IMG/VR virus record: IMGVR_UViG_3300026120_000003
Location: 1 to 42,128 of that record
Strand: one strand, 5' to 3'
From: a virus
Length of the DNA stretch: 42,128 nucleotides
In this document: piece by piece, positions 1 to 42,128 of the stretch
Numbering within the stretch: position 1 is the stretch's first letter
Layout: each line of letters opens with the position of its first letter
Translations under genes and position numbers: made by a program
The notes under the pieces: model-generated
The model's input: the letters and a program-made list of their open reading frames with translations, nothing else
What the model was told of the DNA's origin: nothing
The model's database searches: none

Positions 1-81
1 ACGCAGGTCAACCCGGGTCATGGCGGTGAAGGCCATAGCCACGCCTCCCATCCAGAACGCGATTAAAATTTCAGCTATCAT
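1..81 (-). CDS. Small membrane protein, N-terminal part (cut by the contig start)
   Basis: This is the first 27 codons of the gene whose full copy lies at 41909-42070. The start ATG (79-81) overlaps the polymerase stop codon as ATGA, and an AGGAG lies seven bases upstream inside the polymerase gene, so the two are translationally coupled. The visible residues form a hydrophobic helix beginning MIAEILIAFWMGG. The codon at the mismatch position is CGG here and CGC in the other copy, both arginine. Confidence 0.7.
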   Translation of the reverse strand, partial: MIAEILIAFWMGGVAMAFTAMTRVDLR

Positions 82-139
82 GTTGGCTCTCCTTTTTCTA
101 ATTTACCCCACGAGTGTCCGTGCTTGCCATCTGACTTCA
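1..139. repeat. Terminal direct repeat, left copy
   Basis: Positions 1-139 recur at 41990-42128 in the same orientation with one mismatch (C at 13, G at 42002). The copies cover the junction between the DNA polymerase 3' end and a small membrane-protein gene, both read through uninterrupted. A repeat that ends inside two genes is best explained by assembly of a circular or circularly permuted genome rather than by a true packaged terminal repeat, but physical ends cannot be told from sequence alone. Confidence 0.95.
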
Positions 140-2033
140 TCTGCACGTCGATACGCGGTTTCTCCATACTCTCTCTAAGCACTTGCATTTGTCGTGCCGC
201 ATTCGTCTTCCCGCTCACGATGTTTATCTCGTCATACACCTGTACGAGGAACCTAGCTTCCCGGTCGGGGTGTTTCCACCAATCAATCATCGCCTGCTTG
301 GTTATGTCGGCGGCGCTCCCTTGGATGAGATAGTTAATGAGCTTGTATTCGAAGTTGCGCATACGCCCGTCAATGAAGCGAGGGTCTTCGGGCATGTAGC
401 ATCGCCCTCCCCAAGTTCTAATAGGCTCGCCTCGACGCACAATTCCTTTAATAGTATCCACAAGGGCAACTCTGCCGGGGAGCGCTGCGTTGTGATAGTT
501 TTTGAACATTCGAGCTTCGGATAGGTCAATGTCTAGGTCTCCTGCCAGCGCGTTCGCGCCTCCACCGTATAGCGACTGGAAGTTGATGATCTTGGTCTTA
601 CCGCGATTGAGCGGTGTGCCGGGGAAGAGTTCTAGGATTTTGTCGAACACCATTTGGTGCACGTCGATATCTGGGTCTTCCAGGTAGGCGCGCAGCAACG
701 GTCCGCACTCATAGTGCCCGAATATCCGCAGCTCTTGACCGGAGAAGTCGCGGTGCAGGATAGTGTGCTCTTCGCTATCGGCGATGATGTACTCGCGCAC
801 CAACGGCAGTTTCTCGTCCGCCTCAAGCAGGAAGTCCGGGTGCTCGTACCCGTCTGGACGTCCCTCGAAGTCCTTACTGATATTCAGGAAGTTCGGGGAG
901 TAGGTTGACGGGCGTCCGGTACGTGTGCCGCCCGAGCCTCCACGCGTTGTGTTCCAATGTGTGTGTATCCATCCGCCAGTGTGGCTCGCCTGCTCCGCCC
1001 AAGGACGCATAAACATCTTTAAAGCAGTAGACACGCGGTTGCGATATCCGAGCGCACAGAACACCTGGAAGTCTTGGTAGTGTCTCTTTTTGAGAAGGTC
1101 TTTGGACATGGACCGATACTCTTTCGGCATGTCGGTTATGTTGGCCGCAGGATGCTTCGCCATCCACTTCGCGCCCGTCTTGGTGGGGCTCCAGTCCTCG
1201 TCCTCTACGATACCGTTGCGGCTCAGTGCTTCGGCCACATGGGCGTCATTGTCGAAGTTTAGGTCGCTGTCGTCCAGGCGGTCGCGTAGCTGCTCTTCAA
1301 CGTATGCCAGGATGTCGGTATACTTCTCGCAGTCGGCCTCAAGCGCGTATTGGTCCACACGCATGCCCTCACGCTCGTTCTGGTAGAATATGGGGGCAAC
1401 CTCCCGCTCACGGCGGTAACTGTCCCACATGCCAAGCCTATGTACGTGTGGAGCCCAATAGCGGAACAGCTCGAACGTTCGGTCGGTGTCGCCCTTGGCG
1501 TACTCTCCAGCTAGGTCTCCGGGCACGATCCAATAATACTGCCAGACCTTGGACACTTTGCCTTTGTTGCGGGTCGGGTTTAGTCCGAACTCTTCGCGGA
1601 TACGTTTGCGGTGCTCCCATACCCATTCCCCGATCTGGTCACGCTCTTCGGCAGGCCAGTTTAGGTGCTCTTCGGCAAGAGATTTAAGGTCATGCTTAAG
1701 GCCGTGAGGGTCGATAAGAAAAGCGAGCTGGGCGGCGTCGTGAACGCGGCTCCAATGAGGTTGAGGCAAAAGGAAATACTCAACGATAATAGATATATCG
1801 AAATAAGCGTTGAAAAAGAGAAGAGGACGGCCAGAGTTGACGGCCTTGGCCAGCGCTTCGTATGCTTCCTGTTTAGTTGCATTGTTTTTCCCTGCGGCGT
1901 GTCCCCACGAATAGTAGAAGCTCTCATCGCCACCCTCCTTGATGGAGACACCGACCGGCTCGGGAGGATAGGCTGGTCTACCTTCGATAACCTTGGTCTC
2001 GAAGTCAATGGTGATGATATCACTATATCGCAA
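78..2033 (-). CDS. Family A DNA polymerase with 3'-5' exonuclease domain
   Basis: This 651-residue protein is the phage replicative polymerase. Seen in sequence: exonuclease motif I IDFET (D10, E12), motif II around FFNAYFD (residues 73-79) and motif III YAKGDTD; polymerase motif A RDFSGQELR, O-helix RGKTKIINFQSLYG fitting Rx3Kx7YG, and motif C VYDE near the C-terminus. Motif C is usually VHDE; tyrosine replaces histidine here. The residue equivalent to E. coli Pol I F762 is Phe, which viral ecology work associates mostly with virulent phages (known of the family, not tested here). The start is TTG with GGAG six bases upstream; no ATG with a ribosome-binding site precedes the exonuclease motif. 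Length is close to T7-like polymerases (about 700). It follows the putative ssDNA-binding protein and two small genes in the leftward operon. Confidence 0.95.
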   Translation of the reverse strand: MRYSDIITIDFETKVIEGRPAYPPEPVGVSIKEGGDESFYYSWGHAAGKNNATKQEAYEALAKAVNSGRPLLFFNAYFDISIIVEYFLLPQPHWSRVHDAAQLAFLIDPHGLKHDLKSLAEEHLNWPAEERDQIGEWVWEHRKRIREEFGLNPTRNKGKVSKVWQYYWIVPGDLAGEYAKGDTDRTFELFRYWAPHVHRLGMWDSYRREREVAPIFYQNEREGMRVDQYALEADCEKYTDILAYVEEQLRDRLDDSDLNFDNDAHVAEALSRNGIVEDEDWSPTKTGAKWMAKHPAANITDMPKEYRSMSKDLLKKRHYQDFQVFCALGYRNRVSTALKMFMRPWAEQASHTGGWIHTHWNTTRGGSGGTRTGRPSTYSPNFLNISKDFEGRPDGYEHPDFLLEADEKLPLVREYIIADSEEHTILHRDFSGQELRIFGHYECGPLLRAYLEDPDIDVHQMVFDKILELFPGTPLNRGKTKIINFQSLYGGGANALAGDLDIDLSEARMFKNYHNAALPGRVALVDTIKGIVRRGEPIRTWGGRCYMPEDPRFIDGRMRNFEYKLINYLIQGSAADITKQAMIDWWKHPDREARFLVQVYDEINIVSGKTNAARQMQVLRESMEKPRIDVQMKSDGKHGHSWGKLEKGEPT

Positions 2034-2044
2034 AGGGGTCTCCG

Positions 2045-2224
2045 CTATTGAGGTTGGGTGACGGGCTTGACGCCCATTGCGCTAAGGCGCTTGAGGATGT
2101 CGCGGCCTTGGCCCTCGACGTCGGTCGGATCGTACCCGATAGCCATCGCCAGGCGAGCCCAATCTTCGGTCGCCAAGAGGTCACGGCGCATAATGCGAAA
2201 CACGTTTTCTGGTTGCTCTTCCAT
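2045..2224 (-). CDS. Small protein of unknown function upstream of the polymerase
   Basis: This 59-residue protein begins MEEQPENVFRIMRRD. I chose the ATG at 2222-2224 because it overlaps the previous gene's stop as TAATG, a coupling used repeatedly in this phage; the frame is open further upstream but only across the preceding gene. It is acidic at the N-terminus with a predicted helical core and no signal peptide or membrane segment. Its TAG stop sits 11 bases before the polymerase TTG start. No family recognised. Confidence 0.7.
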   Translation of the reverse strand: MEEQPENVFRIMRRDLLATEDWARLAMAIGYDPTDVEGQGRDILKRLSAMGVKPVTQPQ

Positions 2225-2583
2225 TACGCAGGGCTCCCGTCTGGTTTCACAATGGCCGGTGGCTGGGCTTTGATCATCATGTGCATGAACTCGCACACAG
2301 CGTCCACAAGGCCGATCTCAGACAAGTCGTCCTGCATCGCAAAGTTGCGTATCATGGTGGCGGTTATGATGACTGAGGCGGCAGGCGTCGGTCGATAGCG
2401 GTGCTTCACCTGGGCGAACAATGCTGCCACGAGAGGGGACATGACAATAGTCGCACGGTCCTCTCCCTGCTTGTGGAAGTCTTTGCCCGCAGCGGCTTCG
2501 GCGAACTCAATCATTTGGATGCACATATCGTACAACTTCTGACTGTCTTCCTCGCTCATAGTTTGGGTGCTCTCATCGAACAT
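2224..2583 (-). CDS. Hypothetical phage protein, 119 aa
   Basis: The ATG at 2581-2583 is preceded by GGAG seven bases upstream, and that GGAG is the right flank of a CTTTAAAG palindrome (2594-2601), so palindrome and ribosome-binding site are fused. A TTG two codons further up lies almost on top of the GGAG and is unlikely. The protein is helical, with an acidic N-terminus and hydrophobic stretches around PLVAALFAQV and SVIITATMI that are too short for convincing membrane segments. It is coupled to the next gene by TAATG. No function assigned. Confidence 0.75.
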   Translation of the reverse strand: MFDESTQTMSEEDSQKLYDMCIQMIEFAEAAAGKDFHKQGEDRATIVMSPLVAALFAQVKHRYRPTPAASVIITATMIRNFAMQDDLSEIGLVDAVCEFMHMMIKAQPPAIVKPDGSPA

Positions 2584-2606
2584 TAGCAATCTCCTTTAAA
2601 GCTATA

Positions 2607-3359
2607 CTAGTCCTTTTCTGAAACGTAGTACGGGGTGATGATGTTGTCCTTGGCGGTCTCGTGCATGTCGAACACCGCGTCGAGCAAGTGATCGGGCACA
2701 AGGTCAATGACTTCGAAGTTGACTTGGAACTGCGACTTGGCGTCCGGCGTCAGATAGATGCGAGTGATAACGCCCATAGGTGGACGGTTGAACTCTTTGC
2801 TTACTTCGTGGACATACTTCGCCCAATTCTTGGTCGAGGTGACAGGAACCTTGAGCATAGCAGGGTCCATGTCTTTGAGGTCTTCAGGACTGTCAATCAG
2901 GTCCAGCTCGAAGCCCCCAGGGAGTTGGTCGTAGAAGCCCGCAGGCACCATGTATAGGCGTCGGCGCTGTTGGCAGGCCTTGCCCGATCCGGTGTCTGAA
3001 GAGCCCCACTCATTGAACTCGCAGGAGGCACAGTCTTCGGCTTGTGGCTCGAAGGCTTCCATGTCTTTCTCCATGCCCTCAATGTAAGGCTCCAGCTCTT
3101 CCTCGTTGCGCCCAAAGGCGTAGCAACGCGGGTTCTCAATGACGCCGGGCTTCCACTTGTTAGGGTAGTAGGTGTTCTCGAACACACTGTCGAGAATGAT
3201 GGCAGCGACTTGGTTTCCGGGCATAGCCTCATCCATGAATGACAGGACGCCCGACTTGGTGGACATGAAGCGTCCGTTACTTGTCACACGCTCTGTCTGC
3301 GTGGCCTCGCGGGCCATGACTTCAAAGCGCTCTTGATAATTGATGAGGTTAGTACCCAT
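2607..3359 (-). CDS. Putative ssDNA-binding protein with Cys zinc-ligand cluster
   Basis: This 250-residue protein carries DCASCEFNEWGSSDTGSGK followed by AC (around residues 107-128), a CxxC plus later Cys arrangement with the glycine-rich GSGKAC signature. I recall that pattern from phage proteins annotated as ssDNA-binding or replication accessory factors, encoded next to polymerase and coiled-coil genes as here. It also has the NTYYPNKW segment typical of that group. The C-terminus is acidic but not the classical SSB tail. The start ATG has AGGAG spaced seven bases, and the stop TAG of the previous gene is part of that AGGAG. The assignment rests on memory of the family and on context; another zinc-binding role is possible. 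Confidence 0.55.
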   Translation of the reverse strand: MGTNLINYQERFEVMAREATQTERVTSNGRFMSTKSGVLSFMDEAMPGNQVAAIILDSVFENTYYPNKWKPGVIENPRCYAFGRNEEELEPYIEGMEKDMEAFEPQAEDCASCEFNEWGSSDTGSGKACQQRRRLYMVPAGFYDQLPGGFELDLIDSPEDLKDMDPAMLKVPVTSTKNWAKYVHEVSKEFNRPPMGVITRIYLTPDAKSQFQVNFEVIDLVPDHLLDAVFDMHETAKDNIITPYYVSEKD

Positions 3360-3368
3360 GATTTTCTC

Positions 3369-3941
3369 CTAGTCGATCTTACGGACGGACACTGATTTGA
3401 CCGTCATCTGCTCCACGCCAGGCACTTCCTCGCCTTCGTTAAGCAACTCCATTACAGGGGTATCAGACAAACGCTTTTGAAGCAAGTCGAAACGTCCCTC
3501 GTCTGCGATATACTGGTACAGGAGCGGCCACTTCTCGGGGTTCATGCGTGGCTTTTTGGTTTTCTTGATCGTGGCCTGATACTTCAAGCCCATGACACCC
3601 TTACTCTCGTTGGCGTCAATGTTGTCAATCAAGATGTTCTTAAGTTGTGTCTCACGGGATTTAACACCGTCCACAACCTTATCCATGTCGAGACGGATTT
3701 GGCTGACACGCTTATACTCATCGGCGACGTGGCCCAAGTGCTCAGGGATTTCGTCGTCGGTCGAAGGAAGCTCTTGTATCCAGTCCAGGACGGACCAGAG
3801 ATGTTCTGCCCACTCGGCGTCTAGGCCAGCGGCGGTAACATACTCTTTAAAGAGTGCTTCGTTGTCGAGGTCGCAGACGTCATCGTAATCGACGCCCGCT
3901 TCCTCAAACACTTCGATAACGGCTTCGGGCCAGTTACGCAT
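3369..3941 (-). CDS. Coiled-coil phage replication-module protein of unknown function
   Basis: This 190-residue protein has an acidic N-terminal third, a central helical region (residues 70-110) likely to form a coiled coil, and a C-terminal part containing RFDLLQKRLSDTPVMELL and the ending VPGVEQMTVKSVSV. That C-terminal pattern (LLQ-RLSD-V, then PGVE) recurs in uncharacterised phage proteins encoded beside ssDNA-binding proteins, by memory of the family. The start overlaps the previous gene's stop by eight bases. The 14-bp palindrome ACTCTTTAAAGAGT lies inside it at 3842-3855. A DNA-metabolism accessory role is inferred from position only. Confidence 0.7.
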   Translation of the reverse strand: MRNWPEAVIEVFEEAGVDYDDVCDLDNEALFKEYVTAAGLDAEWAEHLWSVLDWIQELPSTDDEIPEHLGHVADEYKRVSQIRLDMDKVVDGVKSRETQLKNILIDNIDANESKGVMGLKYQATIKKTKKPRMNPEKWPLLYQYIADEGRFDLLQKRLSDTPVMELLNEGEEVPGVEQMTVKSVSVRKID

Positions 3942-4293
3942 CGTCGGCTTCCTTCATCATCTCTTCCAGGGTGTCGAAGCCTTCGGCCATAGCCTCCACC
4001 ATCATCAAAGCTCCCTCCGCGTCGGTCGGTGCGATACGCCCGGCGAAGTGTGCCAGTGACAGGTTGACCAGAGTGCGGACAGTCTTCACGGACACCTTGA
4101 TCTTGGTCGTTTCGTCCTCGGACGAGTTGATGTACTTTTTATTGTCGCGCAGCTCATTGAGCACTTCGTCGAGCACTTCAGCCACGATCTCAGGACGCAG
4201 GTCGATGCCTTTCTTGATCGCGAGAATACGCGGGTCAATTGAGGCTCGGGCGATGTCGCTGCTAAGGCGACCTTTTACAGTTTGTTCAGTCAT
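3934..4293 (-). CDS. Small helical protein A of a possible tandem pair
   Basis: This 119-residue protein contains RPEIVAEVLDEVLNELRDNK, then VKTVRTLVNLSLAHFAGRI and an acidic methionine-rich tail. The upstream neighbour shows the same order of elements (APSIIGEALDTALESCRKN, then DLRVLINLAMFIMHGRI), so the two look like diverged tandem duplicates. The ATG at 4291-4293 is served by GGAG fused to the CTTTAAAG palindrome at 4303-4310. No known domain recognised; all-helical, probably cytoplasmic. Confidence 0.75.
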   Translation of the reverse strand: MTEQTVKGRLSSDIARASIDPRILAIKKGIDLRPEIVAEVLDEVLNELRDNKKYINSSEDETTKIKVSVKTVRTLVNLSLAHFAGRIAPTDAEGALMMVEAMAEGFDTLEEMMKEADDA

Positions 4294-4317
4294 GTTTTTC
4301 TCCTTTAAAGGTTGGGT

Positions 4318-4623
4318 TTAGTCTTCTACGACGCCAGCAATCGCACCGATACGTCCGTGCATGATAAACATGGCGAGGTTGATGAGGACACGCAAATCTC
4401 CTGCCGGAATTGCGACCAAGGCGTCGTTGGCGGTCTTTTCCGTGAAGTCAGGGTTTTTACGACAGGACTCAAGGGCAGTGTCGAGCGCTTCCCCGATGAT
4501 GCTCGGCGCTCTTTCGAGTGCGGCCTCGATAAGCGCAGCTTGTGGGCTGATGGCGAACCGGACAATGTCTGGGCTCATAGTCCCGGTGTCGATTACTTCA
4601 CCGTCGTTAATCTTGATACTCAT
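4318..4623 (-). CDS. Small helical protein B of a possible tandem pair
   Basis: This 101-residue protein starts MSIKINDGEV at the ATG 4621-4623, chosen because AAAGGAG lies six to seven bases upstream and because the ATG overlaps the preceding small gene's stop as ATGA. It shares the helix order and the (R)xLxNLxxxxxxGRI core with the downstream 119-residue protein, suggesting duplication. No catalytic motif or membrane segment is visible. Function unknown. Confidence 0.75.
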   Translation of the reverse strand: MSIKINDGEVIDTGTMSPDIVRFAISPQAALIEAALERAPSIIGEALDTALESCRKNPDFTEKTANDALVAIPAGDLRVLINLAMFIMHGRIGAIAGVVED

Positions 4624-4757
4624 GATGTTCTCCTTTGAACTTTCAGTTGAATGAAGCCAGCGTCTATAAGGCATACTCGCATCTGGCCATACATGAGGGT
4701 GTAACGTTTAAAGCCCCACTCCCAATTCTTGTCTATAGTGATCTCAACCACTAACAT
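4620..4757 (-). CDS. 45-residue protein of unknown function
   Basis: The reading frame starts at ATG 4755-4757 and encodes MLVVEITIDKNWEWGFKRYT and onward for 45 residues. Support comes from GGAGG eight bases upstream (inside the end of the J-domain-like gene), a start overlapping that gene's 3' end by 14 bases, and a stop that overlaps the next ATG as ATGA. Beta-rich and basic toward the C-terminus (QLKVQRRTS). No family recognised. Confidence 0.6.
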   Translation of the reverse strand: MLVVEITIDKNWEWGFKRYTLMYGQMRVCLIDAGFIQLKVQRRTS

Positions 4758-5007
4758 ATCCTGTTCCTCCGCAGTTGGGGCACTTGTTCTGTATCGCCTC
4801 ATCGGGTGTCGCATACCGAAGCAAGAAACCTCTGTCGGATTTGATCTTTGCAATCTCCGCGCCATCTGACTTACCGCCAGTATCAGGATGTGCTTCGCGC
4901 AGCTTAGCCGCCGCCGCAAGGCGCACGTCGCTCTCCGTGAATGGGTCGCGTGTGATACCAAGTCTTATCTTAGCTGCGGCAATTCGAGATGATGTGCGAT
5001 GTATCAT
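4744..5007 (-). CDS. Minimal J-domain-like protein with C-terminal CxxC knuckle
   Basis: This 87-residue protein has KLREAHPDTGGKSDGAEIAK (around 35-54). The HPDTGG is the HPD tripeptide that J-domain proteins use to stimulate Hsp70 ATPase, followed by a second helix (IKSDRGFLLRY). It ends CPNCGGTGYVSG, matching one CxxCxGxG half-repeat of the DnaJ zinc domain. By family knowledge this suggests recruitment of host DnaK, possibly to remodel a replication complex as lambda P and host DnaJ do; that role is inference. The ATG at 5005-5007 has AGGAG seven bases upstream and the gene follows the primase-helicase directly. It could instead be a J-like fold without DnaK activity. Confidence 0.6.
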   Translation of the reverse strand: MIHRTSSRIAAAKIRLGITRDPFTESDVRLAAAAKLREAHPDTGGKSDGAEIAKIKSDRGFLLRYATPDEAIQNKCPNCGGTGYVSG

Positions 5008-5030
5008 TGTTCTCTCCTATCTTAATCGAG

Positions 5031-7199
5031 TTAAGATGTCAACTCTGCGTAGGTGGGGAATTGGCGCATTTGGCGCTCGAACTCATTTTGGGACATGGAT
5101 GTTGGGATGTCGTGCATGTCTGCGATGATAAGATAATTCTGGAGCCGACCGCGAACACGGAAGCCTGCTTGCTCGTCGCGCGGCATAAGGTACTCGATAC
5201 CCTCGTGGCGCAGCTCGCGTGAGATGTCGCCCGCGACCGTCCCTTTGAGGCGCTTGTTACCATAGAACTGCTCGGCAATCATTGGGAATATCATGGCCAG
5301 CTCATCGGGCGTATAGTATGGCCGTACTTGGATACGTGAGAGGGCGTCAACCGTCTCTCTGCCGCGCGCCGCAGTTGCCGGGTCGTTGGAGTGCTCGGCG
5401 ATCTTGGCGCTCATTATGGCCTGCTCAAGCCACAGCATGACAATATTCTGGTCGGCTGTCTTCATCTCGTCGGCGAGACGCTGGACCGGGGACATGTTCT
5501 CGATACGCGCGATCTGCTTTTCTCGGGTCACTGGCGGATGTTCTGGCGGCACCCATCCATCCAGGTCATAATTCAGGAGGAAGTTACACACTTTCTGCGG
5601 TCCGTTGTTGTAGAGCATCCAGTCCGCGATTGGCTTATAAAACTGCACGCCGTCCTCGTGCTTGTCGCCCGCGTCCACCACATACATGCGTCGGTCGTCG
5701 CCGCTGAAACTGGCCAGGCGTCGGTCGTTGCCGGTGAGGATAAAGAACGCGTACTGCTTGATCTGTCGGCTTACGCGATACTTCTCATTGATGCTCATCT
5801 TGTCTTCGCTGACCCATCCTTTAAAGCGTTCGCTTCCTTTCTTGGATGACACGTGTTCGGGCAGCGCCTCGTCCATCGTGACAATCAGCGCGCGTTCCAT
5901 CCAGCCGTTGAAGTCGGACACCATCGCGACACTCTCTTGTGCGACACCGTACTGGCCCGCAGCGAGGCGTATCATCTTGGCCCACATGGACTTGCCGGAG
6001 CCCTGCGAACCGACCAGGACCATCGCCATAGGGACTTTAAGGTGTGGATTTTGGAACTTGTATGCCAGTAGCTTTAAAGCGAAGTCAGGATCGTCGTGGT
6101 TGACGTTCCGAAACACGTGCTCGTGGAGGCGCATGAAGGGCTTCACGTCGCCGGTATCTGTCTCCCACCCTTGCCATAGGTTGTACGCTTGGCCGCGCTC
6201 TGTCTCTATCGTGTGCTCCAGTGTAGACGGATCGAACACCGTGGTTGCGTAGCGTCTGGCATGCTCGTGTGTGAGCCACGCCTTGGACACCGATAGTTTC
6301 TTGACACCGTCACCCTTGGCGTTGGCTACCAGGACGTGCCGGGTCGAGTATCGCGATCCGCTGCTTAGATTATCCTTGCTGATATAGAGATTGGCTTCGA
6401 CGTCCAGCACTTTACCTTCCTCTTCCACCCATGCGATCTCTTCATTCAGCTTGGCGACTTCCACGTCCACCTTGCCCATGAAGCGAGCCGTGTCCAGGTA
6501 GTAGTGCCAGGTCTCCATGCCTTCGTTTTGAATGATGTCGTCGATACCCTGCTTGGCTCCGTCTGAGCTGTCGGGCAGACGTACCAGGTGGACCTTCGCG
6601 CCCATCTTTAAAGCAAGTATCTCGGCGAGGCGGGCCTCTGCCGTCATAATGTGGGGGTTGGTGGCGGCATCGCTGTCAAAGCAGATATAGACCGAGCGGC
6701 CTTTCCACATGATACGTTGTAGCGCGGGTAGGAGCGCACCGCTGTCCATGAAATTGAACACGCCACCTAGGCCGATAGTCGGAACACCTGCGAGGCACCC
6801 TGCCAGGGCTTTCTTCTCGCCTTCGGTGATGACAATTTTGTAACGCTTGTCGGCCAGCACTTCGCCCCAATCAACACCCGATCCCATCGGGAAGTATGGA
6901 AACACGCCCGAGTTGCTAGGCTGTGCGTAGCGCTGCGGCTTGGCTTTCTTTCCGAAGCCTTGGCGTACCCGTGGCTCTTTGAGGTATCGAATGCGGGCGA
7001 ATGGTAGCTGCTCGCCGTCGCGTTCGAACTCCATAAGCTCGCCGGTCTCAGGGTCATAGTAGGGGATGACAATGCAAGGTAGTTTGCGGAAGTCTTGGTA
7101 AACGTCGCGGGCGCTATCTTCGGTATACATACCGGCTGCTTCGGCGGCAGCTTCACTTATCCCTGATCGGGCAAGGTCTTTGATAGCATCTTTTTGCAC
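5031..7199 (-). CDS. Primase-helicase: TOPRIM-like domain plus superfamily 3-type helicase
   Basis: This 722-residue protein combines two activities. The N-terminal half has a TOPRIM-like core: ITEGEKKALAG (124-134, acidic E126) and FDSDAATN (174-181, DxD), resembling DUF3854-type primase domains. The C-terminal half is a helicase: Walker A VGSQGSGKS (396-404), Walker B ALIVTMDEA (D443, E444) and sensor FFILTGNDRR (N491), as in phage D5/DUF5906-type helicases. A zinc-binding primase domain is not visible. The start is GTG with AAGGAG about eight bases upstream; the TAA of the preceding small gene runs into that site. It carries three exact CTTTAAAG palindromes. It probably unwinds and primes at the fork for the family A polymerase. 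Confidence 0.85.
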   Translation of the reverse strand: MQKDAIKDLARSGISEAAAEAAGMYTEDSARDVYQDFRKLPCIVIPYYDPETGELMEFERDGEQLPFARIRYLKEPRVRQGFGKKAKPQRYAQPSNSGVFPYFPMGSGVDWGEVLADKRYKIVITEGEKKALAGCLAGVPTIGLGGVFNFMDSGALLPALQRIMWKGRSVYICFDSDAATNPHIMTAEARLAEILALKMGAKVHLVRLPDSSDGAKQGIDDIIQNEGMETWHYYLDTARFMGKVDVEVAKLNEEIAWVEEEGKVLDVEANLYISKDNLSSGSRYSTRHVLVANAKGDGVKKLSVSKAWLTHEHARRYATTVFDPSTLEHTIETERGQAYNLWQGWETDTGDVKPFMRLHEHVFRNVNHDDPDFALKLLAYKFQNPHLKVPMAMVLVGSQGSGKSMWAKMIRLAAGQYGVAQESVAMVSDFNGWMERALIVTMDEALPEHVSSKKGSERFKGWVSEDKMSINEKYRVSRQIKQYAFFILTGNDRRLASFSGDDRRMYVVDAGDKHEDGVQFYKPIADWMLYNNGPQKVCNFLLNYDLDGWVPPEHPPVTREKQIARIENMSPVQRLADEMKTADQNIVMLWLEQAIMSAKIAEHSNDPATAARGRETVDALSRIQVRPYYTPDELAMIFPMIAEQFYGNKRLKGTVAGDISRELRHEGIEYLMPRDEQAGFRVRGRLQNYLIIADMHDIPTSMSQNEFERQMRQFPTYAELTS

Positions 7200-7210
7200 G
7201 TATTCTCTCC

Positions 7211-7420
7211 TTAGAACGGCGGCACTAATTCATCGTCTCGCTTAAGTATATCCTTGAGGCGCTGTTCTTTGTCAAGCCAGCCCCGCTTTACATCTTCAGT
7301 TGCGGTGTTCCAGAACGCGAAAATGCGGACCTCTAAATCAGCCAAGTCAGCTTGCGCCAGTTGGTGACTAGAGGGCCAGGTAGAGGACTCAGAGGAAAGC
7401 GTTGATGGTGAGGAAGCCAA
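7211..7420 (-). CDS. Small hypothetical protein, 69 aa
   Basis: The start is a TTG at 7418-7420 with GGGAG six bases upstream; the first 15 codons overlap the end of the small membrane-protein gene. The N-terminus is Ser/Thr/Pro-rich and the C-terminal half is a charged helix (ADLADLEVRIFAFWNTATED, then KEQRLKDILKRDDELVPPF). Its TAA stop forms part of the primase ribosome-binding site. The body looks like real protein; the exact start is uncertain because a second TTG lies further in. Confidence 0.5.
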   Translation of the reverse strand: MASSPSTLSSESSTWPSSHQLAQADLADLEVRIFAFWNTATEDVKRGWLDKEQRLKDILKRDDELVPPF

Positions 7421-7511
7421 GGCCCACTCCCGTCGCTAGAGCGTATCCGATGGTGATCCACCGAAGGAATTGACCGAGCAAAGCCCCGGCTACTGCTTTA
7501 AAGGTATCCAT
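7389..7511 (-). CDS. Small single-pass membrane protein, 40 aa
   Basis: The ATG at 7509-7511 follows AAAGGAG with good spacing, two bases beyond the preceding stop. The product MDTFKAVAGALLGQFLRWIT continues into a strongly hydrophobic stretch (IGYALATGVGLGFLTI) and ends NAFL, giving one transmembrane helix with a short tail. Codons 3-5 contain a CTTTAAAG palindrome (7496-7503). The frame is open upstream but has no ribosome-binding site there. It might modify the host membrane during early infection; function unknown. Confidence 0.65.
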   Translation of the reverse strand: MDTFKAVAGALLGQFLRWITIGYALATGVGLGFLTINAFL

Positions 7512-7513
7512 GA

Positions 7514-8020
7514 TTATTCTCCTTTCTCGATATACACGGTGACCATGTACTCGATTTCTTCGCGCTGGAAGTAGATGCGGAAGGTACACTTGTTCGTGTC
7601 GCTGCGGTTCAACGAGGTCTTTAAAGACGAACGTCGGGTGTGGAGGTGAGCGCGGGTGCATGGCTCCGGTATCTCTTCCTCTTGCGCCTCAAAATACATC
7701 TCCATCATGTCGGCGATCTCGTCGATGATCTTCGCCATACCGTAGACCTCAATCGGCTCTTCCGTTTGGGCCTCTTCGATAGCGTTGTCCAGGCCGTTGC
7801 GCACGTCCCAAATAACCATGCTCGTGATGACGAACTTTCTGTTACGTGCGTCGGCTGGACCGTCTTCGGTCGAGTTGCGCCGGGTGATGGTGCGGATGAC
7901 CGCGCGGTATAGTTCGGACGCAGCCTTGTAATCTGCTTCCAGACCTAGGGCCTTTAAAGCCTCTTCTACCTGCTCTTCCAGGATTTCGCGGCTCTCTTTG
8001 TCGAGTTCTGATACTTTCAT
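7514..8020 (-). CDS. Hypothetical phage protein, 168 aa
   Basis: The start MKVSELDKESREILEEQ at 8018-8020 is supported by AAGGAG spaced seven bases. The first half is helical and strongly acidic (EQVEEALKALGLEADYKAA, later AIEEAQTEEPIEVYGMAKII), the C-terminal part is beta-rich and ends VTVYIEKGE. Two palindromes fall within it (7619-7626, extended to GTCTTTAAAGAC, and 7952-7959). A weak leftward promoter candidate precedes it. No recognised domain. Confidence 0.7.
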   Translation of the reverse strand: MKVSELDKESREILEEQVEEALKALGLEADYKAASELYRAVIRTITRRNSTEDGPADARNRKFVITSMVIWDVRNGLDNAIEEAQTEEPIEVYGMAKIIDEIADMMEMYFEAQEEEIPEPCTRAHLHTRRSSLKTSLNRSDTNKCTFRIYFQREEIEYMVTVYIEKGE

Positions 8021-8039
8021 ACTGTTTCTCCTTAACGGG

Positions 8040-8068
8040 TTGTTACCGTATCCGCTCAGAAGTGTCAA
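8040..8068 (-). promoter_or_regulatory. Weak candidate leftward sigma-70-type promoter
   Basis: Reading leftward, a perfect TTGACA (8063-8068) is followed after 17 bases by TAACAA (8040-8045), which matches the -10 consensus at only three of six positions. It lies within the last codons of the 113-residue gene and just upstream of the 168-residue gene. Spacing is ideal, the -10 is poor. Confidence 0.3.
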
Positions 8069-8384
8069 CAGGCTCTTTCGCAATCGGCTCGATACCGTAC
8101 TCATCGGCGATAGAGTAGGCGATGTCAGGTGTCCATAGAGCTAGGCCTATCTGCTGCCGTTTATCGTCGTACAGGTAGTATCTGCACACTCCGTCACATT
8201 CCAGGCGTGGACCATCGTTGAAGATATAGGCGCACCGCTTCCAGAAGTGTTGATAGTTGCGTACCTTGCGATCCAGGTCGCGCTCGTGACGCCGCTGCTC
8301 ATCCTTCGTCATACTCGCGTAGTAGTCTGGGTAGGCGGAGTTCTCGCGGATGGTTACCCACTTGTTAGGTTTCTCAGTCATCAT
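8043..8384 (-). CDS. Hypothetical phage protein, 113 aa
   Basis: The gene begins with two adjacent ATG codons overlapping the upstream stop (ATGATGACTGA), with AAAGG four bases before; either ATG may be used. The basic, tyrosine-rich protein contains KRCAYIFNDGPRLECDGVCR and ends in SERIR. A single possible Cys pair (C-D-G-V-C) is not enough for a metal site. Function unknown. Confidence 0.7.
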   Translation of the reverse strand: MMTEKPNKWVTIRENSAYPDYYASMTKDEQRRHERDLDRKVRNYQHFWKRCAYIFNDGPRLECDGVCRYYLYDDKRQQIGLALWTPDIAYSIADEYGIEPIAKEPVDTSERIR

Positions 8385-8649
8385 CTGTTTCCTTTTGGTG
8401 CGTTGCTAAACTTACTACGCAAGCGCCGTGCTTGTTAACCCATCGGAACACCATGTACTGGTTGGGTCCGATATGGTCGACTGACGCGCGCATGGCGTCT
8501 TGTGCGTGGATGTTATCCACCTCAATAAAATCCTTGACGACTTCGCGCATTACCTGCGATCCGTCCATCTCGAACTCCTCTACGAGGTTACGATCTGCGC
8601 CGCGCCTTCCGGGCTTGGTGTACTCGATTATTCTGGCGACTAAGCGCAT
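8374..8649 (-). CDS. Hypothetical phage protein, 91 aa
   Basis: This protein starts MRLVARIIEYTKPGRRGADR with GAGG about ten bases upstream, overlaps the previous gene by ten bases and the next by eleven. It reads as an alpha/beta protein (EFEMDGSQVMREVVKDFI, then YMVFRWVNKHGACVVSL) with an acidic end ETDDD. No motif that would support a function. Confidence 0.7.
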   Translation of the reverse strand: MRLVARIIEYTKPGRRGADRNLVEEFEMDGSQVMREVVKDFIEVDNIHAQDAMRASVDHIGPNQYMVFRWVNKHGACVVSLATHQKETDDD

Positions 8650-9047
8650 GTCTCGTCATCCTCTTTATTCCACGGAAATTCGTACCGATCTTCATGGTCC
8701 GGGTTGTCCTGCATGAAGGTGGAGCCGTAGCGGGACGGGTCAAGAATGTCCTCTGCTAAGTGGGACATGTAGCCCGCTAAACGTTTCCGGCAAACATTGC
8801 TGTAATCCGCCAAAACAACTATACGATCTATCTCGTCTCTTAGGCTGTCCAGGTCGTGAAGATTGGGGTCTTTCTCCAAGTCTTCCCAATCCTGCAAGTA
8901 ATGCTTGAGGTCAAAGAACAAGTCTAAGTCCCATCCGCCTTTCTTAGCCTTTAAAGACAATCGCCAGTTGTCGATCCTACGTATTAGGCGGTTTGTTCGG
9001 GCGAAGGGACGCATTGCGTGCCTTAAATTTTTGGTTCCTAAGTACAT
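8640..9047 (-). CDS. Hypothetical phage protein, 135 aa
   Basis: The start MYLGTKNLRHAMRPF has TGAGGA eight bases upstream. The N-terminal third is strongly basic (RTNRLIRRIDNWRLSLKAKK), the rest acidic and helical (DLDLFFDLKHYLQDWEDLEK). This charge split suggests nucleic acid or protein binding, without a recognised fold. It contains the CTTTAAAG at 8949-8956. Confidence 0.7.
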   Translation of the reverse strand: MYLGTKNLRHAMRPFARTNRLIRRIDNWRLSLKAKKGGWDLDLFFDLKHYLQDWEDLEKDPNLHDLDSLRDEIDRIVVLADYSNVCRKRLAGYMSHLAEDILDPSRYGSTFMQDNPDHEDRYEFPWNKEDDETCA

Positions 9048-9088
9048 GTCTCATGTCCTCATGTGGTGTGTGATAGGGTCGAGTGAAC

Positions 9089-9373
9089 CTAGTTAGCAGG
9101 CTTGCGAGGAACTTCCTCATCGAAAATCTCCAGCATTTGGATCGGGTCTTCTCCTGCTTTAAAGCACTCGCGCATGATATGGCGACGCCGTTGGCGGGTT
9201 TGGTGTCCGCCGCCTTGGATGATAGTACCGACGACATGCGACTGTGCGCTGTGCGGGCTTCCGACCAGGCGTGACCAGCGAGGGAAATTGCGGATCGCTC
9301 CGAACGCTCCCGGATGTTGACGGCGGTGTGTGCGGCGCATGTTTGCGGCCATTATCTCTGCAACGATAGACAT
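9089..9373 (-). CDS. Hypothetical basic protein, 94 aa
   Basis: The ATG at 9371-9373 overlaps the preceding stop as TAATG. The first two thirds are rich in Arg and His (MRRTHRRQHPGAFGAIRNF and TRQRRRHIMRECFKAG), followed by a short acidic end. A small nucleic-acid-binding protein is possible from composition only. The palindrome at 9157-9164 lies in its 3' half. Confidence 0.6.
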   Translation of the reverse strand: MSIVAEIMAANMRRTHRRQHPGAFGAIRNFPRWSRLVGSPHSAQSHVVGTIIQGGGHQTRQRRRHIMRECFKAGEDPIQMLEIFDEEVPRKPAN

Positions 9374-9804
9374 TAGGTTAGCTCCCGTAGGTCAGTGAAG
9401 TGCGCCCACTCTTCGGCGCTCATGTCGTAGCGGATTATACTCCCGCCAGACGGTAAAAGCTCTTGACCCCCGACCGGGTGAAACAGCGCAGCGGATAACT
9501 CCCCGCCAGCTATAGAAACACCGATGCGCAGTCCCGCAGCTCTAGTGAAGTCAGCCATAGCGGCGCGGGTTGTGACAGTTGTGTAGCCGCAGGTGTCCAG
9601 GCGCAGCGTATAGCCGCCTTCTTTCTTATACAGTGTGAATACGGGGTGACCGTGCAGGCTCCCGATAATGGTGCGATCTTCGCCGCCTTCACGGTTAGCA
9701 GATAATACGTGCGACACTGTGCGATTGTTGCCGACTTTCTTGCCGACTATAGACGGGTCGAAATTTTCGAACCGAAACAATTCAGTGTGTTCAATTTTAG
9801 CCAT
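9373..9804 (-). CDS. Conserved-looking phage protein, 143 aa
   Basis: MAKIEHTELFRFENFD begins at ATG 9802-9804, chosen because GGAG lies eight bases upstream and because this places it 32 bases after a strong leftward promoter (9836-9864). The core GHPVFTLYKKEGGYTLRLDT followed by CGYTTVTTRAAM resembles an uncharacterised protein common in phage genomes (by memory: aLDSCGYrTvTTk). It is mostly beta-sheet and has no catalytic motif I can name. As the first gene behind that promoter it heads the sub-operon leading to primase and polymerase. Confidence 0.75.
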   Translation of the reverse strand: MAKIEHTELFRFENFDPSIVGKKVGNNRTVSHVLSANREGGEDRTIIGSLHGHPVFTLYKKEGGYTLRLDTCGYTTVTTRAAMADFTRAAGLRIGVSIAGGELSAALFHPVGGQELLPSGGSIIRYDMSAEEWAHFTDLRELT

Positions 9805-9835
9805 TTTGGGTTCTCCGTTTTGTTGGCTTAATGGG

Positions 9836-9864
9836 GTTATAGTTCTATGTTTCCGGGGTGTCAA
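9836..9864 (-). promoter_or_regulatory. Strong leftward sigma-70-type promoter
   Basis: On the minus strand, TTGACA (9859-9864, perfect) is followed by a 17-base spacer and TATAAC (9836-9841, five of six). It overlaps the last codons of the DnaA-like gene and sits about 32 bases ahead of the 143-residue gene. It would start a second leftward transcript covering the small genes, primase-helicase and polymerase using host RNA polymerase. Confidence 0.7.
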
Positions 9865-10165
9865 GCGGTTTCTTTCTCCAGCCCGCAGGGATTATCTGTC
9901 CCCGCAGCACTGCTCGCCAATGCGGCGCGCGCCGTATGCCGTAGATGATACTTGCATGGTCTCGTGTGCCGGTCTCAAGCGCGATCTGTCTCAGCGACAT
10001 ATGGGGATTGTTCTCTGCCATGTGCTCCCATACAAGGTGGCGCGTCATGACTTTCTCACGTTGCTTGCCGGACGTTGGGTCAAGCCATGCGGCCTCGACT
10101 TCAATGCCGTGCTCGAACAAGAATTCAGTTACATGCTTTAAAGCGCGTTTTGCTCGTGGTGTCAT
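9845..10165 (-). CDS. DnaA domain IV-like DNA-binding protein
   Basis: This 106-residue protein contains LVWEHMAENNPHMSLRQIAL followed by ETGTRDHASIIYGIRRA (residues about 44-80). This matches the C-terminal DNA-binding domain of DnaA: a helix, then S-L-x-x-I, then the signature G-x-RDH-x-(S/T)-I/V-x-x-x-x-x-(R/K) that contacts the DnaA box. The AAA+ part of DnaA is absent, so it cannot assemble an initiator oligomer. It may mark a phage origin, compete with host DnaA or act as a transcription factor; these are inferences. The start ATG overlaps the stop of the upstream gene by four bases (ATGA). The very basic N- and C-termini fit DNA binding. A leftward promoter overlaps its 3' end. Confidence 0.7.
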   Translation of the reverse strand: MTPRAKRALKHVTEFLFEHGIEVEAAWLDPTSGKQREKVMTRHLVWEHMAENNPHMSLRQIALETGTRDHASIIYGIRRAPHWRAVLRGQIIPAGWRKKPLDTPET

Positions 10166-10995
10166 TCGTGCACCTCATGAATTGCGCTTGCCTCAGCGTA
10201 GCGCATGTTAACCCATGCCGCCGCTGTTTCGTCAGTCTTAAAATGGTCTGCTTCGTCCATAAACACAGGCGGCACAATCAGGATAGTTTTAGGGTCGACG
10301 TCCAATAGCTGCCCATAGACTTTTTGCTGGTCTGCAATCCGCGTATTCCAATCCATATCATGATACGGCCAAGCGATCCGGTTGCGACTACCTGCGACGT
10401 GCTTGCACCCTACTGAAAACATGACTTGACGCTGTACCCGCGCGTCGGAAAGAGCGAACGCCACCCGCGCCACGTCTAGCGGCTTACTCTCAAGCGGGAC
10501 AACCCCAAAGAAAGTATGTGCGCTATAAGGCTTCATGCCTGCGGTCAAGTGAAGTGTCACGGCATGGCCTGCGGCTTCTAATTTACGCAGCAAGGCGAGC
10601 ACTGCAACGCCCCTACGCTCGATTAGATAACTCTTTATGCCTCCGCTTGTGATAGAGCTTACGCAGATAGTTATGGGGGCTTTAGCCTCACGTCGGCGAC
10701 GCATGCGCATGTTTATCGGCGAGCCTTGCAGAAAAGCCGGTACGTCGGCCATACCACCCGCCACAGCACGTTGCATGTGAGGCTCTTTCTCTGCCAGTTT
10801 CTCAATCGTTTCTATTTGGTCGAGTATCTTGTCGGATCGCGGCACAAGGCGGGTTTCTCCTTCACTTAGCCCTTTAAAGGTTGAGGGCGTCACGCGGTTG
10901 GCATACTCTAACAGTTCCCGCACGCTCTCAAATACCAGGGCGCGCGCGCTATCCTGCTCATTTTCTAATTTCACTATGCGGCTATGCATTTTCAT
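10162..10995 (-). CDS. Partner protein of the AAA+ ATPase (vWA-like/DUF7192-type phage family)
   Basis: This 277-residue protein has a basic linker (NMRMRRRREAKAPITIC), then IERRGVAVLALLRKLEAAGH and PLDVARVAFALSDARVQRQV. The order strand, RG-x-AVLAL, LEAAGH, and later PLD-x-x-R-x-AFAL is one I know from a widespread phage family of unknown function (DUF7192, name from memory) that often accompanies a MoxR-type ATPase. That pairing resembles MoxR/vWA couples and N4-type ATPase/vWA pairs. It lies directly downstream of the ATPase, overlapping it by 14 bases, so the two are probably made together. The N-terminal 90 residues are helical. No MIDAS DxSxS motif is evident, so any vWA similarity is structural guesswork. 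Confidence 0.6.
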   Translation of the reverse strand: MKMHSRIVKLENEQDSARALVFESVRELLEYANRVTPSTFKGLSEGETRLVPRSDKILDQIETIEKLAEKEPHMQRAVAGGMADVPAFLQGSPINMRMRRRREAKAPITICVSSITSGGIKSYLIERRGVAVLALLRKLEAAGHAVTLHLTAGMKPYSAHTFFGVVPLESKPLDVARVAFALSDARVQRQVMFSVGCKHVAGSRNRIAWPYHDMDWNTRIADQQKVYGQLLDVDPKTILIVPPVFMDEADHFKTDETAAAWVNMRYAEASAIHEVHE

Positions 10996-12229
10996 ATTCC
11001 TCCATTAGGCGCGACGTGCGCTCAGCGGCTAAAATGGCGCGCTCTATGGTTTGCGCTTGCTCGTCTGACAGTCCGGCAAGGTAGGTGAGTTGTGCCGCGT
11101 CATCTGGCGTCATGCCTTGCTTGATAAGCGCTGCGCCCGCTTGTGATTGGCGCGGCGTAATCATAACTTTAAGGCCTTGCTCTTTGGCCGCTGCTCTAGC
11201 CGCTTGAACGCGCGCGCTCCACTCGTCATTGCCTGTCATCTTGGTTTCTAGCTCTTCATCATAGCCCCAATCAAGGCGAGCCCCGAAGCGTTGCAAGAAT
11301 GCTGCGTCAATCCGAACGCGACCGACATATTCAGCCGTTGCGCCATGCCCGAAAGTGTTAGCCGCTCCGATGCACTTAAAGTTGTCATGTGCTTTGACGT
11401 GCTCGCCGTTGGGAAGTGACATAAAGCCGTTGGCCAGTGCTGAATTCAAACACAAAAGCGCTTCGTTCGATCCGGCGTCAATCTCGTCAAGCAAGATTAG
11501 CCCACCCTCTTTAAAGGCCCTAACAAATGGCGTCTCGTGGTATGTGCCGTTGGCGTCGACAAAGCCCGTCAACTCATGGGCCATAGTCATTGCGCCTTGC
11601 GCCTCAAACTTGAGGCCTAGTGCCTCCGCCGCTTGCATCGCGCCATAAGTCTTGCCCGAGCCAGAAGGTCCAGCGATCCACACATTCAGCCCGGCAGCAA
11701 GTGACGTTATCAAGGTTTCTAGCATGGGGTGAGATAGGCCAGTTACCTTATTTGTGCCGCGATCGGTTTTCACTTCGATAACACGTGACTTCTCAGCGCG
11801 TGCTTCTATCTCGTCCAGGCGTAGGACTAAGTTAGTGTTCTGGCGTCCTACTTCCTCGATTATGCCGTCTTTGACTGACTTGGCGAGCGCTTCGATATCG
11901 TCGTTATAGTGCTCAGCTAAATCAGGTAGCATTTTCTCGCGGGCAAGCTCAACCTGTCGCGCGACCATTTTCTCTATGCGCTCGTGATCGTCTTGAGTAA
12001 GGCGCGTTATCTTGGGGGGTGTGACTTTCTCCACTTCCTTTTCTACAACCTTCACGCGTGGCACCGCGTCTAGGGTGTTCTCTACCCAATAGCGAGACGA
12101 AACAGGCATAGTCCAAGCCTTGTTTTTGGCGTCCCATCGCGCGCCCTCACTCTTTAGAAGGTGGCGCTTTGTGTACGTGTCACCCGTGACCTCGATTTCA
12201 GTGTCTTTGATTTCGTAATAAATCGGCAT
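10982..12229 (-). CDS. MoxR/CbbQ-type AAA+ ATPase with N-terminal DUF5710-like domain
   Basis: This 415-residue protein starts with a small domain (residues 1-55) ending EGARWDAKNKAWTMP, the signature of DUF5710-type modules found in DNA-processing proteins. A charged helical linker (60-150) follows, then an AAA+ core: Walker A AGPSGSGKT (186-194), Walker B GLILLDEID (D248, E249), sensor 1 around AANTFG. Such ATPases remodel protein complexes, usually with a vWA-type partner, which the next gene may supply. In phages their targets are unknown; replication or virion assembly are both possible. The start ATG has GGAG eight bases upstream. Palindromes at 11511-11518 and a near miss CTTTAAGG at 11167 lie within. 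Confidence 0.85.
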   Translation of the reverse strand: MPIYYEIKDTEIEVTGDTYTKRHLLKSEGARWDAKNKAWTMPVSSRYWVENTLDAVPRVKVVEKEVEKVTPPKITRLTQDDHERIEKMVARQVELAREKMLPDLAEHYNDDIEALAKSVKDGIIEEVGRQNTNLVLRLDEIEARAEKSRVIEVKTDRGTNKVTGLSHPMLETLITSLAAGLNVWIAGPSGSGKTYGAMQAAEALGLKFEAQGAMTMAHELTGFVDANGTYHETPFVRAFKEGGLILLDEIDAGSNEALLCLNSALANGFMSLPNGEHVKAHDNFKCIGAANTFGHGATAEYVGRVRIDAAFLQRFGARLDWGYDEELETKMTGNDEWSARVQAARAAAKEQGLKVMITPRQSQAGAALIKQGMTPDDAAQLTYLAGLSDEQAQTIERAILAAERTSRLMEEYENA

Positions 12230-12251
12230 CGGTTCAACTCCGGTTAGATGC

Positions 12252-12374
12252 TTAGTTGCAGGGCGCTTCGTGGTAACCTGTCTCAGGTGTCCAGCAAGGC
12301 GCTTCGTGTTCGTATGGCATTGAGGCGCATGCGGTGCAAGCGATCAATAGCAGGATGCAAATCAGGCGTTTCAT
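12252..12374 (-). CDS. Small lipoprotein, 40 aa
   Basis: The frame starts at ATG 12372-12374 with TGAGGA nine bases upstream and encodes MKRLICILLLIACTACASMP plus 20 residues ending in YHEAPCN. It has a basic n-region, a hydrophobic stretch and a lipobox (LIAC or CTAC), so it should be exported and lipid-anchored. Such small phage lipoproteins include superinfection-exclusion factors and Rz1-like spanins; the early-arm position favours exclusion or envelope modification (inference). It lies in a different frame within the 3' part of another small candidate gene, so at least one of the two may be spurious. Confidence 0.6.
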   Translation of the reverse strand: MKRLICILLLIACTACASMPYEHEAPCWTPETGYHEAPCN

Positions 12375-12459
12375 TTTCTTTATTCCTCAAGGCTTGGCGG
12401 TATGGATCGGTGCCACGCCCGCGCGCTGAATTCTTATCGAAAGCGGGTGCAACTCTCAT
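12283..12459 (-). CDS. Candidate 58-residue basic protein
   Basis: The ATG at 12457-12459 overlaps the stop of the upstream gene as ATGA, the coupling style used throughout this arm. It encodes MRVAPAFDKNSARGRGTDPY followed by a charged helix rich in Arg and Leu. The ribosome-binding site is weak. Its 3' half overlaps the small lipoprotein gene in another frame. Composition is plausible, but no family is recognised. Confidence 0.4.
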   Translation of the reverse strand: MRVAPAFDKNSARGRGTDPYRQALRNKENETPDLHPAIDRLHRMRLNAIRTRSALLDT

Positions 12460-12722
12460 GCCACGCTCTTAAAGTATTTGAACGGCATGCAGTCACCATA
12501 GAGGCCTGTAATCTCGCACTTGGCGAAGCGCTCTTCATCTGGCCTGCAATCAAAGAACCCGTCATTTATCGTATACTCGTTACGCTCGCAAAAGTCATCT
12601 ACCTGCGCACCCTCTTTAAAGGATAGGTCGAGCCCGTCACCATTGATCAATAGTGGAGCGAAGTGAGAGAGGGCGATAAAGTCGCCCATCTCTTTTGGCA
12701 GCTTATGGGCTGGACTAGTCAT
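12456..12722 (-). CDS. Hypothetical phage protein, 88 aa
   Basis: It begins MTSPAHKLPKEMGDFIALSH at ATG 12720-12722; GGAGGAA of the upstream gene's last codons provides a strong ribosome-binding site eight bases away. Four cysteines (including DFCERNE, FFDCRPDEE, AKCEITGLYGDC) might bind metal, though spacing is irregular. The palindrome at 12614-12621 falls inside. Function unknown. Confidence 0.7.
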   Translation of the reverse strand: MTSPAHKLPKEMGDFIALSHFAPLLINGDGLDLSFKEGAQVDDFCERNEYTINDGFFDCRPDEERFAKCEITGLYGDCMPFKYFKSVA

Positions 12723-12724
12723 GT

Positions 12725-13447
12725 CTATTCCTCCAGTTCCATCGGTACAATGTACCCTGTCTCATAGTCGCTACAGCATGGGCACGCGGGCAAGGCGCGG
12801 TCAGCATGTTTCGCGGTTGTGCGGACTGTATAATCGCATTCAGCACATACCACCTTGAGCAAGTAAGTCTTGCTCTTTTTCTTGCCGCTCGTATCTGTCA
12901 GCGTGGCGTGTGGATAGTCGCCCGCGCGATCTAGGATAGGCTGCGCCCATGTCCAGAAGTCCGCGTCATCATCCGCATAGGTTGCCGTTGGTTTCCCTTG
13001 CAAGCCCATCGCCTTAACGATCTGCGGGAAAGGCTTTTTGTGCCCGATAGCGGTGCCAAGCAAAGCATGCACTAGCTCGTGTGCCAGAATGTGCGCAACC
13101 TCACGGCCATCGCTTTCCATAGGTGAGATAAATATCTCAGCATAGTTCCCCTCACTCGCCGCTGTGTCCCAACACTCGCCGCGAACGCGTGATTTAGCGG
13201 TGCCGCCTTTGTGCGGCCATCCGCATGAGACTTTGACGGTGGGGAAGCGAAACGCCTCACCCGCTTGCCCGTCACTGTCAGTCCCGTTCACGCTATCCTC
13301 TGCGGTCTCGCCGATATACGGCATCATTTCGGCGGCTACGTTGTTAAGCCACTCTTCACGCAAGGCGATACCGTGGGAAGTGTTATCGTTTTTGTGGCTG
13401 CCAGTTTGGGCGCTGTTTTGTGCATTTTGGGTGTTAAAGTGTGTCAT
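12725..13447 (-). CDS. SprT-like zinc metalloprotease
   Basis: This 240-residue protein has the zinc-protease motif AHELVHALLG (H123, E124, H127), with GHKKPF (H136) as a likely third ligand, and a C-terminal zinc-ribbon-like segment (CAECDYT, then ACPCC near 230) as in SprT/Spartan proteins. Spartan proteases cleave proteins trapped or crosslinked on DNA; phage versions are uncharacterised. The first 30 residues are Asn/Ser/Thr-rich and probably disordered. It is the first gene of the leftward arm, next to the control region, so is probably made early. Substrate is unknown; clearance of host DNA-bound proteins is one hypothesis. Confidence 0.85.
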   Translation of the reverse strand: MTHFNTQNAQNSAQTGSHKNDNTSHGIALREEWLNNVAAEMMPYIGETAEDSVNGTDSDGQAGEAFRFPTVKVSCGWPHKGGTAKSRVRGECWDTAASEGNYAEIFISPMESDGREVAHILAHELVHALLGTAIGHKKPFPQIVKAMGLQGKPTATYADDDADFWTWAQPILDRAGDYPHATLTDTSGKKKSKTYLLKVVCAECDYTVRTTAKHADRALPACPCCSDYETGYIVPMELEE

Positions 13448-13484
13448 TTGTTTGCTCTCGTTTGCATTTGATGTAGTGACATTA

Positions 13485-13503
13485 ACACCATTAAATTAGG
13501 TGT
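13485..13503. promoter_or_regulatory. Operator-like inverted repeat
   Basis: ACACC, nine A/T bases (ATTAAATTA), GGTGT: a 5-bp perfect inverted repeat around an AT core, lying 40 bases upstream of the first leftward gene and over its weak promoter. The size and position suit a dimeric repressor site, but no cognate protein is identified. Confidence 0.35.
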
Positions 13504-13608
13504 GCAAGCATTATTTTGCTTTAAAGCATAAGTTTTTTCGTTAAGCGGGTTGTTGGCCTATATTGTGCAGATAGGGTAATTTGAACAATTACAAGGGTTT
13601 GCGCATTT

Positions 13609-13637
13609 TTGAACTCTATACATTGTTGCTTTATAAA
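13609..13637 (+). promoter_or_regulatory. Rightward sigma-70-type promoter
   Basis: TTGAAC (13609-13614), 17-base spacer, TATAAA (13632-13637): four and five matches to consensus with ideal spacing. It would start transcription about 210 bases upstream of the first rightward small gene, leaving a long leader. Confidence 0.5.
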
Positions 13638-13769
13638 AAGCGCTATCTTATTTATTATGGTATCAGTTTAAATAAGTAACATAACGCGAGGCTTTTTGTG
13701 TTTCGTAGTTGTGCGGTTGGTAAGCCATGATCACGCCCCTAGACCAGCCCCACACACCCGCCAACTGAG

Positions 13770-13792
13770 AAAATAAATATCTTTCTTATTTT
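13770..13792. repeat. AT-only inverted repeat
   Basis: AAAATAA (13770-13776) and TTATTTT (13786-13792) form a perfect 7-bp inverted repeat with a nine-base spacer in the most AT-rich part of the divergent spacer. It could be an easily melted element or a protein site; as a terminator it would be weak because the stem lacks GC. Confidence 0.35.
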
Positions 13793-13856
13793 GTTAACTT
13801 GTTATTAAGACATATATGCGATAACAGTTTTATAGACAAACCAACGGATCAACCCC

Positions 13857-13994
13857 ATGTTCACACGATATAGCCGCCCATCCAGCCCCGAAGCCATTGA
13901 GGCTCTATGGACTGGCCGCCTACCCACCTCAACCCCTAAGCAACCTAAATCTTTAAAGCCTAAGCGCCCGACATTCGGCAAGAGAAAGGGGTAA
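13857..13994 (+). CDS. Small basic early protein, 45 aa
   Basis: The frame from ATG 13857 encodes MFTRYSRPSSPEAIEALWTG followed by a Pro/Lys-rich tail ending TFGKRKG. It has a short amphipathic helix then a basic tail, and lies first in the rightward arm behind the promoter at 13609-13637. The ribosome-binding site is weak (GGAT). The palindrome at 13951-13958 is read as Ser-Leu-Lys. Basic small proteins at this position in phages are often host-takeover factors; that is inference. Confidence 0.5.
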   Translation: MFTRYSRPSSPEAIEALWTGRLPTSTPKQPKSLKPKRPTFGKRKG

Positions 13995-14001
13995 CACTAG
14001 G

Positions 14002-14068
14002 TAACTAAGTAACTAAGCTCACCGAACTGCTATCCTAATTAGGTTAACTAAGTGTTATCCTAATCAGG
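14002..14068. repeat. Iteron-like cluster between small early genes
   Basis: Three copies of TAACTAAG lie at 14002-14009, 14010-14017 (head to tail) and 14045-14052. Two copies of TATCCTAAT(T/C)AGG lie at 14031-14043 and 14056-14068, 25 bp apart; the first contains the palindrome CCTAATTAGG. The second is preceded by T, giving TTATCCTAAT, whose first six bases match the start of a DnaA box. Clustered short direct repeats beside an AT-rich region are typical of replication origins or repressor arrays. Confidence 0.5.
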
Positions 14069-14131
14069 GTAGGGTGGTGGCTGAGCGGGTGCCGGGGGGG
14101 TGGTTCTTGGGTTGGTCGGGTTGCATTGCTT

Positions 14132-14284
14132 ATGGTCGTTCGTAAACCCCACCCCAAAATTTCCAAGTCCCTTAAGCGAGTTAAGTTTGTGCGCCACACG
14201 CAATCGCGTATACACCACAAAACCAAAACCCGTAGTGTACCGGCAAAATCAAAATCTGCCGGAAAACCGAGCCGCGTAGGGTAA
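14132..14284 (+). CDS. Candidate 50-residue protein with no acidic residues
   Basis: From ATG 14132 the frame encodes MVVRKPHPKISKSLKRVKFV and continues for 50 residues with abundant Lys, Arg, His and Ser and not one Asp or Glu. Such composition suggests nucleic-acid or RNA polymerase binding. No convincing Shine-Dalgarno site is present (a TTG two codons upstream is no better), and the frame may be chance; the uniform basic composition is the only support. Confidence 0.35.
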   Translation: MVVRKPHPKISKSLKRVKFVRHTQSRIHHKTKTRSVPAKSKSAGKPSRVG

Positions 14285-14333
14285 CTCGATAAATGAGACT
14301 TGACACACTCAAAAACCCGGTTAACGTGGCCAC

Positions 14334-14546
14334 ATGTTCGACGCACTTATCATCATCTTCGCGTGCAACGCTTCGCACCCTGAAACGCAGTGTGTCCCGT
14401 ATTTTGTGGAACGGACGGTCGTGGCCAGCGAGGAAGACTGCGCGGAGCGGATTTCCGATATCCTGGAAGTCTTCGCGCCCAAGGCTCCCGCCACCACAAT
14501 TCTGCGGGGCCAATGTCGTAAGCAGGTCATCGAAAGCGACGCATAA
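14334..14546 (+). CDS. Small early protein with hydrophobic N-terminus, 70 aa
   Basis: MFDALIIIFACNASHPETQC begins with a short hydrophobic stretch and continues with regularly spaced cysteines (residues 11, 20, 36 and 60) and an amphipathic helix (SEEDCAERISDILEVFA). It may be exported or membrane-attached, with disulfides. The ribosome-binding site is poor. A TTGACA at 14300-14305 lies upstream but without a matching -10. No family recognised. Confidence 0.5.
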   Translation: MFDALIIIFACNASHPETQCVPYFVERTVVASEEDCAERISDILEVFAPKAPATTILRGQCRKQVIESDA

Positions 14547-14552
14547 AACCTG

Positions 14553-14581
14553 TTGACACCCATACAGGGTTAGCCTAGCTT
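14553..14581 (+). promoter_or_regulatory. Candidate rightward promoter overlapping a CTTTAAAG site
   Basis: TTGACA (14553-14558, perfect), 17-base spacer, TAGCTT (14576-14581, three of six). The -10 element overlaps the palindrome at 14579-14586, so a protein bound to the palindrome would cover the melting region. Its transcript would begin with two hairpins. Confidence 0.4.
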
Positions 14582-14587
14582 TAAAGA

Positions 14588-14666
14588 TGGCAACGGCTTG
14601 TTCTCCTGTGTTGCCAAGAGCACTACGCTCCGGGGAGCCAGGTGGGCGGCATCACGCCTGGCTCCC
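14588..14666 (+). ncRNA. Two-hairpin leader or small RNA candidate
   Basis: Stem one pairs TGGCAAC (14588-14594) with GTTGCCA (14610-14616) around a 15-base loop; stem two pairs GGGAGCCAGG (14633-14642) with CCTGGCTCCC (14657-14666) around 14 bases, ten perfect pairs. They lie between two rightward promoters in a gap without a convincing gene. No U-tract follows stem two, so it is not a classical intrinsic terminator. A structured leader, antitermination-like element or short RNA are all possible. Confidence 0.35.
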
Positions 14667-14697
14667 ACACCTCACCATTATTTCCGTTCGCGTATAC

Positions 14698-14725
14698 TTG
14701 ACGATTATGCTAAGTCGCGTATAAT
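14698..14725 (+). promoter_or_regulatory. Strong rightward sigma-70-type promoter
   Basis: TTGACG (14698-14703, five of six), 16-base spacer, TATAAT (14720-14725, perfect). It lies about 45 bases before the 40-residue gene with a strong ribosome-binding site and ahead of the whole head-assembly block. The predicted 5' end carries a small inverted repeat, CCACG with CGTGG, between promoter and gene. Likely the main promoter of the rightward virion arm. Confidence 0.75.
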
Positions 14726-14769
14726 ACGTGCTCCACGGATCAAAGACCACGTGGCAAATGGAGCACATC

Positions 14770-14892
14770 ATGCTAGCGAAACTTCAAGCAATCGTAACGG
14801 CCCTGCAAGACCTGTCTACCGCAGTGGCACTCATCCCCGGCCTACAAACTTCACTGACCGACTTCGATACCTTTCTCACGAACCTCGGCTAA
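14770..14892 (+). CDS. Short amphipathic protein, 40 aa
   Basis: ATG 14770 has GGAG six bases upstream and lies just behind the strong promoter at 14698-14725. It encodes MLAKLQAIVTALQDLSTAVA and a further 20 residues ending DTFLTNLG. The product is an amphipathic helix with regularly spaced Leu/Val, a possible coiled coil or peripheral membrane peptide, with few charges. Function unknown; abundant early expression is predicted from the signals. Confidence 0.6.
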   Translation: MLAKLQAIVTALQDLSTAVALIPGLQTSLTDFDTFLTNLG

Positions 14893-14971
14893 GGGGGTAT
14901 GGGCTGGCCGTGTTCGGACTGTTTCGGGCACGGCTGACGCCATTTGGGCGATAAATGCCCTGACACAGGCC

Positions 14972-15286
14972 GTGGCGTTGGTTTTCGTAGAGACGAAGGG
15001 TGTTGACCCTAAGCGCGGCGAGCGAGTACTGCGCGCACAACCGCAGAGCCGTGGCCACGCTGCGCCTACGTTGAAATACGACACCACGGACACATGGGTC
15101 GAACTGTCGACTGTCCCGAACGGGGCGTCCAGTATACTCGTGTCGAATGCCGGGACAGAGGCTATAGCGGTCGCGGTGCTCGGACCCTCAGACACCGACC
15201 TGGACAAGTATCACGTCGTACTGCCCGGTCAGTATCGTATGGTGCTGGTGACGCGGTATGACAAAGTTTGGGCGAAGACGGCTTGA
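14972..15286 (+). CDS. Putative minor virion protein, 104 aa
   Basis: From a GTG at 14972 the frame encodes a beta-rich protein: WVELSTVPNGASSILVSNAG then EAIAVAVLGPSDTDLDKYHV. This resembles small beta-sandwich decoration or fibre-associated proteins that precede terminase genes in some phages (a weak resemblance). The start is uncertain: the frame stays open upstream to at least 14890 without an ATG, and a 12-codon minicistron at 14899 with a nearby GGGGG overlaps it in another frame. No strong ribosome-binding site for the GTG. Confidence 0.5.
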   Translation: MALVFVETKGVDPKRGERVLRAQPQSRGHAAPTLKYDTTDTWVELSTVPNGASSILVSNAGTEAIAVAVLGPSDTDLDKYHVVLPGQYRMVLVTRYDKVWAKTA

Positions 15287-15330
15287 CACGCCTATTCAAC
15301 GCCGTTAACTGTGAGATAGAGGATATAAAA

Positions 15331-15714
15331 ATGGCGACGCGCGACCCTAAAAAACTAAAAGAGAGACTGGAAGTTGTAAGAGACTGCATCCGCAAGGGTG
15401 AAGGCTTGAAGCAAGCGGCAGACCGGCTCGGGATATTCCCATCGGGACTGTCACAGTACCTCGACACAGCCGGATATCGCGACCTTCGCATCAAACTCGG
15501 ATCGAACACCCGGATCGCCCAACCCCTTACCCTTCAAGAGCACGTCAAGCGTTTGAGCGCAGTTGTCTCAGAGGGGTCGCAAGCGGGTGCATCTCGCCTG
15601 TTGGGCGTGTCTGCGCCTGCTATGAGTAAGTGGCTGAAAGACAACGGCTATGGGCCGGACTATGAGCGCGACCTGGACGACTTGCAGATGACGTTGGCCA
15701 ATGAGGACGATTAA
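15331..15714 (+). CDS. Tandem helix-turn-helix protein, small terminase or regulator candidate
   Basis: The start ATG 15331 has GAGG eight bases upstream and gives 127 residues. Two similar helix-turn-helix segments are visible: KQAADRLGIFPSGLSQYLDT (about 34-53) and GASRLLGVSAPAMSKWLKDN (about 90-109). DNA-binding small terminase subunits often use such a fold to recognise pac, and the gene lies two genes before the large terminase; a transcription factor is the alternative. It is also a candidate to bind the iterated CTTTAAAG palindrome (speculation). It overlaps the next gene by 14 bases. Confidence 0.6.
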   Translation: MATRDPKKLKERLEVVRDCIRKGEGLKQAADRLGIFPSGLSQYLDTAGYRDLRIKLGSNTRIAQPLTLQEHVKRLSAVVSEGSQAGASRLLGVSAPAMSKWLKDNGYGPDYERDLDDLQMTLANEDD

Positions 15715-16096
15715 GCCACCGCCGAAGCGGCTCCCTTCCAAGCCCGATCACCTACCGGCTCCGACCAGTACGAGTTCGCTACCCGCGACTGCGCCGGACG
15801 GCACTATCATGGTGAACGCGGCGAAGTACGCCAAGAGCGCGGTGTTGACTGCGTTCGAGATGATCGGCGGAACCGAAGAGTTGGCAAAGTGGGGACGCCA
15901 GAACAGAGGCGAGTTCTACACTAAGCTGTTCACCAAGACGATCCAAAAGGACTTCGAGGTCGGCTCCAAGGATGACGTGGAAAGCCTGCTTGATAAGATC
16001 GACGCGCACCAACAGAAAAAGTTGGAAGACGAAATGACCATTGACGCCGAATTTGAGATGGTAGGAGACGCATATGGCTCACAATCCGAAGGCTAA
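15701..16096 (+). CDS. Terminase small-subunit-like protein
   Basis: This 131-residue protein has a Pro-rich basic N-terminus (residues 1-35) then AKSAVLTAFEMIGGTEELAK and NRGEFYTKLFTKTIQKDF, a pattern (iGG-eelakW, then FY-kl--k-ip) found in proteins placed just before the large terminase in many podoviruses. The acidic C-terminus overlaps the large terminase start by 23 bases. Together with the tandem HTH gene it may form the DNA-recognition part of the packaging motor. Which of the two is the true small subunit is unresolved. Confidence 0.6.
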   Translation: MRTIKPPPKRLPSKPDHLPAPTSTSSLPATAPDGTIMVNAAKYAKSAVLTAFEMIGGTEELAKWGRQNRGEFYTKLFTKTIQKDFEVGSKDDVESLLDKIDAHQQKKLEDEMTIDAEFEMVGDAYGSQSEG

Positions 16097-17717
16097 CGTC
16101 GCCGAACGTATGGTGGAAGAGCTTGCGAAGTTCCGCGCGAGCTACCCCTACTATGCAGCTAACTGCTTGAAAGTACAGACAAAAGAGAACGAGACAGTCC
16201 CGTTTATCTTCAACTCAGCTCAGATTTATCTCCACAAACGCCTGGAGCAGCAACGCAAAGAAACCGGACGTGTTCGCGCACTTGTGCTGAAAGGGAGACA
16301 GCAAGGTATCTCGACCTATACTGGCGGGCGCTTCTATCGCCGCTCCACCCTCTTTAAAGGCGTAAACGTCTACATTCTCTCGCACGAGCAGAAAGCCACG
16401 GACAACTTGTTCAAAATGGTCGACCGCTTCCACAAACATAACCCAATCGCTCCGTCGACCGGCACCGCGAACGCCAAAGAACTCATGTTCGACCGGCTCG
16501 ACAGCGCGTACTCAATCGGTACGGCTGGCGCGAAAGAGGGCGGACGGGGCCGAACCCCTCACCTATTCCACGGCTCAGAGGTCGCTTTCTGGCAGAACCC
16601 TCAAGCCCACTTCGCCTCGTCGGTCCAAGGTGTGCCAGACGCGCGCGGAACTGAGATTATCCTGGAGAGTACGGCCAACGGCGCGAGCGGCGAGTATTAT
16701 GAGCGTTGGAACGAAGCCGAAGCCGGTATGACGGACTATATCCCCGTGTTCATCCCTTGGTTTTGGCAGCTCGAATATCAGCGCCCGGTCGACGCCAGTT
16801 TCAAACTCAGCGCAGACATAATCGAGGGCGAACTGTCAGAGGTCGATTACGCGGAAATGTTCGGCTGCACCAACGAGCAGATGATGTGGAGACGCATGAA
16901 AATCCGCGAGCTGCGCTCCGTATCGCTCTTCAATCAGGAATACCCGGCAACTCCAACCCTGGCCTTCCAGTCCAGCGACGGCGAGAGCTATATCAAGGGT
17001 AATACCGTACTCAAGGCCCGAAAGAGATACGAGATTGAAGGCGGCGGTCCTCTCATCTTCGGTATTGACCCTGCTGGCGAAGGCGGAGACAGATTTGCGA
17101 TTGCTATGCGCCGTGGACACGAGTGCGAGCGCGTTCTACGTCGGAACAAGATCAGCGCGACCGAAGCCTGCGACTGGATTGACGCGCTCATCCAAGAGCA
17201 CAAGCCCGCGAAAGTAAACATCGACGCCGGAGGCCTCGGGGCACCCTTAATAGACTTCCTTAAGGCGCGGCGACCTGAGTACAAAAAGCTGGTAAAAGCC
17301 GTCAATTTTGGGTCAAAAAGCCAACACAAAAACGCCACACCACGTCTACCCGGCCCAAAGCTGCGCAGAGACGAAATGTGGAAGCGGATGAAAGAATGGC
17401 TTGATTTAGACGAGGGCGTCAGAATTCCAGACGACGATGAGCTGCAAACTGACCTCATCGGACCGAAGAGAAAAGACAGTCATAACAATGACTTCTCCCT
17501 CGAAAGTAAGGATAGCATGCGGAGCCGGAAAGTACGCTCGCCCGATCTTGGCGACGCCCTGGCCTTGACCTTCGCAGACTTGTCGAGCATCACGAGCTGG
17601 ACAGATAAACCGCGTAATGATACATACGGCGGAAGTGTAGAGCCGAAAGTGGTCAATATCGACGCGAATGGCAATGTGTACGGGGGCGACCTCGGCGACC
17701 AAGGATGGATGGCATAA
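16074..17717 (+). CDS. terL: Terminase large subunit
   Basis: This 547-residue protein is the packaging ATPase-nuclease. The ATPase part shows a deviant Walker A, LKGRQQGIST (residues 72-81), an acidic stretch around HGSEVAFW, and the coupling motif region LESTANG (STAN). The C-terminal RNase H-like nuclease shows GIDPAGEGGD, then VNIDAGGLGAPLIDFL, and PDLGDALALTFA with the last catalytic Asp. Arrangement and length fit P22-like and related headful terminases, consistent with circular permutation of the assembled genome. The ATG has GGAG six bases upstream. One palindrome (16352-16359) is read as Leu-Phe-Lys-Gly. Confidence 0.93.
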   Translation: MAHNPKANVAERMVEELAKFRASYPYYAANCLKVQTKENETVPFIFNSAQIYLHKRLEQQRKETGRVRALVLKGRQQGISTYTGGRFYRRSTLFKGVNVYILSHEQKATDNLFKMVDRFHKHNPIAPSTGTANAKELMFDRLDSAYSIGTAGAKEGGRGRTPHLFHGSEVAFWQNPQAHFASSVQGVPDARGTEIILESTANGASGEYYERWNEAEAGMTDYIPVFIPWFWQLEYQRPVDASFKLSADIIEGELSEVDYAEMFGCTNEQMMWRRMKIRELRSVSLFNQEYPATPTLAFQSSDGESYIKGNTVLKARKRYEIEGGGPLIFGIDPAGEGGDRFAIAMRRGHECERVLRRNKISATEACDWIDALIQEHKPAKVNIDAGGLGAPLIDFLKARRPEYKKLVKAVNFGSKSQHKNATPRLPGPKLRRDEMWKRMKEWLDLDEGVRIPDDDELQTDLIGPKRKDSHNNDFSLESKDSMRSRKVRSPDLGDALALTFADLSSITSWTDKPRNDTYGGSVEPKVVNIDANGNVYGGDLGDQGWMA

Positions 17718-19868
17718 ATGGTAAAACGTAACTCCAAACGCAGCGAGAAAAAGGCACGGAACGTATCCAAAAAGAAGTATATTCCAGACGGATTTGACAC
17801 CGAACAAGAGTTTCTTGAGAACATGCGGAAAGGCTTTTCGGTTGACATCTCTGCCGACGAGGGTAATCGTCAAGCAGCGCTGGAAGACAGCTTGTTTGTA
17901 GCCGGGGAGCAATGGGACGACACGATCAAAGCAAGACGAATTCGGGAGAAAAAGCCCGTTCTGACGATCAACCGCCTACCCGCGTTCATCGGTCAGCTAG
18001 TCGGCAATCGTCGTATGAACGAAACCCAAATCAGAGTTACCCCGGACGTCGGAGGAAACAAAGACGTCGCGCACTTGAGACAGGGCATCATCCGATCCAT
18101 CGAAAAGACATCCCGCGCCGACCGCGCGTACAACAACGCGTTTCAAAACGCAGCTATCTGCGGGATCGGCAACTTCGGATTGGCCGTGGAGTACGCATTT
18201 GACGATGTGTTCGAACGCGACGCCCGTATTTACGAAATTCCAAACCCTCTGGCCGTCGTATGGGACGCCAATTCCGTAGAGCCCACCGGGGCAGACGCGG
18301 AACGCGCCTATATCATCGAAGAGGTCGACCAGGCCGACTTTGAAAAGGTCTATAAGAACAAAGAAACCGGCGATTTAGAGTACGACAGCGGTATCTCCCA
18401 AAATATCGGCGATGGCTGGTACGAGGAAGGTAAAATCCGCGTCGTGCACTACTGGCAGATGGAGTACGAAGAGCGAACACTCGTCCTAATGCTCAATGGC
18501 GACGTAGTCGACGTCACAGACATGCGCGGGTCAGAACTGCGCGAAATCTTCGAAAATATGGTCCTCGACGAGGACACGAACGAGCCGTATATGCGCAAAA
18601 CACTGCGCTCCAAAGCCGTGTGTCATATTTGTACCGGGAACTCCATTCTGGAAGGCCCAATCGAGCTTCCAATCAAGCGACTGCCCGTATTCCGCGTCCC
18701 TGGATGGGAAATCGACACCGCTTACAGCCGTCAGCGCTTCGGTGTGGTACGTTTCGCCAAAGACCCGCAGCGCATGCACAATTATTGGCGCTCCGTGATC
18801 GTAGAAAAGCTCATGCTTACTCCAAAAGCCCCTTGGGTAGCCTCAGACGCCGCCGTAGAGGGTCGCGAAAAGGAATGGCGGAACGCGCACCTGTCAAACG
18901 ATACGCTGCTTGTCTACAATGGAAGTGCCGGACAAGCTCCAACACGTACAGCTCCAGCGCAGGTCGAAAGCGCCCTCATTCAAGAGGCTGGAATGGCCGC
19001 GCAGGACATGAAAGACGTGACCAACATCCACGAAGCGTCGCTCGGCATGACCTCTAACGAAGTCTCTGGTAAAGCTATCCTGGCACGTCAGAAAATGGGC
19101 GAAATTGGCTCCGTGATCTACCTCGATAACCTGGATATGGCTATCGAAGAGTGTGGACGCGTCTTGAACGACCTCATCCCGGTCCTGTACGACACCCCCC
19201 GCGTCGTGAAGATTATCGACGTCGACGAGTTCGGCAGCGAGCAAGAGAAGCTGGCCGTCATCAACGGAGAAACCGAGGAAGAGCCGGACGTAACGGTCGG
19301 AAAGTACACCGTCACCGTCCACACAGGCCCGTCACAAGTCACCCGACGCCTGGAAGCGTCCGAAGGCATGCTAAACATGGTCAACGCCATGCCGGACCTC
19401 ATGCAGGTCGCAGCACCGGAGATCGTAGAGGCCCAAGACTGGCCTGGAGCGGGTAAGATCGCCAAGAGGCTCAAGGCCAAGCTCGGCATGACAGACCCGG
19501 AAGACATGACGCCAGAAGAGCAACAGGCCGCTGCCGCAGCCCAGGAGGCTCAGAAACGCCAAGAGCAGATGCAGGAGGCCGCATTCATGGCCGAACTCGC
19601 AGAAAAGCAGGCCAAGACAGCAGAGGCCAACGCGCGCGCCGAAAAAGCTAGAGCGGAAGTCCGTAAGATGGTCATGGACATCATCAACGACCGGCAGCGT
19701 GTCCAAAATGAGACAGATCGCGTCGAAATTGACGCTGTTGAAGTCGCAGCCCGAATAGAGTCGCTTGACATTAACGATGGAGCTACTGTAATAGAGATTG
19801 CTAACCGCATCATGGAGATGGAAAACAGCCCGCCACCCGGCATGAACCTAGGAGAACCTAATGTCTAA
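17718..19868 (+). CDS. Portal protein, P22-like
   Basis: This 716-residue protein forms the dodecameric DNA gate at the head vertex. The N-terminus is very basic, then comes the P22-portal hallmark: ADEGNRQAALEDSLFVAGEQ, KKPVLTINRLPAFIGQLVGN and RRMNETQIRVTP. A wing region follows (ERAYIIEEVDQADFEKVYK) and a long C-terminal helical barrel rich in Ala/Gln/Glu (residues about 600-690, EEQQAAAAAQEAQKRQEQMQ). Length matches P22 gp1 (725). It starts directly after the large terminase stop and overlaps the scaffold gene by eight bases. No exact CTTTAAAG occurs across it, the longest such gap in the genome. Confidence 0.92.
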   Translation: MVKRNSKRSEKKARNVSKKKYIPDGFDTEQEFLENMRKGFSVDISADEGNRQAALEDSLFVAGEQWDDTIKARRIREKKPVLTINRLPAFIGQLVGNRRMNETQIRVTPDVGGNKDVAHLRQGIIRSIEKTSRADRAYNNAFQNAAICGIGNFGLAVEYAFDDVFERDARIYEIPNPLAVVWDANSVEPTGADAERAYIIEEVDQADFEKVYKNKETGDLEYDSGISQNIGDGWYEEGKIRVVHYWQMEYEERTLVLMLNGDVVDVTDMRGSELREIFENMVLDEDTNEPYMRKTLRSKAVCHICTGNSILEGPIELPIKRLPVFRVPGWEIDTAYSRQRFGVVRFAKDPQRMHNYWRSVIVEKLMLTPKAPWVASDAAVEGREKEWRNAHLSNDTLLVYNGSAGQAPTRTAPAQVESALIQEAGMAAQDMKDVTNIHEASLGMTSNEVSGKAILARQKMGEIGSVIYLDNLDMAIEECGRVLNDLIPVLYDTPRVVKIIDVDEFGSEQEKLAVINGETEEEPDVTVGKYTVTVHTGPSQVTRRLEASEGMLNMVNAMPDLMQVAAPEIVEAQDWPGAGKIAKRLKAKLGMTDPEDMTPEEQQAAAAAQEAQKRQEQMQEAAFMAELAEKQAKTAEANARAEKARAEVRKMVMDIINDRQRVQNETDRVEIDAVEVAARIESLDINDGATVIEIANRIMEMENSPPPGMNLGEPNV

Positions 19869-20988
19869 AACCGAAACCGAAGTACCTGATATCTTTAAAG
19901 GCTTTGTAACTGAAACCTATGACGACGGGGAGCTTGTCGACAGTCACGGCGAAATCGCTGCCCGGAAAGACCCGGACTGGCCGCAGTTTGTCGACGAAAG
20001 CGCTGACGATGACGACGGTGACGAAGGTGAAGGCGAAGAGGACGAGGCCGACCTGGATGACCTGATTGCAGAAGGAGAAGATGACGATGGTGACGACGAC
20101 GAAGACCTGGCTGATGACGACGACGGCGCTGAAGACGACGATGGCGACGACGGCGAGCCTGATGCTGACGCCGCTGATGATGACGCGGATCGAGACGATA
20201 AGAGCAAAAAGCGGCGCAAGAAAAGTGCTGGCAAACGCATAGCGGAAATCACCGCCGAAAAGCATGCAGAACGTGAGCGAGCTGAAAAGGCCGAACGCGA
20301 ACTTGCGGCTTTAAAGGCAGGGAAAGAAACATCCGCCCCCGACACGACCGCCTCAGAAGAGACGACCGAAGAGGCTGACCTGTCTGACCTATCGAAGCCC
20401 GATCCTTCCGACCTTAAAAAGTATGAGTTCGGGGAAATCGACGCGCAGTACATGCAGGATATTGCAGAGTACAACGCCGAAGTTGCTTTCCGAAAGAGGG
20501 AGCACAAGGCGAAGGTCGAGGCCAAAAAGAATGAGGCTGCACAAGCCCAAGCCGCACAAGTAGAGCAACTGGAGAAAAATTTCCTTGACAATGTTCTAAC
20601 TCCCGGTTTAGAAGATATTGACGACTTCGAAGCAGTAGTTATCGAAGGCGGAAAAGCTGGTAAGTACCGGCTCTCGCCCACTCTCGTTTCCTTAATCTCC
20701 GAGAGTGAAAACGGCGCAAAGATTATGTACCACTTCGCCTCTAACCCAGATGAGGCTCAAAAGGTGGCGTCTATGTCTGTTGAACGGCAGGCAGCTTACT
20801 TCGGGCGCGTAGAAGCCCGTTTCGACACGTCAAATGCTGACGACGGTAAGAACAAAGGTCGGACGAAGCCGACTAGAGCGCCCAAGCCGGGCAAACGCCG
20901 CCCACGCGGCTCTGGCAAAGGGGCACGTACCAACCCAGCAACCACGGACTTCGCTTCGTTTGAGAAGATGGTCCGCTCGAAAGGATAA
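19861..20988 (+). CDS. Scaffolding protein, Asp-rich
   Basis: This 375-residue protein lies between portal and coat genes, the scaffold position. Residues about 45-120 are nearly all Asp/Glu with Ala/Gly, followed by a basic stretch (KSKKRRKKSAGKRIAEI), a coiled coil (EKHAERERAEKAERELAALK) and a basic C-terminus (PKPGKRRPRGSGKGARTNP). In P22 the scaffold binds coat through a basic C-terminal helix-turn-helix, and the charge layout here fits. The extreme acidic block is unusual and may mimic DNA or keep the core open before packaging (inference). Two palindromes lie within. Confidence 0.8.
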   Translation: MSKTETEVPDIFKGFVTETYDDGELVDSHGEIAARKDPDWPQFVDESADDDDGDEGEGEEDEADLDDLIAEGEDDDGDDDEDLADDDDGAEDDDGDDGEPDADAADDDADRDDKSKKRRKKSAGKRIAEITAEKHAERERAEKAERELAALKAGKETSAPDTTASEETTEEADLSDLSKPDPSDLKKYEFGEIDAQYMQDIAEYNAEVAFRKREHKAKVEAKKNEAAQAQAAQVEQLEKNFLDNVLTPGLEDIDDFEAVVIEGGKAGKYRLSPTLVSLISESENGAKIMYHFASNPDEAQKVASMSVERQAAYFGRVEARFDTSNADDGKNKGRTKPTRAPKPGKRRPRGSGKGARTNPATTDFASFEKMVRSKG

Positions 20989-20993
20989 CTATC

Positions 20994-22241
20994 ATGGCTA
21001 ACGCCTTTTTAGACGCCCAAGTATACGCCAACTCCATGCTTTACCTCGTAAAGAACCAGTTGGTCATGGGACGTCTCGTAAACTCGAAATTCGTCAACCA
21101 AGTCAACGATGAGAACGGCCTGACTGTACGTCAGAAACGCCCTTCCCGCTTCGTGGCCAAAGACGGTGCAACTCTGCAAGCGCAGGACAGCATCAACGGC
21201 TTCGAAACCATCACCGTCGACCAGTACAAGAACGTCCACCTCTCAATCGGTGACCTTGAGTACATTCAGTCGTACAACGACCTGGTTTCAGACACCAACA
21301 TGAAATCCGCAGCTTCCGCTCTCGCGCACGCTGTTGACAGCTACCTCCACACCAAGACCCTCGAATTCTCGAATTGGGTCGGAACTCCAGGCACCGTTAT
21401 CGGCGCACCTTCCGAGTTCAACCGTGGACCGGAGCGTCTTGACCTGCTCGCAGTTCCAGACACCGACCGGGGCGCAGCCGTCTTCACGACCGACGCATAC
21501 GGCATCTCTGACACTTTGATTGACAACAACTCAATCTCAGACGTTGCCCGCTCTGCCTTGGAACGCGCTCAGCTTCCGCTGCTCTCTTCCACCCGCGCAT
21601 ATGCGACACAAATGTCACAGTCTATCACGACTGGTACACGTGCCGCTTCCGGCGCAACACTGGTCAACGGTACAAACCAGAACGTCGATTATCGCGACGT
21701 GAAGGATACCATGACGCAGAACCTCGCAGTTGACGGTGAAGCAGGCACATACGTTGTCGGCGACGTCTTCACCATTGCAGGTGTGTTCGCGGTTAACCCG
21801 CGTACTGCGGAAGCCTACGACTATCTGCAACAGTTCACTGTTGTAACTGCTCGTACCGGCGCAGGCGACCTGGCAATCACGCCACCTATCATCGTACCGG
21901 GCTCAGGCTCCGGCACGGACGTTGACGTCAATACCGCATTCGCGACCGTCAGCGCCGTACCAGCGGACAACGCGGCTATCACCTTCCTAGGGGCACCGTC
22001 TACTCCGTTCCGCTTTAGCTCAGCGTTCCACAAAGACGCTATCAGCCTTGTCTATGCCAAGCTGCGCATGCCGTTTACCGGCGAAGCATCCTTCGCGTCT
22101 GACCCTGATACCGGCGTCTCTATCCGCTACTGGCGCGGATCGGATATCTCTACCGGCGATCACATTCACCGTTGGGATATGGTGTTCGGAGCGTCCGCGA
22201 TGGACCCACTGCTCGGCGTTCGCGTCAGCGGCACCGCCTAA
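20994..22241 (+). CDS. Major capsid protein, P22 coat-like (HK97 fold)
   Basis: This 415-residue protein follows the scaffold by five bases with AAAGGAT as ribosome-binding site. The start MANAFLDAQVYANSMLYLVK and segments VRQKRPSRFVAKDGATLQAQ and SAFHKDAISLVYAKLRMP match the layout of P22 gp5-type coat proteins, whose C-terminal strand is preceded by the FHKDA motif. The size (P22: 430) agrees. The insertion region (about 215-330) is Thr/Gly/Ala-rich and would correspond to the P22 I-domain. The gene has no exact palindrome. A rho-independent terminator follows. Confidence 0.9.
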   Translation: MANAFLDAQVYANSMLYLVKNQLVMGRLVNSKFVNQVNDENGLTVRQKRPSRFVAKDGATLQAQDSINGFETITVDQYKNVHLSIGDLEYIQSYNDLVSDTNMKSAASALAHAVDSYLHTKTLEFSNWVGTPGTVIGAPSEFNRGPERLDLLAVPDTDRGAAVFTTDAYGISDTLIDNNSISDVARSALERAQLPLLSSTRAYATQMSQSITTGTRAASGATLVNGTNQNVDYRDVKDTMTQNLAVDGEAGTYVVGDVFTIAGVFAVNPRTAEAYDYLQQFTVVTARTGAGDLAITPPIIVPGSGSGTDVDVNTAFATVSAVPADNAAITFLGAPSTPFRFSSAFHKDAISLVYAKLRMPFTGEASFASDPDTGVSIRYWRGSDISTGDHIHRWDMVFGASAMDPLLGVRVSGTA

Positions 22242-22264
22242 CCGGCGAAACCCTAAACCTGGAG

Positions 22265-22292
22265 AGGCGGCGTCAAACCCGCCTTTCTTTTT
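22265..22292 (+). terminator. Rho-independent terminator after the coat gene
   Basis: AGGCGG (22265-22270) pairs with CCGCCT (22279-22284) around an eight-base loop and is followed by TTCTTTTT. It lies 24 bases after the coat stop and before the next ribosome-binding site, so would reduce transcription of the tail genes relative to coat. Confidence 0.75.
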
Positions 22293-22319
22293 AACCTTGA
22301 CCCTTAATGGAGATTATTC

Positions 22320-22589
22320 ATGCACAAAGCAACCAAACCAGCCCAAGCGGAAGGCCGCGTCCCTGCGATCCTCTACAACGAAGACGGAGCTAAACGCTTC
22401 GAGACAGAAGATGAGCTTGACGCAGCGCTCGAAGACGGCTACGTCGACCATCCTGCTAAGGTAGGAGCAGGAGCCGCTAAAAAGCCCGCGCCGAAGAAAG
22501 CGGAGCCGAAGAAAGAGGGCGAGACAGAAGATAAAAAGTCTGTCATTGCGAAAAAGCCACCTGCCACTTTAAAGCGTAAGGAAGACTAG
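22320..22589 (+). CDS. Small head-tail-region protein with Lys/Pro-rich tail, 89 aa
   Basis: MHKATKPAQAEGRVPAILYN begins at ATG 22320 with GGAG eight bases upstream. The first half contains DELDAALEDGYVDHPAKVGA, a segment resembling short phage proteins that sit after the capsid gene. The second half alternates Lys, Pro, Ala and Glu and is probably disordered. The palindrome at 22567-22574 encodes Thr-Leu-Lys near the end. Possibly a head-completion or decoration protein, by position only. Confidence 0.65.
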   Translation: MHKATKPAQAEGRVPAILYNEDGAKRFETEDELDAALEDGYVDHPAKVGAGAAKKPAPKKAEPKKEGETEDKKSVIAKKPPATLKRKED

Positions 22590-22639
22590 CTTGCAATTTC
22601 GCTCAAATAGAGTAGATTGCGCCGAATAAGGAGCACCCT

Positions 22640-23434
22640 ATGACAACTGCGAGCGACATCATCACTAGAGCCTACCGTGACCCCAACATCATTGCCCTTG
22701 GTAAAACCCCAACGGCAGCGGAGGTCACGGAGGCTCTTCCTCTTTTGAACAGCATCATACAGAACGTATTTGGGCGTGTTGTCGGAGAGTTTGTCGAGGA
22801 CTGGCCTATCGGCACATTCTTCACCGCTCCAGACGGCGCACAGTACCCATTCGGTCCTCTCGACGACCGACCTTCAAAACAGACCTGGCAGTACCCCGTC
22901 CAGAACTCGAACGTGCTGGTACGCCTCACAACCGCCTCCACGATTTACTTCGAGCCCTACCCGGATGACGGCGCACAGATGGTTATCGTCGACAACGGTA
23001 ACGATTGGGTATCGAACCCTCTCACAATCGACTTCAACGGTCGCTCAGCTATCGTGACAAACGCCGGGACAGTCGCAGCCACAACCTACACCATCTCTGA
23101 GGCTCCAACCGCGCCGATCAAGTTCGTTTACCGCGCCGACCTCTCCCAATGGCGTATCATTCCAACCCTGGACTTCACAGGCACCGGAGCGGAGGTTATG
23201 CCTCTGCCCGACGAGTACGACGATTGGTTTTCGATTAGTCTCGCTGCGCGCCTATGCCCGCGTTTCTCCAAGCAAATGCCCGAGATGCTAATGGCGGTCG
23301 CTATGGAGCAAGAGAAGCAAATGAAGACGAGATATCGTCAGACAGAACGCGTCAACGTATTCCGGCGCGGGGAAGATCAACGCTCAATTCAGAGTATCGG
23401 CGGTCAGTATTACGACCAAGGGAACCTCCTTTAA
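22640..23434 (+). CDS. Tail accessory factor, P22 gp4-like
   Basis: This 264-residue protein starts MTTASDIITRAYRDPNIIAL with AAGGAG six bases upstream. The N-terminal helices (AEVTEALPLLNSIIQNVFG) and the C-terminal ARLCPRFSKQMPEMLMAVAM followed by EQEKQMKTRYRQ resemble head-completion or tail adaptor proteins that attach under the portal (gp4 in P22). A beta-rich insert (about 75-180) makes it longer than P22 gp4 (166). Its TAA stop is the centre of the palindrome at 23429-23436, the only case where the motif supplies a stop codon. Confidence 0.7.
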   Translation: MTTASDIITRAYRDPNIIALGKTPTAAEVTEALPLLNSIIQNVFGRVVGEFVEDWPIGTFFTAPDGAQYPFGPLDDRPSKQTWQYPVQNSNVLVRLTTASTIYFEPYPDDGAQMVIVDNGNDWVSNPLTIDFNGRSAIVTNAGTVAATTYTISEAPTAPIKFVYRADLSQWRIIPTLDFTGTGAEVMPLPDEYDDWFSISLAARLCPRFSKQMPEMLMAVAMEQEKQMKTRYRQTERVNVFRRGEDQRSIQSIGGQYYDQGNLL

Positions 23435-23436
23435 AG

Positions 23437-24669
23437 ATGGAACTACAGCTCGGCAAATCCTCCTATGAGCGCCAGTACGGTCGCATGCCTCCCATTGTGC
23501 TCGAAAACCGTTTCTTTGAAGAGAACCCGACCGACCAGCTCACGAAGTCGGCTCTCCTTTCACGCCCTGGCACAGACACGCTAACCGGCTTTGGTGCCGG
23601 ACCTATCCGCTCTTTGTTCTCTTTGGACGGCGTCTTTGGCGGAGACCTATTTGTCGTATCTGGAGTTGACGGATCGCTGTTCCGATACAGTCGCGACGGA
23701 ACCACCAAGACAACCCTCACAGGGACTATATTTGGCTCCGCCTTCGCGCCTATGGCTGCCACACGCAACTACCTGTTTATCACTGACGGACAGTCCCTCC
23801 AGTATTACAACGGCGTCGGAAGTTTCGCCACCGCGACACTGACGATCACGACCAACCCAACCAACGGAGAGACAGTCACCCTCGGAGCTACGACCTACAC
23901 CTTCAACACGACGCTCGGCGGCGCGAATAGTGTCTTGATCGGTGCAGACATCCAAGCGTCCCTGGCCAACCTGGCAGCGGCCATAACTGGCGGCAACGGC
24001 GAAGGTACAACCTACGGTACGGGAACCGTGGCCAACCTATCAGCATCCTTCGCGGTAACTGATCCTGCGGACGGCACAGGCGTCGCAACAGCTCTCACCG
24101 CAGGCACCGCAGGTAACTCCGTGGCGTCCACAGAGACCGGCGCGAACATGGCCTGGAGCACAACCACCTTGGAAGGCGGAACAGCGAACGCGTTGAACGG
24201 CATCCCCACACCCGATGACATCGGTATCGTCTCCCTGGCAGTAATCGCTGGATACGTCCTGCTAGTGGCCGCTGGCGGCGACCGCGTATATTGGATTGAA
24301 CCTACCACAGACGCGTTTTCGACGCCGGAGCTTCCGGTCATTGACCCTCTGAATTTCTTCTCTGCGGAACAGCTCCCGGATGAAATTATCGAGGTCAAAG
24401 TCGTCGGAGATGAGATTTGGTTCATCGGCGTAGAAAGCACCGAAGTATTCTATGTCACTGGCGGAACCGGAGTACCGTTCGCCCGTATCAAAGGACGCGC
24501 GTTCTCTCGGGGAGCCATTGAGGGTACGTTTGTCGTGGTCGGAAACCGGAAGTTTATCGTCGGAAATGACGGCGTCGTTTACAAATTGGGCGGTGGATTG
24601 CAAAGAATTTCAACCCATGCTATTGAAGAGGCTATTCGCGCGCAACGCAAGGCCGAAAGGAACACATAA
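23437..24669 (+). CDS. Packaged-DNA stabilisation (plug) protein, gp10-like N-terminal half
   Basis: This 410-residue protein starts with PPIVLENRFFEENPTDQLTK and LLSRPGTDTLTGFG, then YRYS-type propeller strands (GSLFRYSRDGT), and near the end GVESTEVFYVTGGTGVPFAR and GGGLQRISTHAIEEAIRAQ. These match the beta-propeller part of P22 gp10-like hub proteins, which seal the portal channel. Typical family members continue after RISTHAIE for about 200 residues with further strands; here the frame stops. The missing C-terminal region appears to be encoded at 26868-27725. A beta domain of about 118 residues (132-251) is inserted in the propeller and recurs in the next protein. The ATG directly follows a palindrome; stop overlaps the next ATG as TAATG. 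Confidence 0.7.
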   Translation: MELQLGKSSYERQYGRMPPIVLENRFFEENPTDQLTKSALLSRPGTDTLTGFGAGPIRSLFSLDGVFGGDLFVVSGVDGSLFRYSRDGTTKTTLTGTIFGSAFAPMAATRNYLFITDGQSLQYYNGVGSFATATLTITTNPTNGETVTLGATTYTFNTTLGGANSVLIGADIQASLANLAAAITGGNGEGTTYGTGTVANLSASFAVTDPADGTGVATALTAGTAGNSVASTETGANMAWSTTTLEGGTANALNGIPTPDDIGIVSLAVIAGYVLLVAAGGDRVYWIEPTTDAFSTPELPVIDPLNFFSAEQLPDEIIEVKVVGDEIWFIGVESTEVFYVTGGTGVPFARIKGRAFSRGAIEGTFVVVGNRKFIVGNDGVVYKLGGGLQRISTHAIEEAIRAQRKAERNT

Positions 24670-26852
24670 TGAGTGCACTATTCGAAGACAACTATGAACT
24701 CTATGGCGGCGACGCACAGAAGATGCTCGACGGAGTATGGGCCTCTTTAGGCGCGTCTTTTGTCGGCAGCGCAACGCTGACTATTCCCGCCTGGGAAGAG
24801 CAAGATCGCTATTGGCTGGCTATCAATGGGAGAGGCGACGGTGCACGCGCGGTATTCCCGGCTGGCGGACAGACCGGAGTAGGCGTATGGGCAGAGATGT
24901 ATCTGCCGGAACTACCTACGACCGCAGGCAGAGGCTTCCCTATCCAACTCAGAAACGCGTCGGATGACGTGCTCGTCGGTCTAGTAATCAACACAGACGG
25001 CACTATCAGCGCCTACGGAAACCCCTCGGGCTTCGCGTTCGACGGACTTACCGGAGCAACACTCATTGCTACAACCACCGTACCAGTACTCCAGGCCGCA
25101 ACGACACACTACCTGCAAATGGAAGTTGACTTCAGCGCCGGGGACTTAGAGCTGCGCGTCGACGGAGTGGCCGTTATCAGCGTTTCCAGCAATGCGAGCG
25201 TCGGCGGAACCTGCGTAGGCATCGCACACCAACAGAACGACGACAGCGGCGGAACTTACGCCCAAATGTACTTTAAAGGGGTTGCTGCATACAGCCTATC
25301 GGGCACGTACAATAGCTCTTGGCCCGCCATCTCTGGCATCAAGACGGTACTCATCAACGCGGACACCGCGACGGACAATCTCACACCACGCCCACGGAAC
25401 CACTTCGACACAGCGGTACTCTTCAACGACAGGATCGCTGGAGACGCCGGTATCCGTATTGACGAGAACTCGAACGCTTTCGACTACGGCACAGGCGATT
25501 ACACCCTGGAAGGCTATTTCCGCTTCATCCGCTCACCGGAAAGTGGAGAGACGTTCAACCTGCTTGGGGTATGGAACGAAAGCAACGATGAGCGCTGCTA
25601 CAGGCTCGCTTTAAAGGCGTCTGACGTCGACGGAGGCGGGCTCCAGTTCCAATACTCGACTGACGGTACTGACGGCACAGTTGTAACGGTACATGACGTG
25701 AATTGGGAGCCACAAATCGGCGTCTGGTATCATATCGCCGTGGCCCGAGACAGCTCGACCAACGACAACCGTCTGTTTATCGACGGCGTCCAACAGGGCA
25801 CAGACCAGACCGACAGCGCGACGTACAACGCTGGCAACAGCGATCACTTCTGTATCGGCAACATCACGTCCTCCAGCTCGGGACAAGCTCTCGGCTCAGA
25901 CGCTTTCTACGGCCACTTGCAGGACATCCGTGTCACGAAGGGTATCGTTCGCTACACCGCGAACTTTACCATCCCAACCACATTCTTCCCAACGGCCAGT
26001 CCGGCTGACCCGAACTTCTCATCGGTTTCACTGCTCGTACCGTTCTCAGACCCGAACCAAGACCCGGTACTCGACGTGTCCTCTAATAACTTCACCCTCG
26101 ACTTGGGCGGAGGCTGCTCCATCGTGGATTACGAAGATGAAGGCCCAAGCTATCTCGCAGCAGGTACAACCAATCCTCTCGACGATAGATACCTAGAAAG
26201 CGCTTTCCCGAAAGCCTCGGGTATTCTGACGCTCACCGACCAGCCTGGAGACACTGAGACAGTCGTTATCGGCTCTCGGACGTACACCTTCAACACGACG
26301 CTCGGAGCTGCTAACAGCATCCTGATTGGTGCGTCGGTCAATGACAGTTTGCAGAACCTCACCGACGCAATCAACGGCGGCGACGGATCGGGCACACGCT
26401 ACGGAACCGGCACAGCGACCAACACCGACGTCACGGCGGAGAATAACACTCCATCCGCGTCTCAGATGACTGTCACAGCTATTCTCGGCGGTACAGGCGA
26501 CAACTCCCTGGCCACGACTGAAACGCTCACTGACGGCTCTTGGGGCGGCTCAACGCTCTCTGGCGGCGCAAACCTGCCTGGAGCATCGGAGTTCGAAATA
26601 CAGTCGCTTCCACCGGACGCAACAGGTGTGAGATGGTTGTCCATCCGTCACCGATCTTACCTAGATGACGGCTCGGCTACTATCCGCACGAACCTGGACG
26701 TCAATGGCTCTGAAAGCTCGAACGACGACAACGGCCTCACGACCGACCCACAGTATTACGTCAGTCGCATTGAGGAAGACCCGGACACGTCCGCTGCTCT
26801 GACCGTCAGCTCAATCGAGAATGCGAAACTCAAAATCGAACGCACCGCTTAG
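24669..26852 (+). CDS. LamG (concanavalin A-like) tail protein, probable receptor-binding
   Basis: This 727-residue protein contains at least one clear LamG domain: YTLEGYFRFIRSPESGETFN, VWYHIAVARDS, RLFIDGVQQGT and FYGHLQDIRVTKGIVRYTAN (about 275-435). A second, more diverged lectin-like sandwich lies at about 60-220 (HYLQMEVDFSAGDLELRVDG). Residues about 516-634 repeat the beta domain found inside the upstream plug protein. LamG modules bind carbohydrates, so a role in host-surface recognition is likely (inference). It lies between two pieces of what looks like one plug gene. Two palindromes at 25271 and 25609. Confidence 0.75.
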   Translation: MSALFEDNYELYGGDAQKMLDGVWASLGASFVGSATLTIPAWEEQDRYWLAINGRGDGARAVFPAGGQTGVGVWAEMYLPELPTTAGRGFPIQLRNASDDVLVGLVINTDGTISAYGNPSGFAFDGLTGATLIATTTVPVLQAATTHYLQMEVDFSAGDLELRVDGVAVISVSSNASVGGTCVGIAHQQNDDSGGTYAQMYFKGVAAYSLSGTYNSSWPAISGIKTVLINADTATDNLTPRPRNHFDTAVLFNDRIAGDAGIRIDENSNAFDYGTGDYTLEGYFRFIRSPESGETFNLLGVWNESNDERCYRLALKASDVDGGGLQFQYSTDGTDGTVVTVHDVNWEPQIGVWYHIAVARDSSTNDNRLFIDGVQQGTDQTDSATYNAGNSDHFCIGNITSSSSGQALGSDAFYGHLQDIRVTKGIVRYTANFTIPTTFFPTASPADPNFSSVSLLVPFSDPNQDPVLDVSSNNFTLDLGGGCSIVDYEDEGPSYLAAGTTNPLDDRYLESAFPKASGILTLTDQPGDTETVVIGSRTYTFNTTLGAANSILIGASVNDSLQNLTDAINGGDGSGTRYGTGTATNTDVTAENNTPSASQMTVTAILGGTGDNSLATTETLTDGSWGGSTLSGGANLPGASEFEIQSLPPDATGVRWLSIRHRSYLDDGSATIRTNLDVNGSESSNDDNGLTTDPQYYVSRIEEDPDTSAALTVSSIENAKLKIERTA

Positions 26853-26867
26853 GAGGGGCTTTAAAGC

Positions 26868-27725
26868 ATGACAGCTCTAACCCCTCTCTACTCCGGGATG
26901 GTTGTTTACGGCGAAGGGGCAAACTCTTCGGACGACCCTCAAGGCGGTCCACGTACAGAACAGTTCGCTGGCCTGGCAGTAATCGAGACGTCCACACCTG
27001 CGGAACTAGCGTCAGCGTCACAGTTCGCTGGCCTGGCCGTGTTCGAGTTCGGTCCAGACAGTGACCTTGACAAGGGCGGTCCAGCTACGTCACAGCTCGC
27101 GGGACTTGTCGTGTGGGGTACGAACGTTCGGGAACAGCTCAACATCCGCTCGTGGGGCTTCGAAATGGACGGGCACGTGTTCGTGGTATACAGCTTCGGC
27201 GCGCAGGGCACATTCGTCTATGACGACCTCACCGGACGCTGGAGCAAGTGGTACACCCAAGGCTTCGGAAACATGTGGAACGCGGAGAACGGGATTTACT
27301 GGTACGACGGCCTCTATGTCGCAGCCTCCATTCAAGACCCTACCGTGGTGCAGATGGACTTCGACAGCGAGTTCGATGACGGCTTCCGAACCATCCAACG
27401 CGTCGTTACCGGACTTGTCACTTTAAAGCACAGAGACCAGACGCTCGACGTCGGCGCGCTCCACATTGACGCGTCGGTCGGCGCTCCATCTCTGACCGAA
27501 CCGAACCCTCCAGGCCCACGTATGAGGTTGCGATACAGCGACGACGAGGGTAACACATGGTCGGACTTCGAGAACGTCTCCCTGGTAGTGGGAGAGTTCA
27601 ACCAAGACGTACAATGGCGCTCTCTCGGCACCATCTTCGCACCTGGACGCATCTTCGAGATTAGCGACGAGGGAGGGGTTGTCCGAATTGACGGAGCGTG
27701 GCTGGACACCTATGGAGATGACTAA
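26868..27725 (+). CDS. Plug (gp10-like) C-terminal half as a separate protein
   Basis: This 285-residue protein begins with three short repeats (EQFAGLAVIE, SQFAGLAVFE, SQLAGLVVWG; the first two share 17 identical bases, 60 bp apart). It continues with DGHVFVVYSFGAQGTFVYDD, LTGRWSKW, RMRLRYSDDEGNTWSDF, VQWRSLGTIFAPGRIFEIS and IDGAWLD. These are, in order, the features expected at the C-terminal end of gp10-type stabilisation proteins (tail of the propeller, then RYSDDGG-TW and WRRLG). So the plug seems split, with this half carrying its own start and an AGGAGG ribosome-binding site separated from the ATG by a CTTTAAAG palindrome. Both halves must presumably associate in the tail. Confidence 0.65.
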   Translation: MTALTPLYSGMVVYGEGANSSDDPQGGPRTEQFAGLAVIETSTPAELASASQFAGLAVFEFGPDSDLDKGGPATSQLAGLVVWGTNVREQLNIRSWGFEMDGHVFVVYSFGAQGTFVYDDLTGRWSKWYTQGFGNMWNAENGIYWYDGLYVAASIQDPTVVQMDFDSEFDDGFRTIQRVVTGLVTLKHRDQTLDVGALHIDASVGAPSLTEPNPPGPRMRLRYSDDEGNTWSDFENVSLVVGEFNQDVQWRSLGTIFAPGRIFEISDEGGVVRIDGAWLDTYGDD

Positions 27726-29068
27726 TGGCGGAACGCGCTGACCCTATCGGCTATGAAACTACCATCACATACGATGACGGTAGGCCGACCGACTTTTTCA
27801 TCCAGCAATGGAACTCGCAGCTCAATGTGAACACCTACGCGTTCAATGACATTGTGGCCGGTCCAGGACTATCTGGCGGCGGCGCTCTGGCGGACGGGGA
27901 GGTCACCCTATTTCTCCCTGAATTGGGATCGGAGGGGACATATGGGTCAGCAACGGAAGTGCCCGTCATCGAAATCGACGAGTTCGGACGCGTCACGGCG
28001 GTTACATTGGCAACGGTTGCAGCGACGGTCGCAGTCCAGGACGCGGGCGCAGCGTTTGGCAACTTCACGACGTTCAACTTCGAGACTGGCGCGACGCTGA
28101 CCGACAGCGGTGGCGGCGTACTCCAGATTGACATCTCCACAGGCTCCAGCGGCGTCGACGTGGAAGACGAGGGCGTATCAGTAACGACGGGCTCTACCAC
28201 GTTGAACTTCACAGGCGGAGTTGCGGTAACCGACGCTGGCAGCGGACAGACCAACATCGCCATATTCTCAGGTGTCGACGTCGAAGATGACGGCGTATCT
28301 GTCACATCCGACAGCCCAACACTCAACTTCACCGGAGCTGGCGTCACTGTTACCGACGCAGGCGGCGGACAGACCAATATCGCTATCCCTGGCGGCGGTG
28401 GGGGCGGTTCAGGCGTGGATGTAGAGGACGATGGTGCAAGCGTAACCACAGGATCGACAAAACTCAACTTCACTGGCGCAGGCGTCACCGTCACAGACGC
28501 AGGCGGCGGACAAGCCGACATCGCCATACCTGGCGGCGGAGGCGGAGGCGGAAGCGGCACGTTCGGCGGACTTATGATCGGTGACAGCTCTTACACCAAC
28601 TTCACGGACGCTTCGGCGACCAAGGGCTTCCCATTCATGCCTACCGCTGACGTGACAGTTGCGGCGGTGAACGCGCTCATCAACCCGTCCTCTACGTCTG
28701 AGACATATACGGCTCAAATCTGCACATTCTCGGCCACCGACGCTTCCGGCTCTGTGATCGCTGTTGTCGCTACCTCGACGGTGCAGACAGCGGTTTCGAC
28801 ACAGTTCGGGGTGTACCGTTTCACCTTCACATCGCCTCCATCTTTGACGCGCGGAACCACATATCTTCTGGCGATCAACCGGACAGACGGCACGGGCACT
28901 TCGGCCTTGATTATGGTCGGTGACGGTAACGTCACTCAGAGTGGACCATTCGTGTGCTTTTCGAACGGAACACAGTATTTTGACACGACGGCGCTCGTAG
29001 CGTCCGACAGTAACGACGGCGGGACGACCTCATCGGAGATTGCGGTGTGGATCGAATGCTCGGCTTAA
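27725..29068 (+). CDS. Tail fibre-like protein with tandem beta repeats
   Basis: This 447-residue protein has about four repeats of 40-47 residues: GATLTDSGGG, then VDVEDEGVSVTTGSTTLNF, VDVEDDGVSVTSDSPTLNF and VDVEDDGASVTTGSTKLNF, each followed by VTVTDAGGGQ-type strands; the last two are nearly identical and end in Gly runs (GGGGGG). Such repeats build trimeric fibre shafts. The C-terminal 160 residues, beginning GTFGGLMIGDSSYTNF, form a separate beta-rich head that may bind the receptor. The start overlaps the preceding stop as TAATG. A sigma-70-type promoter follows. Confidence 0.75.
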   Translation: MAERADPIGYETTITYDDGRPTDFFIQQWNSQLNVNTYAFNDIVAGPGLSGGGALADGEVTLFLPELGSEGTYGSATEVPVIEIDEFGRVTAVTLATVAATVAVQDAGAAFGNFTTFNFETGATLTDSGGGVLQIDISTGSSGVDVEDEGVSVTTGSTTLNFTGGVAVTDAGSGQTNIAIFSGVDVEDDGVSVTSDSPTLNFTGAGVTVTDAGGGQTNIAIPGGGGGGSGVDVEDDGASVTTGSTKLNFTGAGVTVTDAGGGQADIAIPGGGGGGGSGTFGGLMIGDSSYTNFTDASATKGFPFMPTADVTVAAVNALINPSSTSETYTAQICTFSATDASGSVIAVVATSTVQTAVSTQFGVYRFTFTSPPSLTRGTTYLLAINRTDGTGTSALIMVGDGNVTQSGPFVCFSNGTQYFDTTALVASDSNDGGTTSSEIAVWIECSA

Positions 29069-29076
29069 CTCAGTAA

Positions 29077-29105
29077 TTGACTGCGCTATGAATTGACGGT
29101 ATAAG
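29077..29105 (+). promoter_or_regulatory. Strong internal rightward promoter before the ejection-protein genes
   Basis: TTGACT (29077-29082, five of six), 17-base spacer, TATAAG (29100-29105, five of six), in the 58-bp gap between the fibre and the first ejection gene; GAGAGG then precedes the ATG at 29127. Internal promoters of this quality are rare in this genome, so separate dosage or timing of the ejection block is likely. Confidence 0.7.
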
Positions 29106-29126
29106 GCGCGAAGAGAGGTAATATTT

Positions 29127-29624
29127 ATGAGCATTTTTGGTGATATTATGGGCGGCATTATCGGCGGTGCTGGTTCTCTCATCACAGGGAACGAACAAGC
29201 GGACGACATCCGAGACGCTTCACGCGACTTCACACAGCCGTTCGCCAACGCGGGTATCGACGCGAACAACTTCCTCTCCAACTTCCTCATGAACCAAGGC
29301 GGAGCCCAACAGCTCGAAGCCTTCAATCAGAGCACAGGTGGACAGTTCCTCCTGGACCAAGGACGCAGAGGCATCATGGGCTCTCAGGCCGCACAAGGTA
29401 AGCTGAATTCTGGCGCGACAGGTAAAGCGCTGACGGAGTTCGGACAAGGCCTGGCCTCCACGCAAATGAACAACTTTTTGAACCAGATCGGAGGCCTCGC
29501 AAATCGCGGAGCTGCGGCTGGAGCCAACACAGTAACCGCCCTAAGCAACGCTGCCGGGGCACAAGCACAAGGTCGAGCTGGCGCAGGTAGCGTCATCGGA
29601 GACCTATTGGGGAGCATCTTTTAA
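29127..29624 (+). CDS. DNA-ejection (internal virion) protein, P22 gp7-like
   Basis: This 165-residue protein begins MSIFGDIMGGIIGGAGSLIT, a glycine-rich hydrophobic segment, then has an Ala/Gly/Gln-rich helical body (GATGKALTEFGQGLASTQMN, GAAAGANTVTALSNAAGAQA) and ends VIGDLLGSIF. Short, Gly/Ala-rich amphipathic proteins upstream of two larger helical proteins are the pattern of P22 gp7-gp20-gp16 ejection proteins, which leave the virion and form a channel across the envelope. Assignment is from composition and order; stop and next ATG overlap as TAATG. Confidence 0.65.
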   Translation: MSIFGDIMGGIIGGAGSLITGNEQADDIRDASRDFTQPFANAGIDANNFLSNFLMNQGGAQQLEAFNQSTGGQFLLDQGRRGIMGSQAAQGKLNSGATGKALTEFGQGLASTQMNNFLNQIGGLANRGAAAGANTVTALSNAAGAQAQGRAGAGSVIGDLLGSIF

Positions 29625-30964
29625 TGTCATTCGGAAATGCCTTTTTAAACGGATTGAACTCTGGCCGCAGAGAACAGTCCAGACGTATGCAGGAAAACCG
29701 ACTTGAGCAAGAGGCTGCACGGACTTCTCAGAAGTTCCAACAGCGCCAAGACGGACTGCAAGCGCTACAGGAACAGTTCGGCGACGTCGCATTTGTGCCA
29801 ACGGAGCAAGCACAGCTCCAAGGGACAGACCAGCGCGCGCAGCTATTCCCCGGACAGCTCGAACAGCAACAACAAGAGATTGGGGACTTTAAAGACACTC
29901 GCACCCGCAACTCCGCTGTGATCGGTTTTGACCTCATGGACAAAGTGGTGCAGCAAGCCGTCGCACAAGGGGAAGACCCTACGTCTGCCGTAATGCAGCG
30001 CGTTGGAGCCCTGCCACCCGAAGCCCGGCAACTACTCGGCCTGGACGAAAACGCTATGGCTGGCACACTCGAAGCTATCAACGCCAATCCTGAAATCTTC
30101 GCCCAACGGCGCGATGCTCTGCGTTTACCGGCAAAAGGCTCAAACGCCAGTAACACGTCACGTGCGGTCCAACGCAAGGCGTTCAACCCGGACAGTAATC
30201 AGTGGGAATGGGCGAACTTCGACCGGGAGACCGGCGCTCCAACATTCACAGGCGTAGCCTCTGGACCTCCAAACGCTCCGACCACGCTCGGAACCGACAT
30301 CATTGACACGGCACGACCGGACGGCGCAGCCCCAATCAATAATCGCTCAGACGGTGCCGCAGCTATCCAGTCCGCAGCACAGGCTAGAGAGATCGGACAA
30401 GAGCAAGGTGAGTTTATCGGTCGACGCTGGGCCGCTGACCAGACGCTCTCTCAGACTGAGAGTAACGAAGGCCTGCAACTGCTCCAAGGCGAGCTGGCAC
30501 GTGGCGAGAACACTCTGCTCACGATTGATGAGGCTATCGACCAAATTGATTGGGACAGCGCCGGTACGCTCCAGGGCTTGAAACGTATCGACGGCTCCAC
30601 GCCCGCCAACGTAGCTGCCACGATCCAAACTGTGCAGTCCAACGCTATCATTGACCAACTGGTAGCCATTAAGCGAACCGGCGCGACGCTGGGCCAGATC
30701 ACTGAAAAGGAGCTGGAAGTATTGCAGAACTCAGTTGCGGCTCTCGGACAGTCTCAGACGCCTGGACAGCTTCGCAGCAACATGCGCAAGTATCGCTCTC
30801 AGCTTGAACGCACACTGACCCGCTCGCGCGCAAACGTGAAGCGTGACATCGAACGGGGTAGACTTAGTCCTTCCGATGATTTAGTGCAGGACTTATTCCC
30901 GGAACTCGCGGCAGCATCAACTGCTCAAGGAGAAGACGCGCTCGACGCATGGCTAAACCAATAG
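29624..30964 (+). CDS. DNA-ejection protein, P22 gp20-like
   Basis: This 446-residue, Gln-rich helical protein starts MSFGNAFLNGLNSGRREQSR and contains coiled-coil-prone stretches (EQEAARTSQKFQQRQDGLQA and QSQTPGQLRSNMRKYRSQLE). It sits second in the three-gene ejection block and matches gp20 in size (471) and composition. Its TAG stop is part of the AGGAGG serving the next gene. The palindrome at 29887-29894 encodes Asp-Phe-Lys-Asp. Confidence 0.65.
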   Translation: MSFGNAFLNGLNSGRREQSRRMQENRLEQEAARTSQKFQQRQDGLQALQEQFGDVAFVPTEQAQLQGTDQRAQLFPGQLEQQQQEIGDFKDTRTRNSAVIGFDLMDKVVQQAVAQGEDPTSAVMQRVGALPPEARQLLGLDENAMAGTLEAINANPEIFAQRRDALRLPAKGSNASNTSRAVQRKAFNPDSNQWEWANFDRETGAPTFTGVASGPPNAPTTLGTDIIDTARPDGAAPINNRSDGAAAIQSAAQAREIGQEQGEFIGRRWAADQTLSQTESNEGLQLLQGELARGENTLLTIDEAIDQIDWDSAGTLQGLKRIDGSTPANVAATIQTVQSNAIIDQLVAIKRTGATLGQITEKELEVLQNSVAALGQSQTPGQLRSNMRKYRSQLERTLTRSRANVKRDIERGRLSPSDDLVQDLFPELAAASTAQGEDALDAWLNQ

Positions 30965-30977
30965 GAGGCTTTAAAGC

Positions 30978-33086
30978 ATGGCTACCATCAAGCTGACTAT
31001 TGACGGAAACGAGATCGAAATCGACGAGAACGATCCACGCGTACCGGCAATCAAAGAAAAGATCAAAGGCATGTCCCCGGAAGAGCGGTCCACGCTTAAC
31101 TTCCAACGTGTCGAAGCTCCGGCTCCCGCACCTAGCGCACAGGACAACCGGCGACGCGTCCTTGAGGACCGTATGGAGCGTCAACGCGCCAAGCCTAACC
31201 CTATCGCGGAAGGTGTCGGAAACTTCGGTCGAGGCGTCCAACGTATCGCGACCGGCGACGTGGCTCCACAAGAAATTGGAGACGCCTTAGAGACGTCAAT
31301 CCGATCTACCACTGCCCCTCTCGGCGGAGACTTCCTTGCGGCTGGCGGTGAGAATATTGCACGCTTCATCATGGGCGACGATATCAATCCCAACGCCCTG
31401 GCCGAACAACGCGGACGCCGTGAAGAGCTGGCCGCAAATGACCCTATCAACGCAGGCGCGTCAGAGATGCTTGGCTTCGGTGGCCTCTTTAAAGCGATCA
31501 CTGGCGTCGCTCCCGGACTTACTCGTGTAGGCCAAGGTTCAACCATCGCTAACCCTCAACGCGCGGTGAACGCTGGACGCTCCGCATTGGAAGGCGCAGT
31601 CACGACCGGCGTAGGTCGCAAGGCGCAAGGCGCTCCAGACGCCCAAGCCGCACAAGAGGCCGGTATCGCTGCCGTAGCCTCACCTCTCGCAGGCGGACTT
31701 CTGCGCGCCGTAACTCAAGGCGCTCAAGGCGTCCCTTCCGGCGTTCGCGCCGCACGTGACCAACTTGATACCTCAGCCGACGAAGCAGGCGTGCGCTCTC
31801 TCTTCCAGCGTCTCGAAATGGACCCGGAAGAGGGCCTGCAACGCCTGGCCGATGCTCGCTCCCGTGGCAACCCTACACCGGCTCTGCGCGACCTATTGAA
31901 CGACCGCGAAATCGACATGATTAAGGGTGTCACTGACAGCCGACGTGCCGCAGCCGACATCCTAGATGAAGGTGAGACAACCGCAGCACGCACCCGTTCC
32001 GACGAGATGCGAGAACGCATTGTCAGCGGTCAAGGCGGCGGACGTGTTCGCACACAGGCCGTAGAGCGTCTTGAGAGTAATGCAGGCGAACGTCTGACCA
32101 ACGCACTGCGCGCAGATCGTGGAGCCGGACGCGGCACCCTGGCCGATAGTCCTATCGACAAGCAGCCCTTCCAGGATTTGTTCATGGATGACGCAGGCGA
32201 GGCTCTTCGCACGTCTCTGTCCCCTAACTTGCGCCGACAACTGTCCGACGCGCTGGACGGCGACGCTGACCTCACCATTGACCTAGCAGAACAAGTTCGA
32301 CAGGCGCTATCTAAGCGCGGTGGATCGGGCGAAAACTTTCGATTTGTAGAGGCCTCACAGGCGGTACGTGACATCATCACAAACCAATCTGACGAATATG
32401 CGAGCGCCTTTGGCCGATACAAATCGGACTTTGACTTCATTGACGGTTTCAAACGCGGTCAGAACGTTGTTGGTAAAGACAGCGCAGAACTGACCGACGT
32501 GTTTGACACCTTGTCTCCACAAGAGCAAACGGGGGTGCGCGCTGGCGTCCGGGGTAAGCTCAGCTCAACGGCTGGTCGACGCCCTGGCTCCGCTGTGCGT
32601 GTCGCTGACGAACTTGCTGACAGTCGAGACATTAGAGAGATACTGGAGCTGACAGAGGGACCGCAAGAGGCCTCTAATCTTGTGGCACTTGGCGAGCAAG
32701 CTAGACGCTCTGCTAACAACGCCACGCGCTTGTCCCCGTCCACAACACTGCCACCCGCCCTACGCGACGCGTCCGAGCAACTTGCAGAGGCGGCAGCGGC
32801 AGTTGGTGGGCGCGGCTCCGGTATACTATTCGCCCGTCTGGCCGGTAACCTGGTCGGAAATATCCGTGGCCTTGGAGTTCCGCCCAACGCTGCCCGCGCA
32901 ATGGCTAATTTGCTGCTCGACCCTGCCCGCACGCAGGAAGTTTTAGAGCGCCTTAACGCTATGGGTATCGCAGAGGAACAGTTGACACAACTGACCCAAG
33001 GTATAGTCTCTACGATGCGCGGTCCTGCTACAGACAAGGCTCGCAGAGTTGGATTTGCGGAGCCCGAAGATGACGACGGAGAATAA
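30978..33086 (+). CDS. DNA-ejection protein, P22 gp16-like
   Basis: This 702-residue protein is Ala/Arg/Gln-rich and mostly helical. It begins MATIKLTIDGNEIEIDENDP, contains a central stretch rich in small residues (INAGASEMLGFGGLFKAITG), and ends in a basic helical region and acidic tail (EPEDDDGE). Position third in the block and length (P22 gp16: 609) suggest the large ejection protein; a muramidase motif is not evident. The start ATG is preceded by AGGAGG and then a CTTTAAAG palindrome that fills the spacer, the same layout as the plug C-half gene. Confidence 0.65.
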   Translation: MATIKLTIDGNEIEIDENDPRVPAIKEKIKGMSPEERSTLNFQRVEAPAPAPSAQDNRRRVLEDRMERQRAKPNPIAEGVGNFGRGVQRIATGDVAPQEIGDALETSIRSTTAPLGGDFLAAGGENIARFIMGDDINPNALAEQRGRREELAANDPINAGASEMLGFGGLFKAITGVAPGLTRVGQGSTIANPQRAVNAGRSALEGAVTTGVGRKAQGAPDAQAAQEAGIAAVASPLAGGLLRAVTQGAQGVPSGVRAARDQLDTSADEAGVRSLFQRLEMDPEEGLQRLADARSRGNPTPALRDLLNDREIDMIKGVTDSRRAAADILDEGETTAARTRSDEMRERIVSGQGGGRVRTQAVERLESNAGERLTNALRADRGAGRGTLADSPIDKQPFQDLFMDDAGEALRTSLSPNLRRQLSDALDGDADLTIDLAEQVRQALSKRGGSGENFRFVEASQAVRDIITNQSDEYASAFGRYKSDFDFIDGFKRGQNVVGKDSAELTDVFDTLSPQEQTGVRAGVRGKLSSTAGRRPGSAVRVADELADSRDIREILELTEGPQEASNLVALGEQARRSANNATRLSPSTTLPPALRDASEQLAEAAAAVGGRGSGILFARLAGNLVGNIRGLGVPPNAARAMANLLLDPARTQEVLERLNAMGIAEEQLTQLTQGIVSTMRGPATDKARRVGFAEPEDDDGE

Positions 33087-33363
33087 CGAAGTGAAACTAA
33101 GTTTGATCGAAACACATCTACAGAGTATCCTAACTGGCCTAATGCTTGCAGGGGTAATATGGCTTATGTCATCGGTGAACTCTTTGCAGCAATCGGTGTC
33201 CGTACTGGAAGTGGAAGTTAGGAGCACAAATGAGAAAGTAGCCCTTGGCACACAGAACCGCTTCGACAGCAATGACGCAGCCGCTCAGCTTGAAATCCGC
33301 GACCTTAAAATCGAACGTCTTGAAAACCGCGTCGAACGCCTTGAGCGTGACGACGAGAATTAG
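33070..33363 (+). CDS. Transmembrane plus coiled-coil protein, class-III-holin-like or virion-associated
   Basis: From ATG 33070 (GGAG seven bases upstream, overlapping the ejection gene by 17) the product has 97 residues; a GTG at 33091 with GGAG nine bases upstream is an alternative. One membrane helix (LTGLMLAGVIWLMSSV, about 22-37) is followed by a long charged coiled coil (LEIRDLKIERLENRVERLER). This resembles XhlA-type lysis proteins in parts though the order is reversed; it could also be an ejection accessory. A separate two-helix holin candidate lies in the lysis cassette. Confidence 0.6.
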   Translation: MTTENNEVKLSLIETHLQSILTGLMLAGVIWLMSSVNSLQQSVSVLEVEVRSTNEKVALGTQNRFDSNDAAAQLEIRDLKIERLENRVERLERDDEN

Positions 33364-33371
33364 GAGATTAC

Positions 33372-34562
33372 ATGTCAGTAGCTAAAACCAAAGAGCACTA
33401 TCAAGCGCTCTTACCCTTCACCGTAGACGAAAACCAAAAAGAGATTATCTCGCTGCTCATGGAGCACGGTAGCTCTCGCAAAGTCGCAGAGATAACCGGC
33501 AAGTACGCTACAAATGTACGCCGCATGGTACGCCGTGTAGAACAACGCGCTGCCAAAATGGGACACTCTCCCGAAGCCGACGCTCTCGGACTTGCTCCAG
33601 AAGGGTACATGGTCAAAGGTAAGTCGACTTACTACGACAAAGACGGAGCGGTCCGCGCCCAATGGGTGAAAACCAATATCGACGCCGAAAAGCAATACCA
33701 GATTATGAAGGATGTAGTCGATGAGCTGATGGAAGGTGTCAAGCCTCTCCCACCCATCGCGCCTCCCGTAACACAGCCCGAACAACACCTGCTCAATATC
33801 TACACCATGACCGATACCCACATTGGCATGCTGGCGTGGGGCAAGGAGACCGGGACCGATTGGGACTTGAATATCGCAGAACAGACGCTCACAGCCTGCT
33901 TCGCCGACATGGTCAAACGCTCTCCCGATGCTGACACCTGCGTTATCGCACAGCTTGGGGATTGGCTCCACTATGACAGTCTGGAAGCCATGACGCCCAC
34001 AAGCGGCCACGTGCTCGACGCTGATAGCCGCGCTGGTAAAATGGTTGCCGTGGCGTGCCGGGTGTTCGAAAGCCTCGTGGACATGGCTCTCGCGAAGCAC
34101 AATAAGGTTGTACTGCTCATCGCAGAGGGTAACCACGATCTATATGGCTCTCTATGGCTGCGCACCATGTTCGCGCGACTGTACCGGGATGAACCACGTG
34201 TCGAGATTATCCAGAACGAAAACCCCTACTACGCGTACCAGTTTGGACAGAACATGTTCGCCTGGCACCACGGCCACAAGAAAGGCCTGGACGCGTCCAC
34301 AGCGCTCTACATGGCTGCCACGTACCCTGAGATGTGGGGCTCGACCGAGCACCGCGTTATGTTCTTTGGTGACAAGCACCATAAGGCCGTCAAAGAGATG
34401 GCTGGTATGACACTCGAACAAATTGGCACGCTTGCTGCAAATGATGCTTATGCCGTCCGTGGCGGCTGGAAATCGCACCAACACACCGAAGCGATTACCT
34501 TCCACAAGGAATACGGGGAGGCGGGACGGATACGAACCACACCGACAATGGTCGGGCTTTAA
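33372..34562 (+). CDS. Metallophosphoesterase with N-terminal helix-turn-helix-like region
   Basis: This 396-residue protein has the calcineurin-like metal-site set: TDTHIGM (D148, H150), LGDWLHYD (G196-D197), EGNHD (252-256), WHHGH and GDKHH. The N-terminal 60 residues include SSRKVAEITGKYATNVRRMV, which reads as a helix-turn-helix. Such enzymes are common in phage genomes near late genes and are annotated as nuclease/phosphatase; the natural substrate is unknown. The ribosome-binding site is TAGGAG formed with the previous stop. It is followed by two nucleotide-hydrolase-like genes. Confidence 0.85.
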   Translation: MSVAKTKEHYQALLPFTVDENQKEIISLLMEHGSSRKVAEITGKYATNVRRMVRRVEQRAAKMGHSPEADALGLAPEGYMVKGKSTYYDKDGAVRAQWVKTNIDAEKQYQIMKDVVDELMEGVKPLPPIAPPVTQPEQHLLNIYTMTDTHIGMLAWGKETGTDWDLNIAEQTLTACFADMVKRSPDADTCVIAQLGDWLHYDSLEAMTPTSGHVLDADSRAGKMVAVACRVFESLVDMALAKHNKVVLLIAEGNHDLYGSLWLRTMFARLYRDEPRVEIIQNENPYYAYQFGQNMFAWHHGHKKGLDASTALYMAATYPEMWGSTEHRVMFFGDKHHKAVKEMAGMTLEQIGTLAANDAYAVRGGWKSHQHTEAITFHKEYGEAGRIRTTPTMVGL

Positions 34563-34574
34563 AGGAGAACAAAC

Positions 34575-35159
34575 ATGGGTGCCACCATCGAAAATCTATT
34601 CACACTGACTTACTCGGGGAAGAAGTTCTTTCCCGGTAATCCCGAAAAGAGCGTATTCTCAATGGTAGATATCGCTCACCATCTCGCTCAATGTAATCGC
34701 TATAGCGGCGCAGCTAACTTCCCTTTCTCAGTTGCACAGCACAGCGTCCTCATGGCGGAGAAGATGCTAGCCGCGACACAGAACCCCTTCCTCGCACTGG
34801 ACTGCCTGTTTCACGACGCGTCAGAGTATGTGCTGGGCGACATGGCCAAGCCGATTAAGCTCATGATGCCGGACTACAATAAGGTAGAGGCCCGCGTCGA
34901 CAAAGCGATCCGGGAATGGCTCTACAACAACGGCGTGTTCGTACCTCTCGAACAGACGCCCGAGTGCAAAGATTACGACAAGAGAATGTTCTTGACCGAA
35001 TGGCCGATCCTAAAAGGTCACGAAGATGCTGGCGCATGGTATCCAGACCATGAGCCTTTCACCGACGTCAAGATTGAAGAATGGGACTGGAAGACCGCGC
35101 GGCAACAGTTCTATGACGCTGCGAGAGAACTCGCACAACAGGCCGCGCACGGAAACTAG
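34575..35159 (+). CDS. HD-domain nucleotide phosphohydrolase
   Basis: This 194-residue protein shows SVAQHSVLMAE (H56), LFHDASEYVLGDM (H80, D81) and D89, an H...HD...D metal site of the YfbR-like HD superfamily, with a typical following helix AKPIKLMM. YfbR hydrolyses dNMPs; the related DatZ proteins of 2-aminoadenine phages hydrolyse dATP. Which nucleotide is used here cannot be read from sequence. The ATG has GGAG fused to the palindrome at 34557-34564. Its neighbour looks like a dATP/dGTP pyrophosphohydrolase, so the pair probably tunes the dNTP pool. Confidence 0.8.
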   Translation: MGATIENLFTLTYSGKKFFPGNPEKSVFSMVDIAHHLAQCNRYSGAANFPFSVAQHSVLMAEKMLAATQNPFLALDCLFHDASEYVLGDMAKPIKLMMPDYNKVEARVDKAIREWLYNNGVFVPLEQTPECKDYDKRMFLTEWPILKGHEDAGAWYPDHEPFTDVKIEEWDWKTARQQFYDAARELAQQAAHGN

Positions 35160-35170
35160 GAGAATAGACT

Positions 35171-36079
35171 ATGTCAATAACAGAACAAGCACAGCCCGGT
35201 GACGGGGAGGGAGGCGCGAAGAAACTCGACGCCAAGAAAGTACCTTTCTTTAAAGGGCTAATTGGATACTTCCCTCGCGCCCTCAAACAGGTCGCTTTGG
35301 TCAGCCGATACGGCGCACATAAGTATGACTGGAATGGTTGGGAGGCCGTCCCGAACGGTGAAGAGCGGTATATGGATGGGCTCGCCCGCCATATCAACGC
35401 TATCTCTGAGGAAGGTCAGTTCGATATCACGGACAGTAACCTACCTCACCTGGCACAAGTGGCGTGGAACGCGCTGGCCGTCCTGGAGCTTAAGATGCGC
35501 TCCGGTGAGATACCTCTGACCGCTATCGACTATGACGGTGAGGTTGTCGGACACGGTAACACCCTGAAAGAGGGCAATCCGTTCGTGGACGAGGCGAAGG
35601 TGGCTATGCCAGACTTCTACGACAGGGTCCGCGACATCGTGTATTGGGCGAACAAAGAGCGTCTGGAAAGCACCATTCAAGAGCTTGGTATGAGTACGAA
35701 GGCGGCTGACAGCGTGAACCATCCGGGGTACTGGATGATGAAATCTTACGCCGAAGAAAGAAAATTCCGGTCAAAATATCCCGAAGTCATCAACGCTATG
35801 CCGGAACGTCCCCTTGAAAGAGTGGATACGGAAAAAGGCAACCAGCTCATCGTGCCGCACCCGGACTTCTGCGAGGGTAATCGCATATACTGGCACAGCA
35901 AACAGCGCGCCCTGGAGATGCTAAAGACCTTGGGAGCGAACCCAAACGATCTCAGCAAGAGTAGCAACTTTAAAGGCACTTGGTTTGTCGGGCGTTGGGC
36001 GCAAAGGCTGTACCAGGAAAAGTATCCGGCCTACTACGACCGGCTTAGCGACGCGGTAAGACCTGCCCGCCGAAATTAG
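35171..36079 (+). CDS. dATP/dGTP pyrophosphohydrolase-like (DUF5664) N-terminal domain plus extra C-terminal domain
   Basis: Residues 17-100 contain KKVPFFKGLIGYFPRALKQV, GAHKYDWNGW, RYMDGLARHINAI and LPHLAQVAWNALAVLEL. This order (K-R/F-L, GA-KY-WNW, RY-DAL-RH, hLAH--WcalalLe) is that of DUF5664/dGTP-dATP pyrophosphohydrolase domains, all-alpha NTP pyrophosphatases that include MazZ-like proteins. The remaining 200 residues are unrecognised, with WMMKSYAEERKFRSKYPEV and a C-terminal helix. At 302 residues it is longer than stand-alone members. It is the last rightward gene; its final 35 bases overlap the opposing lipoprotein gene. Confidence 0.7.
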   Translation: MSITEQAQPGDGEGGAKKLDAKKVPFFKGLIGYFPRALKQVALVSRYGAHKYDWNGWEAVPNGEERYMDGLARHINAISEEGQFDITDSNLPHLAQVAWNALAVLELKMRSGEIPLTAIDYDGEVVGHGNTLKEGNPFVDEAKVAMPDFYDRVRDIVYWANKERLESTIQELGMSTKAADSVNHPGYWMMKSYAEERKFRSKYPEVINAMPERPLERVDTEKGNQLIVPHPDFCEGNRIYWHSKQRALEMLKTLGANPNDLSKSSNFKGTWFVGRWAQRLYQEKYPAYYDRLSDAVRPARRN

Positions 36080-36371
36080 GTTGGGCTACCGCAGAGTCGA
36101 TACCACAATCATCAACGTTGAAACCCGGAGGCGCTGCTTCTGGGTTTCTCTTTATGAAGACACAATTATGATCCAAAACTGAGTTCCGCTCTTCATCGGA
36201 CATCAAAGACCACGTATAGCGGCTCAATTTGATGACACTGTAGATTTGGGCTTCAGTTTCGCGCTCAGTGAGCGTTTCGGGCTCCAGGGTAGGATCGTAT
36301 ACCGGAGGTGCCGAATTCGCGCAGGCGGCCAGCACAATTGGGATAATTAGGGGTACAAACTTAAAATTCAT
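36045..36371 (-). CDS. Lipoprotein, 108 aa, from an internal start
   Basis: ATG 36369-36371 has AGGAG six bases upstream and encodes MNFKFVPLIIPIVLAACANS, a signal peptide with lipobox VLAAC, then an acidic mature part (PTLEPETLTERETEAQIYSV) with two further cysteines. It is in the same frame as the o-spanin start at 36491 with no stop between, so it may be made both as a separate protein and as the C-terminal part of a longer one. It ends tail to tail with the last rightward gene. Function unknown; the neighbours are lysis genes. Confidence 0.65.
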   Translation of the reverse strand: MNFKFVPLIIPIVLAACANSAPPVYDPTLEPETLTERETEAQIYSVIKLSRYTWSLMSDEERNSVLDHNCVFIKRNPEAAPPGFNVDDCGIDSAVAQPNFGGQVLPRR

Positions 36372-36491
36372 GGTAATCTCCTGATTTGGGGTCGTTTCAG
36401 TCACTTTCGGGCTTGAGGCGCATCCACTCGGGGATATGGTCAGTAGGCTCAGCGCGACGGCGGACGTCGTCAGCTTCCTTAACTTGTTCAT
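36045..36491 (-). CDS. Outer-membrane (Rz1-like) spanin start, in-frame fusion with the lipoprotein
   Basis: ATG 36489-36491 has AAGGAG six bases upstream, lies inside the i-spanin gene in another frame (the classical Rz/Rz1 arrangement) and encodes MNKLRKLTTSAVALSLLTIS with a lipobox-like cysteine at 24 (SPSGC), then SSPKVTETTPNQEIT. A normal Rz1 would end about there. Instead codon 37 is CAG, part of CAGGAG, and translation can run on into the 108-residue lipoprotein for 148 residues in total. The 40-residue first part has the expected o-spanin size and proline content. Whether the fused protein or two products are made is undecided. Confidence 0.6.
   Translation of the reverse strand: MNKLRKLTTSAVALSLLTISPSGCASSPKVTETTPNQEITMNFKFVPLIIPIVLAACANSAPPVYDPTLEPETLTERETEAQIYSVIKLSRYTWSLMSDEERNSVLDHNCVFIKRNPEAAPPGFNVDDCGIDSAVAQPNFGGQVLPRR
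36120..36153 (+). terminator. Rightward terminator hairpin inside the opposing lipoprotein gene
   Basis: GAAACCC (36120-36126) pairs with GGGTTTC (36142-36148); the stem can extend inward through a G-T pair and GAGG/CTTC to a five-base loop. TCTCTTTAT follows on the plus strand. It lies 41 bases past the last rightward stop and can end the virion transcript, although it is embedded in minus-strand coding sequence. Confidence 0.55.
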
Positions 36492-36696
36492 CTTGGCTCT
36501 CCTTGATTTCCAACTTCTGCTTTAAAGCATTCTTGTCATGCTCGTCCTGGACTTCCTCTTCCCGCTCGTCGGCAGCGTCGTCTCTAATCCAGAGGATAGA
36601 GCCAAAGAGGAAAGCGGCAGCGGCGATACCGCCCATGATAGAGCGTGCCGTCTTGCTGTTCCATAAGATATTCCAAAAGGCGATAATGCTAGACAT
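36397..36696 (-). CDS. Inner-membrane (Rz-like) spanin
   Basis: This 99-residue protein has an N-terminal membrane helix (SIMGGIAAAAFLFGSILWI, about 19-37) followed by a highly charged coiled coil (DEREEEVQDEHDKNALKQKL and onward), the i-spanin architecture. The o-spanin start lies within its 3' part in another frame. The ATG follows AAAGGA and overlaps the endolysin stop by eight bases. Spanins join inner and outer membranes after the wall is cut. The palindrome at 36520-36527 lies in the coiled-coil coding region. Confidence 0.75.
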   Translation of the reverse strand: MSSIIAFWNILWNSKTARSIMGGIAAAAFLFGSILWIRDDAADEREEEVQDEHDKNALKQKLEIKESQDEQVKEADDVRRRAEPTDHIPEWMRLKPESD

Positions 36697-37135
36697 CCTG
36701 AATTCCTTTCACGAAGGGTGAGCCTGGCCCACCGACCTGCGTCATAACTTGGCGGCGCAGCTTTGGGTTGAATGAGATATGAACGATACGGCGCGACGGC
36801 TCGTAGATGAGCTGGTCGAACGCGAGGAAACTATCTTCGATCAACAGCGCAGTCTCGTAGGGGGCGAACGTCTTAGACCAGAAGTCCGTCGCGTGTCCGA
36901 GAACATGGTCTGAGGTTGTGGTGCCGCCGACCGCTTCGTTGAGCGCAGTCGACCGATACCCGGATGTAATGAAGATCGGATCGTCTCCGAGTATGCGTCT
37001 CACCTGCTCCATCCCAAGCGCGTTGGCTTTGAGGTTTGCTAGGTGTGGCTTTGTGGGCTTGTTAGAGATGCCTAAACTGGCGGCAGTATCACTCTTCAGG
37101 AATTCGGCCAGCGCAAAGTGCTTTGTCAGTTGCAA
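36689..37135 (-). CDS. Endolysin: M15-type peptidase
   Basis: This 148-residue protein shows the M15 zinc-peptidase signature SDHVLGHATDF (H77, D84) and RIVHISF (H119), with ITSGYRS upstream as in the VanY-like M15_3 family. It cleaves peptide crosslinks in peptidoglycan. There is no signal peptide, so release depends on a holin. The start is TTG with GGAG seven bases upstream, within the holin gene (47-base overlap); no in-frame ATG precedes the conserved N-terminus. A weak start codon could delay lysis (inference). Confidence 0.85.
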   Translation of the reverse strand: MQLTKHFALAEFLKSDTAASLGISNKPTKPHLANLKANALGMEQVRRILGDDPIFITSGYRSTALNEAVGGTTTSDHVLGHATDFWSKTFAPYETALLIEDSFLAFDQLIYEPSRRIVHISFNPKLRRQVMTQVGGPGSPFVKGIQDV

Positions 37136-37346
37136 GTTCTTTCTCCGTCATCTTCCGACGTGCCAGATACTTCCGAATGAGGGCGACGGCCAGACCCGCG
37201 ATAACTGCAAAACCCGCCTCCAGACCAGTCGGAGGGGCCGGGAGTTCGGGCATGAACCATTGAACGGTGCCGAGCACAACTGCAACGACAGCCGCCCCCA
37301 ACGCTTGAGCGGTAATCTCTTTGTTGGGGGCGGTGTGGTTAGTCAT
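37089..37346 (-). CDS. Holin candidate with two membrane helices
   Basis: This 85-residue protein has two hydrophobic segments, ALGAAVVAVVLGTVQWFM (about 15-32) and EAGFAVIAGLAVALIRKYL (about 43-61), separated by a Pro-rich turn, and a charged C-terminus (ARRKMTEKELATDK). Size, topology and position directly upstream of the endolysin fit a class II holin. AGAGG lies six bases before the ATG. It could alternatively be a pinholin or antiholin. Confidence 0.75.
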   Translation of the reverse strand: MTNHTAPNKEITAQALGAAVVAVVLGTVQWFMPELPAPPTGLEAGFAVIAGLAVALIRKYLARRKMTEKELATDKALCAGRIPEE

Positions 37347-37368
37347 AGTCGGCCTCTCGCAATGGTCC

Positions 37369-37857
37369 CTAAGACAGCAACTTAGCTACCTTGTTCAGCT
37401 TGTCAAGAGCCTCTTCCATCGTATCGCAACGCAGGCTCACGGAAGCTCCAGGGAAGTCGAAGGTCACGCCATATGAACGCTGCCATCCGCCTACTAGGCC
37501 GCTTGGCGTGTTCTGCGCGCCCGACGCCTCGTCCGGCGCTCCCGCATCTGTTTCTGCTCCGTCAGACTTTGGAGCAGACTTTCGACGAGTTCGCTTCGGC
37601 TTCTCAGCTTCAGGCTCTTCCTCTTGCGGGGCATCATCTTTGTCTGCGCCGCGTGATGTTGTGAGCTTACGCTCTTGTTCGACGGTGTCGATTGTTTCAT
37701 CGGGGGTCTCCGTTGGAGCGTCATCTGCGGCTTTCTTCCGCGAGCCCCATCCACCTTTGGCTTTCGGCGCAGACTTGGTCTCCGCTTCCGGCTCTTCTGT
37801 TTCGTTTTCGGGTGCGGTTTTCTTAGCCCACCCGGACTTAGCTAGTTTCTTGACCAT
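37369..37857 (-). CDS. Possible internal product: helicase C-terminal tail, 162 aa
   Basis: ATG 37855-37857 in the helicase frame is preceded by CAGGAG with a six-base spacer, as good as any true start in this genome. It would yield a 162-residue protein starting MVKKLAKSGWAKK, with an acidic/basic disordered middle and a C-terminal fold. In most phage helicases of this type the conserved part ends near this point, so the tail may be a formerly separate gene whose upstream stop was lost (TAG to CAG). Both forms may be made. Confidence 0.45.
   Translation of the reverse strand: MVKKLAKSGWAKKTAPENETEEPEAETKSAPKAKGGWGSRKKAADDAPTETPDETIDTVEQERKLTTSRGADKDDAPQEEEPEAEKPKRTRRKSAPKSDGAETDAGAPDEASGAQNTPSGLVGGWQRSYGVTFDFPGASVSLRCDTMEEALDKLNKVAKLLS

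Positions 37858-42128: not shown

Follow-up and report, generated by a model that had tools for sequence, protein, structure and literature searches.

A P22 gp10-like tail hub protein encoded as two halves around a lectin/LamG gene, and the recurrence of this split in a clade of viral sequences

In this study, the window analysed was the whole stretch of a 42-kb virus record (42,128 nucleotides; IMGVR_UViG_3300026120_000003), all of which was covered by a six-frame search. Profile matches revealed a P22-type morphogenesis block encoding a large terminase, a P22-like portal protein, a P22-like coat protein, an adaptor-like protein, the three products that are the subject of this report and a DNA-ejection family protein (phrog_598), so that the order portal, coat, adaptor, gp10 and ejection genes matches that of P22 gp10 systems. 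The adaptor-like protein (22640–23434; plus strand, as are the features described after it up to 29068) has a weak match to head-tail adaptor Ad3 (phrog_12985, E 1e-9; phrog_637, E 0.0015), and an adaptor is encoded in the same position in Pam1 and Pan3. The three open reading frames that follow were confirmed to share a strand and to have individual start and stop codons, as the preliminary description of this DNA had stated. They encode a protein resembling the front of gp10 (N-half, 23437–24669), a 727-residue protein (the slot gene product, 24669–26852, stop codon TAG) and a protein resembling the rest of gp10 (C-half, 26868–27725). The N-half and slot genes are joined by a TAATG stop/start overlap (24667–24671), consistent with translational coupling, and a Shine-Dalgarno-like AGGAGG (26851–26856) overlaps the slot stop upstream of the C-half ATG at 26868. 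The slot and C-half frames are identical in this record, with one stop between them. The start of the next gene (27725–29068) overlaps the C-half stop; no profile matched its product, which has repeated glycine-rich segments (GVDVEDDGVSVT...) and no clear family, and is a possible needle or fibre protein.

The two halves tile a single gp10 profile, phrog_578 (head closure Hc3, P22 gp10), of whose 486 positions the N-half matched 5–285 (E 7e-32) and the C-half 287–453 (E 7e-15). No convincing Pfam match was obtained for the N-half, slot protein or C-half, and the six-frame search of the entire record identified no gp10 matches beyond the two halves. AlphaFold2 models of the halves, which were predicted separately and not as a complex from alignments of the window and locus sequences only, were superimposed on known structures using VIA-align. 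The N-half model (mean pLDDT 84) was placed on residues 52–288 of P22 gp10 (8eap_D; Z 21.4), on residues 46–286 of the Pan3 protein (9vyg_M; Z 24.6) and on that of Pam1 (7eeq; Z 22.6), and the C-half model on residues 284–472 of 8eap_D (Z 13.9), 260–440 of 9vyg (Z 13.5) and 258–435 of 7eeq (Z 12.2). Combined, the models account for the beta-propeller and platform fold of gp10, with no part missing between them and little duplication, and the chain break falls at P22 gp10 residue ~284–288. By our own reading of the DSSP strings, the N-half has an N-terminal platform segment, approximately five propeller blades and a helix at its end, and the C-half has approximately two blades, the last of the propeller, and the jelly roll of the platform. 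The C-half core (residues ~93–285) was well predicted, whereas its 92-residue N-terminal extension was modelled poorly. N-half residues ~1–50 contain many invariant positions and were modelled with a pLDDT of ~50 when alone. In phage SU10, the N-terminal segment and the C-terminus of the nozzle protein together make the platform domain (PMC9509320). Based on these models and the SU10 arrangement, the halves probably require each other to fold. The suggestion in the preliminary description that a plug (gp10-like) protein is split around another gene is thus borne out by both profile tiling and superposition on P22 gp10. However, the gp10 family is defined by a single polypeptide, and since there are two open reading frames 2.2 kb apart here, this is a split variant and not an ordinary gp10 member.

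Relatives were collected by scanning viral contigs with the halves and were then classified with HMMs, giving 205 loci (numbered with the prefix L) that are non-redundant by N-half DNA; owing to query bias, the counts do not represent natural frequencies. The gp10 counterpart is split in 129 loci and unsplit in 76, where it is one chain of 438–517 residues. A separate slot gene is present in 102 of the split loci; in 26 others the module precedes the C-half as a fusion with it, and in one it is fused to the end of the N-half. Two of the 26 loci with a C-half fusion, L029 and L084, have retained a separate slot gene as well. A single chain of N-half, insertion and C-half was not found in any of the 205 loci. 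Two MAG contigs obtained in an alignment-based scan of genome bins were both split. In most relatives the N-half, slot and C-half genes are joined by stop/start overlaps or by short gaps with Shine-Dalgarno-like sequences, which are found ahead of the slot start, and likewise of the C-half start, in most cases. Unsplit homologs that span both halves also occur in cultured phages, including P22 (gp10), VvAW1, DSL-LC05 and others, and by sequence the solved relatives are the needle head of Pam1 (7EEQ) and the stabilization protein of Pan3 (9VYG), each of which is a single chain. The possibility that each half is a complete, separate family with no spanning homolog, which would have refuted the split, is thereby removed. 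No split gp10 was found in cultured phages searched with N-halves, C-halves and a fused form; the gp10 annotations that we inspected were all single genes, although some matches were not inspected.

In a tree of the N-half and C-half cores of 71 representatives, a branch with SH-aLRT support of 100 separates every split sequence except one from the other sequences. The exception, L003, groups with the unsplit L002, and its gp10 is cut elsewhere, at a slightly later position (profile positions 4–325 and 337–470), and is an independent second split. At L003:2586–5096, the C-terminal part of gp10 is fused to the RCC1 repeats that interrupt it. Within the main split clade, separate and fused slots have interchanged several times. 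The preliminary description had left open whether a receptor-type gene was inserted into the plug gene or a two-chain hub is the natural state. Each alternative appears to be right in part, as successive stages: most likely the ancestor was unsplit and its gene was entered by a module, and on our best reading a conserved, split gp10 has since become the norm throughout the clade, whose hub is naturally two-chain.

The slot protein of the window consists of a ConA-like lectin domain (residues 1–215), a LamG-like part (~267–452), a domain that we term INS (~516–634) and a conserved C-terminal domain (637–727). It was identified by alignment, full-length relatives and a homolog in a siphophage, Tetraselmis viridis virus S20. 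The preliminary description was correct on the reading frame, its size and its direction, but its naming of the product as LamG finds no support above Pfam thresholds; the lectin/LamG assignment rests on matches to phrog_38322 and phrog_24074, phrog_2448-type homology via relatives and sequence character. The alignment did show the N-terminal ConA-like and conserved C-terminal domains that mark ConA-like/LamG virion lectins, and the slot protein of L009 matched the S20 lectin end to end, as well as phrog_2448. The largest slot group (104 loci) has this ConA-like and C-terminal pair, with the LamG part and INS being optional. The other slots make up about a dozen groups with no detectable similarity between them, so that the slot modules appear, from sequence, to be interchangeable. 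Contents beyond lectin/LamG include RCC1 (L003), PKD/Ig-like domains (PKD in L155, at a contig end), SprB-like repeats (L090) and several unknowns. In L147 (7257–9593), a TIM barrel like that of the N4 non-contractile tail sheath/Gp64 lies ahead of, and is fused to, the gp10 C-half. N4 itself is described as lacking gp10/tubeB (PMC10386132). Its sheath protein gp65 binds the receptor NfrA and also has a stabilizing role for the tail plug (PMC12892993). By analogy, that function is the best pointer we have to what the slot may be for.

The INS domain (~120 residues) occurs twice in the window, within the N-half (23827–24189; residues ~131–252, identified by HMM search) and within the slot protein (26214–26570; HMM E 3e-26), and the two copies are 49% identical. 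Of the 120 split N-halves whose front part is intact, which carry 0 to 2 full copies, 108 contain it, as against none of the 76 unsplit proteins. Tandem copies were seen in the N-halves of L046 and L027, and L063 had fragmentary multiple matches. By strand count, INS would fit an in-chain insertion between blades of the SU10/T7 type, but the slot module is off-chain. The domains of the SU10 nozzle sit between propeller blades 2 and 3 (PMC9509320), and the inferred INS site in the second blade of the N-half would resemble that insertion site.

The extension of the C-half (26868–27143, ~92 residues) is not part of gp10 and consists of short SQ-type repeats (SQFAGLAV..) that are evident as DNA repeats and modelled with low confidence. 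At loci with a separate slot gene, the C-half usually starts with ~60–130 residues of such repeats. Significant internal repetition was detected in 92 of the 102 C-halves from separate-slot loci and in one of the 26 from fused-slot loci, that one being L084, where a separate slot gene is present too. Supported branches of the tree provided four phylogenetically independent contrasts, nearly all in the expected direction (p 0.125). With only four contrasts, the association between repeats and slot type falls short of significance and could in part be due to common descent. Neither the other modules in the same slot nor the occurrence of repeats alongside a separately encoded slot protein was visible to the preliminary description. 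In S20 (L169:4001–6805), the lectin gene is followed by a gene for a phrog_778 tail assembly protein that carries LamG and SQ repeats N-terminally; the annotated start of the latter gene (5306) is well within an open frame beginning near 5039. As the same arrangement is found on a second hub protein, the lectin and the SQ repeats look like a portable docking pair, an interpretation drawn from comparison of the two loci.

Comparison with the 84% relative L001 gave dN/dS values of 0.07 for the N-half, 0.14 for the slot gene, 0.09 for the C-half (0.06 for its core) and 0.08 for the coat gene. These ratios are approximate because dS is near saturation. Purifying selection acts on each half at roughly the strength seen for the coat protein. 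Mirror-tree distance correlations were 0.68 between N-half and C-half and 0.70 between N-half and slot, and since the former is no higher than the latter, coupling of the halves to each other is not singled out.

The closest known counterparts are gp10 of P22/Sf6, the Pam1 needle head and the Pan3 stabilization protein (PHROG 578, Hc3, "tubeB"), which are alike in profile and fold, are likewise encoded next to the adaptor gene, on its downstream side, and can be covered end to end by the two halves. The unsplit P22-gp10-type members retrieved are one chain of about 440–520 residues, in contrast to the two chains found here with an intervening gene, the INS domain of the N-half and the repeats that extend the C-half. 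Nozzles with in-chain insertions, such as SU10 gp17, T7 gp12 and the phicrAss001 muzzle, were also structural matches (Z ~8.5 for T7 with the C-half; Z ~16 for SU10 with the N-half). Their insertions keep one chain; here this holds for INS, but a chain break accompanies the slot module. Siphophage S20 is alike in having a lectin gene (phrog_2448) before that of a hub protein whose N-terminus carries LamG and SQ repeats, but that hub is an unsplit siphophage tail assembly protein (phrog_778) and not gp10. The N4 gp65/Gp64 TIM barrel (PDB 9lc0) is homologous to that in the L147 slot, where it is fused to the gp10 C-half; in N4 itself the sheath and Gp64 are separate tail proteins without a tubeB (PMC10386132), and the slot of the present record holds a lectin instead of a TIM barrel.

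We consider it likely that the three genes specify a P22-gp10-type hub (Hc3, nozzle/"tubeB") made as two chains per subunit, in which the break serves as a slot for an adhesion module. The N-half, with most of the blades, and the C-half, with the last blades and the platform, would associate without a peptide bond into one hub subunit, and by analogy with gp10 the ring would probably contain six copies. The break at gp10 residue ~284–288 would then be the place where the phage encodes its adhesion module, the 727-residue lectin/LamG protein, which may dock on the SQ repeats of the C-half and, positioned on the tail hub, bind the cell surface. The observations beneath this proposal are halves that tile one gp10, unsplit relatives, a conserved split of single origin in its clade, purifying selection on all three genes and a variable slot content. 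Pairing of the halves, the hexameric ring, the presence of the slot protein in the particle, its docking, and its binding to glycan and receptor are inferred, as there are no virion data.

An alternative that we regard as unlikely is that gp10 was broken by a passenger, with the slot gene being a moron or cargo gene, so that the halves pair while the slot product is not on the hub. A freestanding slot frame in 102 of the 129 split loci and slot homologs in unrelated phages are in keeping with this, but in the 26 C-half and one N-half fusions the module is physically on the hub, the slot gene is itself under purifying selection (dN/dS 0.14), and its only homolog of known function belongs to a virion tail sheath/receptor-binding family. 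It is more doubtful still that the halves are two different proteins at two places, such as two rings: each does have a separate start, stop and ribosome-binding site, and tail-hub genes can duplicate, as with dual tubeA (PMC10386132), yet the halves complement each other within one fold, without overlap, instead of being paralogs, the record lacks a full-length gp10, and the N-terminus of the N-half is modelled poorly without the C-half.

The chance that the halves are joined after all, by an intein, intron, programmed frameshift or stop readthrough, appears very slim despite the shared frame and single stop between slot gene and C-half in this record. All three frame offsets were found in relatives at both junctions (45/37/20 for N-half/slot; 46/38/18 for slot/C-half), which rules out a fixed frameshift or readthrough. 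Rfam detected no intron or other RNA in the 42-kb window, a result that, like the mixed offsets, agrees with the absence of intein or intron features noted previously. Shine-Dalgarno-like sequences upstream of most slot and C-half starts, and the lack of a single-chain version in 205 loci, also speak against joining. Gene decay or an assembly error has no support other than the split itself and can be set aside almost entirely: it is refuted by the census, in which the same break recurs in 129 loci from separate assemblies, and purifying selection and the second, independent split in L003 also count against it.

A two-chain hub subunit with an adhesion slot, our preferred reading, raises a wider possibility to which we give about even chances, namely that a widespread podovirus clade has an obligate heterodimer hub whose break opens the propeller at one fixed place for swapping receptor-binding modules, either free or fused to either half. 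A chain break would be expected to be poorly tolerated in a hub protein that both seals the head and provides the channel for DNA. That the same break recurs in ~130 viral sequences, has arisen once in the main and once more independently, and holds about a dozen unrelated modules suggests a general route by which podoviruses change host recognition. As far as we found, a split, conserved gp10 variant is undescribed, there being no description of a split gp10/tubeB in the open literature searched. In automated annotation, the halves may be reported as two distinct genes or as truncated ones. A testable prediction also follows on the assembly of a split beta-propeller and the docking of an adhesin.

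Two further genes of the window gave profile matches. In the product of 35171–36079, one and the same N-terminal stretch matched amidase-type endolysin families as well as a dATP/dGTP pyrophosphohydrolase family, with no assignment for the remainder of the protein. The product of 10982–12229 (minus strand) matched a phage family named "porphyrin biosynthesis" (phrog_249, E 3e-59) and is an ATPase-like auxiliary protein.
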